A stretch of 64,000 nt of DNA from an uncultured Clostridia bacterium (GTDB lineage: Bacteria > Bacillota > Clostridia > Oscillospirales > QAKW01), in NCBI GenBank assembly GCA_944387895.1, contig CALXGQ010000015.1:1-64000 (forward strand), read 5' to 3'. Each line of letters begins with the position of its first letter. Position 1 is the stretch's first letter. Shown here piece after piece: positions 1-64,000 of this stretch. Made by a program: the position numbers and the translations under genes. The notes under the pieces are model-generated. The model made no database searches. It saw only the letters and a list, made by a program, of their open reading frames with translations, and was not told where the DNA came from.

Positions 1-99
1 TGCAGCTTTTTTGACCCAGCGGTTGTTTTCATTCAGATGCATGCCCATAGGCTGACCGAAGTCCGTTATACTGATTTGTCCACTTTTATATTTGTACAT
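1..99 (-). CDS. IS transposase, N-terminal fragment cut by window edge
   Basis: Only the first 33 codons lie in the window. The protein begins MYKYKSGQISITDFGQPMGM and continues with an NENNRWVKKA stretch. The 'ISI.DF.QP.G....ENRWVKKA' pattern is how the IS1182/IS5-like DDE transposases of Clostridia usually begin. The ATG at 99 is preceded by GGAG at a normal distance and by a minus-strand promoter at 155-183. The catalytic DDE residues lie outside the window, so intactness cannot be judged. An IS here fits the neighbouring hairpins and broken genes. The family assignment rests on N-terminal resemblance only. Confidence 0.6.
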   Translation of the reverse strand, partial: MYKYKSGQISITDFGQPMGMHLNENNRWVKKAA

Positions 100-154
100 A
101 TCCCGACTCCATGTGCAAGCTTTTTTACGGTTTTAAGCATTTTTCTTTGCACTT

Positions 155-183
155 ATTATACCATAATTCACCGCTAAAGTCAC
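155..183 (-). promoter_or_regulatory. Putative promoter of the transposase gene
   Basis: On the minus strand GTGACT (178-183) is followed, after 17 bp, by a perfect TATAAT (155-160), about 56 bp ahead of the start codon. The -35 is weak (4 of 6 matches). Confidence 0.5.
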
Positions 184-233
184 TATTTATGCCGTTTTGT
201 GGTTTATTCAGTAGACATTAGGCTAAACAAAAC

Positions 234-354
234 ACCCCTTTAGGGGTTGCCCGAGAAAGTAATGCGGTTGGCAGAACCTTTCGGAGCCCCTTTAGGGGTG
301 TGGCCTGTAAAATGCCCTTCTAGGGCTCACTCAAGCCTCCGGCTTAGCCGGAGG
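234..354. repeat. Cluster of four short perfect hairpins
   Basis: Four small palindromes lie in 120 bp: ACCCCT-TT-AGGGGT (234-247), the same CCCCTTTAGGGG core again (287-298), GCCCT-TCT-AGGGC (314-326), and an 8-bp stem CCTCCGGC-TTA-GCCGGAGG (336-354). None has a proper T tract, so they are unlikely to be ordinary terminators. Hairpins of this style mark ends of IS200/IS605-type elements. They sit between the transposase and a small ORF, so this may be the edge of a mobile element. Confidence 0.55.
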
Positions 355-381
355 TTGTGACTAAAAGGAGAATGAGGGCAT

Positions 382-579
382 ATGAAGATTATTACCGAGC
401 TGGAATGCAAGAAAAGGTATGGCATTATTGTCGCGGGCGGTGGCGTTGCGGAGGTGGAGATCGCAGCCCTGCAAAACCGCTTGGAAAAAGACGATCATAT
501 CATGATCCATTTCCCCGACGAGCTGATCCCGGAGGATCGGGAGAAGGTCGAAAAGGGCTTCGACGAAGGCCATCTATGA
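382..579 (+). CDS. Small hypothetical protein (65 aa)
   Basis: I do not recognise this 65-residue protein. It starts MKIITELECKKRYG, has a glycine-rich VAGGGVAEVE segment and an acidic, charged C-terminal half (PEDREKVEKGF). There is no signal peptide or membrane segment. The ATG follows AAAAGGAG by about 11 bases, which is acceptable but long. It starts just after the hairpin cluster and its stop codon runs straight into a strong terminator, so it is laid out like a real short transcription unit, possibly cargo or a relic of a mobile element. A spurious ORF cannot be excluded. Confidence 0.45.
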   Translation: MKIITELECKKRYGIIVAGGGVAEVEIAALQNRLEKDDHIMIHFPDELIPEDREKVEKGFDEGHL

Positions 580-627
580 AAAAACGCCCCGGACGCGGAA
601 GAGCGTCCGGGGCAGTACTTATTTTTT
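580..627. terminator. Bidirectional terminator between convergent genes
   Basis: The 11-bp perfect stem GCCCCGGACGC (586-596) / GCGTCCGGGGC (603-613) has a 6-base loop. A run of A precedes it and a run of T follows (621-627), so it can end both the small plus-strand gene and the minus-strand lipoprotein gene, whose stop codon is at 619-621. Confidence 0.85.
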
Positions 628-1752
628 GGGGTGGTCGTCGCGTTTAACGGTTTGGATCGTTTCGGGGTCTTCCCGACAGACGATGGCGATACAAGGGTCA
701 TCCTTACTCAGGAAGGCGGCGCCGTATTCATTGATCGCCGCTGCTGAGATCGAGAAAAGCTTCCAGCTCAGATCCACTTTGTAGGCATCGTCGCCTTGAT
801 GGAGCTCCAGCCAGACCTCGTACGTTTGGGTGGAAAGATCTACGTAATAGCCGCCGTCTATGGTGCAGATGTTCTCTTCCATAACCGGGGCTTCTTCCGG
901 GTTGAGAAGCGTTCCGACGGCGATATCGTAGTAAAGGAAGTCCTCCCGCCGTGTTTCAGTATTCCAATAAGGGATCATCGCAACACCGTTCAGCACCTCG
1001 CCGACCTTGGGACTGACAGGGCCTTCGTTGACCTGAAGAGAAATTTCGGCCACCCTCTCCAAGGTGCCGCTGCTCAGGTCATAAATCTGAGGGTCCATGC
1101 GCTCCTTTTGCAGCAGTATCCGCTCTCCGGCTTTGTCTATTTGACAACCGCTTTCGGTGATACAGAGTTCCTCTGCTGTTTTTTCGGTCAGGTTCGCTCG
1201 ATACAGGTGCGATTCGTCGCCTGCGGTGCCAATGTAGTAGAGCGTATCATTTTCCAATAAGGCAACTTCAATCAGGACATCCGTTGTTGTGCGCCGGGCT
1301 TGCAGCGTTTCCAGGTCGATAACATCTGCATAATAGCCGCTTTCATCATAGGAAAAGACCAATATTTCCTTGTTGTGCCGGAGCCATGCGGTCTCATTTT
1401 TGATTTCCTTGAGGTTCATCCAGGTTTGTTTGCCATCTAAATCCATAACCTGATAACGGGATTTGCCCCGGATCAGCAATACCGAATCATAACGTCCCAG
1501 TATCCGCCCCTTGGTAAGAAATTCCGGCTGCTCCTTGCCACTCAGCGCCAGAGAATAGAGGGTATATTCACCGTCTTTCTCCACCTCATAATAGGCATGA
1601 GCTCCGTAAAGCGTGAGTTGAGGGTATTTTTGCGGGTTGTATTGGAGGTCGATCTTGCTTTGATCAGATGGGGCAGCATTCTTTTTTGAGCATCCGCAAA
1701 GTATAAGACTGCAAATAAGGAAAAAAAGGATAATCAGGCTGATTTTTTTCAT
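619..1752 (-). CDS. Secreted lipoprotein, beta-propeller-like
   Basis: This 377-residue exported protein has a lipoprotein signal: MKK, a hydrophobic stretch to about residue 18, then lipobox LCGC with the lipidated Cys near residue 21. The mature part repeats short blocks such as 'Y.L.LSGK', 'VMDLDGKQTW' and 'VIDLETLQARR', each followed by a turn. This is the cadence of beta-propeller or DUF5050-like surface proteins. No catalytic motif is visible. GAGG lies about 8 bases before the ATG. It stands alone, with a terminator at its end. The pseudogene upstream is on the same strand only 19 bp away, so the two may once have been co-transcribed. Cell-surface location is well supported; function is unknown. 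Confidence 0.75.
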   Translation of the reverse strand: MKKISLIILFFLICSLILCGCSKKNAAPSDQSKIDLQYNPQKYPQLTLYGAHAYYEVEKDGEYTLYSLALSGKEQPEFLTKGRILGRYDSVLLIRGKSRYQVMDLDGKQTWMNLKEIKNETAWLRHNKEILVFSYDESGYYADVIDLETLQARRTTTDVLIEVALLENDTLYYIGTAGDESHLYRANLTEKTAEELCITESGCQIDKAGERILLQKERMDPQIYDLSSGTLERVAEISLQVNEGPVSPKVGEVLNGVAMIPYWNTETRREDFLYYDIAVGTLLNPEEAPVMEENICTIDGGYYVDLSTQTYEVWLELHQGDDAYKVDLSWKLFSISAAAINEYGAAFLSKDDPCIAIVCREDPETIQTVKRDDHPKK

Positions 1753-1771
1753 GGAGCAGACCTCATTTCTG

Positions 1772-2258
1772 TTATTGATAAGGGCAGAATGCTATCATTG
1801 TTGCGCTGATATACTCGCTGTTTGTGGGTTCGTAAAAAGAGTTATAATTCACCAGCATATCCCAGCAAATATAACGTTTACCGCTTGTTGACCAGCCATC
1901 GTAGAGCTTGACAAATCCCAATTCATAGAGTTCGCCAGTAGAATCATATCCGCGAACTGTATTATAACCAAAAGCGACTGTGGAGTGCGCGTTGTAATCG
2001 AAGTTGTTTGCATTAATATTTAATAAAACAGGCCATTCTGCATTAATATATGTTGTCAAAAAGCTCCACATCATTAACGAATCATAATAGGTTCGCCCAC
2101 TATAGTTGTAACTATTGTTAACGGAATGAAAAACGGATTGACAATTTCCAAAAAAATTGTTGTGTGCTGTTGTGTTATTGAAGTGCAGAAAATGTCATTG
2201 TTAAAACAAGCAGACAGACAAAAGAGATGGGCTTTAAATTTTTTGCGAGTTTTTTCAT
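1772..2258 (-). pseudogene. Broken C39-like papain-fold protease
   Basis: A signal peptide (MKKLAKNLKPISFVCLLVLT, start codon at 2256-2258) reads into a stop at 2175-2177. Shifting frame there gives an uninterrupted C-terminal half ending at 1772 with 'PVLLNINANN', 'HSTVAFGYNT' and 'FVKLYDGWS'. These are the His- and Asn/Asp-containing segments of C39-like or streptopain-type cysteine peptidases. The N-terminal part with the catalytic Cys (usually near CGP[TA]) is missing, and the rejoined protein would be only about 160 residues. I read this as an internal deletion plus a frameshift. The region is much more AT-rich than its surroundings, consistent with recent acquisition and decay. Confidence 0.7.
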
Positions 2259-2259
2259 A

Positions 2260-2289
2260 GTAATCTCCTCCTTAGTAATCTCCTCCTTA
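2260..2289 (-). repeat. Exact 15-bp tandem duplication of a ribosome-binding site
   Basis: The plus-strand unit GTAATCTCCTCCTTA occurs twice back to back (2260-2274, 2275-2289). On the minus strand this puts two perfect AAGGAGG Shine-Dalgarno sequences before the pseudogene's ATG. The proximal one is correctly spaced; the distal one is 15 bp further away. Confidence 0.85.
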
Positions 2290-2334
2290 AAACAAATATA
2301 ATAAGACGATTGTCTTTTAATCATCTTTAATTTT

Positions 2335-2363
2335 ACGATATCAAAAAATGTGATAACTGTCAA
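2335..2363 (-). promoter_or_regulatory. Putative promoter of the broken protease gene
   Basis: Minus strand TTGACA (2358-2363), 17 bp, then TATCGT (2335-2340). The -35 is perfect and the -10 poor. Confidence 0.45.
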
Positions 2364-2447
2364 TATAAATTAAAATAAAAAAATATTTTGAGTAAAATAC
2401 ACAAAAATATCGTAATCAAGAAGAGGGGAGTTTATTTTTATTTCACC

Positions 2448-2476
2448 TTGTCTTTTATTACAATTAATGATAAAAT
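2448..2476 (+). promoter_or_regulatory. Promoter upstream of glycerate kinase stub / PHP gene
   Basis: TTGTCT (2448-2453), 17-bp spacer, TAAAAT (2471-2476), about 28 bp before the glycerate kinase ATG at 2505. It probably now drives the PHP phosphatase and mtnN genes. Confidence 0.6.
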
Positions 2477-2504
2477 AGAACAAGTAAGAAAACGGAGAGA
2501 AGCG

Positions 2505-2636
2505 ATGAGTATTATCATTGCGCCGGACTCCTTCAAGGGGAGTCTGAGCGCGGAAGAATTTTGCCGCATTGCGGCGGCCAAAGAGAATTTGAGGAGATGT
2601 TTTGATGAAAGCCAATTACCATACCCATACATATAG
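2505..2636 (+). pseudogene. Glycerate kinase N-terminal remnant
   Basis: The reading frame begins MSIIIAPDSFKGSLSAEEF. 'M.I.IAPDSFKGSLSA.E' is the hallmark start of glycerate kinase (GlxK/GarK, about 375 residues). After roughly 24 codons the resemblance stops and the DNA runs into the ribosome-binding site and start of the next gene at 2605; the frame closes at 2636. About 94% of the gene is therefore gone, apparently by a deletion that fused its promoter and start region to the PHP gene. The stub retains its own promoter at 2448-2476 and could still be translated ahead of the next gene. Confidence 0.75.
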
Positions 2637-3390
2637 ATGCCATCATGCCTATGGCAGCGAATGGGAGTATGTGGAGCGCGCCATCTCCGGCGGGCTGAAG
2701 TGCCTTGGCTTTTCCGATCACGCGCCCTGGCCGTTTCCCGGGGAGTACCGCTCCCGGGTGCGGATGCAGCCGGAGCAGCTTCCGGCGTATATCGAGGCGG
2801 TGGAGCAGATGAAAAGGCTCTATGGGGATCGAATCGAGATCCGCTGCGGCCTGGAGGCGGAGTACTATCCGGCTCTTTTTCCCGCCTTTCTGGAGATGCT
2901 GCGGCAGGCGCCGGGCATTGAATATCTGATATTGGGGCAGCATTTTTTATATAATGAATATGATGTTCTTCTGCCGGCTACCCGGGAGACCCGGGACGAG
3001 AAGGTTTTGGCTCTCTATGTGGATCAGGTGGTGGAAGGGCTGGAAACCGGGAAATTTAGTTATCTTTGCCATCCGGACACGCTGAATTATCAGGGGGATC
3101 CCGCCGTATATCGGCGTCATATGGGGCGGCTGTGCCGCGCGGCAAAGGCGCTGGAGATCCCGCTGGAGCTTAATTTACAGGGGCGGCGCTCCGGATTTTC
3201 TTATCCGCGCCCGGATTTTTGGGCCGTGGCGGGGGAGGAAAACTGCGCCGTTTTGATCGGAACGGACGCCCACAGGCCGCAATACACTTTTGATCCGCGG
3301 GAGGTCGCGGATGTGACGGAAGCGTTTGTGCGTCGATTTGGGCTGAGATTGATAGAGATCCCGGAAATCCGGAAGGAGGGTTTGCTTTGA
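2605..3390 (+). CDS. PHP-domain histidinol-phosphatase-like protein
   Basis: This 261-residue cytoplasmic phosphatase belongs to the PHP superfamily, HisK/HisJ type. Metal-binding motifs are visible in order: HTHTYRCHHA at residues 5-14, 'GFSDHAP' near 40, 'GLEAEY' near 85, 'GQH' near 110, 'CHPD' near 155 and 'GTDAH' near 220. The enzyme class typically removes phosphate from L-histidinol phosphate, but no other histidine genes are nearby, so the substrate is uncertain. The ATG at 2605 follows GAGGAG by 8 bases; an in-frame TTG one codon earlier is less likely. Its last bases overlap the TTG start of mtnN, so the two are translationally coupled. Confidence 0.85.
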   Translation: MKANYHTHTYRCHHAYGSEWEYVERAISGGLKCLGFSDHAPWPFPGEYRSRVRMQPEQLPAYIEAVEQMKRLYGDRIEIRCGLEAEYYPALFPAFLEMLRQAPGIEYLILGQHFLYNEYDVLLPATRETRDEKVLALYVDQVVEGLETGKFSYLCHPDTLNYQGDPAVYRRHMGRLCRAAKALEIPLELNLQGRRSGFSYPRPDFWAVAGEENCAVLIGTDAHRPQYTFDPREVADVTEAFVRRFGLRLIEIPEIRKEGLL

Positions 3391-4073
3391 TTGGAATCAT
3401 AGGCGCGATGGAGCTGGAAACCGCTTCCATTGTGAAGGAGCTGAAGAATGCGAAGCGGCAGGAGATCAGCGGGATCCTTTTTACCCAGGGCGCATGGTGC
3501 GGCGTGCAGGTGGTGGTAGCCGTCTGCGGGGTCGGGAAGGTGTTTGCCGCGCTGTGTACGGAGGCCATGATTTTGCATTACCGGCCGGAGTTTATCGTCA
3601 ATACCGGGGTGGCGGGCGCGCTGGATCCCGGGCTGGAGATCCTGGACGTTGTCATCGGCCGGGATGTGGTGCAGCATGATATGGATACCTCTCCGCTGGG
3701 CGATCCGCCCGGCCTGATATCCGGCATCAACCGCGTGGCGCTCCCTGCCGATGGGAAGGTGTGCGCCCGGTTTGAAAAGGCGGCGGCAGAATGCGGCGTC
3801 AGAGCTGTTGCGGGGCGGATCGCCTCCGGAGATCAGTTTATCGCCTCCGCCGAAAAGCGCGGCAGCATCCGCAGCCTCTTTGGCGCTTCCTGCTGCGAGA
3901 TGGAGGGCGCGGCGATCGGGCAGGTCTGCCATGTGAATCAGGTACCTTTCGCGATCCTGCGCACCATTTCCGATCATGCTTCCGGCGAGGCCGGGATCGA
4001 TTATCCGGAGTTCGTGGCCAGAGCCGCGGCGCAGAGCGTGAGAATACTGAAAAAGGGATTGGAGGAGCAGTAA
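3387..4073 (+). CDS. mtnN: 5'-methylthioadenosine/S-adenosylhomocysteine nucleosidase
   Basis: MtnN cleaves the glycosidic bond of MTA, SAH and 5'-deoxyadenosine, releasing adenine and recycling by-products of SAM chemistry. The 228 residues match the family length. Hallmarks: IGIIGAMELE at the N-terminus (first catalytic Glu), 'NTGVAGAL' near residue 72, 'CEMEGAA' near 172 (ribose-binding Met-Glu) and 'TISDHA' near 195 (catalytic Asp). The start is a TTG at 3387 preceded by a perfect GGAAGGAGG. It overlaps the stop of the PHP gene by 4 bases. A working MtnN makes sense here because the window contains a radical-SAM enzyme that generates 5'-deoxyadenosine. Confidence 0.93.
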   Translation: MIGIIGAMELETASIVKELKNAKRQEISGILFTQGAWCGVQVVVAVCGVGKVFAALCTEAMILHYRPEFIVNTGVAGALDPGLEILDVVIGRDVVQHDMDTSPLGDPPGLISGINRVALPADGKVCARFEKAAAECGVRAVAGRIASGDQFIASAEKRGSIRSLFGASCCEMEGAAIGQVCHVNQVPFAILRTISDHASGEAGIDYPEFVARAAAQSVRILKKGLEEQ

Positions 4074-4075
4074 AA

Positions 4076-4933
4076 ATGGATCTGTTGCAAATGGCGAAGG
4101 AAAAAAAGGTTTTGCTGGTTGCCCATCGGGGTGTTTGCGGCGCCAATATCCCCCCCAACTCGCTGCAGGCGTTTCAGATCGCGCTGAACCAGGGGGCGGA
4201 CGTGATCGAGCTGGACGTGGACTGCTCCGCCGACGGAACTCTCTTTGTGCAGCATCCCAAGATGGAAAAGGTGCATCTGCGGATGCAGGATCGGATCCGC
4301 ACCTATCCTGCGTCGGTCGTCGAGCAGCTTTATCTTTCCAACGCCGATCAATGCCGTACCGCGTGGAAAATCCCCCGTCTGGAAGAGGCGCTTCGGTTGA
4401 TGAAGGGAAAATGCGTGATCAATATCGATAAGTTCTGGGAAAATCCCGAAAAGATCGCCCGGCTGATCCGGAAGCTGGGGATGGAGGATCAAATCCTGAT
4501 CAAAACGGCAAATCGGCCGGAGTATCTGGAGGCGGTGGAACAATATGCGCCGGATCTTTATTATATGACCATCGCCACCGACGTGGACGTCGTTCATGAA
4601 GAGATCCAAAAACGTCGGATCAATTACGTTGGCGCCGAGGTTTTGTTCAAAGAGGAGGATGCGCCGGTTGCCGGCCGGGACTATATCGAAAAGATGCACC
4701 GGGAGGGCAAAATCGTCTGGGTCAACGCGCTGGTATACGACTACAAGGCGGTTCTGGCCGCCTACCATAACGACGACGTTTCGATGATCGAGGACCCCGA
4801 AAAGGGCTGGGGCTGGCTGGCGGATCGCGGCTTTGATCTGATCCAGACAGATTTTCTGCTGCCCTGCCGGCAGTTTCTGGAGGAAACCGGCCGGCGCACG
4901 GCGTCCGGGCAAAAAAATAAAAAGGCTTTTTAA
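4076..4933 (+). CDS. Glycerophosphodiester phosphodiesterase-like protein
   Basis: This 285-residue cytoplasmic protein has the GDPD TIM-barrel pattern: HRG (His17, Arg18), then ADVIELDVDCSADGTLFVQH (Glu45, Asp47, His60) and a C-terminal 'DLIQTDF' strand. Typical members hydrolyse glycerophosphodiesters to sn-glycerol-3-phosphate. Two positions depart from the family: the usual PENT-like segment reads PPNS (the conserved Glu becomes Pro27), and the usual HD reads HP (His60-Pro61). Activity may therefore be altered. The ATG at 4076 follows GGAGG and starts 2 bases after the mtnN stop, so it is the third gene of that operon. It ends in a bidirectional terminator. Confidence 0.78.
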   Translation: MDLLQMAKEKKVLLVAHRGVCGANIPPNSLQAFQIALNQGADVIELDVDCSADGTLFVQHPKMEKVHLRMQDRIRTYPASVVEQLYLSNADQCRTAWKIPRLEEALRLMKGKCVINIDKFWENPEKIARLIRKLGMEDQILIKTANRPEYLEAVEQYAPDLYYMTIATDVDVVHEEIQKRRINYVGAEVLFKEEDAPVAGRDYIEKMHREGKIVWVNALVYDYKAVLAAYHNDDVSMIEDPEKGWGWLADRGFDLIQTDFLLPCRQFLEETGRRTASGQKNKKAF

Positions 4934-4948
4934 GCCTTTTTATTTTTT
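4919..4948. terminator. Bidirectional terminator
   Basis: Stem AAAAAGGCTT (4919-4928) / AAGCCTTTTT (4932-4941) followed by more T. It overlaps the stop codons of both convergent genes (GDPD-like on plus, deacetylase on minus). Confidence 0.75.
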
Positions 4949-5785
4949 GCTCAGATATTCCAGAATTTCCTGATCGGTCGTCGCTTCGTTGATGGAGAGC
5001 CGCCCCATATCGATCAGCGTTTGCCACTCCCCCGGCTGCACCCGGTTGAGGCGCTCTGGGTCGGTCGTCAGCGTAACGGCAACGCCCAGCTCCTGCAGGG
5101 TGGTATTGGCCAGAGCGCAGGTTTTTCCGCCGGGATAGGCGACCACCCGGATCTCTCCCGCGCCGGACGCCAAAAGCAGCTCCGCTTCCTTCTGATGATC
5201 GGCAGTCAGGGCGGCGATATAGACCTCCTCCGATTCGCCCTCCAGAGGAAGAATGCTCTCCCGCACCGCCTCCCCGCTTTCATAGGGCGCCCATTGGTGC
5301 ATATCGTAGGTGTGGGACTGGATGGCGATCAGCCCGCTTTCACACATTTCGGCAATCTCCTCCGCGCCAAAATGAGGCGTCAGCGGATAGGTGGTGTCCT
5401 TATAATATTCCAGATGCCCGACGGAGCAGCCGATCACAAAAATGGCGGCCGGATACCCATATTGGCAGAGGATGGGATAGGCATACTGATAGTTGCTGTA
5501 GTACCCGTCGTCAAAGGTGATGATCACCGGCTTTTCCGGAAGCGCCGTACCGTTTTCCACATAATCGATCAGAGTGTCGAAGGAAATCGGCTGGTAGCCC
5601 TCCGTTTTCAGCAGCTCCATTTGCCGCCGGAAGCTCTCAACAGAGACGTCGGAGGCGTCGTTCCCGGTTTCCGTCAGATGATGATAGAGAAGAATGGGAA
5701 CGGTAACGCCTGCTCTTTCCGCGCAGCCGGAAGCGCCGATCAGCAGCAGGAACGCCAAAACAGCGGCCATGGTTCTTTTGATCAT
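4940..5785 (-). CDS. Polysaccharide deacetylase lipoprotein
   Basis: This 281-residue exported protein has the NodB carbohydrate-esterase-4 fold. A lipoprotein signal (MIKRTMAAVLAFLLLIGASG then Cys, near residue 21) anchors it outside the membrane. NodB motifs follow: 'PILLYHHLT' near residue 30, 'ITFDDGYYSNY' near 90 (metal-binding Asp), 'IQSHTYDMH' near 165 and 'VAYPGGK' near 220. Such enzymes remove N-acetyl groups from peptidoglycan or surface polysaccharide. The start at 5785 follows AGGAGGG; longer reading frames upstream only overlap the previous gene. It overlaps the stop of the FAD gene by 4 bases (ATGA), so the two are coupled. Confidence 0.85.
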   Translation of the reverse strand: MIKRTMAAVLAFLLLIGASGCAERAGVTVPILLYHHLTETGNDASDVSVESFRRQMELLKTEGYQPISFDTLIDYVENGTALPEKPVIITFDDGYYSNYQYAYPILCQYGYPAAIFVIGCSVGHLEYYKDTTYPLTPHFGAEEIAEMCESGLIAIQSHTYDMHQWAPYESGEAVRESILPLEGESEEVYIAALTADHQKEAELLLASGAGEIRVVAYPGGKTCALANTTLQELGVAVTLTTDPERLNRVQPGEWQTLIDMGRLSINEATTDQEILEYLSKK

Positions 5786-7299
5786 AAAGCGCCCTCCTTC
5801 AGCAATGCCAGCGCGCAGCGGATTCCGTCTACGGCGGCAGACATGATCCCGCCGGCATATCCGGCTCCTTCGCCGCAGGGGAAAAGTCCCCGGACGGCGC
5901 TTTGGCAGGATGAATCCCGCAGAATGGTGACCGGGGAAGAGCTGCGGGTCTCCGGCCCGGTCAAAACCGCGTCCGGCAGGGAAAAGCCGCACAGCCGCCG
6001 GTCAAAGACCGGGATGGCCTCCGCAAGGGCGTCGCCGATAAATCCGGGCAGAAGCGCCCGGAGGTTGCAGGGGGTCACGCCGGGGCGGTAGCTGGGTTCC
6101 ACGGCGCCGAAGCCGGCGGAGGGGACGTTGCGCAGAAAGTCTCCAAGCCGCTGCGCCGGCGCCAGATAGCCGGATCCGGCGGCCGCAAAGGCGGCCTGCT
6201 CCAGCCTGCGCTGAAAAGATACGCCGGACAGGGGATGCCCGGTTCCGTAGTCGGCGGGGGTTACGGCGGCCAGCAGCGCGCTGTTTGCGTTTTGGCCGTC
6301 GCGGGCGTGGTTGCTCATGCCGTTGGTAACAATCCCTCCCGGCTCGCTGGCGGCGGCAATGACCTGCCCGCCGGGGCACATACAAAAAGTGTAGACCCCA
6401 CGGCCGGCGGAATTGTGCCAGGAAAGCCGGTAATCCGCGGCGCCCAGATAGCGGGCGTCCGCTCCGTATTGCGCCTGATTGATCATGCTCTGGGGATGCT
6501 CGATGCGGACTCCGGCGGAAAAGGCCTTCGGCTGCATGGGCACGCCGTTTTTCAGCAGCATGTCCAGAGTGTCGCGGGCGCTGTGCCCGGCGGCAAGCAG
6601 AACGGCGTCGGTTTCATAGCGCCTGCGCCCGATGGCGCCGGTGATTCTGCCCTCTTCGATCACTAGATCCCGCAGCGCTTCTTCAAAATGGATCTCGCCG
6701 CCCAGAGCGAGGATCTCGCCGCGCAGCCCGCGCACCACCTCCCGCAGCCGATCGGTTCCGATATGGGGCTTGGCGTCGTATCGGATTTCCTCCGGCGCGC
6801 CGTGGGCGGCAAAAATCTCCAGAACCTCCCGGCAGAGCGGGTTTCCGATGCCGGAATGGAGCTTGCCGTCGGAAAAGGTTCCGGCGCCGCCCTCCCCGAA
6901 CTGGATATTGGATTCCGGGTTCAAAATCCCGGTTTTATGAAACAGCTCCACGTCCTTCTGCCGCTGCTCCACCGTTTTTCCCCGCTCCAGAACCAGCGGA
7001 GCGGCTCCGGCTCTGGCCAGGATCAGCGCCGCAAAAAGACCGGCCGGCCCGGTGCCCACAACGATGGGGCGCTTCTTCAGCCCGGCCTTCGGAACGGTCA
7101 GCCCGGGCTCCCGGCTGAAGGCCGCTCCCGGCTCCACCGCTTCCACCGTATAAACGTAAAAAACGGGCGTTTTACGCGCGTCGATGGATCGGCGCAGCAG
7201 CCGCCAGCGCGGATCCCGGATCCGGCTGAGCCCTTCGATTTTCTTTTTCAGCTCCTCCGGAGCGTGGCTCACCGGAAGCCTAATGTCTTTGAGTATCAT
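5782..7299 (-). CDS. FAD-dependent oxidoreductase (COG2509-like)
   Basis: This 505-residue flavoprotein is of unknown substrate. After about 75 residues of family-specific N-terminus comes the FAD dinucleotide-binding motif VVGTGPAGLFAALILARAG (near residues 81-100), then 'LVLERG', and a long glycine-rich block 'IQFGEGGAGTFSDGKL' that characterises the uncharacterised 'FAD-dependent dehydrogenase' group. A second flavin-contact segment lies near the C-terminus ('PCGEGAGYAGGI'). There is no signal peptide. AAGGAAG precedes the ATG. It is followed by the deacetylase in an overlapping two-gene operon, but a functional link between them is not evident. Confidence 0.82.
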   Translation of the reverse strand: MILKDIRLPVSHAPEELKKKIEGLSRIRDPRWRLLRRSIDARKTPVFYVYTVEAVEPGAAFSREPGLTVPKAGLKKRPIVVGTGPAGLFAALILARAGAAPLVLERGKTVEQRQKDVELFHKTGILNPESNIQFGEGGAGTFSDGKLHSGIGNPLCREVLEIFAAHGAPEEIRYDAKPHIGTDRLREVVRGLRGEILALGGEIHFEEALRDLVIEEGRITGAIGRRRYETDAVLLAAGHSARDTLDMLLKNGVPMQPKAFSAGVRIEHPQSMINQAQYGADARYLGAADYRLSWHNSAGRGVYTFCMCPGGQVIAAASEPGGIVTNGMSNHARDGQNANSALLAAVTPADYGTGHPLSGVSFQRRLEQAAFAAAGSGYLAPAQRLGDFLRNVPSAGFGAVEPSYRPGVTPCNLRALLPGFIGDALAEAIPVFDRRLCGFSLPDAVLTGPETRSSSPVTILRDSSCQSAVRGLFPCGEGAGYAGGIMSAAVDGIRCALALLKEGAL

Positions 7300-7358
7300 G
7301 GATTCTTCCTTTATCTTGATGTTTTAATTATATTATGTTATGATTTTACAGTCAAGAT

Positions 7359-7387
7359 TTGACAAATATAATTTTTTGTGATAAAAT
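7359..7387 (+). promoter_or_regulatory. Strong promoter of the AbrB-transporter operon
   Basis: TTGACA (7359-7364), 17-bp spacer, TAAAAT (7382-7387); the gene starts about 43 bp downstream. Confidence 0.8.
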
Positions 7388-7429
7388 TTTCATACTTTTC
7401 CAATAAGTATGACTTTAAAGGAGCGGCTT

Positions 7430-7663
7430 ATGGCAAAAGGAAAGCAATTATACGGTCTCCCGCGGGGCAAACACGTTTTCGGAACGGTTCGCGTGGGGGA
7501 GAAGGGTCAGATCGTGATCCCCAAGGAAGCGCGGGCGCTTTTCGGGATAAAACCGGGCGATAATCTGCTGGTGCTGGGCGACGACGCCACCGGCATTATC
7601 ATATCGGGGCCGGAAGCGGTGCAGGATCTGGCAAAAGAGATTTTTAAAAATATGGAGGAGTAA
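7430..7663 (+). CDS. AbrB/SpoVT-type transcriptional regulator
   Basis: This 77-residue DNA-binding protein carries a swapped-hairpin AbrB fold: 'GTVRVGEKGQIVIPKEAR' followed by 'FGIKPGDNLLVLGD', the signature of AbrB/MazE/SpoVT domains. About 15 residues precede the domain and a short helical tail follows. The ATG at 7430 (MAKGK) is preferred over one 21 bases earlier because AAAGGAG lies 7 bases upstream of it. It is the first gene of a two-gene operon with a transporter 5 bp downstream, so it may regulate that transporter or act more widely. No toxin gene is adjacent, arguing against a MazE antitoxin. Confidence 0.85.
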   Translation: MAKGKQLYGLPRGKHVFGTVRVGEKGQIVIPKEARALFGIKPGDNLLVLGDDATGIIISGPEAVQDLAKEIFKNMEE

Positions 7664-7668
7664 AAAGT

Positions 7669-8580
7669 ATGTGGTTTTGGCTTGCGCTGATTGCGCTGTT
7701 GTTTTGGAGCGGCTCCGATCTTTTTTCCAAGATCGGCTGCCGGGATCCGCGGGATAAGCTCAGCCATCTGAAAATGGTCATGGCGGTGGGGCTGGTGATG
7801 GGTCTGCACGCGGCCTATGAAATTTTTATTGGTGGAGTGGAGATCAACGGCGAGGTTTTGCTGACCTATCTGCCGGTATCGGCGCTGTATATCCTTTCCA
7901 TGGCTTTGGGTTATCTGGGGCTGCGGTATATCGAGCTTTCCGTTTCTTCGCCGATCTGCAATTCCAGCGGCGCGATTGTTGCGGTGATCTGCCTGATCAC
8001 CGGCGAGATCACCGGCAACGTGACCGGCTGGGCGCTGGCCGCGGTGGCGCTGATCTGTTCCGGCGTAGTCGGTCTGGGGATTGTCGAGGCCCGGGAGGAT
8101 CCTGAGCTGCGCGCCGCCCGGCAGGAAAAGTCCAATTATAAATACGCCAAATCCTGGCTGGCGATTCTGCTGCCGGTGGCCTATTGTCTTTTGGACGCCG
8201 CCGGCACCTTTGCCGACAGCCTGGTTCTGGAAAACCTCAACGAGGACTCCGCCAACGTGGCCTATGAGCTGACCTTTTTTGCGGTGGGACTTTGCTGCTT
8301 CGTTTATGTGGTTTTGATCCGGCGGGATCGGCTGATCCCGAAAATGGAGGCGCCCAAATATGTCGGCGCCGTCTGCGAAACGATCGGCCAGTTTGCATAT
8401 ATTTATGCGATCGCCGATACGGAGCATCTGATGTTCTCCGCGCCCATCATTTCATCCTATTGCGTGGCCAGCGTGGTATGGAGCCGGATTTTCCTGAAGG
8501 AGCGGCTGTCGTGGAAGCATTACCTCTGCATCAGCATGGTGGCGGTCGGCATCGTTGTACTGGGCGTGTTTGATATCTAA
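7669..8580 (+). CDS. EamA/DMT-family transporter
   Basis: This 303-residue integral membrane protein has about ten hydrophobic segments arranged as two five-helix halves, each ending in a region like 'YLGLRYIELSVSSPICNSSGAIVAV' or 'PIISSYCVASVVWSRIFLKERLSW'. The 'E[RK]LS...G...I..G' ending of the second half is typical of EamA (drug/metabolite transporter) proteins. The substrate cannot be read from sequence. A hydrophilic stretch in the middle (about residues 143-160) separates the halves. It starts 5 bp after the AbrB-like gene and shares its promoter. Confidence 0.85.
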   Translation: MWFWLALIALLFWSGSDLFSKIGCRDPRDKLSHLKMVMAVGLVMGLHAAYEIFIGGVEINGEVLLTYLPVSALYILSMALGYLGLRYIELSVSSPICNSSGAIVAVICLITGEITGNVTGWALAAVALICSGVVGLGIVEAREDPELRAARQEKSNYKYAKSWLAILLPVAYCLLDAAGTFADSLVLENLNEDSANVAYELTFFAVGLCCFVYVVLIRRDRLIPKMEAPKYVGAVCETIGQFAYIYAIADTEHLMFSAPIISSYCVASVVWSRIFLKERLSWKHYLCISMVAVGIVVLGVFDI

Positions 8581-8590
8581 CCTGGCACAC

Positions 8591-8619
8591 TTTACAGAGT
8601 TCCTTTTTTGTGCTATAAT
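8591..8619 (+). promoter_or_regulatory. Promoter of the lipoprotein nuclease/phosphatase gene
   Basis: TTTACA (8591-8596), 17 bp, TATAAT (8614-8619), with AAAAAGGAG at about 8624 before the ATG at 8643. Confidence 0.75.
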
Positions 8620-8642
8620 GTGCAAAAAGGAGTGATATTTTG

Positions 8643-9716
8643 ATGAAACGAGTTGTCTGGATGCTGACGGTCTTTGTGCTGCTGGCATCGCTGCTTTCCG
8701 GCTGCGGAGCGAAAAGTCCGGAAGAAAGCGCTGTAACGGATGTTGTGGTAGAGGGCGCGGACGAGGATCCCGGAACGGAAGAGGATCTGCCGGAAAAGAT
8801 AGAGCAAGAGGAGTCCTCCGGTGGCGGGACCGCAGAGCAACCGCCTGTGACGGAGGAAAAGAACCCGGAGGAAAAGGACCCGGAGGAAAAGGAGCCTTCT
8901 CAGCAGACGCCCGAAGAAGAAACTCCGCAGGAGCAGGAACCTTCCGGAGAGCAGCAGGAAGAACAGCAGGAGGAAACGCAGGTGGATTATTCCGATTACA
9001 TCAAAGTAGCCTCATATAATATTAAATGTTTTTTTCACGGCGAGCAGAAGGACGCCATTATTGAAGAACTGCGGCAGATCGACGCCGATCTGGTCGGCTT
9101 GCAGGAGGTAGACGTCGATACCATCCGCAGCGGGCAGGGCAATCAGGTGCAGATCCTGGCGGAGGAGTTGGACTATCCGTACTGGTATTTTGCCAAATCC
9201 ATTGATTTCCAGGGCGGCCAGTATGGCCACGGTGTTCTGAGCCGCTATCCGATCAAGTCCAGCGAGATCGTGGAGTATAAGGTGATCGCCAACGGGGATC
9301 ATCTGCGCAATTATGAACGCCATGTGCTGGATGTCGACGGCAAGGAGCTGGTGTTTTATAACACCCACCTGACGTTAGGGTCCGATTCTGAAAACGGAGC
9401 GGAGCTGAAGCAGGTTACCTCTGCGATGTGTCAGGATCAGTATGCGGTGCTGACCGGCGATCTGAATATGGAGCCGACCAATATGGGGCGATATATCGAT
9501 ACGAAGAAGCTGACGGTGCTGAACGGCGGCGATGATTTTCTGTTTATGGTCAATACGGCGCCGCAGGGCAGCGCCCCTACTAAGGCGATCGATAATATTG
9601 TGGTGACAGATACGCTGGACTATTATTGGGATGATAGCACCAACGTGGGGCTTCAGGTCCATTATAGCGAAAACAGCGATCACAATCTGGTTTATACCTA
9701 TATCAATTTCAAATAA
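8643..9716 (+). CDS. Lipoprotein with endonuclease/exonuclease/phosphatase domain
   Basis: This 357-residue exported protein has a lipobox LSGC near residue 21, then about 90 residues of very acidic, Glu/Pro-rich low complexity with imperfect repeats such as EKNPEEKDPEEKEP. The linker probably spans the wall. An EEP-superfamily domain then starts near residue 118: 'VASYNIKCF', 'LQEVD', 'GHGVLSRYPI', 'YNTHLTLG', 'LTGDLNMEP' and C-terminal 'SDHNLVY', which carry the metal ligands and catalytic His/Asp. Members act on DNA, phospholipids or inositol phosphates; sequence alone does not say which. The ATG at 8643 is chosen over an in-frame TTG just before it. It has its own promoter and terminator. 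Confidence 0.85.
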   Translation: MKRVVWMLTVFVLLASLLSGCGAKSPEESAVTDVVVEGADEDPGTEEDLPEKIEQEESSGGGTAEQPPVTEEKNPEEKDPEEKEPSQQTPEEETPQEQEPSGEQQEEQQEETQVDYSDYIKVASYNIKCFFHGEQKDAIIEELRQIDADLVGLQEVDVDTIRSGQGNQVQILAEELDYPYWYFAKSIDFQGGQYGHGVLSRYPIKSSEIVEYKVIANGDHLRNYERHVLDVDGKELVFYNTHLTLGSDSENGAELKQVTSAMCQDQYAVLTGDLNMEPTNMGRYIDTKKLTVLNGGDDFLFMVNTAPQGSAPTKAIDNIVVTDTLDYYWDDSTNVGLQVHYSENSDHNLVYTYINFK

Positions 9717-9751
9717 TGCAGGCGCGTCGTAAAGCGGTTGCACCGAAAAAA

Positions 9752-9782
9752 AACAGAAGGCAGCCTGCCTTCTGTTTTTTAT
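9752..9782. terminator. Bidirectional terminator
   Basis: Stem AACAGAAGGC (9752-9761) / GCCTTCTGTT (9767-9776) with T run after and an A run before. It ends the EEP lipoprotein gene and could also serve the convergent SGNH gene. Confidence 0.8.
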
Positions 9783-9853
9783 GCCCGCGTCAAAATAACA
9801 ATAACTCTATACGCATGGGACTTTCCACAAACCGTTTCTGTTGGTTTTGCCGA

Positions 9854-11005
9854 TTAAATAAATTCTGCAGGGATGCTGTCTGCCATCGCCTGAGCGCCGT
9901 CGGCGCTGGGATGGAGGTGATCGCCGCAGTCAAACTGCGGCTGCAGGGCCAGAGGATTTTCGGGATCCAGCAGGGCAAGTTCAAAGGGCAGAACCCCTTC
10001 GATCGGCGCTTCGCGATAGATCCAGTGGTTGACCTTTTCGCGGATCGCTTCCCGCTGCTGATCGTAGGTTCTCCAGCCGGCAAAGGGCAGGATCGGCGAG
10101 AGGAAAACCGCAATGCCGGCGGAATGCGCCGCGTCGATATAGAACTTCAGGCCTTCGATCAGCTCTTCCGCCGTGGGCAGCTCGCTGATTGGCGCATAGG
10201 GGTTCGTTTGATCTCCGGGGTGGATGATGTCGTTGATTCCGTGCAGGATCAATACTTTTTTCACGCCCGGCAGCAGAACCTCCCGTTTAAAGCGATCCAG
10301 CCCGCGGGGGCCGTTGTTCCGGTGGAAAGCGCAGGCGTATTCCCGCAGCACCCGGTTTCCGCTGATCGCCTTGCGGACAATCGCTACGTCCCTGCGTCCC
10401 AGCTCTTCAAAAAGCCGGCGTTTCAGACGATCCGGCCAGCTCTGAGCGGTGATGGAATCGCCGAAGGCAACAATGGCGTAGCACTCCTCCGGGCAGAGGG
10501 CTTCGATGGTGTTGATAAAAGGAGAAAAATCCGCAGCGGCTGTTTCGTTGAAGGGGAGGCAGGGCGCTTGGGTCTGATCCCCGCTGCTGCACCATCTTTC
10601 CTGGAAGGAATCGCCACTGCTTATCCCGGTCAGCATCTGGGTGAAGTCCCGGAAATAGAGGCTGACGGCCAGAACCTCGCCGGCCTGGAAGGAAAAGGGG
10701 ATCTCGTCGGAAACAAGACTGCCGCCGGCAGACATCACGCCGCGTTCATCGCCGTTGAAGGAGATGGGAACGCAGCGCTCCGGGATCATGGCACTTCCTT
10801 CTCCGGCAACGCTGACGCTGGCACGGGTAATAACAGCCGGTTCGCTGCCGAAAAGATTGGAAAAATGGAAACGCAGAGCGCTGCCGCTTACCGTCATGAG
10901 CATCTGCATGCGGACGGTGGTATCCTTTGCCCATTCGGCGTTGCGGCGGGAGTTTTGGGAAACAGCACAGCCCCAGGCTGCAATCCAGTATTGATGGTTC
11001 GTCAT
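9854..11005 (-). CDS. SGNH/GDSL-family hydrolase
   Basis: This 383-residue putative esterase has no signal peptide. The C-terminal two thirds is an SGNH domain: 'IVAFGDSIT' near residue 175 (catalytic Ser), 'ISGNRVL' near 212 (oxyanion Gly/Asn), 'LILHGINDI' near 250 (the GxND block) and 'CGDHLHPSADG' near 365 (catalytic Asp and His). The N-terminal ~165 residues form a beta-rich accessory domain seen in some two-domain carbohydrate esterases. It likely removes acyl or acetyl groups from a sugar or small substrate. The upstream ribosome site (AAAGGC) is weak. The gene is monocistronic and divergent from the GIY-YIG gene. Confidence 0.82.
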   Translation of the reverse strand: MTNHQYWIAAWGCAVSQNSRRNAEWAKDTTVRMQMLMTVSGSALRFHFSNLFGSEPAVITRASVSVAGEGSAMIPERCVPISFNGDERGVMSAGGSLVSDEIPFSFQAGEVLAVSLYFRDFTQMLTGISSGDSFQERWCSSGDQTQAPCLPFNETAAADFSPFINTIEALCPEECYAIVAFGDSITAQSWPDRLKRRLFEELGRRDVAIVRKAISGNRVLREYACAFHRNNGPRGLDRFKREVLLPGVKKVLILHGINDIIHPGDQTNPYAPISELPTAEELIEGLKFYIDAAHSAGIAVFLSPILPFAGWRTYDQQREAIREKVNHWIYREAPIEGVLPFELALLDPENPLALQPQFDCGDHLHPSADGAQAMADSIPAEFI

Positions 11006-11036
11006 GGTTTTTGCCTTTCATAAAAGAGAATTGTAA

Positions 11037-11327
11037 ATGGATGATAAAAGGATGGAATATATGGTATACATTTTAAAATGTGCCGACGGCACCTATTATA
11101 CCGGGATCACGACCGATCCCGCCCGCCGGCTGCGGGAGCATAACCGGGGAACGGCTGCGAAATATACCCGGCCGGCCGCCCGGCGCCCGGTGGCGATGGT
11201 ATATCAGGAGCGGCTTTCCGGTCGGAGCGCCGCTTTGCGGCGGGAATACGCCGTTAAGCAGATGAGCCGGGCGGAAAAGGAGGGGCTGATCCAAAGCGGG
11301 AGCCGGGATCAGCTTTCTTCCGGGTAA
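11037..11327 (+). CDS. GIY-YIG nuclease-domain protein (UPF0213/YhbQ-like)
   Basis: This 96-residue protein consists almost entirely of a GIY-YIG domain: 'YMVYILKCADGTYYTGITTD' (the GIY and YIG blocks read VYI and YTG), then 'RLREHNRG' with the catalytic Arg and His, 'KYTR' and 'REYAVKQM'. Stand-alone members of this size are common in bacteria and are thought to act in DNA repair, but their role is not firmly known. Its last 19 bases overlap the 3' end of the convergent deacetylase gene, so the two mRNAs are complementary at their ends. Confidence 0.88.
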   Translation: MDDKRMEYMVYILKCADGTYYTGITTDPARRLREHNRGTAAKYTRPAARRPVAMVYQERLSGRSAALRREYAVKQMSRAEKEGLIQSGSRDQLSSG

Positions 11328-12583
11328 AAGTTGCGGTAGATCTTCTTTTCCGGTTCGACGCCCCGGTACTGCATCAGCTCGCTGACGGTTACAAACTGGT
11401 AGCCCTGATCGGCAAGCTCCTTGATCGCCATGGCAAGACCGTCGTAGGTGGATTTGTAGATTTCATGCATCAGCACGATATCGCCGTCCTGGATATTGTT
11501 CAGGATCTCGGCTTTAACAGCCTGGGCGTCCCGGCTTTTCCAGTCCTCCGTATCGACGCTCCATTTGATCATGGGTCCGTCGATCACGCTCATAACGGTG
11601 TCGTTGGCGTTTCCGTAGGGGGTGCGCACCAGCGTGGGATAGGCGCCGATGGCGTCGTAGATGGCCTCGGCGGCGTCGTCCAGCTCGGTTCGGATCCCTT
11701 CTTTTGAAAGCTTATTGAGGTTTTTATGCCGCATGGTATGGCTGCCGATCTCATTGCCCATATCGTAGACATACTTCAGGCTGTCGGCGAAATTGGGCAC
11801 GTTCATGCCCAGAACAAAAAAGGTGGCGTGGCCGTTGTATTCGGCAAGCAGGTCTGCGAATTGCCGGGAGTATTTGCCCGGGCCGTCGTCGAAGGTCAGG
11901 GCGATCATCGGCTGATCGGGATCGATCAGGCTGGCGCGCTCCACGTCGGAAACGGAGAGCTCTTTTTCTGCGTCCTCCCAGCGGAGCACAAGCTGATCCC
12001 CTTCAATGGTAAAGGTCTGGAGATCCGCGGTGGTAAGGCCGCTGTTTTTCAGCATCAGATCGATTTTCTTTTCGGTATTCTCGCCAAGAACGCCGTCCAG
12101 ATCCAGAATCTCATCGTTTTCTCCCAAATAGTACGTTTGCTGTCCTGATGCAGCGGCGGTCCCGGTGCCGTTTTCGTCCAGCGGCGTGATCTCGTAAAAG
12201 CAGGTCAGGGCGCAGTAAGCGTCGGTCTGCTCGGTTTTGTAATCAAAAACCAGCCGCGGGATCTGCCGTTCCGCCCCTTCCTCCTGGGGATGATCGGTCA
12301 GATACTGGTCAAATTCCGCCTTGACGCCGGAAAGATATGCGGCCACCGCCTGATCGGTGGATTCGTTTTTGGTTTCGGGATACGAGATGTAAACGCAGCC
12401 GTCTTTATGGGAATAGGAATCCTGCCGTTCCGTGCCGATGGTTTTTCCGGCCTCGAAAACATAAGGATGCTCTTTCATCAGTTTTTTTACCGGATCGGCG
12501 CCGCCCAGCGCAAAAAAAACCGCGACGCCGATAATGGCTGCCGCCAGCGTGATGGCAATAGCGCAGCGGGTGAGATTTTTCAT
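11309..12583 (-). CDS. Membrane-anchored polysaccharide deacetylase
   Basis: This 424-residue protein has one N-terminal membrane anchor (about residues 5-27, no lipobox), an extracellular DUF3298/DUF4163-like region to about residue 210, and a complete NodB domain: 'MIALTFDDGPGKYS' near 222 (catalytic Asp and metal Asp), 'SHTMRHKNL' near 280 (metal His pair), 'VRTPYGNAND' near 320 and 'LMHEIY' near 375 (catalytic His). This architecture resembles B. subtilis PdaC-type peptidoglycan deacetylases. The start at 12583 follows AAAGGAG; an upstream in-frame ATG lacks one. Promoter at 12615-12643. Its 3' end overlaps the GIY-YIG gene. Confidence 0.88.
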   Translation of the reverse strand: MKNLTRCAIAITLAAAIIGVAVFFALGGADPVKKLMKEHPYVFEAGKTIGTERQDSYSHKDGCVYISYPETKNESTDQAVAAYLSGVKAEFDQYLTDHPQEEGAERQIPRLVFDYKTEQTDAYCALTCFYEITPLDENGTGTAAASGQQTYYLGENDEILDLDGVLGENTEKKIDLMLKNSGLTTADLQTFTIEGDQLVLRWEDAEKELSVSDVERASLIDPDQPMIALTFDDGPGKYSRQFADLLAEYNGHATFFVLGMNVPNFADSLKYVYDMGNEIGSHTMRHKNLNKLSKEGIRTELDDAAEAIYDAIGAYPTLVRTPYGNANDTVMSVIDGPMIKWSVDTEDWKSRDAQAVKAEILNNIQDGDIVLMHEIYKSTYDGLAMAIKELADQGYQFVTVSELMQYRGVEPEKKIYRNFYPEES

Positions 12584-12614
12584 GGAAACAGCTCCTTTGA
12601 TGGAATATAGTTTA

Positions 12615-12643
12615 AGTATAATAGTTGTATGCAATTTTTTCAA
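12615..12643 (-). promoter_or_regulatory. Promoter of the membrane-anchored deacetylase
   Basis: Minus strand TTGAAA (12638-12643), 17 bp, TATACT (12615-12620), about 32 bp before the start codon. Confidence 0.7.
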
Positions 12644-12711
12644 TGGGGAATATAAAAAATATGGAAAATTTCATATTTTTCATTTTTTCGGGCAAATTTT
12701 TTAAAAAAGGA

Positions 12712-12740
12712 TTGACAAACCGATGCACCTTTGCTATAAT
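12712..12740 (+). promoter_or_regulatory. Promoter of tRNA-Ala
   Basis: Perfect consensus: TTGACA (12712-12717), 17-bp spacer, TATAAT (12735-12740), ending 27 bp before the mature tRNA. Confidence 0.9.
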
Positions 12741-12767
12741 AAACAGGCGTTTTGAAGTCCGGAAAAT

Positions 12768-12843
<76 letters not shown>

Positions 12844-12845
12844 AG

Positions 12846-12898
12846 AAATAATCTCGCAAACCAAGCATCTGCAATGGTTTGCGAGATTATTTTATTTT
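12846..12898 (+). terminator. Long-stem terminator after tRNA-Ala
   Basis: An 18-bp perfect stem (12846-12863 with 12875-12892; inner arm CTCGCAAACCA / TGGTTTGCGAG) has an 11-base loop and is followed by TTATTTTT. It starts 2 bases after the tRNA. Confidence 0.88.
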
Positions 12899-12903
12899 TC
12901 AAA

Positions 12904-12923
12904 TTGCTGTGGGTTGCTGTGGG
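12904..12923. repeat. 10-bp exact tandem repeat downstream of tRNA
   Basis: TTGCTGTGGG occurs twice in a row, followed by the near-palindrome AATTTTCGAGAAATT. Short repeats of this kind just past a tRNA can be arm-type or core-type sites of a tyrosine integrase; no integrase is present here. Confidence 0.5.
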
Positions 12924-13016
12924 AATTTTCGAGAAATTGAGTAAAAATTTTTTCTGTGGCTACCAAAAATGAACATCCTACCAACAAAGCGGTCTCGTTT
13001 TCGGTGCGCATTTTTA

Positions 13017-13214
13017 TCAGAAATTTAAAATGCAGCTCAGCACTACCGGCAGCTCCGCCCGGGTCACCGGGTTGTTGGGGTTGAAATTCCCCAAATCATC
13101 CCCCAGCATCCAGCCCTTGTCGTCCCCGATGGATACATATTGCTCCCAGCCGTTGGCGTCATACGCCACAACCCGCACCGTGCCGTTGCAGGGCATATAC
13201 GCGCCGGTCGTCGG
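13017..13214 (-). pseudogene. C-terminal scrap of an S-layer-homology protein
   Basis: On the minus strand a 65-codon open stretch between stops ends with GDDLGNFNPNNPVTRAELPV then VLSCILNF and TGA (13017-13019). The 'G...G.F.P..PVTRAE....L' pattern is a classic SLH motif that binds secondary wall polymers. There is no start codon or ribosome site. The frame closes at a TAG (13215-13217), beyond which another frame looks coding (KGIDIVADDRR), so at least one frameshift is likely. It is a decayed end of a surface-protein gene. Confidence 0.6.
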
Positions 13215-13279
13215 CTACGATGTCGATCCCCTTTTTTGCATTCTTCTCTTTTCCCTGCCCCAGCTTCAGGCTCAGATCG

Positions 13280-13308
13280 GCGGCGGCAGGATTTGCCGCC
13301 GCTTTTTT
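13280..13308 (+). terminator. Orphan terminator-like hairpin
   Basis: Stem GCGGCGGCA / TGCCGCCGC (13280-13288, 13294-13302) followed by TTTTTT. No intact plus-strand gene precedes it. It may be a leftover from a lost gene or a barrier before the ABC operon. The rest of 12924-13380 shows no intact gene. Confidence 0.6.
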
Positions 13309-13381
13309 ATGTCTTTGGGAACGGTGCCGGAGCGGCATTTCGGCCGGGAGGCGGGAATCAAAATTTTTGCCGGAGTTTTGG

Positions 13382-13410
13382 TTGACGTGGCAAAATGGAT
13401 TTGTTATAAT
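13382..13410 (+). promoter_or_regulatory. Promoter of the ABC exporter operon
   Basis: TTGACG (13382-13387), 17 bp, TATAAT (13405-13410), with GGAGG at 13435-13439 and ATG at 13446. Confidence 0.82.
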
Positions 13411-13445
13411 ATATTAGTTAATTTATTAAACTTTGGAGGCATGGT

Positions 13446-15194
13446 ATGTTTAAACGATTTGTCGGCTGTATCCGAGAATATAAAAAAGACTCGATACTAT
13501 CGCCGCTTTTTGTGATGCTGGAAGTGGTGATCGAATGTCTGATCCCCTTTTTGACGGCGGAGCTGGTCAATGAGATCAAGGCGGGCTGTTCGCTGGAGGT
13601 CATTGTGCGATACGGCATGATCCTGCTGCTGATGGCGCTTCTTTCCCTGACCTGCGGCGGGCTGGCCGGTCATTTTTGCGCGACCGCTTCCTGCGGCTTC
13701 GCCAAAAACCTGAGGCAGGATCTTTTTTATAATATCCAGCATTTTTCCTTTGGGAACATCGACCGCTTTTCCGCGTCCAGCCTGGTTACCCGGCTGACGA
13801 CGGATGTGGCCAACGTGCAAATGGCGTATATGATGCTGGTGCGCACGGCTTTCCGGGCGCCCTTTATGATGATCTTCGCCTTTGTGATGGCCTTTTATAT
13901 GGGCGGAAAGATGGCTTTTGTCTTTGTGGTGGTAATGCCGATTCTGGGGCTGGGCCTCTTTCTGGTCAGCAGAAAGGCGATGCCCCTTTTCCGGCGCGTT
14001 TTCCGCAAATATGACCGACTGAATAATTCCGTTCAGGAAAATATTCAGGGGATGCGGGTGGTGAAGGCCTTTGTCCGGGAAGAGCGGGAAACGGAGAAAT
14101 TTGCCGCCGCGGCCAACGATGTCTGCGCAGACTTCACCCGGGCGGAAAAGCTGCTGGCGCTGATTACGCCGTTGATGCAGCTCTGCCTGCATATCGTAAT
14201 GCTGGTTGTGATCTTTTTCGGATCGCAGGTGGTGATCCAATCCTCCGGCCAGGTGATCGACGTGGGGCAGCTCTCCGCGTTGCTGACCTATGGCATTCAG
14301 ATCCTGATGAGTCTGATGATGGCGTCGATGATTCTGGTGATGGTTACCATGTCGGCGGAGTCGGCGCGCCGGATCGTGGAGATCCTGAACGAGCGCAGCC
14401 TGATCGAAAATCCGGAAAATCCCGTGATGCATGTTGAAAACGGGGATCTGGAATTTGATCATGTCAGCATGAAATATTCGGAAAAAGCGGAAAAATATGC
14501 GCTTCAGGATATCAACCTGCAGATCAAGTCCGGCCAGACCATCGGCATCATCGGCGGAACCGGCAGCAGCAAAACGACGCTGATCCAGCTGATCTCCCGG
14601 CTCTACGACGTAACGGAAGGCGCCGTCAGGGTAGGCGGCGTGGACGTGCGAAAATATGATCTGGAAACGCTGCGCAGTCAGGTTGCGGTCGTATTGCAGA
14701 AGAATGTTCTGTTTTCCGGTACCATCAAGGAAAATCTGCGCTGGGGCGATAAAAACGCCACGGACGAGGAGATGGTCCGGGCTTGCCGGCTGGCCTGCGC
14801 CGATGAATTTATCCGGCAGTTCCCCCAGGGATATGATACCTATATCGAGCAGGGCGGAACCAACGTATCCGGGGGGCAGAAGCAGCGGCTTTGCATTGCG
14901 CGGGCGCTGCTGAAAAAGCCCAAGGTGCTGATCCTCGATGATTCGACCAGCGCCGTGGACACCCATACCGACGCCATGATCCGCAAGGCCTTCCGGGAGG
15001 AGATCCCCGGCACCACCAAGATCATCATCGCCCAGCGGATCTCTTCGGTGGAGGACGCGGATCAGATCGTTGTGATGAACGGGGGACGGATCGACGATAT
15101 CGGAACCCACGCCCAGCTTTTGGAGCGCAATGAGATTTACAAAGAGGTTTATACCTCTCAGAACGAGGGAGGTGCGCGTCATGGCGAAAAATAA
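13446..15194 (+). CDS. ABC exporter half-transporter, degenerate-site subunit
   Basis: This 582-residue protein fuses an ABC_membrane domain (six helices, about residues 15-310) to an ATPase domain (about 335-575). ATPase motifs: Walker A GGTGSSKTT near 371, signature VSGGQKQR near 475, Walker B 'VLILDDSTSAVD'. The catalytic Glu after Walker B is Asp and the switch His is Gln ('IIIAQRIS'), the features of the inactive-site subunit in heterodimeric exporters such as TM287/288 and BmrCD. The partner follows with a 14-bp overlap. ATG at 13446 is preferred over 13441 (other frame) by spacing from GGAGG. It probably exports drugs, lipids or peptides; the substrate is unknown. Confidence 0.9.
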   Translation: MFKRFVGCIREYKKDSILSPLFVMLEVVIECLIPFLTAELVNEIKAGCSLEVIVRYGMILLLMALLSLTCGGLAGHFCATASCGFAKNLRQDLFYNIQHFSFGNIDRFSASSLVTRLTTDVANVQMAYMMLVRTAFRAPFMMIFAFVMAFYMGGKMAFVFVVVMPILGLGLFLVSRKAMPLFRRVFRKYDRLNNSVQENIQGMRVVKAFVREERETEKFAAAANDVCADFTRAEKLLALITPLMQLCLHIVMLVVIFFGSQVVIQSSGQVIDVGQLSALLTYGIQILMSLMMASMILVMVTMSAESARRIVEILNERSLIENPENPVMHVENGDLEFDHVSMKYSEKAEKYALQDINLQIKSGQTIGIIGGTGSSKTTLIQLISRLYDVTEGAVRVGGVDVRKYDLETLRSQVAVVLQKNVLFSGTIKENLRWGDKNATDEEMVRACRLACADEFIRQFPQGYDTYIEQGGTNVSGGQKQRLCIARALLKKPKVLILDDSTSAVDTHTDAMIRKAFREEIPGTTKIIIAQRISSVEDADQIVVMNGGRIDDIGTHAQLLERNEIYKEVYTSQNEGGARHGEK

Positions 15195-17091
15195 ACAGAA
15201 AAAGCCGGAGCTCCAGGCAACAAAAGGGATGCTCAAGCGGGTTCTGGCGCAGCTATTTAAGGACTATCCGGTTTCCCTGACGGTGGTTTTGGTCTGCCTG
15301 ATTTTCACGGCGATTGCCAGCACCCTCCCCTCCATTTTCATGGGTCAGACCATTATTCTGATCGAAGAGGGGCTTCAGAGCGGGCTGGAGGCGGTTATCG
15401 GCGGGATCCAAAAGATTGCCGTCACGCTTTTGGTTATCTACGCGATCTCGCTGGCCTGCTCTTTTACCTACACTCGGCTGATGGCGATCGTAACCCAGGG
15501 CTTTCTGAATAAAATGCGGCAGAGAATGTTCCGGGGGATGCAGCGGCTGCCCATCCGCTATTTCGATACCCATACCCACGGCGATATCATGAGCTATTAC
15601 ACCAACGATATCGATACGCTCCGGCAGCTGGTTTCCCAGAGCCTGCCCAACCTTGTTACCGCCGGGGTGACCATCCTGATGGTGGTCGGCATCATGCTTT
15701 ACTACAGCCTCTGGATGACGCTTCTGATCTTTTTCGGCGTTGGGGTCATGACGCTGGTGATCAAGAAGATCGGTGGCAACAGCGCGCGCTTTTTCGTGCG
15801 GCAGCAGCAGTCCATGGGCAAAATGGAAGGATATGTGGAGGAGATCATCAACGGCCAGAAGGTGGTTCAGGTCTTCTGCCATGAGGAGGAGAGCAAAAAG
15901 GATTTCGATCAGCTCAATGAAAGGCTTTTCCGGGACGCGGAAAGCGCCAACCGTTATGCCAATATCCTGATGCCGATTCTGGGCAATATCGGGAACGTCC
16001 TTTATGTGGCGGTGGCGATTCTGGGCGGCGTTTTGATGATACTGAAGGTGCCGAACCTCTCCTTTTCCGGCCTTCCCCTGACGATTGCGGCGGTCGTGCC
16101 GTTCATCAATATGACGCGCCAGTTCACCCAGAACCTTTCCCAGGTTTCCCAGCAGCTGAATGCGATCATCATGGCGCAGGCCGGCGCCGCGCGGATCTTT
16201 TCGCTGATGGACGAAGAGCCGGAGCAGGACGAAGGCTACGTTAAGCTGGTCAACTGCCGCGAGGAAAACGGCCGGATCGTGGAATGCGATAAACCGACGG
16301 GAATGTGGGCCTGGAAGCATCCTCATCAGGCCGACGGGACGGTAACGTATACCAGGCTGGCCGGGGATGTGACCTTGGATCATGTGGATTTCGGGTATAC
16401 GCCGGAGAAGATCGTGCTCCACGACGTTACTCTTTATGCGGAACCGGGGCAGAAGGTGGCGTTCGTGGGGGCGACCGGCGCTGGGAAAACCACCATTACC
16501 AACCTGATCAACCGGTTTTACGACATAGCCGACGGAAAAATCCGTTACGACGGCATCAATATCAATAAAATCTGTAAGGCGGACCTGCGCCGTTCGCTGG
16601 GGATCGTGCTGCAGGACGTGAATCTTTTCACCGGAACGGTGATGGAAAATATCCGCTACGGCAAGCTGGAAGCCACCGATGAAGAATGTATCGCGGCGGC
16701 GAAGCTTGCCAATGCCGATGATTTTATCCGCCGGCTGCCGGAGGGGTATAATACCATGCTGACCGGCAACGGCGCCAATCTTTCTCAGGGACAGCGCCAG
16801 CTTCTTTCTATCGCCCGGGCGGCGGTGGCGGATCCGCCGGTCATGATTCTGGACGAAGCCACCTCCTCCATCGATACCCGTACCGAAGCGCTGGTGCAGA
16901 AGGGGATGGACAGCCTGATGAAGGGGCGGACGGTCTTTGTCATTGCCCACCGGCTTTCCACGGTGCGCAATTCCGATGTGATCATGGTTTTAGAGCAGGG
17001 GCGCATCATCGAGCGGGGCAGCCATGAAAAGCTGATCGCCGAAAAAGGAAAGTATTATCAGCTTTATACCGGCGCTTTCGAGCTGGAATAA
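15181..17091 (+). CDS. ABC exporter half-transporter, catalytic subunit
   Basis: This 636-residue partner of the preceding protein has six transmembrane helices (about 30-330), then a ~45-residue family-specific insert with 'WAWKHPHQADG' in the linker, then the ATPase: Walker A GATGAGKTT near 440, signature LSQGQRQ near 545, Walker B 'VMILDEATSSID' with intact catalytic Glu, and switch 'VIAHRLS' with intact His. The LSQGQ signature and complete catalytic site match TM288/BmrD-type subunits. The ATG at 15181 is chosen because GAGGGAGGTG lies just upstream. It overlaps the upstream gene by 14 bp, ensuring balanced synthesis of the heterodimer. Confidence 0.92.
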   Translation: MAKNKQKKPELQATKGMLKRVLAQLFKDYPVSLTVVLVCLIFTAIASTLPSIFMGQTIILIEEGLQSGLEAVIGGIQKIAVTLLVIYAISLACSFTYTRLMAIVTQGFLNKMRQRMFRGMQRLPIRYFDTHTHGDIMSYYTNDIDTLRQLVSQSLPNLVTAGVTILMVVGIMLYYSLWMTLLIFFGVGVMTLVIKKIGGNSARFFVRQQQSMGKMEGYVEEIINGQKVVQVFCHEEESKKDFDQLNERLFRDAESANRYANILMPILGNIGNVLYVAVAILGGVLMILKVPNLSFSGLPLTIAAVVPFINMTRQFTQNLSQVSQQLNAIIMAQAGAARIFSLMDEEPEQDEGYVKLVNCREENGRIVECDKPTGMWAWKHPHQADGTVTYTRLAGDVTLDHVDFGYTPEKIVLHDVTLYAEPGQKVAFVGATGAGKTTITNLINRFYDIADGKIRYDGININKICKADLRRSLGIVLQDVNLFTGTVMENIRYGKLEATDEECIAAAKLANADDFIRRLPEGYNTMLTGNGANLSQGQRQLLSIARAAVADPPVMILDEATSSIDTRTEALVQKGMDSLMKGRTVFVIAHRLSTVRNSDVIMVLEQGRIIERGSHEKLIAEKGKYYQLYTGAFELE

Positions 17092-17131
17092 GGCGTTTTG
17101 GCAGAGAAAATCAGGCGGAAGGAGAAGCATC

Positions 17132-17806
17132 ATGACGCGGATACTGCTGGTGGAAGACGATCCGAGCATCGTATCGTCGCTGACGGCGTTTTTAAAGGAA
17201 GAGGGCTTTGACGTGGAAACGGCGCCGGGGCAGGAGGGCGCTCTTGCCCTTCTGGAGCGCGGCGGCTTTGATCTGGTTCTGCTGGACGTGGCGCTGGCCG
17301 ATGGAAACGGATTTGCCGTCTGCTCCGCCGTGAAAAAGAAGAGCGGGATCCCGGTGATCTTCCTGACTGCGAGCGGGGATGAATTCAGCGTTGTTACAGG
17401 GCTGGATCTGGGCGCCGACGATTATATCAATAAGCCCTTTCGCCCCCGGGAGCTGATCTCCCGCATCGGCAGCGTGCTGCGGCGGAGCCGCCGCGGCGCC
17501 AATCTGCTGGAGCTGGGGGATGTGAAGGCGGATCTGGAAAAGGGCACGGTCACAAAGGCCGGCCGGGAGCTTTTCCTTTCGGCGCTGGAATACCGGCTCC
17601 TGCTGGTGTTTTTGAACAACCGGGGCGTGCTGCTCAGCCGGGCCCGCCTGCTGGAGGAGATGTGGGATATGGCGGGGGAATATGTCAACGACAATACGCT
17701 GACCGTCTATATCAAGCGCCTGCGTGAAAAAATCGAGGACGATCCCCAGAACCCCGTTCTCATCCGGACGGTGCGTGGGCTGGGCTATAAAGCAGGTGAA
17801 GCATGA
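17132..17806 (+). CDS. OmpR-family response regulator
   Basis: This 224-residue cytoplasmic regulator has a receiver domain at residues 3-112, with acidic pocket Glu8-Asp9-Asp10, phospho-acceptor Asp52 in LLDVALADG, Thr at 'FLTAS' and Lys at 'NKPFRP'. A winged-helix DNA-binding domain follows at about 125-222 (ending 'IRTVRGLGYK'). It overlaps the following kinase gene by 4 bp. It begins only 40 bp after the ABC exporter, with GGAAGGAG before the ATG, so it may be partly co-transcribed. The next ABC/FtsX operon has a candidate binding site for it at 18865-18889. Confidence 0.92.
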   Translation: MTRILLVEDDPSIVSSLTAFLKEEGFDVETAPGQEGALALLERGGFDLVLLDVALADGNGFAVCSAVKKKSGIPVIFLTASGDEFSVVTGLDLGADDYINKPFRPRELISRIGSVLRRSRRGANLLELGDVKADLEKGTVTKAGRELFLSALEYRLLLVFLNNRGVLLSRARLLEEMWDMAGEYVNDNTLTVYIKRLREKIEDDPQNPVLIRTVRGLGYKAGEA

Positions 17807-18813
17807 GCTGGCTGGAAGATGCGGAAAAACGAAAATTCGGCGCCGCCTATCTGGGGCTGACGGTTCTTTTGACCGCCGCCGGATTCTGGATCGGCGGGGT
17901 TGCCGCCGGGGTGATTCTCCTTTTCGGGTGCCTGGCCTTTCTTTTGCTGATCCGTTGGCAGCTGCGGCGGCGGGACGAGATCCTCCGGCGGTTTGCCATG
18001 GATCTGGATCGGGTTTTGCATGGCGCGTCGGATGTGCAGTGGGAGCAATATGCGGAGGGAGAGTTATCGGTTTTGCAAAGCGAAGTCCGCAAGCTGACGC
18101 TGGAGCTGCGGGATCGGGCGTCGGCGCTGAACCGGGAGAAGGCGGAGCTGGCGGATTTCATGGCGGATATCTCCCATCAGCTCCGCACGCCGCTGACCTC
18201 GGCGAATCTGATCCTTTCCATGCTGGGCAAGCCGGATCTTCCTCCGGAGCAGCGGCTGGAAAAGATCCGGGAGCTGCAGCGGATGATGCAGCAGATGGAC
18301 TGGCAGATCAACGCGCTGCTGAAGATGTCGCGGCTGGACAGCAAAACCGCCAATCTGCAAAAGGAGCGGGTTTGGGTGGAGGAGCTGGTGCGTCGCGCCG
18401 CCGCGCCGCTGACCATTCCGCTGGAGCTGCGGGAGCTGCGGCTGGAAACCCAGATCCCGGAAGGCCTCTTTTTTATCGGGGATATCGCCTGGACGGCGGA
18501 GGCGGTTTGCAATATATTGAAAAACTGCATGGAGCATACGCCTGCGGGCGGCTGTATCACGGTGGAAGGGAAGGAAAATCCTCTTTTCTGCCAGATCCGG
18601 ATCCAGGACAACGGAACCGGGATCGATCTGGCGGATCTGCCCCATCTTTTTGAGCGTTTTTACCGCGGCAAAAACGCCGGGTCCGAGAGCATCGGCATCG
18701 GGCTGGCTCTCGCCCGCATGATCTGCGTGGATCAGAACGGAACCCTGAAGGCGGAAAACAGCCCCGAGGGCGGCGCCTGCTTTACCCTGCGCTTTTATAA
18801 ATCTACTATCTGA
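17803..18813 (+). CDS. Intramembrane-sensing histidine kinase
   Basis: This 336-residue kinase has two transmembrane helices (about 14-31 and 33-51) joined by only a couple of residues, so there is no extracellular sensor. This is the layout of BceS/LiaS-like intramembrane kinases that read the state of a partner ABC permease. The HisKA motif 'DISHQLRTPLTSA' has His125; the ATPase has 'NILKNCMEHT' (N box), 'DNGTGID' (G1) and 'GIGLALAR' (G2). It overlaps the response regulator by 4 bp. The downstream ABC transporter with large FtsX permease fits the sensing partner, but that role is inferred. Confidence 0.9.
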   Translation: MSWLEDAEKRKFGAAYLGLTVLLTAAGFWIGGVAAGVILLFGCLAFLLLIRWQLRRRDEILRRFAMDLDRVLHGASDVQWEQYAEGELSVLQSEVRKLTLELRDRASALNREKAELADFMADISHQLRTPLTSANLILSMLGKPDLPPEQRLEKIRELQRMMQQMDWQINALLKMSRLDSKTANLQKERVWVEELVRRAAAPLTIPLELRELRLETQIPEGLFFIGDIAWTAEAVCNILKNCMEHTPAGGCITVEGKENPLFCQIRIQDNGTGIDLADLPHLFERFYRGKNAGSESIGIGLALARMICVDQNGTLKAENSPEGGACFTLRFYKSTI

Positions 18814-18826
18814 AAACAGGTTCTGC

Positions 18827-18863
18827 AATCACGGCGTGTCGGCACGCCGTGATTTTTTCTTTT
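18827..18863 (+). terminator. Terminator after the two-component pair
   Basis: Perfect 12-bp stem AATCACGGCGTG / CACGCCGTGATT (18827-18838, 18843-18854), TCGG loop, then TTTTCTTTT. Confidence 0.88.
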
Positions 18864-18864
18864 G

Positions 18865-18889
18865 TGACGAAATTGTCATAAAAAAGTCA
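18865..18889 (+). promoter_or_regulatory. Candidate response-regulator operator
   Basis: TGAC-N6-GTCA (18865-18878) is followed 11 bp later by another GTCA (18886-18889). Half-sites repeating at 11 bp upstream of a promoter with no recognisable -35 are what OmpR-family activators use. The likely regulator is the response regulator encoded just upstream. Confidence 0.45.
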
Positions 18890-18911
18890 CGCGGAGCCGG
18901 TGGAATTATGG

Positions 18912-18917
18912 TATGAT
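18912..18917 (+). promoter_or_regulatory. -10 element of the ABC/FtsX operon
   Basis: TATGAT lies about 30 bp before the ATPase ATG. The expected -35 position (near 18889-18894) has no resemblance to TTGACA, suggesting activator dependence. Confidence 0.5.
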
Positions 18918-18945
18918 AGAGACGAAAAAACCACAGGAGGCAGCT

Positions 18946-19629
18946 ATGGAAGTACTTCGGGCAGAAAATCTGGTTAAGACCTACGGAAAAAATGAAAATG
19001 AAGTCCGGGCGTTGGATGGGGTGTCCTTTTCGGTGGAGAAGGGCGAATTTCTGGCGATCATCGGGCCTTCCGGCTCCGGGAAATCGACGTTGCTGCACAT
19101 TTTGGGCGGCGTGGATCGCCCTACCGCGGGGAAGGTCTATATGACGGGCAGCGATGTTTACGCCCGCAGCGAGGAAGAGCTGGCGATTTTTCGCCGCCGG
19201 GAGGTGGGGCTGATCTATCAGTTCTATAATCTGATCCCGGTGCTGAACGTGGTGGAGAACATCACCCTTCCGGTGCTTCTGGACGGGCGAAAGGTCAATC
19301 AGGAGCGGCTGAACGATCTATTGGACGTGCTGGGGCTGCGGGGCTGGGAGCATCACCTGCCGAACCAGCTTTCCGGCGGCCAGCAGCAGCGGGTTTCCAT
19401 CGGGCGGGCGCTGATGAATACGCCGATGGTGGTGCTGGCAGACGAGCCGACGGGCAATCTGGATACCAAAAACAGCCAGGAGGTTGTGGAGCTGCTGAAG
19501 TATTCCAACAGAAAATATAACCAGACGCTGATCATGATCACCCACGATGAAAACATCGCCCTTCAGGCCGACCGGATCCTGGCGATCGAGGATGGGCGGA
19601 TCCTGCGGGATGAGAGGATCAGAACATGA
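18946..19629 (+). CDS. ABC transporter ATPase (MacB/BceA type)
   Basis: This 227-residue ATPase partners a FtsX-type permease. Motifs: Walker A GPSGSGKS near residue 44, Q-loop 'LIYQFYNL' near 92, signature '[15 protein letters not shown]' near 142, Walker B '[12 protein letters not shown]' near 165 and switch 'MITHD'. The 'ADEPTGNLD' sequence marks the MacB/LolD/BceA group used for peptide-antibiotic resistance and lipoprotein-related mechanotransmission. The start at 18946 follows CAGGAGG. It overlaps the permease by 4 bp and lies under a promoter that looks controlled by the preceding two-component system. Confidence 0.92.
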
Positions 19630-22259
19630 AGGTGCTGCATCAATTTACGCGCCGGATGCTCCTGCTGAATAAGACCAGAACCATGGTGACGGTGATCGCC
19701 ATCGTGCTTTCGGCGGCGATGTTCACGGCGGTAACGACCTGCGTTTCCACCTTGCAGAATTATCTGTACCGGGCGGTGGTGGCGGCCGACGGAAGCTGGC
19801 ATGGCGTGCAGTATAACGTAAACGCCGAGGATCTGGCCGCTCTGGCGGAGCGCGGCGACGTGCGGGATTATACGGCGCTGGAACAGGTGGGTTATGCCAT
19901 GGCGGGCAGCATGAATGCCGCCAAGCCGTATCTGATGATATATGGGATCGATGATAAAACGGCGGAGCTGCTTCCGATCCATATCACGGAAGGCCGGCTC
20001 CCGGAAAACGACGGCGAGATCCTGCTGCCCAACCATCTGGAAACCAACGGGCAGGTGGAGCACCGCCTCGGAGAGGTGCTGGCGCTGGAGATCGGCAGCC
20101 GGACGACGGAGGACGGCTGGACGATGGGTCAGAGCAATCCCTATACCGAGGAAGAGCGGCTGAACGTCACCGGGCGGCGAAGCTATACGGTGGTTGGGTT
20201 TTATGAACGGCCGTCCTTTGAGAACTACACCGCGCCGGGCTATTCGGCGCTGACCTGGGGAAGCGGCCGGGGGGATTCCCATGACGTTTATCTCCGGATG
20301 AAAAATCCAAAGGACATTTATGGTTTTCTGGAGGAAAGCGCGTATGGCAGCGAGGTCAATATCGATCTTCTGCGATACAGCGGCTTTTCCAATCAGGGCA
20401 ACTACAACCGGGTGTTGTATGGAATGGCCGGCGTGCTGATCGGGCTGATCGTCATCGGATCCGTTGCGCTGATCTATAACGCCTTTTTCCTTGCGGTCAG
20501 CGAGCGGAGCAAACAGTACGGCGTTTTGAAAACGATCGGCGCCACCAGGCGGCAGCTGCGGGGCAGCGTGCTCTATGAAGCGGCGCTGCTTTCGGCCGCC
20601 GGGATCCCGGCGGGAGTAGGCTTTGGGATTTTGGGGATCTATATCACGCTGCTCTGCACCAGCGGAATGTTTGAGTCGCTGCATCTTTTTGAGTATGACG
20701 TTGCGCTCCGGCTCCATCTTTCCCCAGCTGCGATTCTCCTCGGGGCGGCGCTGTGCCTGATCACCATTCTGGTTTCCGCCTGGCTCCCCGCCCGGCGCGC
20801 GATCCGCCGCAACGCTATCGAGAATGTGCGCCAGAATGCGGAGATCCGGACCAGCGCCAGAGAGCTCCGCAGCTTTCGGTGGGTATATAAGCTCTTTGGG
20901 CTGGAGGGTCTGCTGGCCGATAAAAATTTCAAGCGCAGCCGTCGGCGCTACCGAACGACCGTTGCGTCGCTCTTTATCAGCGTTACGCTGTTTGTTTCCG
21001 CCGGGAGCTTCTGCGCTTATCTGACCGATGCAGTGATGCTCACAACCGATACCGGCGATTATGACCTGAGCTACTACTGCCAGGACGAGGCGGCGAAGCA
21101 GTCCCTTCGCGCCGAGCTGGAAAATCTGAAGAACGTGGACGAGGTGATCGGCACGGTGTCGACCTCCCGGACCCTCACCTTTGAAGAGGACGCCCTGACG
21201 GAGGAATATCAGGAATATCTCCGTTTGTATGACCTGAGCGAAAAGCAGGCGGAAAATCAGTTTTGGATCCAATTCTTTTTTCTGAACGACGACGCCTTCA
21301 AAAGCTGGGCGGAGCGGCAGAAGCTGGATCCGGAGGACTATTTTGCGGAGCCGGTGGGGATCGTGGTAAACGAAATCAGCTACTTTTCCGCGAAGAATCA
21401 GCGTTATCAGAGCGTTCGCTGCCTGAGCAGCGCGGATCAGACCTACTCCTTTGTTGCCGTTCTGGAGGAGATCGACGGCTACTATTATCAGGATACCCTT
21501 CTGGACGAAGAGGGGAACGCGGCCGGGTATATTTATGAAAATGAAAACGGCGACCAGCGCAGCTATCCGCCGGAGGAGGTATGCCGGCAGTACAGCGGAA
21601 GGATCGGCGGTCTGGCGGCGGAAACGCCCACCGGGAACCGCAACCAGCAGATGATGATCGTATATCCCCTCAGTATGTATGACGCGGTGATGCCGGATGA
21701 TCTCGCCGACCGGAGCATGGCTTATTATATGACCTCCGATTCCCCCGCTCAGGCGGAGCAGGAGGTGCTTCGCCTGCTGGAGGATCTGGATCTGTCTACG
21801 CTTTTTCTGAGCAATCTGGCGGATTCCAATCTGGCGGATCGGGCGCTTGTGGGAGTGATCAAGGTCTTTTCCTATGGCTTTGTGGTTTTGATGCTGCTAA
21901 TCTCGCTGGCCAACGTATTCAACACCATTTCTTCCAATATCATGCTGCGGCGCCGGGAGCTTGCGATGCTGCGCTCCGCCGGCCTGACCGACCGGGGGCT
22001 GAAGAAAATGATGTGTTATGAATGTATTCTCTACGGGGTGAAGGGTCTTGCCTTCGGCCTGATTGCCGCCGCAGGCATCACCCTGCTGATCTACCGGATC
22101 GTTCACAATCAGGTTCTAACAGGCTTTTATATTCCCTGGCAAAGCGTGGCGATTGCGGCGGGAAGCGTATTTCTGGTGGTGTTTTCCGGCATGGTTTATG
22201 CGGTGCATAAAACGAAAAAAGACGATATCCTCACCGCGCTGACCAGCGAAAATATCTGA
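19626..22259 (+). CDS. FtsX-type ABC permease (large)
   Basis: This 877-residue membrane protein has a first helix at about 20-42 ('TVIAIVLSAAMFTAVTTCV'), a large extracellular MacB_PCD-like domain to about 265, a three-helix FtsX domain (about 270-390, with 'GVLKTIGATRRQLRG'), another anchor near 450-475, a second extracellular domain to about 740, and a final FtsX domain (about 745-870, 'LAMLRSAGLTDRGLKKM'). The two FtsX repeats with long extracytoplasmic domains resemble antimicrobial-peptide or mechanotransmission transporters, though it is larger than BceB (about 650 residues). It forms an operon with the overlapping ATPase. Confidence 0.88.
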   Translation: MKVLHQFTRRMLLLNKTRTMVTVIAIVLSAAMFTAVTTCVSTLQNYLYRAVVAADGSWHGVQYNVNAEDLAALAERGDVRDYTALEQVGYAMAGSMNAAKPYLMIYGIDDKTAELLPIHITEGRLPENDGEILLPNHLETNGQVEHRLGEVLALEIGSRTTEDGWTMGQSNPYTEEERLNVTGRRSYTVVGFYERPSFENYTAPGYSALTWGSGRGDSHDVYLRMKNPKDIYGFLEESAYGSEVNIDLLRYSGFSNQGNYNRVLYGMAGVLIGLIVIGSVALIYNAFFLAVSERSKQYGVLKTIGATRRQLRGSVLYEAALLSAAGIPAGVGFGILGIYITLLCTSGMFESLHLFEYDVALRLHLSPAAILLGAALCLITILVSAWLPARRAIRRNAIENVRQNAEIRTSARELRSFRWVYKLFGLEGLLADKNFKRSRRRYRTTVASLFISVTLFVSAGSFCAYLTDAVMLTTDTGDYDLSYYCQDEAAKQSLRAELENLKNVDEVIGTVSTSRTLTFEEDALTEEYQEYLRLYDLSEKQAENQFWIQFFFLNDDAFKSWAERQKLDPEDYFAEPVGIVVNEISYFSAKNQRYQSVRCLSSADQTYSFVAVLEEIDGYYYQDTLLDEEGNAAGYIYENENGDQRSYPPEEVCRQYSGRIGGLAAETPTGNRNQQMMIVYPLSMYDAVMPDDLADRSMAYYMTSDSPAQAEQEVLRLLEDLDLSTLFLSNLADSNLADRALVGVIKVFSYGFVVLMLLISLANVFNTISSNIMLRRRELAMLRSAGLTDRGLKKMMCYECILYGVKGLAFGLIAAAGITLLIYRIVHNQVLTGFYIPWQSVAIAAGSVFLVVFSGMVYAVHKTKKDDILTALTSENI

Positions 22260-22371
22260 AAAAGCGCCCCCAACAGACAAAAAATGCGCAATTTTCGGCT
22301 AAAATTTCGGTTTGGGTGAGAAAAAGAGGCGCGTTTCGGACTCTTAATATAAAGAAAAGGAGCTGGTTTGA

Positions 22372-22638
22372 ATGACTTTGACCAAAAAAGAGCAGGCAAT
22401 TTTGGCGTTCCTTGCCGCCAATAAAGGCAAACCGGCGGACTGCCGCAGGATCTACGAGCAGGTGTGGGGCGATCCTTTTTTGCCTTCTGCGCGGAATACG
22501 GTGGCCGTTCATATCCTGCACCTGCGCAAAAAGACGGGAAAGGAGCCGGCCTGTCCCTATAGGATCCGCACCCTTTGGGGCAAGGGCTATTTTCTTGCCG
22601 AGCAGGACGGCGGGGAACCTTTTTTTAAGAAACATTAA
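22372..22638 (+). CDS. Stand-alone winged-helix regulator (OmpR output domain only)
   Basis: This 88-residue protein is essentially the C-terminal DNA-binding half of an OmpR/PhoB regulator without a receiver: 'LTKKEQAILAFLAANKGKP' (helix 1), 'RIYEQVWGDPF' (helix 2), 'ARNTVAVHILHLRKK' (recognition helix) and 'RIRTLWGKGYFL' (wing). It cannot be phosphorylated in the usual way. AAAAGGAG precedes the ATG. It lies between two ABC/FtsX transporters and just upstream of a 15-bp direct repeat that could be its operator. A degenerate survivor of a full response regulator is possible, but start, length and ribosome site all look intact. Confidence 0.8.
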   Translation: MTLTKKEQAILAFLAANKGKPADCRRIYEQVWGDPFLPSARNTVAVHILHLRKKTGKEPACPYRIRTLWGKGYFLAEQDGGEPFFKKH

Positions 22639-22664
22639 GGCGTTCTATATGGAATATTAAATAT

Positions 22665-22694
22665 ATAGCTGTTATAATTATAGCTGTTATATTA
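22665..22694 (+). repeat. 15-bp tandem direct repeat upstream of the ABC fusion gene
   Basis: ATAGCTGTTAT is repeated with a 15-bp period (22665 and 22680). The first copy contains a TATAAT-like sequence. It could be an operator for the adjacent winged-helix protein. A GGAGGG ribosome site follows before the ATG at 22718. Confidence 0.55.
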
Positions 22695-22717
22695 AACTTA
22701 AAAAAGGAGGGACGGGA

Positions 22718-25396
22718 ATGCTGGAGGTAAGGCACCTATCTAAAATTTACCGGCCGAAAAAAGGGATTCCGGTAACGGCGCTGAAGGATATCAATATCAC
22801 CTTCCCCGATACGGGCATGGTTTTTCTGGTGGGAAAATCCGGGAGCGGGAAATCGACGCTGTTGAACGTGCTGGGCGGCCTGGATCGTTATGATCAGGGG
22901 GAGATCATCATCAAAGGCGTTTCCTCGCGGGATTTCAGGCAGCGGCATTTTGATTCCTATCGCAATACTTATGTCGGATTCATTTTTCAGGAATATAATA
23001 TTCTGGAGGAATTTACCGTTGGCGCCAATATCGTGCTGGCGCTTCAGCTTCAGGGCAGAAAGGCTACGGACGCGGAGCTGAATGAAATTTTGGAGGAAGT
23101 GGATCTGGCCGGATATGGCAACCGCCGCCCGAACGAGCTTTCCGGCGGACAGAAGCAGCGGGTGGCGATCGCCCGCGCTCTGGTGAAAAAGCCGGAGATC
23201 ATCATGGCGGACGAGCCGACCGGCGCGCTGGATTCCACGACCGGGCGGCAGGTTCTGGAAACGCTGAAAAGGCTTTCCGACGAGCGGCTGGTTCTGGTGG
23301 TGTCCCACGACCGTGAATTTGCGGAGCAGTATGCCGACCGCATCATTGAACTGGCGGACGGAGAGATCGTCCGCGATGTGGAGCGGGTCGGAGAACCGTT
23401 GCCGGAGGAGGAGAAGCCGGTTTCCTTCGGCGAAGACGGGATCGAGATTCAGGCCGGCTATCAGCTGACGGAGGAGGACCGGCAGGCCATCAACGCCTAT
23501 CTGGCGGCCGAAGCAACAGGGCGGGTGTCGCTATGGCGGAGGGAGAAGCGCAAAGCTTCCTTTCTGCCGACGGATCCGGAGAAGATCCCGCACCAAAAGG
23601 GCGGAAATTTCAAGCTGATCCGATCCAGGCTCCCGTTGAAAAACGCCTTTCGGATCGGCGGGAGCAGCCTGAAATATAAAAAGCTGCGGCTGGTAGTCAC
23701 GATCTTTCTCTCCTGCGTCGCCTTTTCGCTCTTCGGGCTGGCGGATACCTTCAGCGCTTATCAGCACGAAGAGGTCTGCACAAAATCCATTATGGATACC
23801 GGCATCCGCTATGCCTCTATTTCCAGGCAGGTGAGCCGGGAGGATTACTGGATCAATACAAACGGGCTTCAGGAGGAACTGGCGGCCTTTGAGCGCGAAA
23901 CCGGCGTTCACTTAAAGGGGGTCAGCAGCTTTTCGCTGTCGTTGTCCTTTGAGGATCAGATCGATCCCGAAAGCGATCGGGAGCTTTATGCTGCCGGTTT
24001 TACCGGGTTTACCGCTCTAACGCAGGACGATCTGCGGGCGATGGGCTATTCTCTGCAGGCTGGGCGCCTTCCGGAGGGAGACGCAAAGGAGCTGGCGGTG
24101 AGCAGTTATCTGGCCGAAACCTTTGTCCAATGCGGCTACCGACCCTACGGCGCAGAGGAATATCAAAGGCTTTCCAGCCGGGAAGAGCTTCTTGGCAAGA
24201 CCCTTACCTTAAACGGAACGGATTATACGGTGGTGGGGATCGTGGATACCCGGCTGGATCTATCCCGCTACCAGAGCCTGACGGACGAAGAAGAGCAGCG
24301 CACAACGGCGGAAGAGCTGATTCTTTACGCGCTGCAAAATGAATTTCGGTATGTCCAGAACTACAGTCTGGCCCGGGTGGCCATGGTGAGCGGCGAGGTC
24401 TTTGCGGATCTGGCGGAGGAAATGCCGCCGGTAAGCGACTGTGTGTTCGGAAATATATATTTCTACAACGATACCCAGACGCTGGCGCCCTATAAAGTCG
24501 GCCGTCTTGCAGATTTTGCGGCGGATGAGATCCTCTGGCTGGACGGGGAACGCAAGGAGCTGGCGGAGAACGAGATCATCATTTCTGCGGATTTTCTGAC
24601 GCCAGGCAACGGAGAAGAGCCGTTTGATGCGACGTCTTATCCCTCCGATGAGGAGCTGGCCGCCGCCGCGGCGGAGATCGGGGCGCTTTCCGGGAACCTT
24701 CTTTATTATTATGAAGACTGCACCCGGTTCCTCAGCGACATCCGAATCGTGGGGGTTCTTCCTATGGAAAACCGGGACGAGCGCGGATACAATGCGGCGA
24801 TCGTGGCCGATCCTTATTATCAGGCGCTGACGTTCGGCGGAGAATATGAATTTGCCGTAGGCGGAATGCCGGAGGGGCGGGATCAGATCCGCGGCATGAT
24901 CGAATACTGTTATAACAGCGAGGATTCTGTTCGTTACCCGCTCATGAATTCCGTCACCTATGAGCTGGATATGGTAAACGACGTGCTGAAAACCATGGCG
25001 AAGGTCTTTCTTTATATCGGGTTGGGCTTTGCCCTTTTCGCGGCGCTGATGCTGGCGAACTTTATCGCCACCAGCATTGCCCATAAAAAGCAGGAGATCG
25101 GTATCCTGCGGGCGATCGGTTCGCGGGGCAGCGATGTTTTCCGCATCTTCTTTTCCGAGAGCTTTATCATTGCCATGATCAATTTTGTCTTATCGTCCAT
25201 CGGCGTAGGGCTGGCTTCCGCCGGGATCAACTGGATCCTGCGGGAAAACGGGATCCTGATCAGCGTTTTGACTTTCGGGCCAAGGCAGATCCTGCTTCTT
25301 CTGGCGGTGAGTCTGTTTGTGGCGGCGGTTTCCAGCTATCTGCCGGTGCGCAGGATCGCCGCAAAACGGCCGATCGACGCCATCAGAAATCGCTGA
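22718..25396 (+). CDS. ABC ATPase-FtsX permease fusion protein
   Basis: This 892-residue protein carries both transporter functions. The ATPase is at residues 1-225: Walker A GKSGSGKS near 41, Q-loop 'FIFQEYNIL', signature '[15 protein letters not shown]' near 142, Walker B '[12 protein letters not shown]'. A charged linker follows (about 225-310), then an anchor helix near 325-345, a large extracellular region (about 350-755) and a C-terminal three-helix FtsX domain with '[17 protein letters not shown]'. As in MacB, a homodimer would supply the needed domains. With the adjacent wall enzymes it probably acts at the envelope; the substrate is unknown. Confidence 0.88.
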
Positions 25397-25437
25397 GCAA
25401 AAAGAAGTACTCGGCTTTGCCTAAGGGGGAAATACGG

Positions 25438-26163
25438 ATGAGCAACAAAAAGAAAAAGGTCGGCAGGATCCTACTCTGGTCGTTTCTGGGGCTGGTTGCG
25501 GCGGCGGTGGTCTTTTGCGCGGTCTACGGAATCTGGGGCTATCGCCTGTATCGGGCGGCGCTGGAGGAATGTCCGCTGGAGCAGAAGGTGGAGGAGATTC
25601 GGAGCAACGAGCATTATTCCCGGCTGGGGGAGCTTCCCGTCGTTTTTCAGGAGGCGGTGGTCGCCGTGGAGGATCACCGGTTTTATTCCCATGGCGGGAT
25701 CGATCTGATTTCCATCGCCCGGGCGGCCTGGAACAATTTATGCAGCCTCTCCTTCAAAGAGGGCGGCAGCACCATTACCCAGCAACTGGCTAAAAATCTG
25801 TATTTTTCTCAGGAACGGAAGCTGGAGCGCAAGGCGGCGGAGGTCTTTATGGCGCGGGCCATCGAGAAGGCCTATGAAAAGGATGAAATCCTGGAGCTGT
25901 ATGTCAACTGCATCTATTACGGGAGCGGTTATTACTGCATCTATGACGCTTCCGTCGGGTACTACGATAAGGAACCCTGGCAACTGAGTGATTATGAATG
26001 CACCGTTCTTGCCGGGCTGCCCAACGCGCCTTCGGTCTATGATCCCACGATCAATCCCGATCTGACGGCGCAGCGGCAGGCGCAGGTTCTGGAGAAGATG
26101 GTGCGTTACGGTTATCTCAGCGAGGAGGAAGCAGATGAAATTGCAAAGCAAGGGGAAGCATAG
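25438..26163 (+). CDS. Monofunctional peptidoglycan glycosyltransferase (GT51)
   Basis: This 241-residue membrane-anchored enzyme polymerises lipid II into glycan strands. One N-terminal helix (about 12-34) is followed by the GT51 domain: 'AVVAVEDHRFYSHGGID' near 72-88 (catalytic Glu), 'GGSTITQQLAKNLYF' near 108 and 'ILELYVNCIYYGSG' near 145. No transpeptidase domain follows, so it resembles MtgA/SgtB rather than PBP1. The ATG at 25438 follows AAGGGGGA; seven further in-frame upstream codons are less likely coding. It begins 41 bp after the ABC fusion gene and its last 29 bases overlap the DUF1287 gene. Confidence 0.9.
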   Translation: MSNKKKKVGRILLWSFLGLVAAAVVFCAVYGIWGYRLYRAALEECPLEQKVEEIRSNEHYSRLGELPVVFQEAVVAVEDHRFYSHGGIDLISIARAAWNNLCSLSFKEGGSTITQQLAKNLYFSQERKLERKAAEVFMARAIEKAYEKDEILELYVNCIYYGSGYYCIYDASVGYYDKEPWQLSDYECTVLAGLPNAPSVYDPTINPDLTAQRQAQVLEKMVRYGYLSEEEADEIAKQGEA

Positions 26164-26842
26164 ACTCTGGATCGCGGCGGCGGTGGCGGCTGTGCTTGCG
26201 TTAGCGGGGGTCGGCGCGGCGTATCATTGGGGGCTGATCCCGCGTAAAAGCTACACGGCGGCTGATTTCGGCATCCAGACGGCGGTCAGCCCGGTGGACT
26301 ACAACGGCAACGGCAGCGATGATTACGCCGATCTTTTAAAGGGCGCGAAAAAGGACGCGAAAAACCATCCGCGGTACGACGGATCCTATTATGAAGGGGG
26401 CTATCCTCCGGAGGATATCGGGGTTTGCACCGATCTTGTCTGGCGGGCGTTCCGGGAGGCCGGCTATGCCCTGAAAGACATGGTGGACGCGGATATCCAA
26501 AACCGTCCGGAAGCTTATCCGCATATCGAAAAAAGGGACAGCAACATCGATTTCCGGCGGGTGACCAATCTGCATATCTTCTTTTCGGAATATGGGCAGT
26601 CGCTGACCACGGATGTGGCAAAAATCGACGCATGGCAGCCCGGCGACATCGTTATCTTCGGCGCCAACGAGCACGTGGGGATCATATCCGATAAGCGCAA
26701 TGCGGTCGGCCAGCCCTATGTTCTGCATAACGGCGGGCAGTTGATCCGGGAGGAGGACATTTTGTCGGAGAAAAAGGTGACGGGGCATTTCCGGTTCGAC
26801 GCCTCCGGGATCCCGGAGGAGGTTTTGAAGCCCTTTGAATAA
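26135..26842 (+). CDS. DUF1287 family exported protein
   Basis: This 235-residue protein has one N-terminal membrane segment (about 11-32) and an extracellular DUF1287 domain (YijF-like), which has the NlpC/P60-type papain-like layout: 'PEDIGVCTDLVWRAF' near 90-105 (candidate catalytic Cys), 'WQPGDIVIFGANEHVGIISD' near 165-185 (candidate His) and 'VLHNGG' near 197. This suggests a wall-directed amidase or peptidase, not proven for the family. It overlaps the glycosyltransferase gene by 29 bp, so the two are made together, and a strong terminator follows. Confidence 0.85.
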   Translation: MKLQSKGKHRLWIAAAVAAVLALAGVGAAYHWGLIPRKSYTAADFGIQTAVSPVDYNGNGSDDYADLLKGAKKDAKNHPRYDGSYYEGGYPPEDIGVCTDLVWRAFREAGYALKDMVDADIQNRPEAYPHIEKRDSNIDFRRVTNLHIFFSEYGQSLTTDVAKIDAWQPGDIVIFGANEHVGIISDKRNAVGQPYVLHNGGQLIREEDILSEKKVTGHFRFDASGIPEEVLKPFE

Positions 26843-26848
26843 AAAAGC

Positions 26849-26879
26849 AAGCGGAGCCTGATCAGGCTCCGCTTTTTTA
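26849..26879 (+). terminator. Terminator after DUF1287 gene
   Basis: Stem AAGCGGAGCCTG / CAGGCTCCGCTT (26849-26860, 26863-26874) with a 2-base apex, then TTTTTT. Confidence 0.88.
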
Positions 26880-26886
26880 ATCCGGG

Positions 26887-26901
26887 TTAAAAGAATTTTA
26901 A
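26887..26901 (+). promoter_or_regulatory. Candidate OmpR-type direct repeat
   Basis: TTAAAAGAATT followed by TTAAGAAAGAT gives TTAA half-sites exactly 11 bp apart, just upstream of the promoter of the following two-component operon. This would fit autoregulation. Confidence 0.4.
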
Positions 26902-26913
26902 GAAAGATAGAAG

Positions 26914-26942
26914 TTGGATTTTAATGATTGATCTGCTAAAAT
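26914..26942 (+). promoter_or_regulatory. Promoter of second two-component operon
   Basis: TTGGAT (26914-26919), 17 bp, TAAAAT (26937-26942); GGAGGTGAAGG precedes the ATG at 26962. Confidence 0.6.
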
Positions 26943-26961
26943 AGCAATCGGAGGTGAAGGT

Positions 26962-27660
26962 ATGTATCGAATCCTGATTTGTGACGATGAGAAGGATATC
27001 GTGGCAGCATTGAAAATATATCTGGAGGCGGAAGGGTATGAAACGGTCGTGGCCTATAACGGCCGGGAGGCGCTGGAGATCGCCGACCGGGAAGAGTTGC
27101 ATCTGGCGCTGCTGGATATCATGATGCCGGAGATGGACGGAATCACCACGATGGTCCGGCTGCGGGAAAAAAGCAATCTGCCGGTGATTCTGCTGACCGC
27201 CAAAAGCGAGGGCGTCGATAAGGTGCTGGGCTTGAACGTGGGGGCGGATGATTATATCACCAAGCCTTTCAGTCCGATGGAGCTGCTGGCGCGGGTCAAA
27301 AGCCAGCTGCGTCGTTACTTCCAGTTGGGCAGTAATATGGCGAAGGAGGAGCAGAGCGTTTGTACGGTAGGAGGCGTTACCCTCAACGACAAAACCAAGG
27401 CTGTTTCGGTAGACGGAGAGCCGGTCAGTCTGACGCCTACCGAATATGAGATCCTCAAGCTGCTGATGCAGCATCCCGGCGAGGTTTTTTCTCCCCGGGA
27501 GATTTACCGGTGCGTTTGGAACAACGCGCCCTACGGCGCGGAAAGCACGGTGGCTGTCCATATCCGGCATCTGCGGGAAAAGATCGAGATCGATCCGGCG
27601 GAACCGCGGTATCTGAAGGTGGTTTGGGCGCAGGGCTATAAAATGGAGGGTGAGAAATGA
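26962..27660 (+). CDS. OmpR-family response regulator (VanR-like)
   Basis: This 232-residue regulator has a receiver at residues 3-115 with acidic residues Asp8-Asp9-Glu10, phospho-acceptor Asp52 in LLDIMMPEMDG, Thr in 'LLTAKSE' and Lys in 'TKPFSP'. A winged-helix domain at about 130-230 contains 'ESTVAVHIRHLREKIE' and 'VVWAQGYKME'. It overlaps its kinase by 4 bp. The receiver and output sequences resemble the VanR/Clostridia group often linked to envelope stress. The upstream 11-bp repeat could be its own binding site. Targets are not evident, although the preceding wall-enzyme operon is the nearest candidate. Confidence 0.92.
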   Translation: MYRILICDDEKDIVAALKIYLEAEGYETVVAYNGREALEIADREELHLALLDIMMPEMDGITTMVRLREKSNLPVILLTAKSEGVDKVLGLNVGADDYITKPFSPMELLARVKSQLRRYFQLGSNMAKEEQSVCTVGGVTLNDKTKAVSVDGEPVSLTPTEYEILKLLMQHPGEVFSPREIYRCVWNNAPYGAESTVAVHIRHLREKIEIDPAEPRYLKVVWAQGYKMEGEK

Positions 27661-29498
27661 AGCTGAAATATAAATATTATTCCCTGCCGGTAAAGACAGT
27701 TCTGGTCGTTGCGGCGATCCTGCTGGCCGGAGTGGTGCTGGTGTCTACGTTGCTTTGCATCTGTCTTTTGAAGGAAAAATATTATTATTATTCCCATTCG
27801 GAAAGTGAAATCGTTGACAATGCGACCCGGCAGGTTCTGGATCATTACAATACAAATCTTGCGGGTTATTATATCCACGACGAGCTTGAGTATTACCATA
27901 GCCCGAGTAAAAACTATTATTATGAAATCCGGGACGCGAACGGGGCTATTTTGGCAGGCAATGTTTCGGGAGTAGAGGTTCTTTTATCGGAAAAAACGGT
28001 GCTGGAATTTGATATGGACCCGGAGGACGCAGTAACCGATACCATTGTGATAACCGGATATCTGGCTGCGCAGCCCACCGGGTTGGATGAGTTCGCCGTT
28101 ATGCGGGGGTGGGCTTCGCTTTTGTATCGGATGCGCTATGCGGCTTTTGTACTCCTGATTTTGAGCCTGCTGCTGGAGATTGGCGTTGTGATTTTTCTTC
28201 TTTGCAGCGCCGGCCGGCATCCCGGAGAGGATCAGCCGCGGCTGAACCCGCTGGATAAGCTGCCTTTTGAGCTGGTCATAGCGGCGCTGGCGCTGCTGCT
28301 CTGGATGACCTTTTATGCCGCGGACGTGTTCTGGTTCCTTTGCATTCCCTTTGGCATTCTTTTTCTGGCGCTGCTGCTCTGGTCCGCCATGAGCTTTGCT
28401 GCACGGCTGAAAACCGGCAGCTTTTTGCGCACCTGCCTGCTGGGCAGAGCAGGATTATGGATCGGGAGAAAGATCCGGCTTCTTTTTTCCGGCCTGCCGC
28501 TGGTTTGGAAATGTGCGGTACTTTTAGCCGCAGTCTGCTTTGCGGAGCTGCTGTTTCTGGCCGGTACCGCTTCAACGGACGGATTGCTCTTCCTCTGGGT
28601 CTGCGAAAAGGTGCTTCTGATTCCTTTTATCCTGTTGTCCGCCATATCCCTTTATAAGCTCCGGGAAGGCGGAAAACGGATGGCGCAGGGTGAAATCGGC
28701 GCGCGGGTGGAATCCCGCTGGCTGATTGGGCCTTTCAAGGATTTCGGCGTTGTCCTCAATTCGATCGGCAACGGTCTTAATCAGGCGGTGGAGGAGCGCA
28801 TGAAAAGCGAACGGTTCAAAACGGAGTTGATCACCAATGTTTCCCACGATATCAAAACACCGCTGACCTCGATCATCAGTTATGTGGATCTGCTGAAAAA
28901 GGCGGACAGAAAGGACGAGGAAACCATCGACCGGTATCTGGAGGTTCTGGATCGGCAGTCGGCCCGTTTGAAAAAGCTGATCGACGATCTGATTGAGGCT
29001 TCCAAAGCCTCTACCGGAAATCTGGCGGTTCATCCGGAGCCTTGCAACGCAGGCGTTCTGCTGAGCCAGATTTTGGGCGAATACGACGCACGCCTTCAGG
29101 AACGGGAGCTGGAGCCGGTTCTCCACCAGCCGGATGAAGAGTTTTTCATTTCGGCCGATCCCCGTCATCTCTGGCGGATCCTGGATAATCTGATGTCCAA
29201 TGCCTTGAAATATGCCCAGGCCGGAACCAGAGTATATCTGGATCTCTCGGCCGATGAGCGGGAAGTAACGCTGGTTTTCCGCAATATCTCCCGGGAGGCG
29301 CTGCATATCAGCGGCGAAGAACTGATGAACCGGTTTGTGCGGGGGGATAGCTCCCGCAGTACCGAGGGAAGCGGGCTGGGTCTTTCCATTGCCCGGAGCC
29401 TGGCTGAGCTTCAGGGCGGAACGCTGGTGATCGTGATCGACGGCGATCTCTTCAAGGCGATCCTGAAATTCCCGCGCATCCCTGCGGAGCGGACATAA
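27657..29498 (+). CDS. Multi-pass sensor histidine kinase
   Basis: This 613-residue kinase has an N-terminal helix (about 14-37), an extracellular domain of about 120 residues, then five further membrane segments (about 160-183, 205-222, 224-245, 283-303, 312-333). A HAMP-like linker follows, then HisKA 'VSHDIKTPLTSIISYVDLL' with His397, and an ATPase domain with 'ILDNLMSNALKYA' (N box) and 'GSGLGLSIARSLAELQGG' (G2). The usual DxGxG G1 box is replaced by 'VFRNISREALHISGEELMNR', typical of a VanS-like subgroup, not decay. It overlaps the response regulator by 4 bp. Confidence 0.9.
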   Translation: MKLKYKYYSLPVKTVLVVAAILLAGVVLVSTLLCICLLKEKYYYYSHSESEIVDNATRQVLDHYNTNLAGYYIHDELEYYHSPSKNYYYEIRDANGAILAGNVSGVEVLLSEKTVLEFDMDPEDAVTDTIVITGYLAAQPTGLDEFAVMRGWASLLYRMRYAAFVLLILSLLLEIGVVIFLLCSAGRHPGEDQPRLNPLDKLPFELVIAALALLLWMTFYAADVFWFLCIPFGILFLALLLWSAMSFAARLKTGSFLRTCLLGRAGLWIGRKIRLLFSGLPLVWKCAVLLAAVCFAELLFLAGTASTDGLLFLWVCEKVLLIPFILLSAISLYKLREGGKRMAQGEIGARVESRWLIGPFKDFGVVLNSIGNGLNQAVEERMKSERFKTELITNVSHDIKTPLTSIISYVDLLKKADRKDEETIDRYLEVLDRQSARLKKLIDDLIEASKASTGNLAVHPEPCNAGVLLSQILGEYDARLQERELEPVLHQPDEEFFISADPRHLWRILDNLMSNALKYAQAGTRVYLDLSADEREVTLVFRNISREALHISGEELMNRFVRGDSSRSTEGSGLGLSIARSLAELQGGTLVIVIDGDLFKAILKFPRIPAERT

Positions 29499-29505
29499 AA
29501 CAAAC

Positions 29506-29546
29506 AACCGCCCCCGTTTGTGCAGGAAGCACAAACGGGGGCGGTT
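29506..29546. terminator. 18-bp hairpin between convergent genes
   Basis: Perfect 18-bp stem (29506-29523 with 29529-29546; core CCGCCCCCGTTTGTGC) and a 5-base loop. On the minus strand it is followed by GTTTGTTTTA, so it mainly ends the G5/3D gene. On the plus strand there is no T tract. Confidence 0.75.
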
Positions 29547-29583
29547 CATCATACGATCCCGGAGGGACGTTTGTTGTTTTGCG

Positions 29584-30825
29584 TCAGAGAATATAAACAT
29601 TGACGGTGCGTCTGCCGAAGGCGTAGGCTTCGGTGCGGGTATTGACGCAGATATCGATCTTATAGCCCTTGATGGCGCCGCCGGTATCGGCGGCAATGGC
29701 TGTTCCGTAGATATATTTGCCGTCCGGGGTTTCCACGTAGACCTTGGTGCCCAGCGGGATAACCTTGGGATCTACGGCTACAACGCCCCACTGCGCCGGT
29801 AATCCGGTGGCGGTGGTGCCGCCCGCGGAATATGCGGTGGCGGTCATGGAGATCACCTTTTTATAGGAGGAGGGCGCGGAAGAGGTCTTTTTGAAGGTGG
29901 AACGCACTTTGGTGCCGACCAGAATGATTTCATCCACCGGCTCTTTGGTGACCTCGCTGGAAATCAGCTCCCGGTCGCTTTCCTCGCCGTTGATATAGGT
30001 GACGGAATAGGTGAGAACCTTTTCGCCCTCTTCGCCTTCCTGGGCCACTTTGGTTTCTCCAACGTAAAGCTCCTCGGTTTCTTTTTTCACAGTATCATAA
30101 TCAACGGCAACCGTTTCGCTTACCTGCCCGCCGGTCACCCGATCCAGCGTGATCTGCATCCCGGAAGAAAGGGGATCGGTCGCCGGATGGCTGAGGATAT
30201 CCTCTTCACCGCAGGTAAGACCGGCTTTTTCCAGCGCGTCGGCAACGGTGCCACTGGCCAGATTGACGGTAACGGTTGCGCCGTCCGCGGTGATGGAAAC
30301 GGGGAATGCGCGGGCGATCTGAACGGTGATGACGCCGCTTTCGCCGCTCATTTCAAATTCATCGCCGTCGGCCAGCGTCAGGCCGGCCTTGCTCAGAATG
30401 GATTCCTCATCGGTCAGAATGGCGTAAAAGGAATCGATTTGCGCGCCGTCTTCAAAGATGTCTACCCGCCGGATGGTGACCGTGATCACAGACAACAGCA
30501 TGGAGGTGATCAGGCAGAAGCTGACGACGGCGGTGGAAATGCGGTGCCGCCGGATGAATTTTTCCGTTTTGGCGGCTCCGGAGGTGATCCGCGCTGCAAG
30601 GGGACGCGCCTTTTTCACAGCCGCCCGGAAAAGAGCGGCGGCGCTCCGGCAGAAAGATACTGCGGCGGTGCGCAGGATTGCGCTGATCCGCGCCGCAAAG
30701 GGACGAACCTTTTTCATGGCCGCCCGGAAAAGAGTGGCTGCGCTCCGGCAGAAAGATGCCGCGCCGGTGCCGGCTGCCGCGGCTTTTTGCCCGATACGCA
30801 GAAGTATTTTCCTGATTTTCAGCAT
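29584..30825 (-). CDS. YabE-like G5/3D-domain cell-wall protein
   Basis: This 413-residue membrane-anchored wall protein has an Ala/Arg-rich cytoplasmic N-terminus holding two 24-residue copies of 'SFCRSAA.LFRAA' (residues 24-47 and 57-80), one helix (97-117), DUF348-like segments ('ILTDEESILSKAGL', 'TVADALEKAGLTC'), a G5 region ('YDTVKKETEELYVG...') and a C-terminal 3D domain ('MTATAYSAGGTTATG', 'DPKVIPLGTKVYV', 'AADTGGAIKGYKIDI') with the three conserved Asp residues. The 3D fold resembles lytic transglycosylases. The start at 30825 follows AAAGGAG. It has a strong promoter with a WalR-like box over the transcription start. Confidence 0.88.
   Translation of the reverse strand: MLKIRKILLRIGQKAAAAGTGAASFCRSAATLFRAAMKKVRPFAARISAILRTAAVSFCRSAAALFRAAVKKARPLAARITSGAAKTEKFIRRHRISTAVVSFCLITSMLLSVITVTIRRVDIFEDGAQIDSFYAILTDEESILSKAGLTLADGDEFEMSGESGVITVQIARAFPVSITADGATVTVNLASGTVADALEKAGLTCGEEDILSHPATDPLSSGMQITLDRVTGGQVSETVAVDYDTVKKETEELYVGETKVAQEGEEGEKVLTYSVTYINGEESDRELISSEVTKEPVDEIILVGTKVRSTFKKTSSAPSSYKKVISMTATAYSAGGTTATGLPAQWGVVAVDPKVIPLGTKVYVETPDGKYIYGTAIAADTGGAIKGYKIDICVNTRTEAYAFGRRTVNVYIL
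30586..30756 (-). repeat. Internal 99-bp-period duplication in the G5/3D gene
   Basis: Codons 57-80 repeat codons 24-47 with 20 of 24 residues identical, offset by 33 codons. Both copies are basic and alanine-rich and lie before the membrane helix. Confidence 0.7.
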
Positions 30826-30965
30826 AAATGATTCTCCTTTTTCGTGATAGGCGGGCGCAGGACTGCGCGTTTGGTCGGTTTTCAATGCTGCCTATCCTTA
30901 TTTTGGATTTTTCTTTCCAATTTTATGCAGGTCATGGGGCGAAAATTACAATTCGGTTTCAAAAG

Positions 30966-30982
30966 ATTACAAAACCGTTACA
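30966..30982 (-). promoter_or_regulatory. WalR-like binding site
   Basis: On the minus strand TGTAAC-GGTTT-TGTAAT exactly fits the WalR consensus TGTWAH-N5-TGTWAH. It begins 1 bp after the -10 box and covers the predicted transcription start, a position suited to repression. Confidence 0.6.
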
Positions 30983-30983
30983 T

Positions 30984-31012
30984 AGTATAGCGAGAAAAGC
31001 AGGATTTGTCAA
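30984..31012 (-). promoter_or_regulatory. Strong promoter of the G5/3D gene
   Basis: Minus strand TTGACA (31007-31012), 17 bp, TATACT (30984-30989). The leader of about 150 nt can fold a GATAGGC/GCCTATC hairpin just before the ribosome site. Confidence 0.85.
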
Positions 31013-31023
31013 GCTTTTTGACA

Positions 31024-31049
31024 AAAAAGTTACAGCAATGTAACTTTTT
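31024..31049. repeat. 10-bp inverted repeat upstream of the G5/3D promoter
   Basis: AAAAAGTTAC-AGCAAT-GTAACTTTTT is a perfect inverted repeat lying just upstream of the -35 region of the minus-strand promoter. It could be an operator or a weak terminator. Confidence 0.5.
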
Positions 31050-31053
31050 CAAC

Positions 31054-31089
31054 AAAAAAACAAGCGTTTCCGAGCAGGCGGAAACGCTT
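31054..31089 (-). terminator. Terminator of the five-gene envelope operon
   Basis: Stem AAGCGTTTCC / GGAAACGCTT (31062-31071, 31080-31089) with 8-base loop. On the minus strand it is followed by TTGTTTTTTT. Confidence 0.85.
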
Positions 31090-31110
31090 ATGCAGAGCGG
31101 AGGCGGGAGC

Positions 31111-31785
31111 TTACCGGAAGGTGACCGGCAGGACGTAGAAATAGACGGCGATAAACTGAAGGAACGAGCCAAAAAGGGTGCAGAGATGCAGGATAAAATG
31201 CATAAAGGGGCCGTGCAGCCGGTAAAAAACGGTGCCGGCGGAGTAGAGGATGCCGCCGCCCAGAAGATAGATCAGCCCGGCGGGATCCATATTGAGGATC
31301 ATGGGATAAGCGGCTCCGATGATCGCCCAGCCCATGATAATATAAATAATGGTAGAAAATTTTTTGAACCGGTCGAGGCAGACGGAGCCGAGGGCGATCC
31401 CGGCTGCGGCGATCGCCCACTGGATGCCGAAAATGCACCAGCCCAGCGCGCCGTTGAGGGTGATCAGCGTAACGGGCGTATAAGTTCCGGCGATCAGCAG
31501 AAAGATGGTGGCGTGATCGAGGATGCGGAACACCTTTTTGGCGCCCCGATGGGTCAGGGCGTGGGAAAGGGTGGAAATGGTATAGAGGATAATCAGAGAG
31601 GCGCCGTAGATGGCGGAGGCGACGATGGCCGTGGCGTTGCCCTTTTGCGCGGTGGATAGGATCATCACGATCAGCGCAAAGATCCCGAACAGGGCGCCGG
31701 CGCTGTGGGTGATGGCCGAAAGAAGCTCTTCCAGAGGGGAATAGTAGATAGGGGTGCAGCGTTTTTCGGGTTTATTCTGATTCAT
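31111..31785 (-). CDS. Hemolysin III / PAQR-family membrane protein
   Basis: This 224-residue protein has seven predicted membrane helices and the HlyIII/PAQR signature: 'EELLSAITHSAGALFG' near residue 19 (Glu and His), 'STLSHAL' near 71 (Ser and His), 'LDHATIFLLIAGTYTPV' near 88 (Asp-His) and a C-terminal 'HGPFMHFILHL' with the last two His. These residues form a metal site in the related adiponectin receptors. Bacterial members are mostly uncharacterised and the name 'hemolysin' should not be taken literally; lipid-related hydrolase activity is possible. It is the last gene of the minus-strand operon and overlaps the deacetylase by 14 bp. Confidence 0.9.
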   Translation of the reverse strand: MNQNKPEKRCTPIYYSPLEELLSAITHSAGALFGIFALIVMILSTAQKGNATAIVASAIYGASLIILYTISTLSHALTHRGAKKVFRILDHATIFLLIAGTYTPVTLITLNGALGWCIFGIQWAIAAAGIALGSVCLDRFKKFSTIIYIIMGWAIIGAAYPMILNMDPAGLIYLLGGGILYSAGTVFYRLHGPFMHFILHLCTLFGSFLQFIAVYFYVLPVTFR

Positions 31786-33130
31786 GGCGCTCTCCTGTCA
31801 GTTCGGCGGCGAGTGCGAAAAAGGCGCTGTGCGTCAGCGGTTCTTCCGGAATAACTTCAGGCGCTTCGCCAAAGCGGTCGGTGAGCACCCGCCGGAGATC
31901 CGCGCGGGTGGCGGGCGCATCGGGCAGGAAGCGGCGTCCTTCCCCAAGCCCGCACCGTTCGGCGGCGATTACGCAGGCGCCGGCATATGGATGGGAGGCT
32001 TTCAGATCGGAAAAAGGCCGGGCCTTTTCCCGGATCAGCGCGACGCGCTTTTTTGCGCCCTCCCAGCCGTAGGCCATCTGGGCGAGGCCGCCCCGGGTCA
32101 GGATCGTCTGGGGGCGCAGGGTGTTGTCCCGGAAGGCTACGCACCAGCCGGCGGCCAGCAGCAGGGCTGCGTTTTGGGCGTCCGCCTTATCGGGCGTTAT
32201 ATCGCTGAAGGGGGAATGAGCCAGAAGCGCATCGACGGTTACTACCCGGTAACCGAGCCGGGTCAGCAGCTGAAGCTGCTTTTCCAGCCCGTCCGCCACC
32301 GGGGAGCGGCGCGCCATATTGAAGCCGTCCTTCTGGAAGATGATCTGCCCGCACAGCCCGTCCGGATTGGCGTCCAGCAGCTTTTCCATAGGCTGGATGG
32401 TCGCCGCAACCTCCACTTCATAGCCGGAAAGGGGAAGCCATCCGGCACCGTCGAAGGAGGCGCCCAGATATTGGTAGCCCATCAGGGCATAGGCGTCGTA
32501 GGAAGTGAATCCGCCGGGAATGCGGTCCACATAGTGGGGAGGCCGGGAGAGACGGATCGAATAGTCCCAGCGCTCCTTCATGACGCGATCCAGCTTTTCC
32601 AGATCCTCCATGACCGCGTCCAGGCCGGGCATATGGCGGCGTTTGCCGTAGACGACGTTTTTTCGTCCCCAGATGATATGCCGCCAGCTGTGGCTGGTGA
32701 TCTGATGGCCGCCTGCCAGCAGGCGGTCGATCAGCTCCGGGCAATGGGCGACGCCGCCCTCCTGATCCTTTTGAAAATCCGGGTAATGGTCGTAGGCAAT
32801 GCCGCCCCAGGAGGCGCTGCCTGCCGCGCCTGCGGCGTCGGGATAGTTTTCAGAGGTGTCGCCCACCACGTCGAAGGTCCCTTTTGCATCGTATTTTTCC
32901 AGCAGTTCCGCCAGATGCAGCGTCAGCGGCTTTCCGCCGAAGGAATCGGGGTTGGCCGGCAGGCGGCAGGGACCGTCGTCGAAGGTCATGGCGCAGATCC
33001 GCTCATGGGCGGCTACCCGGTCGATCCGGCGTACCGGAGAGAGGTAGACCGGCTGATGGGCTTGGATGGAATCTTGATAGCGGTGCTTTGCCTTTTTGGC
33101 AAGGCCGATACACTTGGTTAATAACGACAT
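31772..33130 (-). CDS. Polysaccharide deacetylase with SLH-like C-terminus
   Basis: This 452-residue protein has a NodB-like domain: 'ICAMTFDDGPC' near residue 45 (catalytic and metal Asp), 'ITSHSWRHIIWG' near 145 (metal His), 'RLSRPPHYVD' near 195. The C-terminal ~130 residues look like S-layer-homology units ('FRDNTLRPQTILTRGGLAQM', 'FSDLKASHPYAGACVIAAE', 'FLPDAPATRADL'). No signal peptide or membrane helix is evident, which is odd for an SLH protein; export may be non-classical or the start mis-set. It overlaps hlyIII by 14 bp and begins 9 bp after the PHP gene. Confidence 0.82.
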   Translation of the reverse strand: MSLLTKCIGLAKKAKHRYQDSIQAHQPVYLSPVRRIDRVAAHERICAMTFDDGPCRLPANPDSFGGKPLTLHLAELLEKYDAKGTFDVVGDTSENYPDAAGAAGSASWGGIAYDHYPDFQKDQEGGVAHCPELIDRLLAGGHQITSHSWRHIIWGRKNVVYGKRRHMPGLDAVMEDLEKLDRVMKERWDYSIRLSRPPHYVDRIPGGFTSYDAYALMGYQYLGASFDGAGWLPLSGYEVEVAATIQPMEKLLDANPDGLCGQIIFQKDGFNMARRSPVADGLEKQLQLLTRLGYRVVTVDALLAHSPFSDITPDKADAQNAALLLAAGWCVAFRDNTLRPQTILTRGGLAQMAYGWEGAKKRVALIREKARPFSDLKASHPYAGACVIAAERCGLGEGRRFLPDAPATRADLRRVLTDRFGEAPEVIPEEPLTHSAFFALAAELTGERHESE

Positions 33131-33139
33131 AGGACCTCC

Positions 33140-33850
33140 TTATGGCTTTAAATCTTTTAATATACATTTTCCGAGAAAGAGCAGGCCGATCGCCAGGTTT
33201 TTCACGCCGCCCATCCTGCGCCGGCGTTTCAGCTGGGAAAGGCCGATCCTGCGCAGGGGCGTTTCCCGCCGCAGCACGGCTTTGCACTGCCCCGCCAGAA
33301 GCGCGGCTTTGATGGCCTCCATGCCGGGCGCGGCGCAGTCAATCTCGGTATAGGCGTAGCCGATTTCCTGCCTGGAATGGGCGTCGCTCCCCCCGATGGC
33401 GGGCAGACCCCGGGAGGCGGCGAAGGCGGCGGCCTGTTCATGACTATGGCTGTTTCGGTAGGCGGCGCGGGCGTTGGCGGTTTCCACGGCGTCCAGAGCA
33501 AAATCAAGCTCCTCCGCCCGGCGCTCCGGTTTTTGGAAGGGGTGCGCCAAAACCGCAATGCCGCCGCAGCGGCGGATCTCGGCGACCACGCTTTCCGGCG
33601 TTTGAAGGCCAAAGCGGGGCGGCTGCTGCAGAAAAAGGCCGGTGATATGCCCTGCGGCTGTGGAAAATTCACAGCCGGGGATCAGCAGAACGCCGTTCAG
33701 CTCCTCCGGCAGAGGGGAATAGACGTTATGATCCGTTACGGCGATGGCCGAAAGCCCCGCCTTTCGGGCGGCGGCGGTCAGGGCGGAAAGGCTGTGCCTG
33801 CCGTCGGAAGACCGGTCGGTATGGGTATGCAGATCTGCGCGGATGATCAT
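33140..33850 (-). CDS. PHP-domain phosphoesterase
   Basis: This 236-residue metal-dependent phosphoesterase of the PHP/TrpH group has: 'RADLHTHTDRSSDG' at residues 4-17, 'AVTDHNVY' near 37, 'IPGCEFST' near 57, 'VLAHPF' near 98 and 'IGGSDAH' near 150, which supply the trinuclear metal ligands. The last ~35 residues are basic with a hydrophobic stretch ('GGVKNLAIGLLFLGKCIL') that could associate with membrane. Substrates of this group include nucleoside 3',5'-bisphosphates and small oligonucleotides, but the actual one is unknown. It overlaps the ATP-grasp gene by 4 bp. Confidence 0.85.
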   Translation of the reverse strand: MIIRADLHTHTDRSSDGRHSLSALTAAARKAGLSAIAVTDHNVYSPLPEELNGVLLIPGCEFSTAAGHITGLFLQQPPRFGLQTPESVVAEIRRCGGIAVLAHPFQKPERRAEELDFALDAVETANARAAYRNSHSHEQAAAFAASRGLPAIGGSDAHSRQEIGYAYTEIDCAAPGMEAIKAALLAGQCKAVLRRETPLRRIGLSQLKRRRRMGGVKNLAIGLLFLGKCILKDLKP

Positions 33851-34989
33851 CGGGAACCTCCCCGCCGGAACAAACCGGCATAATAGGTCAGCGCCGGGCG
33901 GGGATCGCTCCAGCGGAATACGCCGTCCCGCACGGCCGGATTGAAAAGGTCCCCCAAAGCCGCCCCGGCCTTCCTCCCACGGCCGCTTTTGAGATATCCT
34001 GCCGCGGCCATCAGGTCGGAGGGGAAAAAGGTCATTTTCCGCCCTGCAACAAAGGTATCGGCGGGCAGGGGAAGGGCAAGCTGGGGATTGCAGCTGTTCC
34101 AGGCGGCGGCGAACCAGGCAAAGGGCAGGGTGCTTTCCGCGGCTTCGGCCAGCGGAAAGCTGCCCCAGATCCGGGGATTACATTCCAGCAGCCGGGGCGC
34201 GCCGGCTGCGTCTTCTTTAAATTCAAACATGGCCGGGCCGGAGAAGCCGGTTTCCCGGATCAAAAGAGCGACCCATGCCAGCAGGGTGGGCTGTTCTTCC
34301 GCTCTGCAGCAGGAAGAAGGACCGCCGGAAACCGGGTATTCCCGCAGCCGCCGGTGACAGAGGTGGCTGAGGATCTTCCCGTTTTCGGCCACAACAGAGC
34401 AGCCAAGTCCGTCGCCGGGCAGATATTCCTGTATCACCGGCGGCCGGCCGTCCAGCGCCGAAAAGCGCTCTACCGCCCGGTCTGCCTCCTCCGGCGTTTG
34501 GGCGACGACATACCGCTCGGCGGCGCGCAGGCCGAATTTTTCGCCGCAGACGGGCTTGATCACGCAGGGAACAGGCGGGTTTTCTTCATAGCTTTCAGGG
34601 GTTGGGATCTCCAGCCGGCGGGCAAGCCGGAGCAGGGCGCTTTTATCATTGAAGCGTTCGATGGCGTCCGGCGCGCCGAGGCAAAGCCCCGCCGCTTCGG
34701 AAAAGCGGCTTTGCTCCCGGGCCAGCATTTGCAGGGTGGCGGCGCCGACCGGCAGCAGCGCGGGCTTACAGCCCTCCTGCTTTTTCAGCCGTTCCGCCAG
34801 AGCGAAAAGGGCGTCGGAGCAGTTTTCCTCCGGCAGGGTAAAATGCCCGGAAACAAAGCGGGATCTGGCGCCCGGCAGGCAGGGGAATCCGCTTTTTTCG
34901 CAGGTATAGATCCGCACCTTCCTTTTGGCCAGGGCGCGGATCAGCGCCGGCGCCATGCGGTAATGCACGTCTGTGATCAGGGCAATCAT
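33847..34989 (-). CDS. ATP-grasp carboxylate-amine ligase-like protein
   Basis: This 380-residue enzyme has a pre-ATP-grasp fold at residues 1-110, then a central ATP-grasp domain: 'VPCVIKPVCGEKFG' near 158 (ATP-binding Lys), 'VIQEYLPGDGLGCSVV' near 205 and 'MFEFKEDAAGAPRLLECNPRIWGS' near 258-285 (Mg-binding Glu and Asn). Such enzymes join a carboxylate (through an acyl-phosphate) to an amine or thiol. It resembles carbamoyl-phosphate-synthase-like ligases found beside surface-polysaccharide genes. The substrate is unknown. It is the second gene of the operon (22 bp after the DUF6062-like gene) and overlaps the PHP gene by 4 bp. Confidence 0.85.
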   Translation of the reverse strand: MIALITDVHYRMAPALIRALAKRKVRIYTCEKSGFPCLPGARSRFVSGHFTLPEENCSDALFALAERLKKQEGCKPALLPVGAATLQMLAREQSRFSEAAGLCLGAPDAIERFNDKSALLRLARRLEIPTPESYEENPPVPCVIKPVCGEKFGLRAAERYVVAQTPEEADRAVERFSALDGRPPVIQEYLPGDGLGCSVVAENGKILSHLCHRRLREYPVSGGPSSCCRAEEQPTLLAWVALLIRETGFSGPAMFEFKEDAAGAPRLLECNPRIWGSFPLAEAAESTLPFAWFAAAWNSCNPQLALPLPADTFVAGRKMTFFPSDLMAAAGYLKSGRGRKAGAALGDLFNPAVRDGVFRWSDPRPALTYYAGLFRRGGSR

Positions 34990-35011
34990 GCGGCCGCTCC
35001 TTTCTTTTGCG

Positions 35012-35668
35012 TTACGACAGGTATTTTACCGCCCGTTCGATCGCGTCCTTGGAGTTTTTCCAGTCCTCCTTTGCATAGCGGTAATCAAACTTTTTGCAAA
35101 ACCAGTCCAGATCCTCCCGGAGCTGTTCAAGATACTGCCGATTGCAGTCGGTCAGGGCGGCGGAGAGGGCAAGGCGCTCTTTTTTGGGCAGCGTTTTTTC
35201 CGCCATTTCCAGCAGCGCGGCGCTGTGGGACTCGCAAAAATACGGTTGCTCGGCAAAAAGCGTGCGGAAGGATTCCTCGGCGGCATAGAGATAGCAGATA
35301 TTATCCAGCAGGCGGTTCATGAAAAGGCCGACCCGTCCGCAGAGGTAGCAGCTTTTCCGGGCTGCTCCGTATGCGGCGGCGGCTTTCTTTTCGCCGCCTT
35401 TGAAAAGGGCGCCTTCCAGCTCTTCAAGGTGGGTGGAAAGCATCAGCGCCATCGGCAGCTTATTGCCAGAAGCAAACAGCTTCTCCAGATGCCCCTTGCA
35501 GAAGCCCTTGCGGTTGGTTTCCTTGCGGATATCCGGCTCCATCATGGCGGCGCCTAAGATCCGCTCGATTTCCTCCGCTTCCAGAAGGGTGCGCAGCGCG
35601 CAGATCGGGCAGCCGTTTTTTTCGGTAAAAGCCTCTTTGATTTTGATGGAATAAATTTTTTCCGCCAT
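35012..35668 (-). CDS. DUF6062-like Cys-rich protein
   Basis: This 218-residue cytoplasmic protein has two paired metal-site motifs: CPIC (near residue 18) with 'GFCKGH' (near 56), and CYLC (near 107) with 'YFCESH' (near 148). The CxxC plus CxxH pairs suggest two zinc-binding units in a mostly helical protein, which fits DUF6062. Function is unknown. The start (MAEKIYSIKIKEAF, at 35668) follows AAAGGA; upstream codons in frame run into non-coding DNA. It is the first gene of the five-gene minus-strand operon ending at 31111. Confidence 0.75.
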   Translation of the reverse strand: MAEKIYSIKIKEAFTEKNGCPICALRTLLEAEEIERILGAAMMEPDIRKETNRKGFCKGHLEKLFASGNKLPMALMLSTHLEELEGALFKGGEKKAAAAYGAARKSCYLCGRVGLFMNRLLDNICYLYAAEESFRTLFAEQPYFCESHSAALLEMAEKTLPKKERLALSAALTDCNRQYLEQLREDLDWFCKKFDYRYAKEDWKNSKDAIERAVKYLS

Positions 35669-35744
35669 GGTTTTTCCTTTCTGTAACACAAAGCCGGGCT
35701 CCTTCATAGGATACATCGAAATAAGCAAGAAGGAGGGAAGGCGT

Positions 35745-35840
35745 ATGTGCGGTTGCTTTAATAATCTCTTCGAGAACAATAGCTGCCTGCTGGCAATTCT
35801 GGTTATCATCCTGGTGTTGGGCTGCTGCTGCAACGACTAA
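35745..35840 (+). CDS. 31-aa Cys-rich single-pass membrane peptide
   Basis: The peptide starts MCGCFNNLFENNSC, continues with the hydrophobic LLAILVIILVLG and ends CCCND. It has seven Cys residues, four before and three after the helix. A strong AAGGAGGG lies 9 bases before the ATG and a terminator follows, so it is a genuine short transcription unit. Similar tiny Cys/Gly membrane peptides (YjcZ-type, annotated as sporulation proteins) occur in many Bacilli and Clostridia. The resemblance is in size and layout, not proven homology. It is transcribed divergently from the DUF6062-like operon. Confidence 0.72.
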   Translation: MCGCFNNLFENNSCLLAILVIILVLGCCCND

Positions 35841-35917
35841 TATCCGGAGCAGCCGGGCGGGCCGAAGGGATTTTTAAACGGATCATCCTCCTGCCTTGAC
35901 GGCCTGCCGGAGGAAGG

Positions 35918-35955
35918 GGCTTCAAAGACGAAATGTCTTTGAAGCCTTTTTCTGT
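35918..35955 (+). terminator. Terminator after the small membrane peptide
   Basis: Stem GGCTTCAAAGAC / GTCTTTGAAGCC (35918-35929, 35935-35946), loop GAAAT, then TTTTTCTGTTTTT. Confidence 0.88.
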
Positions 35956-35963
35956 TTTTCGGC

Positions 35964-38189
35964 TTATTCTGCGGAGGGCTCTCCGGCGTCTTGCAGCTCC
36001 GGGGAGAGATCCTGCCGGCGCAGCAGGTGCCCTGCCGCCGGGAGGGTCTTGGCCCGGTAGTAGGAGAGGTTTGCAACCACCGCATCCTCTGCCGGAAGAA
36101 TCTGCTCCAGCGTATTTTTGCCCTTTTGGGTCATGACGTTGACGCCCTGAGAGGATTTCGTCGTTTTTTCAGGGATTAGGGCGGAATGAACCACCAGCCC
36201 TTTCCGGTTGGAGGAGATCAAAAGAAGATCGGCCTCCTCCGCCAGCTGCAGCGCGTCTGCAAGGGGCGATTTGCCGCTAAAGGCGTTGATCAGCCTGCGG
36301 CGGTTGGTTACGGTTTTATAGGAGGAAAGGGGGATTTTTGCAACCTTTCCGTTTTCAAAGCAAAAGAGCATCCAACCGCGGTAATCGCCGGTGACAGCCA
36401 TGGCGACCACCGTTTCGTCCTGCTCCATTTCCAGCTTTGCGGGCAGATAGTCCCCCAGAAGGCTGGCTTTGGTGTCCTCAAAATCATAGCCCCTGGCTTT
36501 ATAGGCGTTTTGCCGGGAGGTGAAGAAGATCAGCTCCGCCTTGTTGGTGGATTCTGCGGCGCGGCGCAGGCTGTCGCCGTCCTTATATTTCTGCGCGCTG
36601 TTCATGCGCAGGGACTGGGGCGTGATCTTTTTGAAGTATCCTTCCCGGGAGAGGAAGTAGGTCACCGGATAATCTTCGATATGGTCGTTTTCGTCGATTT
36701 CCTCCAGCTGATCTTCATAGACCAGCTCGGTTTTGCGCGGCGTGGCATAGAGCTTCTTGACCCGCTTCAGATCGCTTTCGATCAGCTTTTGGATCTTGGA
36801 GCGGCTCTTGAGGATCCCCTCCATTTCGGCGATCTCTTTTTCCAGATTCTCGATATCTGCCAGCCGGTTGAGGATATACTCCTTATTCAGGTGACGCAGC
36901 TTGATATTGGCGATATGTTCCGCCTGAAGCTCGTCCACGCCGAAGCCGATCATCAGATTGGGAACCACCTCTTCGTCCCGCTCGGTGCCCCGCACGATCT
37001 CGACGGCTTTATCGATATCCAGCAGGATTTTTTTGAGCCCCAAAAGCAGGTGCAGCTTTTCCTTTGCCTTTTGCAGAGAAAAATAGGTCCGCCGCTTGAT
37101 GCACTCGCTGCGGAAGGCGATCCACTCCTCCAGCAGCTGGCGAACGCCCAGAACCTGCGGAACGCCGCCAATCAGAACATTGAAATTGCAGCCGAAGGTA
37201 TCTTCCAGCGGCGTGGAGCGGAAGAGCTTGGCCATCAGTTTTTCCGGATCGACCCCGCGCTTTGTTTCGATGGAAATGCGCATACCGGTTTTATCGGACA
37301 TATCCTTGACGTCGCTCAGTTCCCGGAGCTTCCCGGCTTTATAAAGCTCCACGATTTTATCGATGATCGCTTCCACCGTTGTGGTATAGGGGATCTCGGT
37401 GATTTGGATCAGGCCGCTTTTGGGATCGGTTTCATACCGGGCTCGCACGCGGAGAGAGCCGCGGCCGGTTTCATAGACTTCCCGGATCTGGGACTGCCCT
37501 GCCAAAAGGCGGCCGCCGGTGGAAAAATCGGGGCCGGGCAGCGTCTGCTCGATGGGATGATCGGGATTTTCCATCAGCGCGATCACCGTATCGCAGACTT
37601 CGCCGAGATTGAAGGAACAGATATTGGACGCCATGCCGACGGCGATGCCCTGATTGGGGGTTGTCAGGATAGCGGGGAAGGAAACCGGAAGCAGCGCCGG
37701 CTCGGTGGTGGAATTATCGTAGTTGGGAACAAAATCAACGGTATCCTTATCGATATCGTCGAAAAGCTCCCGGCAGACGGGAGCCAGCTTGGCTTCGGTA
37801 TACCGCGACGCGGCGTAGGCCATATCCCGGGAATAGACCTTGCCGAAATTGCCCTTGCTTTCGATGAAGGGAAGAGGCAGCGCCTCATTGCCGCGGGAAA
37901 GGCGCACCATGGTTTCGTAAATGGCGCCGTCGCCATGGGGATTCAGCTTCATGGTGGCGCCGACGATATTGGCGCTTTTTACCAGATCGCCGCCCAGCAG
38001 CCCCATTTTATACATCGTGTATAGCAGCTTGCGGTGCGCGGGCTTCAGCCCGTCGATCTCCGGAATGGCCCGGGAGAGGATCACGCTCATGGCGTAGGGC
38101 ATATAGTTGCTTTCCAGCGTTTCTACTACGCCCTTCAGAATGGGCGCTTTTTCCATATACTCGTTTTTTGTCGTTGATTTTTTTTTCAT
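35964..38189 (-). CDS. parC: Type IIA topoisomerase subunit A (topoisomerase IV-like)
   Basis: This 741-residue A subunit cuts and rejoins DNA. The breakage-reunion domain spans about 20-480, with catalytic Tyr130 in AASRYTEAKL and the 'ANIVGATMKLNPHGDGAIYE' quinolone-region helix; a coiled-coil tower follows, then a beta-pinwheel (about 500-720, e.g. 'DTKASLLGDYLP', 'SSNRKGLVVHS'). It is shorter than typical GyrA/ParC (800+ residues), in line with the second A-type subunit of Clostridia. In the quinolone region the residue equal to E. coli GyrA Ser83 is Gly88, with Glu92 at the Asp87 position. It starts 9 bp after the B subunit. A true gyrase elsewhere is presumed. Confidence 0.88.
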   Translation of the reverse strand: MKKKSTTKNEYMEKAPILKGVVETLESNYMPYAMSVILSRAIPEIDGLKPAHRKLLYTMYKMGLLGGDLVKSANIVGATMKLNPHGDGAIYETMVRLSRGNEALPLPFIESKGNFGKVYSRDMAYAASRYTEAKLAPVCRELFDDIDKDTVDFVPNYDNSTTEPALLPVSFPAILTTPNQGIAVGMASNICSFNLGEVCDTVIALMENPDHPIEQTLPGPDFSTGGRLLAGQSQIREVYETGRGSLRVRARYETDPKSGLIQITEIPYTTTVEAIIDKIVELYKAGKLRELSDVKDMSDKTGMRISIETKRGVDPEKLMAKLFRSTPLEDTFGCNFNVLIGGVPQVLGVRQLLEEWIAFRSECIKRRTYFSLQKAKEKLHLLLGLKKILLDIDKAVEIVRGTERDEEVVPNLMIGFGVDELQAEHIANIKLRHLNKEYILNRLADIENLEKEIAEMEGILKSRSKIQKLIESDLKRVKKLYATPRKTELVYEDQLEEIDENDHIEDYPVTYFLSREGYFKKITPQSLRMNSAQKYKDGDSLRRAAESTNKAELIFFTSRQNAYKARGYDFEDTKASLLGDYLPAKLEMEQDETVVAMAVTGDYRGWMLFCFENGKVAKIPLSSYKTVTNRRRLINAFSGKSPLADALQLAEEADLLLISSNRKGLVVHSALIPEKTTKSSQGVNVMTQKGKNTLEQILPAEDAVVANLSYYRAKTLPAAGHLLRRQDLSPELQDAGEPSAE

Positions 38190-38198
38190 AGCATCTCC

Positions 38199-40184
38199 TC
38201 AGGACAAATCAAGTTCGTCCAGATAAAGGTGGCCGTTGGCGGCGATATATTCCTTGCGGCCGGTCAAATTGTCGCCCAGCAGGATATCGAAGATTTTCGC
38301 CGTCTGCTCCACATCGGAGGGAACCACCTTGATCAGCCGGCGGGTTTCCGGGTTCATGGTGGTCTGCCACATCATCTCCGGCTCGTTTTCGCCCAGACCT
38401 TTGCTGCGCATGATCTTCACCTTATGCCCCTCCAGCTTTTGGAGCAGCGTTTCCTTTTCCTTTTCCGTATAGGCAAAATAGGTGGCCTTCCCGGTTTTAT
38501 CGGTCAGCTCATAAAGCGGGGATTCCGCAATATAGACATAGCCCTGCTCGATCAGGGAGGGCGTCAGGCGATAGAGCATGGTGAGGATCAGGGTGCGGAT
38601 CTGGAAGCCGTCCACATCCGCATCGGTGCAGATGATGACCTTGCTCCACCGGAGCGCCGAAAGGTCAAAGGCCTGGAGCCCTTTGGCGTTCTTTCCGCTG
38701 ATCTCCACGCCGCAGCCGAGAACCTTCAGGAGATCGACGATGATGTCGTTTTTGAATATTTTGGCGTATTCGGCTTTCAGGCAGTTGAGGATCTTGCCCC
38801 GCACCGGCATGATGGCCTGAAAAAAGCTGTCGCGCCCCTGCTTGCAGGAGCCCAGCGCCGAATCGCCTTCCACGATATAAAGCTCCCGCCGGGAGACGTC
38901 CTTGGTTTGACAGTCGACGAATTTCTGGATGCGGCTGGTTATATCGATGGAGCCGGAAAGGGTCTTTTTGATGGTGATCCGCTCTTTTTCGCTTTTTTCC
39001 CGGGCGCGCTTGTTAATCAGAACCTGAGCGGTAATCTTGGCCGCCTCTCCGGGATTTTCAATGAAATAGATCCGCAGATTCTGCCGCAGAAAATCGGTGG
39101 TGCATTCCTGAATGAATTTATTGGTGATGCTTTTCTTCGTCTGGTTCTCATAGGAGGTGACGGTGGAAAAGCAGTTGCTGACCAGAACCAGGCAGTCCGC
39201 AACGTCGGTAAAGGTGATTTTGCTTTCTCCCTTGTTGTATTTCCCGTTGTTTTTCAGATAGGCGTCGATCTCTGCCACGAAGGCGGTGCGGGCCGCCTTG
39301 TCCGGCGCGCCGCCATGCTCCAGAAAGCTGGAGTTATGGTAATACTCGATCAGGTTGACCCGGTTGGAAAAGGCAACGCAGCAGGAAAGCCGAACCTTAT
39401 ATTCCGGCCGGTCCTCCCGGTCCCGGCCGACCCGTTCGTCCTGCCAGTATACCGGGTGGGAAAGGGCGTCGTCGCCGAGAAGCTCCTGAACATAGTCCAC
39501 GATCCCCTTTTCATAGCGGTATTCCCGGGTTTCAAACCCGTTTTCCGTTTCGTTTCTGAAAACGAAGGTCAGCCCGGCGTTGACAACCGCCTGCTTTTGC
39601 AGGATATCTTCATAATAAGAAGGGGGAACCGCGATGTCGGTAAAAACCTCGCGGTCCGGTTTCCAGCGGATAACGGTGCCGGTACGTTTGCCGGAAAAGG
39701 GCTCCTCCGTCAGCCCGCCGATGTTGAAGCCCTTTTCAAAATGCAGCTGATACTGCCTGCCGTCCCTGTAGATAACGGCGTCCATATATTCCGAAGAAAA
39801 CTGCGTGGCGCAGGCGCCCAGTCCGTTCAGACCCAGCGAAAACTCATAATTCTGACCCTGATTGGTGTTGTATTTCCCGCCGGCGTAGAGCTCGCAGAAA
39901 ATCAGCTCCCAGTTATACCGGTTCTCCCGCGGATTGAAGCCGACCGGCATTCCCCGCCCGAAATCCTCTACCTCTACCGAATGATCCATATAGCGGGTGA
40001 CGATGATTTTATTACCGTGTCCTTCTCTGGCCTCGTCGATGGAGTTGGAGAGTATTTCAAAGATCGCGTGCTGGCAGCCGTCCAGACCGTCGGACCCGAA
40101 AATAACGCCCGGCCGCAGCCGTACCTTATCGGGCCCTTTTAATTGCACGATGCTTTCATCGTTGTAGTCGTTTTTTCTGGCCAT
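38199..40184 (-). CDS. parE: Type IIA topoisomerase subunit B (topoisomerase IV-like)
   Basis: This 661-residue B subunit hydrolyses ATP and drives strand passage. The GHKL ATPase is at the N-terminus: 'FEILSNSIDEAREG' near 43 (Glu/Asn), 'VEDFGRGMPVG' near 72, 'GLNGLGACATQFSSE' near 117. The TOPRIM domain is near 430-560: 'LYIVEGDSALGSCKQGRD' (catalytic Glu) and 'ICTDADVDGFQIRTL' (metal Asp residues). The usual EGDSAGGS reads EGDSALGS. It is paired with the A subunit 9 bp downstream and has a strong promoter (40214-40242). ParE versus second GyrB cannot be settled by eye. Confidence 0.88.
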   Translation of the reverse strand: MARKNDYNDESIVQLKGPDKVRLRPGVIFGSDGLDGCQHAIFEILSNSIDEAREGHGNKIIVTRYMDHSVEVEDFGRGMPVGFNPRENRYNWELIFCELYAGGKYNTNQGQNYEFSLGLNGLGACATQFSSEYMDAVIYRDGRQYQLHFEKGFNIGGLTEEPFSGKRTGTVIRWKPDREVFTDIAVPPSYYEDILQKQAVVNAGLTFVFRNETENGFETREYRYEKGIVDYVQELLGDDALSHPVYWQDERVGRDREDRPEYKVRLSCCVAFSNRVNLIEYYHNSSFLEHGGAPDKAARTAFVAEIDAYLKNNGKYNKGESKITFTDVADCLVLVSNCFSTVTSYENQTKKSITNKFIQECTTDFLRQNLRIYFIENPGEAAKITAQVLINKRAREKSEKERITIKKTLSGSIDITSRIQKFVDCQTKDVSRRELYIVEGDSALGSCKQGRDSFFQAIMPVRGKILNCLKAEYAKIFKNDIIVDLLKVLGCGVEISGKNAKGLQAFDLSALRWSKVIICTDADVDGFQIRTLILTMLYRLTPSLIEQGYVYIAESPLYELTDKTGKATYFAYTEKEKETLLQKLEGHKVKIMRSKGLGENEPEMMWQTTMNPETRRLIKVVPSDVEQTAKIFDILLGDNLTGRKEYIAANGHLYLDELDLS

Positions 40185-40213
40185 GAAGTCCTCCTGATAT
40201 TTTCTATCATATT

Positions 40214-40242
40214 ATTATACTGAAAATCAAATTGCTTGTCAA
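40214..40242 (-). promoter_or_regulatory. Promoter of the topoisomerase operon
   Basis: Minus strand perfect TTGACA (40237-40242), 17 bp, TATAAT (40214-40219), about 30 bp before the start codon. Confidence 0.88.
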
Positions 40243-40254
40243 ATAAAATAATCC

Positions 40255-40283
40255 TTGCAATTCGGGGGAAAAGGCTGTAAAAT
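40255..40283 (+). promoter_or_regulatory. Promoter of guaB operon
   Basis: TTGCAA (40255-40260), 17 bp, TAAAAT (40278-40283). AAAAAGGAG follows before the ATG at 40323. The leader is too short for a riboswitch. Confidence 0.72.
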
Positions 40284-40304
40284 ATTATATTAATAAAATG
40301 TTGA

Positions 40305-41792
<1,488 letters not shown>

Positions 41793-41805
41793 GGATAATA
41801 GTGGC

Positions 41806-42090
41806 ATGAAAGATTATCAACTGATCGACCATCTGGCCGCCCTTTCCCGGCTCTCTTTTACCGGAGCGGAAAAGGAAGAGATGGCGGCCGATATGGAAAG
41901 CATTATGAACCTGATGGATACCATCACCCAGGTGGAGATCTCGGAGGAGGAATATCCGCTGACCGCCGAGGGCGGCATGGAGCTGCTGCGCGCCGACGAG
42001 GAGCGTCCCTCCATGCCGGCGGAGGAGGTTCTGGCAAACGCCAAGGGCAAGCTGTATCATTTCATAGCTGTTCAGAAACTGATGGATTGA
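41806..42090 (+). CDS. gatC: Glutamyl-tRNA(Gln)/aspartyl-tRNA(Asn) amidotransferase subunit C
   Basis: This 94-residue small subunit wraps around GatA. Features: 'DHLAALSRLSFTGAEKEEMAADME' (the helix equivalent to 'LA.LARL.L...E') and 'NLMDTITQVEIS' (equivalent to the 'D.I..L..VD' segment), then a tail ending 'YHFIAVQKLMD'. It is divergent from well-studied GatC, but position immediately before gatA supports the call. The ATG at 41806 has GAGG about 11 bases upstream, a long spacing, so translation may depend on coupling to guaB, which stops 13 bp earlier. Confidence 0.85.
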   Translation: MKDYQLIDHLAALSRLSFTGAEKEEMAADMESIMNLMDTITQVEISEEEYPLTAEGGMELLRADEERPSMPAEEVLANAKGKLYHFIAVQKLMD

Positions 42091-42104
42091 GGGGAACCGG
42101 CAAG

Positions 42105-43553
42105 ATGAATCTGCATTTAAAATCAATCAAAGAGCTGCGTGCGCTGCTGGACGGCGGCGATATCACGGCCCCGGAGCTGACGCAGTATTATCTGGATCGG
42201 ATCGAGAAGCTGGATCCGACGATCCGCGCTTTCATAACCGTTAACGATCAGGCGATGAAGCAGGCGGAAGCTGCTCAGAAAATGATCGAATCCGGCTGCG
42301 CCGGGCCGTTGACCGGCATCGTTTTGGGGATCAAGGACAACATCTGCACCAAAGGCCTGCGCACCACCTGCGCCTCCCGGATGCTGGAGGATTTTATACC
42401 GCCCTATCATGCAACGGTCGCCGCGAAGCTGGAGGAGGCCGGCGCCGTTTTCATCGGCAAGCTGAACATGGATGAATTTGCCATGGGCGCTTCCACGACG
42501 ACGTCATATTTCGGCGTCACTCGCAATCCCTATGATACCGACCGGGTGCCCGGCGGTTCTTCCGGCGGCAGCGCCGCGGCGGTGGCGGCGGGGCTTTGCG
42601 TGGCGTCCCTGGGCAGCGATACGGGCGGATCGATCCGGCAGCCGGCGTCCTTCTGCGGCGTTACCGGCCTGAAGCCGACCTACGGACGGGTTTCCCGGTC
42701 GGGGCTGATCGCCTTTGCTTCTTCCCTGGATCAGATCGGGCCGATCGGAAAGAGCGCCCGGGACTGCGCGGTTCTTCTGGACGCGGTTTCCGGAGCGGAT
42801 CCTCTGGACATGACCTCCAAGCCCTCCGATCCGGTTTTGCCGCAGATGGGGAAGCCGGTGGCGGGCACCGTGATCGGGATCCCGCAGGAATTTTTCGGCG
42901 AAGGGCTCAGCGCCGAGGTGCGGGCGGCCGTTGAAGCGGCGGCCGGAGAGTTTGAGGCGATGGGCTGCGTGATCAAAGAGGTTTCCATGCCTTCTCTGAA
43001 ATATGCCATCCCGGCCTATTATTTAATCGCGTCGGCGGAGGCGTCGTCCAATCTGGCGCGGTACGACGGCGTGCGCTACGGCCATCTGAGCCAGGAGGGG
43101 GAAACCTTCGACCAGCGCCTGATCGCCACCCGGAACGAGGGCTTTGGTCGCGAGGTCAAGCGCCGGATCCTTTTGGGGACCTATGCCCTTTCCAGCGGCT
43201 ATTTCGACGCTTATTACAAAAAGGCCTGCCTGCTGCGCCGCCGGATCCGCAGGGAATATGAGGAAATTTTCAAGACCTGTGATTGTATCCTGACGCCCAC
43301 CGCCCCTGAAATCGCTTTCAGAATCGGGGAGAAGGGCGGCGATCCCACCGAAATGTATCTGGCGGATATTTATACCGTAACGGTCAACATCGCCGGGCTG
43401 CCCGCCGTCAGCACCACCTGCGGCTACAGCTCCGAGGGGATGCCCATCGGCATGAGCCTGGTCGGCAAAGCCTTTGCCGACGGCGAAATCCTGAATCTTG
43501 CGGATGCCTTCGAGAAGAAATTTCAGTATGTTCTCAACGATTTCTGCTTATGA
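42105..43553 (+). CDS. gatA: Glutamyl-tRNA(Gln)/aspartyl-tRNA(Asn) amidotransferase subunit A
   Basis: This 482-residue amidase releases ammonia from glutamine to convert Glu-tRNA(Gln) or Asp-tRNA(Asn) to the amide form. The Ser-cisSer-Lys triad segments are intact: 'GIVLGIKDNICTKG' near 72-85 (catalytic Lys), 'PGGSSGGSAAAVAAG' near 148-162 (cis-Ser) and 'GSDTGGSIRQPASFCG' near 170-185 (nucleophilic Ser). The start at 42105 follows GAGGGGAA; 18 bases of upstream in-frame sequence lack a ribosome site. gatB, which normally follows, is not here: the SRP RNA comes next. Confidence 0.95.
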   Translation: MNLHLKSIKELRALLDGGDITAPELTQYYLDRIEKLDPTIRAFITVNDQAMKQAEAAQKMIESGCAGPLTGIVLGIKDNICTKGLRTTCASRMLEDFIPPYHATVAAKLEEAGAVFIGKLNMDEFAMGASTTTSYFGVTRNPYDTDRVPGGSSGGSAAAVAAGLCVASLGSDTGGSIRQPASFCGVTGLKPTYGRVSRSGLIAFASSLDQIGPIGKSARDCAVLLDAVSGADPLDMTSKPSDPVLPQMGKPVAGTVIGIPQEFFGEGLSAEVRAAVEAAAGEFEAMGCVIKEVSMPSLKYAIPAYYLIASAEASSNLARYDGVRYGHLSQEGETFDQRLIATRNEGFGREVKRRILLGTYALSSGYFDAYYKKACLLRRRIRREYEEIFKTCDCILTPTAPEIAFRIGEKGGDPTEMYLADIYTVTVNIAGLPAVSTTCGYSSEGMPIGMSLVGKAFADGEILNLADAFEKKFQYVLNDFCL

Positions 43554-43572
43554 GAATTTTGAGGGAATCCTC

Positions 43573-43601
43573 TTGTACTTTTCTTTTCTTTGTGGTAAAA
43601 T
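43573..43601 (+). promoter_or_regulatory. Promoter of the SRP RNA gene
   Basis: TTGTAC (43573-43578), 17 bp, TAAAAT (43596-43601), placing transcription start near 43608. Confidence 0.7.
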
Positions 43602-43607
43602 AGAATA

Positions 43608-43832
43608 AGTTAAGCGCGGAAGCTGCGGGTGTCGTGTTGTCTTTCCGCGTTACCCTGGGGGCTGCTTTTATAAGGCAGCGTCCCGGACGATGAAAGACGG
43701 GTGCGGCGCAATAGGCGTGCCGTGAACCATGTCAGGCGGGGAACCGAGCAGCATTAAGCGGATCTTCGCCTATGTGTGCCGAATTCCTGTTTTGAGTCCG
43801 GTGGCGCTGTCTTATAAGAGCAGCCCCCGCCG
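43608..43832 (+). ncRNA. ffs: Signal recognition particle RNA (large, Alu-containing type)
   Basis: The S domain tip is recognisable: GTGCCGTGAACCATGTCAGG then CGGGGAACCGAGCAGCATTAAG, matching the conserved 'CCGTGAACC...GTCAGG...GGAA..AGCAGCA' core bound by Ffh. The outer helix pairs GGGGGCTGCTTTTATAAG (about 43657-43674) with CTTATAAGAGCAGCCCCC near the 3' end (to about 43828). The 5' part has the Alu-like GGGTGTCGTGTTG. About 225 nt is right for Firmicutes scRNA. It lies directly before dnaX, as in Bacillus subtilis. Exact ends are estimates. Confidence 0.9.
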
Positions 43833-43849
43833 TAGTTTTAGGAGACGTT

Positions 43850-45391
43850 ATGTATCAAGCTCTTTACCGGAAATACCGCCCCCTTACCTTTTCAGACGTG
43901 GTGGGGCAGGAGCATATCGTTAAGACCCTGCGCGCCCAGATCGCCGACGGGAACATTTCCCATGCCTATCTTTTCTGCGGCACCCGCGGTACCGGGAAAA
44001 CCAGCTGCGCCAAGATTCTGGCCCGGGCGGTCAATTGCAGCGCGCCGCGGAACGGCGATCCCTGTAATCAGTGTCCCCAGTGCAGCGGGATCCTGCGCGA
44101 AGCCACGATGGACGTGGTGGAAATCGACGCCGCGACCAATACCGGCGTGGGCGACGTGCGGGAGCTGCGGGAGGAATTGATCTACGCACCCGCCGCGGTA
44201 AAATACCGGGTCTATATCATCGATGAAGTGCATATGCTGAGTAATCAGGCTTTTAATGCCCTTCTTAAAACGCTGGAAGAGCCGCCGGAGCACGTGATCT
44301 TCGTGCTGGCGACAACGGAGATCCATAAAATCCCCGCAACCATCTTATCCCGCTGCCAGCGCTTTGATTTCAAGCGCCTGACGCCGGAGCGGATCGCCGG
44401 GCGGCTTCGGGACGTGGCGGAGCAGGAGGGCTTTGTGCTGGAACCGGAAGCGGCGGCGCTGCTGGCGCGTCTGGCCGACGGCGCCCTGCGGGACGGTCTT
44501 TCGCTTCTGGATCGGTGCAGGGACGGCAACGAGCCGGTAACGCTGAGCCGGGTGGAGCAGATCGTGGGGGTCTGCGGCAGCGAGCAGCTTTTGGAGGCTG
44601 TGACGCTGGCGTGGAACCGGGACGCAACGGGGCTGCTGAAGTTTTATCAAAAGGCCCGGGAGCGGTATGCGGGGCCTGCCCAGCTTTTTTCCGACCTGCT
44701 GGCGGTGCTGCGGGATCTGCTGATTTGCAGCGTCAGCGATGATCCCGGCGCGCTGATTGAATGCGACGCCCGGGAGCTGCAGGAGAAAACAGCTCTTTCC
44801 CGCACCCTTCCCACCGCTGTGATCCTGCGGATGATGCGCACCCTGCAAGCCGGAATCTGGGAGCTGGGGCGCACCGCCGATAAAAGCCTTTTGGCGGAGA
44901 TGACGCTGATCTCTTTGTGCCGGGAGGAACTGGGGGAGGATTATGCTTCCCTGAGCGCCAGAATTTCCCGGCTGGAGCGGGGCGGAATCCCCGCCGCCGT
45001 TCCGCCGGCGGCTTCTCCTGCCGTTTCGGAGCCGGAAGCGCCGGCTTCCCCTGCGCCTCCCGCCCCGCCGGCCGAGCCGGAGAGCGGCGGCGCGAAAAGG
45101 GAGGATTGCCCGTTTTGGGAGGATATGAAAGAGATCTTGCAGGATACCGGGCATACGAATATGCTGGGTTTTCTGCTGGACGTAACCCCGGCAATGGAGG
45201 GCGATAAGCTGATTCTGGCAACAGAGCAGGATTTCTGCCTGACTTTCCTGAACCAGCCGGAAAACAAGGCGGTTCTGGCGGAAGCCGCCGGCCGCGCGGC
45301 CGGAAAGGCCTGCCAGATCATTTTGCAGGAGGCCGCCTCTGTCCGCAAGGACGATCCGATGCTTGAATTATTAAAGGAGATGGAAGAATGA
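43850..45391 (+). CDS. dnaX: DNA polymerase III subunit gamma/tau
   Basis: This 513-residue clamp-loader motor begins with the typical 'MYQALYRKYRPLTFSDVVGQEHIVKTL'-style N-terminus. Motifs: Walker A 'GTRGTGKTS' near 44, zinc site 'CNQCPQCSG' near 73 with upstream Cys, Walker B/sensor 'YIIDEVHMLS' near 120, 'ATTEIHKIPATILSRCQRFDF' near 150 (sensor 1 and SRC). A Pro/Ala-rich linker (about 380-410) leads to a short tau-like C-terminal domain. No slippery A-rich frameshift site is obvious. TTTAGGAG precedes the ATG. It may be co-transcribed with the SRP RNA and overlaps ybaB by 4 bp. Confidence 0.96.
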   Translation: MYQALYRKYRPLTFSDVVGQEHIVKTLRAQIADGNISHAYLFCGTRGTGKTSCAKILARAVNCSAPRNGDPCNQCPQCSGILREATMDVVEIDAATNTGVGDVRELREELIYAPAAVKYRVYIIDEVHMLSNQAFNALLKTLEEPPEHVIFVLATTEIHKIPATILSRCQRFDFKRLTPERIAGRLRDVAEQEGFVLEPEAAALLARLADGALRDGLSLLDRCRDGNEPVTLSRVEQIVGVCGSEQLLEAVTLAWNRDATGLLKFYQKARERYAGPAQLFSDLLAVLRDLLICSVSDDPGALIECDARELQEKTALSRTLPTAVILRMMRTLQAGIWELGRTADKSLLAEMTLISLCREELGEDYASLSARISRLERGGIPAAVPPAASPAVSEPEAPASPAPPAPPAEPESGGAKREDCPFWEDMKEILQDTGHTNMLGFLLDVTPAMEGDKLILATEQDFCLTFLNQPENKAVLAEAAGRAAGKACQIILQEAASVRKDDPMLELLKEMEE

Positions 45392-45735
45392 AAGCAAGAT
45401 TACCTGAAGGCTACAATATGAAGCGCGGCGATATGATGCGCCAGGTGCAGAAAATGCAGGAAGATATGGCCAACGCCCAGGCCGAAGTGGAGGCCGCGGA
45501 GTTTGAGGCGGCGGCCGGCGGCGGCGCGGTGACGGTGAAGGTCAACGGTAAAAAGGAGCTGCTGGAAGTAAAGATCAGCCCCGAGGCGGTGGATCCCGAG
45601 GATATTGAAATGCTGGAGGATCTGCTGGTTGCCGCTGTCAATGAAGGGATGAAAAAAGCCGACGCCGAGATGGAGAGCAAAATGGGCGCCGTAACGGGCG
45701 GCCTGAATATCCCCGGCATGGGCGGTCTATTTTAA
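45388..45735 (+). CDS. ybaB: YbaB/EbfC nucleoid-associated protein
   Basis: This 115-residue DNA-binding protein forms tweezer-like dimers. 'MMRQVQKMQEDMANAQAEVEAAEFEAAAGGGAVTVKVNGK' is the standard YbaB helix-turn-strand, and 'DPEDIEMLEDLLVAAVNEGMKKA' the C-terminal helix; it ends with Gly/Met-rich 'GGLNIPGMGGLF', as usual. Its ATGA overlap with dnaX and the following recR recreate the conserved dnaX-ybaB-recR order. Its role in recombination or nucleoid structure is known only in outline. Confidence 0.95.
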   Translation: MKARLPEGYNMKRGDMMRQVQKMQEDMANAQAEVEAAEFEAAAGGGAVTVKVNGKKELLEVKISPEAVDPEDIEMLEDLLVAAVNEGMKKADAEMESKMGAVTGGLNIPGMGGLF

Positions 45736-45740
45736 GCGCC

Positions 45741-46337
45741 ATGCCCAATATCGAGCAACTGAACAAGTTGATCGCCCAGTTTGGCAAGCTGCCGGGCGTC
45801 GGCGCAAAAACCGCGCAGAAGATGGCGTATTATATCCTTTCTCAGGGCGATGGAGCGGTCAAAGAATTTGCCGATACGCTGCTGGCCTCCCGGGATCTGA
45901 TCCATTGCTGCCCCCGCTGCCAGAATCTTACCGATCAGGAGCTTTGCCCCATTTGTTCCGATGAACGCAGGCGGGGCGCGATCTGCGTGGTGGAAAAGCC
46001 GGAGGACGTGGAGGCGATGGAGCGCACCAGAACCTTCCACGGCACCTACCATGTTCTGCACGGCCTGATTTCGCCGGTCAACGGGATCGGCGCGGATCAG
46101 CTGAAGATCCGGGAGCTGCTGCACCGGGTGGCGGAGGAGCCGGTGGAGGAAGTGATTCTGGCAACCTCGCCCAACGTGGAGGGGCAGGCAACGGCGCTTT
46201 ATCTTTTCAAGCTGCTTAAGCCCTTTGAGATCCGCGTTACCGGCCTGGCGCTGGGGATCCCCGTGGGGGGAACGCTGGAGTACGCCGATAGCCTGACGCT
46301 GACGCGTGCCATGGAAAACAGGAGGTCTTTTGAATGA
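45741..46337 (+). CDS. recR: Recombination mediator RecR
   Basis: This 198-residue protein works with RecF and RecO to load RecA at gaps. In order: helix-hairpin-helix 'FGKLPGVGAKTAQKMAYYIL', a zinc finger 'CCPRCQNLTDQELCPIC' near residues 55-71, a TOPRIM domain 'ICVVEKPEDVEAMERT' (Glu) through 'HVLHGLISPVNGIGADQL', and a C-terminal Walker B-like 'EVILATSPNVEGQATALY'. Full length. It begins 5 bp after ybaB and overlaps the TSCPD gene by 4 bp. Confidence 0.97.
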   Translation: MPNIEQLNKLIAQFGKLPGVGAKTAQKMAYYILSQGDGAVKEFADTLLASRDLIHCCPRCQNLTDQELCPICSDERRRGAICVVEKPEDVEAMERTRTFHGTYHVLHGLISPVNGIGADQLKIRELLHRVAEEPVEEVILATSPNVEGQATALYLFKLLKPFEIRVTGLALGIPVGGTLEYADSLTLTRAMENRRSFE

Positions 46338-46585
46338 ACACCTATCAAACCCGGGGCACCTGCTCCCGGAAAATATTTTTTGACGTAGCGGCGGACGGAA
46401 CGCTGCGCAACGTATCCTTTGAAGGAGGCTGCAACGGCAATCTGCAGGGCATCGGCAGTCTGGTAGAGGGAATGAAGGTCGAGGAGGCGATCCGGCGGTT
46501 GTCCGGGATTCGGTGCGGAACCAGAGCGACCTCCTGCCCGGATCAGCTGGCGCAGGCTTTAATAGAATATCAGGAGGAGCATTGA
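46334..46585 (+). CDS. TSCPD-domain protein (TIGR03905-like)
   Basis: This 83-residue protein has one TSCPD domain: 'TRGTCSRKIFFDVAADGTLRN' then 'FEGGCNGNLQGIGSLVEGM' and 'RCGTRATSCPDQLAQAL'. It has four Cys (near residues 9, 33, 57 and 64), the last within the naming SCPD motif. The domain also occurs at the C-terminus of some class II ribonucleotide reductases, where it may bind metal. The stand-alone form has no established function. It overlaps recR by 4 bp and is followed one base later by the phosphoglucomutase gene, so it is co-translated with both. Confidence 0.9.
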   Translation: MNTYQTRGTCSRKIFFDVAADGTLRNVSFEGGCNGNLQGIGSLVEGMKVEEAIRRLSGIRCGTRATSCPDQLAQALIEYQEEH

Positions 46586-46586
46586 G

Positions 46587-48305
46587 ATGAACTATATGCA
46601 GGAATATGAACGCTGGTTATCTTTCTATGAACTGGACGGCAGGCTGAAGGCGGAGCTGATCGCGGTGCACGGCAACGAGGATGAGATCCGATCCCGGTTT
46701 GGCTGCGATCTGGTATTCGGCACCGGCGGTCTGCGCGGCATCATGGGCGCAGGCACCAACCGGATGAATATTTATACAGTCCGCAGGGCTTCCCGGGGCT
46801 TTGGCAATTATATTGTCAGCCTTGGCAAAGAGGCCATGGAGCGCGGTGTTGTGATCGCCTATGACTGCCGCAACAACGGAAAGCGGTTCGCGCTGGAAAC
46901 GGCGCTGACGATGTGTGCTTTGGGGATCCATGTGCGGCTGTTTGATTCCCTGCGCCCGACTCCGGAGCTGAGCTTTGCCATCCGGGATTTCGGCGCCATC
47001 GGCGGCGTGAACATCACGGCCTCTCATAATCCCAAGGAATACAACGGCTATAAAGCCTATTTTGAAGACGGCGCTCAGCTCTCCGGCGATCAGGCGGATT
47101 TCATTCTGGGCGAGATGCAGAAGGTGGATCCTCTGCACGTTGAAACCATGGCGGAAGAAGAGGCTGTGGAAAAAGGGCTTCTTGAACGGATCGGGGAGGA
47201 AACAGATCAGCGCTATCTCCAGCGCGTATTGGCGGAGAAGCTGCCGCTGAACGATCTCCGGCCGGAGGCAAAGAAGATCTCGGTCGTCTATACGCCGTTT
47301 CACGGAACCGGCTATAAGCTGGTGCCGGAAATTTTCAAGGCGCTGGGCGCCAATGCCTATTTTGTGCAAGAGCAGATGGTGCCCAACGGCGATTTCCCGA
47401 CGGTGCAGAGCCCGAATCCCGAAGAGAAAGAGGGCTTTACTCTGGGTCTTGAGCTGGCCCGGAAGGTGGGCGCCGAGCTGATCATCGCCACCGATCCCGA
47501 CGCGGACCGGGTGGGTGTTGCTGCGCTGGCCGGCGACCAGGTCACGCTGTTTACCGGGAACCAGATGGCTGCGCTACTGACGGATTTTATCATCCAGGTG
47601 CAAAAGGAGGCGGGGATCCTGCCACCGAATCCGGCGGTGGTTTCCACCATCGTTTCTTCCAAGCTGCCGAAAAAAATCTGCGCTGAAAACGGCGTGGCCT
47701 ATTATGAGGTGCTCACCGGCTTTAAGTATATCGGCGAGATGATGGAGCGCTTCAAAACCGAGGGGAGCCACAGCTTCCTTTTCGGCTTTGAGGAAAGCTA
47801 CGGCTATCTGAAGGGCGATTACGCCAGGGATAAGGACTCTCTGGTGGCTTCCATGCTGATCGTCCAGATGGCGATGTATTATAAGAATAAGAATAAAAAT
47901 CTGGTTCAGGCTCTGGAGATCCTTTATAAAAAATACGGCTACTATGAAGAAAAGACCGTCAGCTTCAAGATCGAGGCTGTGATCCCCCAGCAGCGGATGG
48001 ACGAAATCATGAAGGCCCTCCGCGGGGATACGCCCTCTGCCATGGGCGGCAAAAGGGTCGTGGAATTTCGGGATTATAAGGAGCATATCATCAAAGATCT
48101 CGTATCCGGCCGGGAGCGGGAAACGGGGCTGCCCACCTCCGACGTTTTGTATTATGTTTTTGAGGACGGCACCCATGTGGTGATCCGGCCCTCCGGCACG
48201 GAACCGAAGGTGAAGGCCTATTTCCTCACCTCCGGGGAAAACCGCTTCGATTGCCATAGTAAAATCGAAGCATATGCGGAGATTTTCGGGCAGCTGCTGC
48301 AATAA
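46587..48305 (+). CDS. Alpha-phosphoglucomutase / phosphomannomutase
   Basis: This 572-residue alpha-D-phosphohexomutase interconverts hexose 1- and 6-phosphates, feeding UDP-glucose and surface-polymer synthesis. Landmarks: 'FGTGGLRGIMGAGTNRMN' near 44 (start of domain 1), phosphoserine loop 'VNITASHNPKEYNGYK' near 140-155, metal loop 'IIATDPDADRVGVAAL' near 295-310, sugar loop 'FGFEESYGYL' near 398 and phosphate-binding 'VIRPSGTEPKVKAYF' near 533. The length matches the Bacillus PgcA group. It lies 1 base after the TSCPD gene. Confidence 0.93.
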   Translation: MNYMQEYERWLSFYELDGRLKAELIAVHGNEDEIRSRFGCDLVFGTGGLRGIMGAGTNRMNIYTVRRASRGFGNYIVSLGKEAMERGVVIAYDCRNNGKRFALETALTMCALGIHVRLFDSLRPTPELSFAIRDFGAIGGVNITASHNPKEYNGYKAYFEDGAQLSGDQADFILGEMQKVDPLHVETMAEEEAVEKGLLERIGEETDQRYLQRVLAEKLPLNDLRPEAKKISVVYTPFHGTGYKLVPEIFKALGANAYFVQEQMVPNGDFPTVQSPNPEEKEGFTLGLELARKVGAELIIATDPDADRVGVAALAGDQVTLFTGNQMAALLTDFIIQVQKEAGILPPNPAVVSTIVSSKLPKKICAENGVAYYEVLTGFKYIGEMMERFKTEGSHSFLFGFEESYGYLKGDYARDKDSLVASMLIVQMAMYYKNKNKNLVQALEILYKKYGYYEEKTVSFKIEAVIPQQRMDEIMKALRGDTPSAMGGKRVVEFRDYKEHIIKDLVSGRERETGLPTSDVLYYVFEDGTHVVIRPSGTEPKVKAYFLTSGENRFDCHSKIEAYAEIFGQLLQ

Positions 48306-48376
48306 GAGCCGCTGCCGCCAGGGGGCGCCGGGCTTTCCGGCACGGGAGAGATGCGGCGCAAGAAGGGGGATCAATC

Positions 48377-49090
48377 ATGCTGAAGATCGAGCATCTGACA
48401 AAGTCATACGGGGAAAAGAAGGCGGTAGACGACCTTTCGCTGGAGATCCGGCCGGGAGAGATCTATGCCTTTATCGGGCACAACGGCGCCGGAAAAACGA
48501 CGACCCTCAAGTCCTGCTGCGGGATTTTGGGCTTTGATTCCGGCGATATCCGGATCGACGGCGTTTCCATTCTGGAAGATCCTGTTGCCTGCAAGAAAAA
48601 GCTGGCGTATATTCCGGATAATCCGGATCTCTACGATTTTATGACCGGCAATCAATATTTGAATTTTCTTGCCGATATCTTCGGGATCGAAGCGGAAGTG
48701 CGGCAGGAGCGCATCCGCCGCTATGCCGAGGCCTTTGAGCTGGCCGGGAACCTGCCGCAGCCGGTTTCCTCCTATTCCCATGGCATGAAGCAGAAGCTGG
48801 CGGTGATCGGAGCGCTGCTCCATCAGCCGAAGCTGATCATCATGGACGAGCCGTTTGTGGGGCTGGATCCGAAGGCGACCCATCTGCTCAAGGAAATGAT
48901 GCGCGAAATCTGCCGGGAAGGCGGCGCCATTTTCTTCTCCACCCATATTCTGGAGGTGGCCGAGAAGCTTTGCGATCAGGTGGCGATCATCAAGGAAGGC
49001 CGGCTGATCCGCTCGGGGAAAATGGACGAGGTGCGGGGCGACGCTTCGCTGGAATCGGTATTTCTGGAGCTGGAGGAATCCGCATGCTGA
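48377..49090 (+). CDS. ABC transporter ATPase
   Basis: This 237-residue ATPase has Walker A GHNGAGKTT near residue 35, Q-loop region 'LAYIPDNPDLYDFMT' near 78, signature 'YSHGMKQKLAVIGALL' near 138 and Walker B 'LIIMDEPFVGLDPKA' near 157, then 'FFSTHILEVAEKLCD' with the switch His. The SHGMKQ signature and 'DEPF.GLDP' pattern match EcsA-like or Na+/bacitracin-type exporters. It overlaps the permease gene by 7 bp. The function of the pair is unknown; EcsAB-like roles in secretion or envelope processing are one option. Confidence 0.92.
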   Translation: MLKIEHLTKSYGEKKAVDDLSLEIRPGEIYAFIGHNGAGKTTTLKSCCGILGFDSGDIRIDGVSILEDPVACKKKLAYIPDNPDLYDFMTGNQYLNFLADIFGIEAEVRQERIRRYAEAFELAGNLPQPVSSYSHGMKQKLAVIGALLHQPKLIIMDEPFVGLDPKATHLLKEMMREICREGGAIFFSTHILEVAEKLCDQVAIIKEGRLIRSGKMDEVRGDASLESVFLELEESAC

Positions 49091-50715
49091 AAGCGTTGAT
49101 CAGAAAGCAGCTTCTGGAGCTGAACAGCTGGTTTTATCAGGATAAAAAAACCGGGAAAAATCGCTCCAAACTCGGTATCGTTGCTTACGCGCTGCTGTTT
49201 CTTCTTACCTGCGGCATCGTGGGTGCGTTCTTTTACATCATGTGCCGAACCCTCTGCCAGCCGCTGGTATCCGCCGGGCTGGGCTGGCTTTATTTTGCCG
49301 TTATGAGCCTGGTGGCGCTGGTGATGGGGGTTTTTGGCAGCGTTTTCAATACCTATTCCAGCCTCTATCAGGCCAAGGACAATGATTTTCTGCTCTCGCT
49401 GCCCATCCCGGTTTCCCATATCCTCTGGGTGCGGCTGTTCGGCGTTCTTTTCTGGGGCTTCTTTTATGAGCTGCTGGTCTTTGTCCCGGCGGTTGTCGTC
49501 TATTTCATGACGGTCTCCTTCAGCGCGGCGGCGCTGATCGCTCAGATTATTCTGCTGTTTGTGCTGGCGCTTTTTGTTTTGACCCTTTCCTGCATCCTCG
49601 GCTGGGTTGTGGCTTGGATCAGCGCGCGGCTCAAAAACAAAAGCCTGATCACCGTGCTGATCTCCCTTTGCTTTCTGGGCGGATATTATTTCATATATTT
49701 CCGCGCTTCCAGCCTCCTTCAGTCCCTGCTGGCAAACAGCGGGGAGATCGGGAAAACGCTGCGCAGCGCGGTATATCCGCTTTATCTTACCGGCCGCGCG
49801 GCGGAGGGAAGCTTTCTTTCCCTGCTGGCCGTCGCGGCGATGACCGCTGTTCTTTGGGGCGTGGTGTATCTGATTTTGTCCCGGAGCTTTCTTCAGATCG
49901 TCACCGCCGGCGGAGCGGGCAAGCCCAAAGAGGGAAAAGACGGAGCGGCCAGGGCCAAAAGGAGCAACGCGGCAAAAACGGCGGCGCGGCAGAGAAACGT
50001 CGGGAGCGCTCTGCTGGGCAAGGAGCTGAAAAGATTTTTTGCCAGCGCCACCTATATGCTCAACTGCGCCCTGGGATCGGTCATGCTGCTGGCCGGCGCG
50101 TTTGCGGTTGTGATCAAGGGCGGCTGGATCCGCGAAAACCTGATCGCTCCGTTTGCCATAGACGCCTGGGGCATGGTTCTTGTGGCTGCCTCCGCCATCA
50201 GCCTGATTGCGGCGATGAATACGATTACCGCGCCCTCGGTTTCGCTGGAGGGGAAGAATCTCTGGATCCTGCAAAGTCTTCCGGTTCCCGCCCGGCGGGC
50301 TCTGGGAGCAAAGATCCTGCTGCATCTGCTGATCACGGAGCCGCCGGTGCTGCTCTCCGCCGCCTGCGTTGCGGCTGTGCTGCAGCCAGGGGTGGTGCCC
50401 GCGGTCTTTCTCTTCCTTTTGCCGGCGCTGTTTGTTTTGCTGTCCGCCTGCCTGGGGCTGGCCTTCAATCTGAAGATGCCCAATCTGCATTGGACCAACG
50501 AAACGGCGGCGGTGAAGCAGAGCCTCTGCGTTTTTCTGGCTCTGATGATCGGCTGGATCGCGGCGGTGGGCATTGCGGCGCCGTATTTCTTCCTGGAAAG
50601 CGTGGTCATGCGGCAATGGTATCCGCTCCTTTGCGCCGTTGTGATCGGCGGGTTGGCAGGGGCGCTTTTGCTCTGGATCCGCACGCGGGGCGCAAGAATT
50701 TTTGAAAGGCTGTAA
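49084..50715 (+). CDS. ABC transporter permease
   Basis: This 543-residue membrane protein has about 11-12 hydrophobic segments (first at about 30-52), beginning MLKALIRKQLLELNSWFYQD. A long cytoplasmic basic loop (about 278-315, 'GAGKPKEGKDGAARAKRSNA') separates two membrane halves. It looks like the large permeases paired with EcsA/CcmA-type ATPases ('putative ABC exporter'). The start at 49084 is set by the 7-bp overlap with the ATPase stop and an upstream GGAGGA. Two terminators follow. The substrate is unknown. Confidence 0.85.
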   Translation: MLKALIRKQLLELNSWFYQDKKTGKNRSKLGIVAYALLFLLTCGIVGAFFYIMCRTLCQPLVSAGLGWLYFAVMSLVALVMGVFGSVFNTYSSLYQAKDNDFLLSLPIPVSHILWVRLFGVLFWGFFYELLVFVPAVVVYFMTVSFSAAALIAQIILLFVLALFVLTLSCILGWVVAWISARLKNKSLITVLISLCFLGGYYFIYFRASSLLQSLLANSGEIGKTLRSAVYPLYLTGRAAEGSFLSLLAVAAMTAVLWGVVYLILSRSFLQIVTAGGAGKPKEGKDGAARAKRSNAAKTAARQRNVGSALLGKELKRFFASATYMLNCALGSVMLLAGAFAVVIKGGWIRENLIAPFAIDAWGMVLVAASAISLIAAMNTITAPSVSLEGKNLWILQSLPVPARRALGAKILLHLLITEPPVLLSAACVAAVLQPGVVPAVFLFLLPALFVLLSACLGLAFNLKMPNLHWTNETAAVKQSLCVFLALMIGWIAAVGIAAPYFFLESVVMRQWYPLLCAVVIGGLAGALLLWIRTRGARIFERL

Positions 50716-50774
50716 CCCTCCGATTCCACCGGATCAAAAAAGCGCTGGTGGGTTCCGGTTGCTGAAAAGAACAG

Positions 50775-50813
50775 GCGCCGCCTCCTTCTTATGGAAGGAT
50801 GGCGGCGCTTTTT
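50775..50813 (+). terminator. Terminator after the ABC permease gene
   Basis: Stem GCGCCGCC-TCCTTC with GAAGGA-GGCGGCGC partner (50775-50808), then TTTTT. Confidence 0.85.
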
Positions 50814-50820
50814 GCAGAAA

Positions 50821-50854
50821 AATCCCGGTGCAGCCGTCTGCGCCGGGATTTTTT
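50821..50854 (+). terminator. Second, tandem terminator
   Basis: Stem AATCCCGG / CCGGGATT (50821-50828, 50843-50850) followed by TTTT, only 8 bp after the first; a back-up stop insulating the nrd operon. Confidence 0.75.
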
Positions 50855-50860
50855 AAAACA

Positions 50861-50874
50861 ACAAGATGTTGTGT
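50861..50874 (+). promoter_or_regulatory. NrdR-like box 1
   Basis: ACAAGATGTTGTGT, which on the minus strand reads ACACAACATCTTGT and matches 13 of 14 positions of the NrdR consensus ACACWATATMTWGT. Located upstream of anaerobic ribonucleotide reductase genes. Confidence 0.62.
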
Positions 50875-50892
50875 TTTGAAAAAAGAAAATAT

Positions 50893-50906
50893 AATAGATG
50901 TTGTAT
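50893..50906 (+). promoter_or_regulatory. NrdR-like box 2
   Basis: AATAGATGTTGTAT, a weaker copy (about 11 of 14 matches) in the same orientation, exactly 32 bp (three helical turns) after box 1 and 8 bp before the -35. Tandem spacing by whole turns is typical of NrdR operators. Confidence 0.55.
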
Positions 50907-50913
50907 TTTCTGC

Positions 50914-50942
50914 TTGACAAGAGCGGATATATCGTGTAGAAT
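50914..50942 (+). promoter_or_regulatory. Promoter of the anaerobic nrd operon
   Basis: TTGACA (50914-50919), 17 bp, TAGAAT (50937-50942), about 60 bp before the first start codon. Confidence 0.8.
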
Positions 50943-51003
50943 AGTAGCTGAACCGCCGTGGCGGGGAAGAAAGGGGAAAAACCCCGCGGGAAAGGATCGG
51001 CCA

Positions 51004-51693
51004 ATGACGATTGAAGGGCTTCAAAAACTGACGTTGCTGGATTATCCCGGCAGAACGGCCTGCACGGTCTTTTTGGGCGGCTGTAATTTTCGTTGTCCCT
51101 TCTGCCATAATTTTGACCTGGCAGCCCGGCCGTCCGCACCGCTGATGGATAGCGAAGGGCTTTTGGCATTTCTGCGCAGCCGCAAAAAGCTGCTGGACGG
51201 CGTCGCCATAACCGGCGGAGAACCGCTGCTGCGGCGGGAGCTTCCGGAGCTGCTGCGGGAGATCAAGGCGCTGGGTTATCCGATCAAGCTGGACACAAAC
51301 GGCAGTTTCCCCGGTCGGCTGAAGGCGCTGGTCGAAGAGGGGCTGGTCGATTATGTGGCCATGGACGTTAAAAACGCGCCGGAGCGCTACGGGGAAACGG
51401 CGGGATTTCCGAAGCTGGATCTGGAGCCGATCCGCGAGAGTGCGGCATTTTTGCTGACCGGAGCGGTGGACTATGAATTTCGCACCACCGTGGTGGAGCA
51501 GCTGCACGGGCCGGCGGAAATGGAAGGGATTTCCGAGTGGCTGGCCGGGGCGCAACGCTATTTTTTGCAGTGGTTTCGTCCGTCGGAGCAGGTGCCGAAC
51601 GCGGCGCTGACGGCGCCTTCGGCGGCGACGATGGAGGAATACCTGAAAATCGTGCGGAAAAAGATCCCCGCAGCGGAGCTGAGAGGGCTTTGA
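51004..51693 (+). CDS. nrdG: Anaerobic ribonucleotide reductase activating protein (radical SAM)
   Basis: This 229-residue radical-SAM enzyme would install the glycyl radical on NrdD. The 4Fe-4S motif CNFRCPFC (C-x3-C-x2-C) is near residues 27-34 after 'DYPGRTACTVFLGG', followed by the SAM-binding 'ITGGEPLL' near 70 and 'IKLDTNGSFPGRL' near 98. It belongs to the group annotated 'anaerobic ribonucleoside-triphosphate reductase activating protein', larger than E. coli NrdG (154 residues). The start at 51004 follows AAAGGA. It precedes nrdD by 86 bp under an NrdR-controlled-looking promoter, which supports the role. Confidence 0.9.
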   Translation: MTIEGLQKLTLLDYPGRTACTVFLGGCNFRCPFCHNFDLAARPSAPLMDSEGLLAFLRSRKKLLDGVAITGGEPLLRRELPELLREIKALGYPIKLDTNGSFPGRLKALVEEGLVDYVAMDVKNAPERYGETAGFPKLDLEPIRESAAFLLTGAVDYEFRTTVVEQLHGPAEMEGISEWLAGAQRYFLQWFRPSEQVPNAALTAPSAATMEEYLKIVRKKIPAAELRGL

Positions 51694-51779
51694 AGTAAGA
51701 ACCGAAACGGCCTGCCGCTTGCGGCGCCGGCCGGAGAAAAAAGTGGAAATATAAAATGGATAGATATGGAGGAAAAGAG

Positions 51780-54167
51780 ATGTATAACGTAATCAAACGC
51801 GACGGGCAGGAAACAGATTTTAATATTTCCAAGATCAGCACCGCGATCCAGAAGGCCTTTGACGCGCTGGGAAAGGAATCTCATCCCAGCGTCATCGACC
51901 TGCTGGCGCTGAAGGTGACCGCTCATTTTGAGAGCAAGGTCAAGGACGGCAAGATCGCTGTGGAGGATATTCAGGACAGCGTGGAGGCGGTACTGAGCGA
52001 ATCCGGCTATGCGGACGTGGCGAAGGCGTATATTCTTTACCGCAAGCAGCGGGAAAAGGTGCGGAATCTCAAGACTACCTTTTTGGATTATAAGGCGCTG
52101 GTGGATAGCTATGTCAACGTAACCGACTGGCGGGTGAAGGAAAATTCAACCGTCACCTATTCGGTGGGCGGCCTGATTCTTTCCAACAGCGGCGCCATCA
52201 CCGCCAATTACTGGCTCAGCGAAATTTACGACGCTGAAATCGCTGACGCGCACCGCAATGCGGACGTGCATATCCATGATCTTTCCATGCTGACCGGCTA
52301 CTGCGCGGGCTGGTCTCTCAAGCAGCTGATCAAAGAGGGGCTGGGCGGCGTTCCCGGCAAGATCACCTCCTCGCCCGCCAAGCATCTGGTTTCCCTCTGC
52401 AATCAGATGGTTAACTTCCTCGGCATCATGCAAAACGAGTGGGCCGGCGCCCAGGCGTTCAGCTCCTTTGATACCTATTTGGCGCCCTTTGTCCGGGTGG
52501 ATAACCTGAGCTACTGGGAGGTCAAAAACTGCATTCAGTCCTTTGTTTACGGTGTGAATACGCCCAGCCGCTGGGGAACGCAGGCGCCTTTCTCCAATAT
52601 CACCCTGGACTGGACGGTGCCGTCGGATCTGAAGGATCTTCCTGCCATTGTGGGCGGGAAGGAGATGGACTTCACCTATGGCGACTGTAAAAAAGAGATG
52701 GATATGATCAACCGCGCCTTCATCGAAACGATGATCGAAGGGGACGCCAACGGCCGCGGTTTCCAGTATCCCATCCCCACATATTCCATCACCCGGGACT
52801 TCGACTGGTCGGAAACCCAGAACAACAAGCTTCTCTTTGAAATGACCGCGAAGTACGGAACGCCTTATTTTTCCAATTATATCAACAGCGATATGGAGCC
52901 CAGCGACGTGCGCAGTATGTGCTGCCGCCTGCGGCTGGATCTCCGGGAGCTGCGTAAAAAGTCCGGCGGATTTTTCGGTTCCGGGGAAAGCACCGGTTCT
53001 GTGGGCGTTGTTACCATCAATCTGCCCCGCATCGCATTCCAGTCCGCCAGCGAAGAGGAATTCTATGCCCGTCTGGATCGGCTGATGGATATTTCCGCCC
53101 GGTCGCTCCATATCAAGCGCACGGTCATCACCAAGTTCCTCAATGAAGGGCTTTATCCCTATACCAAGCGGTATCTGGGCTCCTTTGATAATCACTTTTC
53201 CACCATCGGTCTGGTGGGGATGAACGAAGCGGCGCTCAATGCCTGCTGGCTCAAAAAGAACCTGACGACCGCCGAAGGTCAGCAGTTTGCCAAGGATGTG
53301 CTGAATCATATGCGGGAGCGCCTTTCGGATTATCAGGAGCAATACGGCGATCTCTATAATCTGGAGGCTACGCCGGCGGAATCCACTTCTTACCGGCTGG
53401 CCAAGCACGATGTCAAGCGGTTCCCGGGCATTGTTACCGCGAATATGGACGGCACGCCCTATTATACCAATTCCTCCCATCTTCCGGTGGGCTTTACCGA
53501 CGATATCTTTACGGCTCTGGATATGCAGGACGAGCTTCATACCCTTTATACGTCCGGAACGGTCTTTCACGCTTATATGGGCGAAAAGCTGCCGGATTGG
53601 AAGGCGGCGGCCGACCTGGTGCGGAAGATCGCGGAAAATTATCGCCTGCCCTATTATTCGATGTCCCCCACCTATTCCGTATGTAAAAACCACGGCTATA
53701 TCACCGGCGAGCAGTACTCCTGCCCGCACTGCGGCGAGAATACTGAGGTATACAGCCGGATCACCGGGTATTACCGCCCGGTTCAGAACTGGAACGACGG
53801 CAAGGCGCAGGAGTTCAAGGATCGCCGCCTGTATGATCAGCGGATCGCCGCCACCAAGATCCCCACGCCGCATACCTGCGGGTGCTGTGGCGGGGACGCG
53901 GAGCCGGAGGTGATCGGCGGAAACCGGGTGCTGCTTTTCACGACCCAGACCTGCCCCAACTGTAAAATGGCCGCTTCCATGCTGGATCAGGCGGAGATCA
54001 GCTATGAAAAGCTGGACGCCGAAGCGCCGGAAAACCGGTCTCTGGTGGAGGCGTATCAGATCAACCGTGCGCCGACGCTGATCGTGGAGACCGACGGCGG
54101 GATCGAAAAGCTGACCAACGCTTCCGAGATCCGCAGCTATATCAAGCGGGTAAGCGCTCATGTATGA
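51780..54167 (+). CDS. nrdD: Anaerobic ribonucleoside-triphosphate reductase with C-terminal redoxin domain
   Basis: This 795-residue class III reductase makes dNTPs without oxygen. An N-terminal ATP cone (about 3-95, 'VIKRDGQETDFNISKI') senses ATP/dATP. The catalytic barrel includes 'SMCCRLRLD' near residue 380 (thiyl Cys). The zinc site is Cys635, Cys648 and Cys651, with Gly663 in 'RITGYYRPVQNWN' as glycyl-radical site; this NrdD2-type ending differs from E. coli RVCGYLG. A linker with CGCC (700-703) leads to a glutaredoxin/NrdH-like domain (about 712-795) with CPNC at 725-728 and cis-Pro in 'NRAPTLIV'. The start at 51780 follows GGAGG. Confidence 0.93.
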   Translation: MYNVIKRDGQETDFNISKISTAIQKAFDALGKESHPSVIDLLALKVTAHFESKVKDGKIAVEDIQDSVEAVLSESGYADVAKAYILYRKQREKVRNLKTTFLDYKALVDSYVNVTDWRVKENSTVTYSVGGLILSNSGAITANYWLSEIYDAEIADAHRNADVHIHDLSMLTGYCAGWSLKQLIKEGLGGVPGKITSSPAKHLVSLCNQMVNFLGIMQNEWAGAQAFSSFDTYLAPFVRVDNLSYWEVKNCIQSFVYGVNTPSRWGTQAPFSNITLDWTVPSDLKDLPAIVGGKEMDFTYGDCKKEMDMINRAFIETMIEGDANGRGFQYPIPTYSITRDFDWSETQNNKLLFEMTAKYGTPYFSNYINSDMEPSDVRSMCCRLRLDLRELRKKSGGFFGSGESTGSVGVVTINLPRIAFQSASEEEFYARLDRLMDISARSLHIKRTVITKFLNEGLYPYTKRYLGSFDNHFSTIGLVGMNEAALNACWLKKNLTTAEGQQFAKDVLNHMRERLSDYQEQYGDLYNLEATPAESTSYRLAKHDVKRFPGIVTANMDGTPYYTNSSHLPVGFTDDIFTALDMQDELHTLYTSGTVFHAYMGEKLPDWKAAADLVRKIAENYRLPYYSMSPTYSVCKNHGYITGEQYSCPHCGENTEVYSRITGYYRPVQNWNDGKAQEFKDRRLYDQRIAATKIPTPHTCGCCGGDAEPEVIGGNRVLLFTTQTCPNCKMAASMLDQAEISYEKLDAEAPENRSLVEAYQINRAPTLIVETDGGIEKLTNASEIRSYIKRVSAHV

Positions 54168-55065
54168 TGTGATCGTGATCGGCGGCGGAACCGCCGGGCT
54201 GACTGCGGCGATTTACCTGCTGCGCGCCGGGAAAACGGTTCTGATTCTGGAATCGACCGCTCTGGGCGGCCAGATCACCGCCTCTGCCCGGATCGAGAAT
54301 TTCCCCGGCCTGTATGGGGTCAGCGGTGTGGAATACGCCGATAAGCTGGCGGATCAGGTTTATCGGTTCGGCGGCGTTATCGAGCCGGCCGAGGTCGGCG
54401 GCGCGGTCCGGGAGGGAGAACATTTTGTCGTTGAAACCACGGACGGCGAGCGTTACCAGGCCGGAGCGCTGATCCTGGCGACCGGCTCCGTGCACCGCCA
54501 TCTGGGGCTGGAGCGGGAAGAAACGCTTCCTGGGATCTCCTATTGCGCGGTCTGCGACGGTGCTTTTTATAAGGGCAGGGACGTTGCGGTAGTCGGCGGC
54601 GGAAATGCTGCGGTGCAGTCGGCTCTTGCGCTGGCGGAGCTTTGCCGGAAGGTGACGCTGGTTCACCGGCGGGCAGGCTTCCGCTGCGAGCCGGTGCTGC
54701 TGGAGCGGCTCAAAAAGGCGCCGAACGTGGAGCTCTGCACCGGATATGTGGTTCAGAGCCTGATCGGCGAAGAAAAGCTTGAGGCGCTGGAGCTTCGGGG
54801 CGGGGAACAGACGAAAACCCTGCCGGTAGACGGCCTCTTCATCGCGGTGGGGCAGCAGCCGGCGAACGAGCCCTTCCGGGATCTGGTGCGGCTGGACGAA
54901 GCCGGCTATATCGCGGCGGGGGAGGATTGCCAAACTTCGGAACCGGGCGTTTTTGCAGCTGGGGACTGCCGCCAAAAAGCGGTGCGGCAGCTGGTTACCG
55001 CCGCTGCGGACGGCGCGGTGGCAGGGCTGGCGGCCAATGCCTATCTGGACGGTCTGAACTCCTGA
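54160..55065 (+). CDS. trxB: Thioredoxin-reductase-like flavoprotein
   Basis: This 301-residue FAD enzyme of the thioredoxin reductase family has FAD motif 'VIVIGGGTAGLTAAIYLLRAG' at residues 4-24, active-site CAVC near 128-131 ('ISYCAVCDGAFYKG'), pyridine-nucleotide fold 'VAVVGGGNAAVQSALALAE' near 144 and 'HRRAGFR' near 168 (HRRxxxR, favouring NADPH), then 'GVFAAGDCR' near 265. It overlaps the 3' end of nrdD by 8 bp, so translation is tightly coupled to the reductase carrying a redoxin domain; that domain is the likely partner. A general thioredoxin reductase role remains possible. Confidence 0.92.
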   Translation: MYDVIVIGGGTAGLTAAIYLLRAGKTVLILESTALGGQITASARIENFPGLYGVSGVEYADKLADQVYRFGGVIEPAEVGGAVREGEHFVVETTDGERYQAGALILATGSVHRHLGLEREETLPGISYCAVCDGAFYKGRDVAVVGGGNAAVQSALALAELCRKVTLVHRRAGFRCEPVLLERLKKAPNVELCTGYVVQSLIGEEKLEALELRGGEQTKTLPVDGLFIAVGQQPANEPFRDLVRLDEAGYIAAGEDCQTSEPGVFAAGDCRQKAVRQLVTAAADGAVAGLAANAYLDGLNS

Positions 55066-55071
55066 AAATCA

Positions 55072-55110
55072 GGGAAGAACAGCGGATTTTCCGCTTTCTT
55101 CCCGTTTTTT
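55072..55110 (+). terminator. Terminator of the nrd operon
   Basis: A stem pairs GGGAAGAA with TTCTTCCC around an inner AGCGG/CCGCT hairpin (55072-55103), then GTTTTTT. Confidence 0.88.
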
Positions 55111-55173
55111 ATTGCGAAAAGATTCGCGGTATGGTATTCTTGAAACAGGTTATTTTTGATGGGGAGAGAACAT

Positions 55174-55809
55174 ATGAAAGATCAGAGCTATTGCGTTCCC
55201 GCCACACGCAGCCGGACGGAGTTTACCGAGCGAAAAAGCCGCTTCATCACCACCCTTTGCCGGGTGGAGAGCGCGGAGGAGGCGGAAGCCTTTTTGGCGG
55301 CGATCCGGGCCGAATTTCCGGACGCCACCCATCATTGCGCCGCCTATCGCATCAAAAATCCGCTGATCGAACGTTTCTACGACGACGGCGAGCCGGGCGG
55401 AACGGCCGGAATGCCGATGCTGGACGTTTTGAAAAAGCAGGATCTTTACGACGCCGCCGTGGTGGTGACGCGCTATTTCGGCGGGATCCTGCTGGGGGCC
55501 GGCGGTCTTTGCCGCGCCTATTCCCGGGGCGCGGCGGAGGGCGTGGAGGCCGCGGGGCTGGCCAGAATGGAGCCGGGCGTGCGGATGCGGATCCGGTGCG
55601 CCTACTCCCTTTATGAAAGGATTCTGCGGCTGCCGGAATTGCAGCGGGCGGAAGACATTTCCGCCGATTTCGGGGCGGAGGTGCAGATGCTGCTGACCAT
55701 CCGCGCGGCGGAGGAACCGCAGCTTCTGAAAAGTCTGGCGGATCTCTCCGCCGGTTCGGCTGCGCCGGAAAGACTGGAACAGCTCTTCTATCCATTTAAA
55801 AATACCTAA
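55174..55809 (+). CDS. yigZ: YigZ/IMPACT family protein
   Basis: This 211-residue protein matches the YigZ length. The UPF0029/IMPACT N-terminal domain shows 'FTERKSRFITTLCRVES', 'HHCAAYRI', 'FYDDGEPGGTAGMPML' and 'VVVTRYFGGILLGAGGLCRAYS', the diagnostic blocks. The C-terminal ~70 residues form the DUF1949 ferredoxin-like domain. The function is uncertain; the eukaryotic relative IMPACT regulates translation through GCN1. The ATG at 55174 (after GGGGAGAG) is preferred over one 18 bases earlier. Single gene after the nrd terminator. Confidence 0.93.
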   Translation: MKDQSYCVPATRSRTEFTERKSRFITTLCRVESAEEAEAFLAAIRAEFPDATHHCAAYRIKNPLIERFYDDGEPGGTAGMPMLDVLKKQDLYDAAVVVTRYFGGILLGAGGLCRAYSRGAAEGVEAAGLARMEPGVRMRIRCAYSLYERILRLPELQRAEDISADFGAEVQMLLTIRAAEEPQLLKSLADLSAGSAAPERLEQLFYPFKNT

Positions 55810-55824
55810 TATTTTTTTGATTTG

Positions 55825-55841
55825 TTAACAATTTCTTCACC
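55825..55841 (+). promoter_or_regulatory. Pho-box-like direct repeat
   Basis: TTAACA-ATTTC-TTCACC: two half-sites 11 bp apart, close to the B. subtilis PhoP consensus TTHACA-N5-TTHACA. The centre lies about 41 bp before the predicted start from the TATACT at 55862-55867, which lacks a good -35. It would fit activation of the operon by its own OmpR-type regulator. Confidence 0.45.
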
Positions 55842-55920
55842 CATTTTTATAAAGAAATGATTATACTGTAAGAAAGCCGGAAGATATTCCAACAGTTTAA
55901 AACGGAAAAGAGGTAAAAAG

Positions 55921-56604
55921 ATGAGCAGAATTTTAGTGGTAGACGATGAACAGAACATTTGTGAACTGCTGACGCTGTATCTGGCCAAAGAAGGGTATAC
56001 GGTAGAAACAGCCGGTGACGGTGAAGAGGCGGTGCGGAAATTTGAATCCTTTAATCCCGATTTGATTCTGCTGGACATCATGCTGCCTAAAAAAGACGGC
56101 TGGCAGGTTTGCCGGGAGATCCGGCAAAGCTCCAACGTGCCGATCATCATGCTTTCCGCCAAGGGCGAAACCTTCGATAAGGTGCTGGGTCTGGAGCTCG
56201 GCGCCGATGATTATGTGACGAAACCCTTTGATTCCAAAGAGGTGATGGCCCGGATTAAAACCGTTTTGCGTCGGGTCGGGAACTCTCCTGACGAAACCCG
56301 CCAGGAGGTAGAATATGAAAATCTCTATGTTTCCCTCACCAACTACAAGCTGGTGGTGGCGGGAAAGCAGGTGGATGCTCCGCCCAAGGAGATCGAGCTG
56401 CTTTATCATCTCGCCAAAAACCCCAACCGCGTATTTACCCGGGATCAGCTTCTGGACGAGATCTGGGGCTTTAAGTATTTCGGTGATTCCCGCACGGTAG
56501 ACGTCCATATCAAGCGGATCCGCGAAAAATTAGAGGGCGTTTCCGAAAAATGGTCGATTCGCACCGTTTGGGGGATCGGATATAAATTTGAAACGGTGGA
56601 ATAA
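55921..56604 (+). CDS. OmpR-family response regulator (WalR/PhoP-like)
   Basis: This 227-residue regulator has a receiver (3-115) with Asp8-Asp9-Glu10, phospho-acceptor Asp52 in LLDIMLPKKDG, 'MLSAKGE' and Lys in 'TKPFDS'. The output domain (about 130-226) contains 'VFTRDQLLDEIWGFKYFGDSRTVDVHIKRIREKLE', close to the WalR pattern 'YFGD.RTVDV..RR.REK'. It is followed directly by the kinase (whose GTG starts right after the stop) and then an HtrA protease, echoing walRK...htrA order. YycH/YycI are absent, so PhoP-like identity is also possible. An 11-bp TTAACA/TTCACC repeat may allow autoregulation. Confidence 0.92.
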   Translation: MSRILVVDDEQNICELLTLYLAKEGYTVETAGDGEEAVRKFESFNPDLILLDIMLPKKDGWQVCREIRQSSNVPIIMLSAKGETFDKVLGLELGADDYVTKPFDSKEVMARIKTVLRRVGNSPDETRQEVEYENLYVSLTNYKLVVAGKQVDAPPKEIELLYHLAKNPNRVFTRDQLLDEIWGFKYFGDSRTVDVHIKRIREKLEGVSEKWSIRTVWGIGYKFETVE

Positions 56605-58029
56605 GTGCACAAAAGAATTTTTGTTCGGTATTTCAATGCCTGCGCATTGATTATTCTGCTCACGGTCTTTATTCTGGGCACGGCAACAACGACGGTTTAT
56701 ACCGTCCAGAGCGTGCAGGAGCAGGACCGTAATATGGAAAACGCCGCTTCCAAAATCGCTTCCATGCTGCAGGGGATGCCGGTAAACTATAACGTGTTCG
56801 TTGGGACGGTGATGGCCGGCTCCATCGAAACAGTAAAGGAAACCATCGGCAGCGATGTGATCATCGTCAATCAATGGGGCTATGTGGTGCAGAGCACGCT
56901 GGACGAGAGCGTCGCGCTCAATCTGCCCAGCAGCGCGGTGGGGAAGGTGATGTCCGGGGAGATCTACCGCCGCCAGAGCGTCTTTATCGAATCGATGGGA
57001 AATTCCTATACCGTCGGGGTGCCGATCTTTGCCGCCGACGGCGACGCAACGATCGGATGCGTGTTTGTCACGGCGCCTCAGGTGCGGGTCAGCTCTGTCA
57101 TGTACAGCATTCTGGGCGTCTATCTTTTGTGCGGCCTGGGCGCGCTTCTGTTTGCCGTTGTTTTGCTGTACTTTATTACCCGCCAGATCACCCGCCCCCT
57201 CAACGAGATGGCCGCGGCGGCAAAGTCCTATTCCAAGGGCGATTTTTCCCGGCGGATCAGCGTCCCGCCGGAGGGCGAGCTGGGCGCGTTGGCGGGCACC
57301 TTTAATCATATGGCGGATAATCTCGATCGGCTGGAGAATATGCGCCGTGATTTTATCGCGGACGTTTCCCATGAGCTGCGGACGCCGATGACCACGATCG
57401 GCGGATTTGTCGATGGGATCCTGGACGGCACCATCCCGCCGGAAATGGAGCAGAAATATCTGGTTCTGGTTTCCGAAGAGGTCAAACGCCTGACCCGGAT
57501 GGTCAATAATCTGCTGGAGGTGGCCAGGGTCCAGTCCGGCGAGATCACTTATCAGATGAAGCCCTTTAATCTGACTGAAATCGGGCATCGGGTCGTTCTG
57601 ACGATAGAGGATCGCATTTCGAAGGAAAAAATAAATCTGAATCTCCAGCTCCCGGAGGACGCCGTTTACGCCGTCGGGGATCGCGACGCCATCTACCGCG
57701 TGATCTATAATCTGATGGATAATGCGGTCAAGTTCACGCCGGAAAACGGAGAAATCACCATCGGGCTGCGCCGGGAAAAGAAAAAGATCCGCTTCTTTGT
57801 CCGCAATACCGGGCAGGGCATCCCGGAGGAAGAGGTTGGAAAGATCTTTGAGCGTTTTTACAAAACCGATAAAAGCCGGGGCGAAAACCGCCGGGGCGTC
57901 GGTTTGGGTCTATATATGGTGAAAAACATGATCGAAGCGCATCACGAAGACTTGTTTGTAACGTCAAAAGAAGGAGAATTCGCCGAGTTTTCCTTTACGT
58001 TGCAGGAAGCTGCGGAGAGCGATATGTAG
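56605..58029 (+). CDS. Sensor histidine kinase with HAMP domain
   Basis: This 474-residue membrane kinase has TM1 at about 9-33, an extracellular sensor of about 130 residues, TM2 at about 167-192, HAMP (about 192-245), HisKA with His256 in 'DVSHELRTPMTTIGGF', N box 'NLMDNAVKFTP', G1 'NTGQGIPEE' and G2 'GVGLGLYMVKNM'. There is no PAS domain, unlike WalK of Bacillus, so the assignment to WalRK or PhoPR is open. The start is GTG at 56605, immediately after the regulator's TAA, with GGTGG upstream. The HtrA gene begins 10 bp after its stop. Confidence 0.92.
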   Translation: MHKRIFVRYFNACALIILLTVFILGTATTTVYTVQSVQEQDRNMENAASKIASMLQGMPVNYNVFVGTVMAGSIETVKETIGSDVIIVNQWGYVVQSTLDESVALNLPSSAVGKVMSGEIYRRQSVFIESMGNSYTVGVPIFAADGDATIGCVFVTAPQVRVSSVMYSILGVYLLCGLGALLFAVVLLYFITRQITRPLNEMAAAAKSYSKGDFSRRISVPPEGELGALAGTFNHMADNLDRLENMRRDFIADVSHELRTPMTTIGGFVDGILDGTIPPEMEQKYLVLVSEEVKRLTRMVNNLLEVARVQSGEITYQMKPFNLTEIGHRVVLTIEDRISKEKINLNLQLPEDAVYAVGDRDAIYRVIYNLMDNAVKFTPENGEITIGLRREKKKIRFFVRNTGQGIPEEEVGKIFERFYKTDKSRGENRRGVGLGLYMVKNMIEAHHEDLFVTSKEGEFAEFSFTLQEAAESDM

Positions 58030-58039
58030 GAGGCAAGCG

Positions 58040-59767
58040 ATGGACGAGAATAAGAATAAAATGCCGGAAGGACATATTTCCCCATCGAGCGGCTGCCCGG
58101 AGCAGCCGCCTGTGAGCGGGAAGGAAGCAGCCGGCAGGGAATTGCCTGATTGGAATCACGAAGGAACAGAAGCCGCCGGGCAGTCCGCCGCACCGGAGGC
58201 TGCTGCCATGGGCGGAGAGCCCGCCGGGCAGATGAACCCGCCGGAGGCTGCTGCCATGGGCGGAGAGCCCGCCGGGCAGATGAACCCGCCGGAAGCTGCC
58301 GCCATGGGTGGAGAGCCGGCCGGGCAGATGAACCCGCCGGAGGCTGCCGCCATGGGTGGAGAGCCTGCCGGGCAGTCCGCCGCACCGGAGGCTGCCGCCA
58401 TGGGCGGAGAGCCCGCCGGGCAGATGAACGTGCCGGAAGCTGCCGCCATGGGTGGAGAGCCTGCCGGGCAGATGAACCCGCCGGAGGCTGCCGCCATGGG
58501 CGGAGAGCCCGCCGGGCAGAACGCCGCAGAAAGCCGGAGCTATACCTATCAGAATCCCCATCCCTATCAGAATATGAATCCCTACGGGTATCCCGTTGCA
58601 AAAAAGAAGGGCAATAAAACGGCGGTTATCGTAGCGGCGGTGGCGGCGGGCGTTATGCTGATTTGCTGCCTTCTGATCATTGCTTCGTTCTTTGTCGGCA
58701 ATCTGGAAACGCTGCTTCCGGAAACAGACAGCGGCGGGGACAGCAGTACTGGAGAAATCATCGGCGGAGGATCATCGGAATCTCAGAGCGGCGCGCAGCG
58801 GGACGAGGAAACGGTCTATAATATGCCGGAAATCACCAAAGAAGAAAAGACCGGCGAGGAGCTTACGCTGGTCGAGATCAATAAAAAGGTGCAGAACAGC
58901 GTGGTTGGGATCCTGATTTCCGAGGACGGCAGAATGGAAGCGAGCTTTTCCGGATCCGGGTTCATCATCAGCCAGGACGGCTATATCATCACCAATGATC
59001 ATGTGGTGGAGGGTGCGGCGCAGGTTGTCGTTGTCCTCAGCGATGGCATTACAGAGTACGACGCGGTGATCGTCGGCGAAGATGATCGCTCCGATCTTGC
59101 GATTCTGAAGATCGACGCGGAAGGCCTTTCCCCTGTTGAGCTGGGGGACAGCGACGATCTGGAGGTAGGCGAAACGGTGGCCGCCATCGGCAACCCCTAC
59201 GGCATGGAGCTGGCGGGCACCCTGACGAACGGGATCATCTCGGCGCTGAACCGGAAAATCGAGATGAACGGAACCTTCATGACGCTGATCCAGACCAACG
59301 CGTCCATCAACCCCGGAAACAGCGGCGGGCCGCTGGTCAACGCCTATGGCCAGGTCGTCGGGATTACCTCTTCCAAGCTGGTAGCCACGGAATATGAGGG
59401 AATCGGCTTTGCGATCCCCATCAATTACGTTGTGGAGGTGGCGGAGGAGCTGATCAACTACGGCTACGTCAAGACCCGCGCCTATATCGGCATCCAGGGG
59501 CAGGATCTGACGGAAACCTACGCGGCGTATCACAATCTGCCCCAGGGCGTTTATGTTTCCTATGTGGATCCGGAATGCGACGCGGCGGCCAAGGGGCTTC
59601 AGGAAGGGGACGTGATCATCGGGTTCAACGGCGAGGAGATCTCCTCCATGGCGGAACTGAACGACCTGAAGGATTCCTTCCATCCCGGAGACGTCGTTAC
59701 CATTAAAATATGGCGCAACGGCGAGGAGCTGGATATCACCATCAACCTCACCGAAGCAACCGGCTGA
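58040..59767 (+). CDS. HtrA-like membrane-anchored serine protease with repetitive N-terminus
   Basis: This 575-residue protein has a cytoplasmic N-terminus of 48 residues, then seven 16-residue repeats (49-160; typical unit MNPPEAAAMGGEPAGQ), a Tyr/Asn/Pro-rich stretch, one membrane helix (about 194-219), an extracellular trypsin-like domain with catalytic triad His321 ('ITNDHVVEG'), Asp352 ('DDRSDLAILKI') and Ser428 ('NPGNSGGPLVN'), and one PDZ domain (about 485-570). HtrA proteases remove misfolded envelope proteins. It forms an operon with the preceding two-component genes (10-bp gap) and ends in a strong terminator. Confidence 0.92.
   Translation: MDENKNKMPEGHISPSSGCPEQPPVSGKEAAGRELPDWNHEGTEAAGQSAAPEAAAMGGEPAGQMNPPEAAAMGGEPAGQMNPPEAAAMGGEPAGQMNPPEAAAMGGEPAGQSAAPEAAAMGGEPAGQMNVPEAAAMGGEPAGQMNPPEAAAMGGEPAGQNAAESRSYTYQNPHPYQNMNPYGYPVAKKKGNKTAVIVAAVAAGVMLICCLLIIASFFVGNLETLLPETDSGGDSSTGEIIGGGSSESQSGAQRDEETVYNMPEITKEEKTGEELTLVEINKKVQNSVVGILISEDGRMEASFSGSGFIISQDGYIITNDHVVEGAAQVVVVLSDGITEYDAVIVGEDDRSDLAILKIDAEGLSPVELGDSDDLEVGETVAAIGNPYGMELAGTLTNGIISALNRKIEMNGTFMTLIQTNASINPGNSGGPLVNAYGQVVGITSSKLVATEYEGIGFAIPINYVVEVAEELINYGYVKTRAYIGIQGQDLTETYAAYHNLPQGVYVSYVDPECDAAAKGLQEGDVIIGFNGEEISSMAELNDLKDSFHPGDVVTIKIWRNGEELDITINLTEATG
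58184..58519 (+). repeat. Seven 48-bp tandem repeats within the htrA-like gene
   Basis: Exactly 7 x 48 bp encode 16-residue units. Five start MN (MNPPEAAAM or MNVPEAAAM) and two start SA (SAAPEAAAM), and all end GGEPAGQ. DNA copies differ at synonymous positions (GCT/GCC, GGC/GGT). Because 48 is a multiple of 3, copy-number change keeps the frame. Confidence 0.93.
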
Positions 59768-59772
59768 TTTTT

Positions 59773-59806
59773 CCGCACGCTCTTGATGAGCGTGCGGTTT
59801 TTTCTT
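59773..59806 (+). terminator. Terminator after the htrA-like gene
   Basis: Stem CCGCACGCTC / GAGCGTGCGG (59773-59782, 59788-59797), loop TTGAT, then TTTTTTCTT. Confidence 0.9.
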
Positions 59807-59833
59807 GCATTTTATAAAAAGGTGGCATATAAT
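59805..59833 (+). promoter_or_regulatory. Promoter of the HAD gene
   Basis: TTGCAT (59805-59810), 17 bp, TATAAT (59828-59833). It sits right at the end of the preceding terminator. Confidence 0.75.
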
Positions 59834-59861
59834 GTTCTAAAAACGCGAAGGGGAAGGAAAA

Positions 59862-60557
59862 ATGAGGGGATTTGTCTTTGATCTGGATAATACGCTTTAC
59901 GACCGCTATGGAACGCTTGCGGAAATTCTCCGGCTTGATTATGAAAAAATCAAAGGGTATATCAATCCGGGATACAATATGGAACGCTGCATTCGGCATT
60001 TTTGCCATACCGAATCGCTGTATGTGCTGACCCTTGGGTGGGAGGGCGTATATCAGCGTCTGATCGAAGAGCATTTTTTCAATGCGGACTGCTGTCCTAC
60101 CTATAAAATGATGGTGGATTATTATTACAAAAGGATCAGCGAGGTGGCGGTTCCCCTTCCGTCGGCGCGGGGCTTTCTGGAAAAGCTGCGGCAAAACGGT
60201 TATAAAACCGGGCTGCTGACCAACGGAAATCGCACGCTGCAATATAAAAAGCTGGATCGGCTGGGGCTGGAAAGCTGTTTTGACGTTATTGTCTGCGCTT
60301 CTCCCAAGGACGGCGATATCCGCTTCCGCAAGCCGGAGCCCGAAGCCTTTTCCTATATGGCTGACCGGCTGGGCGTCCCTGCGGAGCAGCTCTACTATGT
60401 GGGCGATCATCCGGTGAACGATGTGCGGGGCTCCCGGATGGCGGGGTATGTTCCCGTCTGGATCCGTTCGCAGTCCCCGTGGCCGCTGCCCAACGATGAG
60501 ATCCCGGCATATTCGTTCGATGATATCAGCGGGCTGGAAACGCTGCTGAATCGTTAA
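59862..60557 (+). CDS. HAD-superfamily hydrolase
   Basis: This 231-residue cytoplasmic phosphatase has the four HAD motifs: I 'FVFDLDNTLYDRYG' at residues 4-17 (nucleophile Asp and acid Asp), II 'GLLTNGN' near 116, III Lys in 'RFRKPEPEAF' near 152, IV 'YYVGDHPVNDVRGS' near 178 (metal Asp residues). A helical C1 cap lies between motifs I and II. The YjjG/PyrP-like class acts on nucleotides or sugar phosphates; the substrate is not readable. It is a single gene with its own promoter; AAGGGGAAGG precedes the ATG. Confidence 0.9.
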   Translation: MRGFVFDLDNTLYDRYGTLAEILRLDYEKIKGYINPGYNMERCIRHFCHTESLYVLTLGWEGVYQRLIEEHFFNADCCPTYKMMVDYYYKRISEVAVPLPSARGFLEKLRQNGYKTGLLTNGNRTLQYKKLDRLGLESCFDVIVCASPKDGDIRFRKPEPEAFSYMADRLGVPAEQLYYVGDHPVNDVRGSRMAGYVPVWIRSQSPWPLPNDEIPAYSFDDISGLETLLNR

Positions 60558-60608
60558 AATCGGCAAAAGCAGGGTCGGTGATTGCTTTGTTTTCGGCAAA
60601 CATTGACC

Positions 60609-60637
60609 TTGTTTTTCTTTTGATCCTGTGATAAAAT
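60609..60637 (+). promoter_or_regulatory. Putative promoter of the EIIC-like gene
   Basis: TTGTTT (60609-60614), 17 bp, TAAAAT (60632-60637). A better -35 (TTGACC at 60603) is 23 bp away, too far. Confidence 0.5.
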
Positions 60638-60668
60638 GAGCCCAATATTAAAATAGGGAGGAATGGAA

Positions 60669-61709
60669 TTGGATAAGGTCAAGGCTTTTTTGGCCCGCAA
60701 AAACGTGGAGTTTTCCTGGAAGCGCTATTTTATCGACGCGCTCGGCGCAATGGCGCAGGGTCTTTTCTGCTCTCTTCTGATCGGAACGATCCTTGATACC
60801 ATCGGCGATCTCACCGGCTGGGCGTTTCTGGTGGAGGTGGGGAAATATGCCTCCGCCATGTCGGGGCCGGCAATGGCGATCGCCATCGGATATGCCCTGA
60901 AAGCGCCCAATCTGGTGCTCTTTTCTCTGGCGGCGGTCGGCAGCGCGGCAAACGGGCTGGGCGGAGCGGGCGGCCCGCTGGCGGTTTTGTTTGTTGCCAT
61001 CATTGCCGCCGAATGCGGAAAGATCGTTTCCCAAGAAACAAAGATCGATATTCTGGTCACTCCTTCCGTTACCATTTTTGCCGGCGTGGCGCTCTCTGCG
61101 CTGCTAGCGCCCTGGATCGGCAAGGCCGCCAGCGCCTTTGGCACTCTGATCATGCAGGCAACGGAGCTGCAGCCCTTCTGGATGGGGATCATTGTTTCGG
61201 TTCTGGTGGGCATCGCGCTGACTCTGCCGATTTCCAGCGCCGCGATCTGCGCCGCTCTGGGGCTGACCGGCCTTGCCGGCGGCGCGGCGGTGGCGGGCTG
61301 CTGCGCGCAGATGGTGGGCTTTGCGGTGATGAGCTTCAGGGAAAACCGCTGGGGCGGCCTGGTTTCTCAGGGTCTTGGCACCTCCATGCTGCAAATGGGC
61401 AATATTGTTCGGAATCCGCGGATCTGGATTCCTCCCACCGTAGCCTCTGCCATTACAGGCCCGCTGGCCACCTGTCTTTTCCGGCTGGAGATGAACGGCC
61501 CCGCCGTTTCTTCCGGCATGGGCACCTGCGGGCTGGTCGGCCAGATCGGCATCTATACCGGCTGGGTGGAAACCGGCAAGCAGATTACGGCTATGGACTG
61601 GATCGGGCTGATTTTGATCTGCTTCGTGCTGCCGGCTGTTTTGTCCTGGGCGGGCGGTCTTCTGCTGCGGAAAATCGGCTGGATCCGCAAGGACGACCTG
61701 AAATTATAA
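60669..61709 (+). CDS. PTS EIIC-like membrane protein (PfoR/PTS_EIIC_2 type)
   Basis: This 346-residue protein has about ten membrane helices and glycine-rich loops: 'AGKYASAMSGPAMAIAIGYALK'-like segment near 60-80, 'GSAANGLGGAGGPLAVLF' near 100, 'TPSVTIFAGVALSALLAP' near 138, 'GTSMLQMGNIVRNPRIWIPP' near 245. This is the PTS_EIIC_2/PfoR family, membrane parts without EIIA or EIIB partners, of unproven transport role. I place the start at TTG 60669 because AGGGAGG ends 7 bases before it. The ATG at 60663 is only 1 base from that site and so is unlikely to be used. Confidence 0.8.
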   Translation: MDKVKAFLARKNVEFSWKRYFIDALGAMAQGLFCSLLIGTILDTIGDLTGWAFLVEVGKYASAMSGPAMAIAIGYALKAPNLVLFSLAAVGSAANGLGGAGGPLAVLFVAIIAAECGKIVSQETKIDILVTPSVTIFAGVALSALLAPWIGKAASAFGTLIMQATELQPFWMGIIVSVLVGIALTLPISSAAICAALGLTGLAGGAAVAGCCAQMVGFAVMSFRENRWGGLVSQGLGTSMLQMGNIVRNPRIWIPPTVASAITGPLATCLFRLEMNGPAVSSGMGTCGLVGQIGIYTGWVETGKQITAMDWIGLILICFVLPAVLSWAGGLLLRKIGWIRKDDLKL

Positions 61710-61724
61710 GAATAAAGAAAAAGC

Positions 61725-61762
61725 CCGGCGGGCCTCTTTGCAGAGGCGCCGCCGGTTTTTTT
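61725..61762 (+). terminator. Terminator after the EIIC-like gene
   Basis: Stem CCGGCGGGCCTC with GAGGC-(G)-CCGCCGG (61725-61755) and TTTTTTT. Confidence 0.82.
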
Positions 61763-61960
61763 GCGCTCTTTGCCCCCTGCGCTCCGCGCCCGGCGGGGCT
61801 TTTTTATGCCCGGCGGCGCTTTTTCCATGCCTGGCGGCACTTCACCACGTTCGGCGGTTTTTTCGCTCCGGCGATGTTTTTTTATGCCCGGCGACGTTTT
61901 TGTCCCTGCGCTTTCTTTACGCAGCCTTCTATCGTTTTTTGCGCTCTTTGCTCCCTGTGC
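61763..61960. repeat. Degenerate GC/T-rich repeats upstream of mraZ
   Basis: Six imperfect 18-21-bp units (consensus CCCGGCGGCGTTTTTTATG) lie at about 61789-61905. They are flanked by two near-copies of GCGCTCTTTGCCCCCTGCGC (61763 and 61941). The 470-bp gap 61710-62179 otherwise holds only the terminator, the mraZ promoter and the operator; I see no gene in it. Confidence 0.6.
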
Positions 61961-62085
61961 CCTGGCGTCCGCCCGGCTGTTTTGGCCTCCGTTTACACAT
62001 CCTCCTGCCGATTTTTTGCACATATTTTGCCGCATTTGCCCGATTTGCGGCGAATTGTAAAATTTTTATTTTTTATGAAATAGTC

Positions 62086-62113
62086 TTGCTTTTTTAAAAA
62101 AATTTGTTATAAT
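62086..62113 (+). promoter_or_regulatory. Promoter of the division (dcw) cluster
   Basis: TTGCTT (62086-62091), 16 bp, TATAAT (62108-62113), with transcription start near 62120. Confidence 0.7.
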
Positions 62114-62120
62114 TTAAATC

Positions 62121-62164
62121 AAGTGGAGATTAAATGGGTAGTAAGTAGTGAGAAAGTGGGTAAG
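62121..62164 (+). promoter_or_regulatory. mraZ: MraZ operator: four 11-bp direct repeats
   Basis: Four contiguous 11-bp units, AAGTGGAGATT, AAATGGGTAGT, AAGTAGTGAGA and AAGTGGGTAAG, start at the predicted transcription start. MraZ is known to bind tandem TGGG-type repeats upstream of its own gene and repress the dcw cluster. Confidence 0.75.
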
Positions 62165-62179
62165 AAAGGGGGTGCATAC

Positions 62180-62605
62180 ATGGTTTATCTGACCGGTTAT
62201 TATGAAAATTTCGTTGACGAAAAAGGCCGCGTTATTTTGCCCAAGGAGCTCAAGGAACAGATGGGCGGCGAGGTCGTGTTGACGCAGGGGTTGGATGGAT
62301 GCGTGTATGTGCTGACCCGTGAAGCGTGGAAGGAGCTGGAAGGGAAGCTTCTGGCAACGCCTCTTTCCAAAGGACGCAGGATTTCCACTTTTTTCAACGC
62401 TTATAAAAAAGACGTTTCTCCCGATAAGCAGGGCAGGATTCAGCTTTCGGCCGATTTGCGCCGTCTTGCAGGCATTGAAGGGCGCGCGGTGATCATTGGA
62501 AACGGAAATCGGGCGGAGATCTGGAATCCCGATCGATTTGCCGAGATGGCCGCTTCTCTGGATGCTGAGAGCATCGCGGCGGCCATGGATGAGCTGGGCT
62601 TCTGA
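62180..62605 (+). CDS. mraZ: Transcriptional regulator MraZ
   Basis: This 141-residue DNA-binding protein heads the division and cell-wall cluster. Two tandem AbrB-like halves are visible: 'YENFVDEKGRVILPKELKEQ' near residues 8-27 and 'KKDVSPDKQGRIQLSADLRRLAG' near 75-97; each carries the D..GR....P/S motif of MraZ. It forms ring oligomers that bind the direct repeats in its leader. The ATG at 62180 follows AAAGGGGGTG. Upstream in-frame codons overlap the operator and are unlikely to be translated. Its stop shares a base with the rsmH start. Confidence 0.95.
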   Translation: MVYLTGYYENFVDEKGRVILPKELKEQMGGEVVLTQGLDGCVYVLTREAWKELEGKLLATPLSKGRRISTFFNAYKKDVSPDKQGRIQLSADLRRLAGIEGRAVIIGNGNRAEIWNPDRFAEMAASLDAESIAAAMDELGF

Positions 62606-63540
62606 TGGAAGAATTTGCGCATTACAGCGTTATGGCGCAGGAGTGCATCGACGCGCTGGCCATCCGTTCGGACGGGGTCTATGTGGACGCCACCCTTGGC
62701 GGCGGCGGGCATAGCAGCCTGATTGCGGAAAAGCTGGAAAGCGGTCTTCTGATCGGAATCGATCAGGATCGTGATGCGATCAACGCGGCGTCGGCGCGGC
62801 TGGCGCCTTTCGGCGCACGGTTCCGGGCGGTGAAATCCAATTTCTCCGATCTGCGCCGGGTGCTGGAGCAGGAAGGGATCGCGGCGATCGACGGAATCCT
62901 CTTTGATCTGGGCGTTTCCAGCTTTCAGCTGGACGAAAAAAGCCGCGGATTTTCCTACCGGTTCGACGCGCCTTTGGATATGCGGATGGATCGGGATAAT
63001 CCTCTGGACGCCTATCAGGTGGTCAACACCTATTCCCAGGAACAACTGACGGAGATCCTTTACCGCTATGGGGAGGAAAAGATGAGCCCCCGGATCGCGG
63101 CGGCCATCTGCCGGCAGCGGGCGCAGGCGCCGATCCAAACGACGGGCGCGCTGGCGGCGCTGGTGGAAAAGGCCTTTCCGCCCAAGGCGCGATACGGGAA
63201 GAAGCATCCGGCCAAGCGCACCTTTCAGGCGATTCGCATCGAAGTCAACGGCGAGCTGCGGATTCTGGAGCAGGCTCTGCGTGACGCCGCCGCGCTTCTC
63301 CGACCGGGCGGCCGACTGGTTGTGATGACCTTTCATTCTCTGGAGGACCGCATCGTCAAAACGACCTTTGCGGATCTGGCAGCCGGCTGTATCTGCGATA
63401 AAAGTCTGCCGGTCTGTGTCTGTGGCAGAAAACCGCTGCTCCGGCCGGTTACCCACAAACCGATCACGGCGTCTGCGGCAGAACTTACGGAAAATCACCG
63501 CTCAAAATCCGCCAAGCTCCGGGTAGCGGAAAAAATATAG
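62605..63540 (+). CDS. rsmH: 16S rRNA (cytosine1402-N4)-methyltransferase
   Basis: This 311-residue SAM-dependent enzyme methylates the N4 of C1402 in the ribosomal P site. 'HYSVMAQECIDAL' near residue 4, SAM motif 'YVDATLGGGGHSSLIAEKL' near 26-44, 'IGIDQDRDAI' near 50, 'FDLGVSSFQLDE..RGFSYR' near 98-117, and C-terminal 'FHSLEDRIVKTTF' near 246 are all diagnostic of RsmH/MraW. Full length. It starts within the mraZ stop (TGATG overlap) and is followed by ftsL after 25 bp, the standard dcw order. Confidence 0.97.
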   Translation: MEEFAHYSVMAQECIDALAIRSDGVYVDATLGGGGHSSLIAEKLESGLLIGIDQDRDAINAASARLAPFGARFRAVKSNFSDLRRVLEQEGIAAIDGILFDLGVSSFQLDEKSRGFSYRFDAPLDMRMDRDNPLDAYQVVNTYSQEQLTEILYRYGEEKMSPRIAAAICRQRAQAPIQTTGALAALVEKAFPPKARYGKKHPAKRTFQAIRIEVNGELRILEQALRDAAALLRPGGRLVVMTFHSLEDRIVKTTFADLAAGCICDKSLPVCVCGRKPLLRPVTHKPITASAAELTENHRSKSAKLRVAEKI

Positions 63541-63565
63541 ACATCGAATAAAAAAGGAGGACCTC

Positions 63566-63952
63566 ATGAAAAAAATAAATATTCATAATATTCGCTGGTC
63601 TGTGATATTGTGTATCGCGGCGTTTCTGGCGATCGGCGGATATCTTTTATACAGCCACATCGCTCTCAATGAGGTATCCAACGATCTGCTGTCCGCCAAA
63701 TCCGAGCTGACCCGGCTGGAAGGAGAGGCGAGGGCTTTGCAGGTCGCCATCGAGCAGAAAAATTCTCTGGATGAAATCGAGCGGATCGCAACGGAAGAGC
63801 TGGGAATGGTCAAAATCGAAAATTATCAGATCCAGACCATCAATCTGCTGACCGACGATACGGTTGAAATCATCAAGGACGAACCGAAGGACGATAGCTG
63901 GTGGGACGGCGTCGTTGCAGAATTCAATATTCTTTTGGAATATCTGAGCTGA
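63566..63952 (+). CDS. ftsL: FtsL-like division protein
   Basis: This 128-residue bitopic membrane protein has a short cytoplasmic N-terminus, one helix (about 11-30, 'WSVILCIAAFLAIGGYLLY'), an extracellular coiled coil (about 38-80, 'LLSAKSELTRLEGEARALQVAIEQ') and the 'ERIATEELGMVK' segment typical of FtsL/DivIC. An acidic tail with Trp-Trp follows. It would link FtsB/DivIC to the FtsW-FtsI synthase. Sequence conservation in FtsL is low, so position between rsmH and the next division gene is the main support. AAAAAGGAGG precedes the ATG. Confidence 0.9.
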   Translation: MKKINIHNIRWSVILCIAAFLAIGGYLLYSHIALNEVSNDLLSAKSELTRLEGEARALQVAIEQKNSLDEIERIATEELGMVKIENYQIQTINLLTDDTVEIIKDEPKDDSWWDGVVAEFNILLEYLS

Positions 63953-63970
63953 CGGTTAATAGGATAAAAA

Positions 63971-64000
63971 GTGAAACGAGAGTGGGAATTTATTCTTACT
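63971..64000 (+). CDS. Start of next dcw gene (possible penicillin-binding protein)
   Basis: Ten codons, GTG AAA CGA GAG TGG and so on (MKREWEFILT), run off the window edge after a weak AGGA 6 bases upstream. In this cluster the gene after ftsL is normally the transpeptidase ftsI/spoVD. That identification is positional only, and a different start further on is possible. Confidence 0.35.
   Translation, partial: MKREWEFILT

Follow-up and report, generated by a model that had tools for sequence, protein, structure and literature searches.

The class III RNR of Neisseria bacilliformis was reportedly described by Wei et al. in 2014 together with a Trx/TrxR/NADPH system. Thiol reduction has been shown for this NrdD2 enzyme, which runs on Trx/TrxR/NADPH (PMC9669993, PMC4493059, as far as the accessible text of both goes). 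The fused NrdD described here shares with it a double-cysteine finger loop and an active-site Glu. However, the finger loop of N. bacilliformis reads SCCR, without Met, and its redoxin is a separate protein, whereas here the loop reads MCCR, with Met, the redoxin is fused to the enzyme and trxB lies in the same operon; moreover, thiol reduction, shown there, is a prediction here. NrdD3 of Methanosarcina barkeri is said to work with NrdH and a ferredoxin disulfide reductase. NrdH use by the class III RNR of this species is also listed in the accessible part of PMC9176816. Both cases involve a Grx-like redoxin for a class III RNR, but the M. barkeri site lacks Met and Glu, whereas we find MCCR with Glu, a fused redoxin and a flavin TrxB.

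A redoxin joined to an RNR component is known from Facklamia ignava, in which Grx fused to NrdB reduces its own class I RNR (PMC6187632, accessible part). There, the Grx-type domain is N-terminal, on a class I NrdB, and was assayed with glutathione, while here it is C-terminal, on a class III NrdD, with TrxB in the operon. The same part of that article contains a one-line mention, from 2018, of a grx::nrdD fusion in Lachnospiraceae bacterium TWA4, which has a redoxin-like domain on NrdD as here and possibly belongs to the same family. Beyond that line, the literature searched (Wei 2014/2015 lying outside its scope, and PMC6187632 being represented by a part of its text) held no study of a redoxin-fused NrdD. 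Such a protein is already in print as one mention, a single case in the text seen; we add gene order and phylogeny for a clade with 124 distinct fused sequences. Finally, the glycine-reductase operon of C. difficile has its own trxA3-trxB3 (PMC10880999, accessible part). Like nrdG2-nrdD-trxB, it combines genes of metabolism with a thioredoxin reductase dedicated to them, but it differs in its separate thioredoxin and unrelated enzyme.

The nrdG2-nrdD-trxB operon

Within the window, by which we mean the whole stretch of 64,000 nucleotides analysed, nrdG2, nrdD and trxB follow one another (Table 1), bracketed by a near-consensus promoter and a terminator-like hairpin. The region 55062-55120 folds at -23.5 kcal/mol (z -4.8, with 0/200 shuffles as low); the hairpin itself is absent from the list of a consensus terminator scan. 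A scan of the window for NrdR boxes gave one match with 3 mismatches, at 2378, which is chance level, and none near the operon. MTIEGLQ was picked by eye as the start of nrdG2. The longest ATG frame begins at 50866, and the TIGR02495 match begins at residue 49 of this long frame. The ATG of nrdD (51780) stands behind GGAGGAAAAGAG, and its stop codon (54165-54167) lies downstream of the trxB ATG at 54160, which gives the 8-bp overlap reported in the preliminary description. Gly663 in RITGYYRPV, CPNC at 725-728 and the cis-Pro (765) of NRAPTLIV are likewise where that description had placed them in the 795-residue NrdD.

Table 1. Features of the operon and of its encoded proteins
Feature	Coordinates	Strand	Basis
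Promoter-like site TTGACA-17-TAGAAT, upstream of nrdG2	50914..50942	+	11/12 consensus positions; consensus match only
nrdG2, class III RNR activase (radical SAM)	51004..51693	+	TIGR02495 NrdG2, 198 bits vs cut-off 131
nrdD-redoxin fusion, 795 aa	51780..54167	+	ORF and translation, Pfam/TIGRFAM profiles
ATP-cone, residues 3-92	51786..52055	+	PF03477, 81 bits
NrdD catalytic domain, residues 121-685	52140..53834	+	PF13597 (NRDD), 640 bits, E 6e-192
Finger-loop motif MCCR, residues 380-383	52917..52928	+	M380, C381, C382 in 86/86
Active-site Glu529	53364..53366	+	Alignment to 4coi (T. maritima NrdD IEQVPAE site); 86/86
Presumed zinc ligands C635, H638, C648, C651	53682..53732	+	85 to 86/86; zinc role assigned by analogy
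Glycyl-radical Gly663, in RITGYYRPV	53766..53768	+	86/86
Low-confidence linker, residues 689-713, incl. CGCC 700-703	53844..53918	+	pLDDT <50
Redoxin domain, residues 714-795, CPNC 725-728, cis-Pro 765	53919..54164	+	PF00462, model, invariant CxxC/Pro
nrdD stop / trxB start overlap, 8 bp	54160..54167	+	
trxB, NADPH-type low-molecular-weight thioredoxin reductase, 301 aa	54160..55065	+	TIGR01292, CAVC, GGGNAA, HRRAGFR
HRRAGFR, NADPH 2'-phosphate motif, TrxB residues 169-175	54664..54684	+	
Terminator-like hairpin and U-run after trxB	55072..55111	+	Fold of 55062-55120

The active site has the pattern of thiol-using enzymes

The PF13597 match, Gly663, the four presumed zinc ligands and the NrdG2 encoded upstream place the fused protein among class III RNRs. 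Its C175, MCCR and Glu529 match the thiol-using pattern of this class, in agreement with the NrdD2-type site implied earlier. In the scheme of Wei, NrdD2 is defined by a third active-site Cys and a Glu, with Met permitted (PMC4493059, accessible part), and MCCR with Glu529 occurs in all 86 sequences compared. NrdD1, the formate type with a single-cysteine MGCR finger loop and no Glu, is ruled out by MCCR and Glu529, and NrdD3, the methanogen type with QCCR or QCCA and neither Met nor Glu, by M380 and E529. The fused NrdD L177, from the wider set, has MYCR at the finger loop instead. The full-length model (mean pLDDT 75), in which the finger loop is of low confidence, is too weak to dock the redoxin.

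A redoxin domain is attached to the C-terminus

A redoxin fold at the C-terminus had been set as a test beforehand, and it is indeed predicted: AlphaFold2 models the domain alone with a mean pLDDT of 91.5 and the strand and helix order of a redoxin, and the Pfam Glutaredoxin profile matches residues 717-769 (26.5 bits vs cut-off 22.9). Across the 68 aligned redoxin domains, no residues other than both CPNC cysteines and the cis-Pro are invariant (68/68), which argues that the domain is more than a chance resemblance. The fold, the CxxC and the cis-Pro are those of a dithiol redoxin of the Trx/Grx superfamily. The cut-off for NrdH proper (TIGR02194) is not reached by the whole fused protein (18.7 bits vs 85.75). 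As a structure search with the model returned NrdH and Grx at Z ~10 (for NrdH 4fiw, Z 10.6, rmsd 2.1, 74 aligned), level with many GST folds, we claim no closer placement for the modelled domain than the fold.

The low model confidence of residues 689-713 is consistent with what would be expected of a flexible tether. It had also been proposed that the CGCC of this linker relays electrons. The motif is present here, but C700, C702 and C703 are kept in just 8, 8 and 10 of the 86 sequences compared, and we reject the relay on this ground. As a lead only, C207 and C303 might form an alternative relay: both occur in 121/121 fused rows (a few of them repeats), 3/4 unfused clade rows and 0/25 sister enzymes, long (>900 aa), short and MGCR rows being excluded. 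The clade has 47 diagnostic columns, and these two among them amount to no clear enrichment.

Spread of the fusion and its linkage to trxB

The fusion, carried by about a hundred related genomes, marks one NrdD clade, with 124 distinct fused sequences, in Clostridia and phage contigs, and the NrdD tree gives one gain of the redoxin and about three losses. The trees of NrdD and TrxB are quick searches with SH-aLRT support only. The 80 genome loci were the top-ranking ones among at least 595 matches, which biases them to close relatives. From about 100 near-full-length NrdD matches, 60 loci were taken by our own choice; they include the NrdD frames of at least 770 aa except G088, G107 and the split match G101:C21. 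In the phylum sample, 7/60 loci had no countable NrdD match and were dropped. L001, L019 and L023 are duplicates.

Co-occurrence of fused NrdD with an adjacent trxB, suggested in the preliminary description, was borne out by counting. Of 100 distinct fused cellular loci with room, 74 have a same-strand trxB no more than 1.5 kb downstream of nrdD, vs 0/52 unfused nrdD loci. The counts leave out two cellular and three viral repeats (with the former included, 75/102 fused loci were linked), and 3 contig-end cellular loci stand outside the 100. No trxB was found beside fused nrdD at the loci of the wider phylum sample (0/4) or at distinct viral loci with room (0/20). Free redoxin-like ORFs were found at four of the loci searched: that of L119 is the thioredoxin of this genome, that of L096 sits in a fused locus, and those of L228 and L187 belong to loci of unfused NrdDs. 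The ORF of L187 follows nrdD on its strand at a distance of about 2 kb, possibly a loose linkage representing a split version of the fusion.

The linked TrxB and its lineage

The flavoprotein downstream of nrdD carries the CAVC noted earlier, at residues 129-132. Together with GGGNAA and HRRAGFR, this motif marks an NADPH thioredoxin reductase (NTR), and a ferredoxin-linked flavin TrxR (FFTR) is ruled out by the presence of the NAD(P)H motifs. The TIGR01292 equivalog cut-off was not reached (316.4 bits over the full length vs 343.45). In the TrxB tree, the NrdD-linked proteins group in a single clade that excludes the eight TrxB-type proteins encoded elsewhere (95% SH-aLRT), and they co-vary with the redoxin: the partial Mantel value given the NrdD core is 0.43, with 0/2000 permutations as high.

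The earlier proposal that NADPH is the donor fits the TrxB of this operon, in which the NADPH-binding arginines (HRRxxxR) are kept, but not the family at large, since they are lost in most linked TrxBs of other species. In the largest branch, Q(N/D)LxxxTGE stands in place of HRRxxxR, but GGGxxA, which binds the pyrophosphate, is retained. The linked TrxBs of L064 and L048 are examples of the QNL type. A tentative reading of these sequences is that an RNR-dedicated flavoenzyme lineage may have co-evolved with the fused redoxin, and that its largest branch may have abandoned NADPH.

Proposed electron path

Given the linkage of trxB, its own clade, the co-variation of redoxin and TrxB and the status of the fused NrdD as sole detectable RNR in many genomes, we consider it likely that electrons pass from NADPH through TrxB and the tethered redoxin to the active-site disulfide of this NrdD2-type enzyme. 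In this scenario, NrdG2 would generate the radical at Gly663. As happens in the N. bacilliformis enzyme, C175 would be left in a disulfide with one of the finger-loop (MCCR) cysteines after every turnover. The CPNC domain would then swing in on its tether and reduce this disulfide, and would itself be re-reduced by the TrxB of the overlapping gene, using NADPH. Domain order, fold, the invariant redox residues, gene order, the clade-specific trxB linkage and the co-variation are what the sequences show; which way the electrons flow, that the redoxin touches the active site directly, that NADPH is the donor and that formate is dispensable are what we infer. Counted against the tethered path are the Met380 kept in 86/86, the PFL-like gene, the roughly three losses of the fusion and the missing trxB at the phylum-sample and viral loci.

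As to sole-RNR status, at least 21 of 59 order-level genomes carry the fusion, partial NrdD matches in G026, G043, G052, G053 and G057 standing outside this count. In 17 of the 21, this one included, the fused NrdD is the sole detectable RNR, and 11 of these 17 are at least 90% complete.

Formate-type residues had been named beforehand as evidence against a thiol path, and they are found in part: formate-linked Met380 is conserved in 86/86, but so are the NrdD2-type MCCR and Glu529. Because Met380 is kept throughout, formate use by the fused NrdD is possible as far as its sequence goes. Among double-cysteine class III RNRs, the Met of MCCR is kept by 83%, which thus appear equipped for either formate or thioredoxin (PMC9669993, accessible part). 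Formate is probably at hand in this bacterium, since a PFL-like gene is present in the genome, and PFL-like matches occur in 11 of the 14 fused genomes scanned, so that the fusion shows no correlation with PFL absence; G012 and G028, in which only unfused NrdD was seen, have no PFL-like match. Met380, the dual equipment of MCCR enzymes and the PFL-like genes favour an alternative in which formate is the main reductant, acting via Met380 and C175, while redoxin and TrxB do no more than repair oxidised cysteines of the oxygen-sensitive NrdD. We regard it as unlikely: Glu is missing in 6/6 of the MGCR formate-type enzymes compared, unlike here, three of the 14 fused genomes lack a PFL-like match and have the fused NrdD as their only detected RNR, and the redoxin is kept by 50 of 53 clade members in the tree.

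The preliminary description had called TrxB the enzyme's own reductase. It is an operon partner with clade-specific linkage, but 'own' is not quite exact in this case, since it probably also serves the separate thioredoxin encoded elsewhere in this genome, because it is the only TrxB with CxxC found there. One could go further and regard trxB as a housekeeping gene for free thioredoxin that merely sits in the operon, the fused redoxin being fed from elsewhere; the near-complete relatives G003 and G004 likewise show no match at E <=1e-40 other than the linked TrxB, and 26 of the 100 fused loci have no adjacent trxB. This seems quite improbable to us, as none of the 52 unfused loci shows such linkage, the linked TrxBs form a single clade co-varying with the redoxin beyond the NrdD core, and besides the linked TrxB, G007 and G013 each have another, separate one. 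That the redoxin acts on NrdG, the zinc site or other proteins of the cell rather than on the NrdD active site is the least credible idea, given its covalent fusion to NrdD, one inferred origin, long retention and the example of F. ignava, whose fused Grx reduces its own RNR (PMC6187632, accessible part).

Biological meaning

A clade of MCCR enzymes with an attached redoxin, and usually with a reductase gene of its own, is natural evidence for thiol-run MCCR enzymes, and the fused NrdD/TrxB set offers a self-contained system for testing their choice of reductant. If the tentative reading of the TrxB lineage is true, the class III RNR of many Clostridia would be driven by NADH or another donor through a redoxin of its own, and formate might act at the same MCCR site as a second reductant. 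Where the fused NrdD is the only detectable RNR, the redoxin path would carry all DNA-precursor synthesis.

The fused reductase of the window and its operon

According to the preliminary description, the NrdD of the window ends in a redoxin domain and its gene is overlapped by that of its own thioredoxin reductase; coordinates, motifs and the 8-bp nrdD/trxB overlap all agreed with the sequence when it was re-read. Pfam assigned to NrdD an ATP-cone, NRDD and, over its cut-off, Glutaredoxin at residues 717-769, and the top NCBIfam model, NF006126, stops at residue 687, leaving the redoxin uncovered. The activase gene nrdG2 (TIGR02495) sits upstream of nrdD. As a promoter-like TTGACA-17-TAGAAT site lies 5' of nrdG2 and a hairpin with a U-run (absent from the list of the consensus scan) lies 3' of trxB, these three genes probably constitute a single transcription unit; no match to an NrdR box was found near them. 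The head of another gene in the window, HtrA-like by eye, consists of near-identical repeats (EAAAMGGEPAGQMNPP), in which long frames are also present in other frames and on the opposite strand.

AlphaFold2 modelled the redoxin domain (68 sequences) as a minimal redoxin fold with a mean pLDDT of 91.5, and Foldseek and VIA-align matched it to thioredoxins, glutaredoxins, NrdH proteins and GST N-domains. By TIGR02194 it does not qualify as NrdH (18.7 bits versus 85.75). The 68 domains are 29 to 48% identical to that of the window, against 64 to 78% for whole fused proteins, and share no invariant residues other than the cis-proline and both cysteines of CPNC. The motif is CPNC in 114 of 124 distinct fused sequences, CPKC in 7, CVNC in 2 and CHNC in 1. 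CVNC occurs in loci L177 (G079:C12) and L176 (G084:C27); L177, a member of the wider set, also has MYCR in place of MCCR, and its genome holds a second, unfused NrdD with MCCR. Since residues 689-713 of the full-length NrdD model have a pLDDT below 50, the redoxin is probably tethered and not rigidly packed.

The thiol-type active site predates the fusion, as judged from sequence comparison

C175, M380, C381, C382 and E529 occur in 86/86 fused sequences, a pattern (C175/MCCR/E529) classed as NrdD2 under the scheme that a passage of PMC4493059 summarises. The tree also holds 25 broadly similar enzymes that are unfused, four of which belong to the fused clade or branch right next to it; C381, C382 and E529 are present in 25/25 of them and Met380 in 24/25. 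The Glu is missing in 6/6 MGCR enzymes. As the unfused relatives share C381, C382 and E529, this site was not created by the fusion; rather, the redoxin was joined to an enzyme already having one. It needs to be mentioned that C207 and C303 of the window NrdD are found in 121/121 fused rows and 0/25 unfused sister enzymes.

Distribution of the fusion and other unusual NrdDs

The fusion was detected in at least 21 of 59 related genomes and, this genome counted, in at least 5 of 119 genomes of an even phylum sample. At least 595 stretches of GTDB genomes encode a relative of the query NrdD; in the best 80 of these matches every alignment extends into the redoxin, as far as residue 777 at least, and the redoxin is present in 80/80 of these loci. 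In a tree of 81 NrdDs, 50 fused and 3 unfused rows form one clade (99% SH-aLRT), and the fused label requires 4 changes (shuffled mean, 24.8). This fits a single gain followed by three losses (L137, L139, L161). An unfused viral-contig NrdD, L140, branches just outside the clade, fused NrdDs lie at 21 distinct viral-contig loci, and one phage record, MT835493.1, has a fused NrdD. In the viral-contig clade members L131 to L137 the match begins near residue 98, with no ATP-cone; L137 lacks the redoxin as well.

Viral-contig frames of 1034 to 1651 aa encode NrdD in L147, L148 and L149 (weaker: L151, L153); the Pfam intein splicing domain exceeds its cut-off in three of these five, one with an HNH endonuclease. 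In several unfused NrdDs (L222, L223, L029; genomes G014, G023, G027, G033, G045) the NRDD match stops near profile position 531, and a separate small frame of 49 to 156 aa, at most about 1 kb downstream, holds the glycyl-radical end. These are possibly split NrdDs; none of the four loci tested (L222, L223, L219, L029) contained an Rfam intron family. Cobalamin riboswitches flank the nrdD of L223. NrdD-type glycyl-radical domains also stand alone, apart from an NrdD match, each in a frame 86 to 101 aa long, which we take to be reminiscent of the spare-part protein GrcA.

Coordinates of features in the window, other genomes (G; C, contig; G000, this genome) and compared loci (L)
Feature	Sequence	Position
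Repeats, gene head	window	58040-58617
Whole HtrA-like gene	window	58040-59767
Second TrxB-like protein (L112)	G000:C19	30851-31744
Cobalamin riboswitch	L223	3453-3648
Cobalamin riboswitch	L223	6922-7116
Stand-alone glycyl-radical domain	G018:C40	7095-7202
Stand-alone glycyl-radical domain	G042:C38	6316-6420
Stand-alone glycyl-radical domain	G041:C2	9675-9773
Stand-alone glycyl-radical domain	G101:C8	
Stand-alone glycyl-radical domain	G101:C19	
Stand-alone glycyl-radical domain	G083:C39	
Stand-alone glycyl-radical domain	G117:C12	
Stand-alone glycyl-radical domain	G153:C1	
Stand-alone glycyl-radical domain	G123:C149	

TrxB is linked to the fused reductase and co-varies with its redoxin

The preliminary description had suggested counting how often an adjacent trxB accompanies the fusion. 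With linkage taken as a same-strand trxB at most 1.5 kb downstream, it was found at 74/100 distinct cellular fused loci with room (best-match loci 57/75, order-level 16/20, phylum sample 0/4, and the window), versus 0/52 unfused NrdDs (27 MGCR, 25 MCCR); beside viral-contig fusions it was 0/20. Gaps are mostly short, the minimum, -8 bp, being common to the window and four other loci. The profile made from linked TrxBs gives 180 to 409 bits to TrxBs from other loci of relatives, above the threshold of 150 bits, so ordinary trxB neighbours would have shown. The linked TrxBs form one clade (67 rows, 95% SH-aLRT), separate from a small outside sample of eight TrxB-type proteins whose genes lie at other loci of relatives, which includes the CxxC-less one of this genome (three more distant proteins served as outgroup). 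Redoxin and TrxB distances correlate once the NrdD core is allowed for (partial r 0.43, 63 loci, 0/2000 permutations), also inside the 43 QxL loci (0.38, 0/2000).

The window TrxB keeps both GGGxxA and HRRxxxR, and its donor is thus probably NADPH. Among 64 linked TrxBs (that of the window counted twice, also as L001) GGGxxA is kept in all, the arginines in 20, and Gln takes the His position in 43 (QN or QD in 42); TrxBs with this Gln fall essentially into a single clade (45/46 rows, 99% SH-aLRT). PMC5627308 reports HRR as missing from the other TrxRs in its alignment, among them enzymes that use NADH and enzymes that use neither NADH nor NADPH. As Gln-type TrxBs retain the pyrophosphate site, their donor may reasonably be guessed to be NADH, though it may be another.

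The fused NrdD as sole detectable ribonucleotide reductase and its possible reductants

One grx::nrdD fusion is named in a passage of PMC6187632, and neither 'glutaredoxin' nor 'redoxin' occurs as a word in the main text of PMC9669993, which surveys RNR extensions. Beyond that mention, the literature searched yielded no account of the clade-wide spread, of a TrxB linked to and co-varying with the redoxin, of the switch in the nucleotide motif or of the status as sole RNR.

This 1.69-Mb genome has one NrdD match and no match to class I or II RNR; nor has any of the 21 fused genomes. In 17 of these, 11 of them at least 90% complete, NrdD is matched only once. The second TrxB-like protein of this genome lacks CxxC and either NAD(P)H motif, and a separate thioredoxin gene follows a PFL-like gene at a distance of about 1.2 kb; the linked TrxB therefore probably supplies both thioredoxin and NrdD.

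Our best reading of these sequences is that the tethered redoxin would drive NrdD turnover, with TrxB recharging it. The serious rival is that formate is the main or an alternative reductant, because Met380 is kept in fused NrdDs and the bacterium is probably able to produce formate. No PFL-like gene was found in 3 of 14 fused genomes scanned (G013, G017, G029). MCCR enzymes have, as section 2.5 of PMC9669993 puts it, parts for both formate use and thioredoxin use, and the redoxin route and the formate route may coexist.
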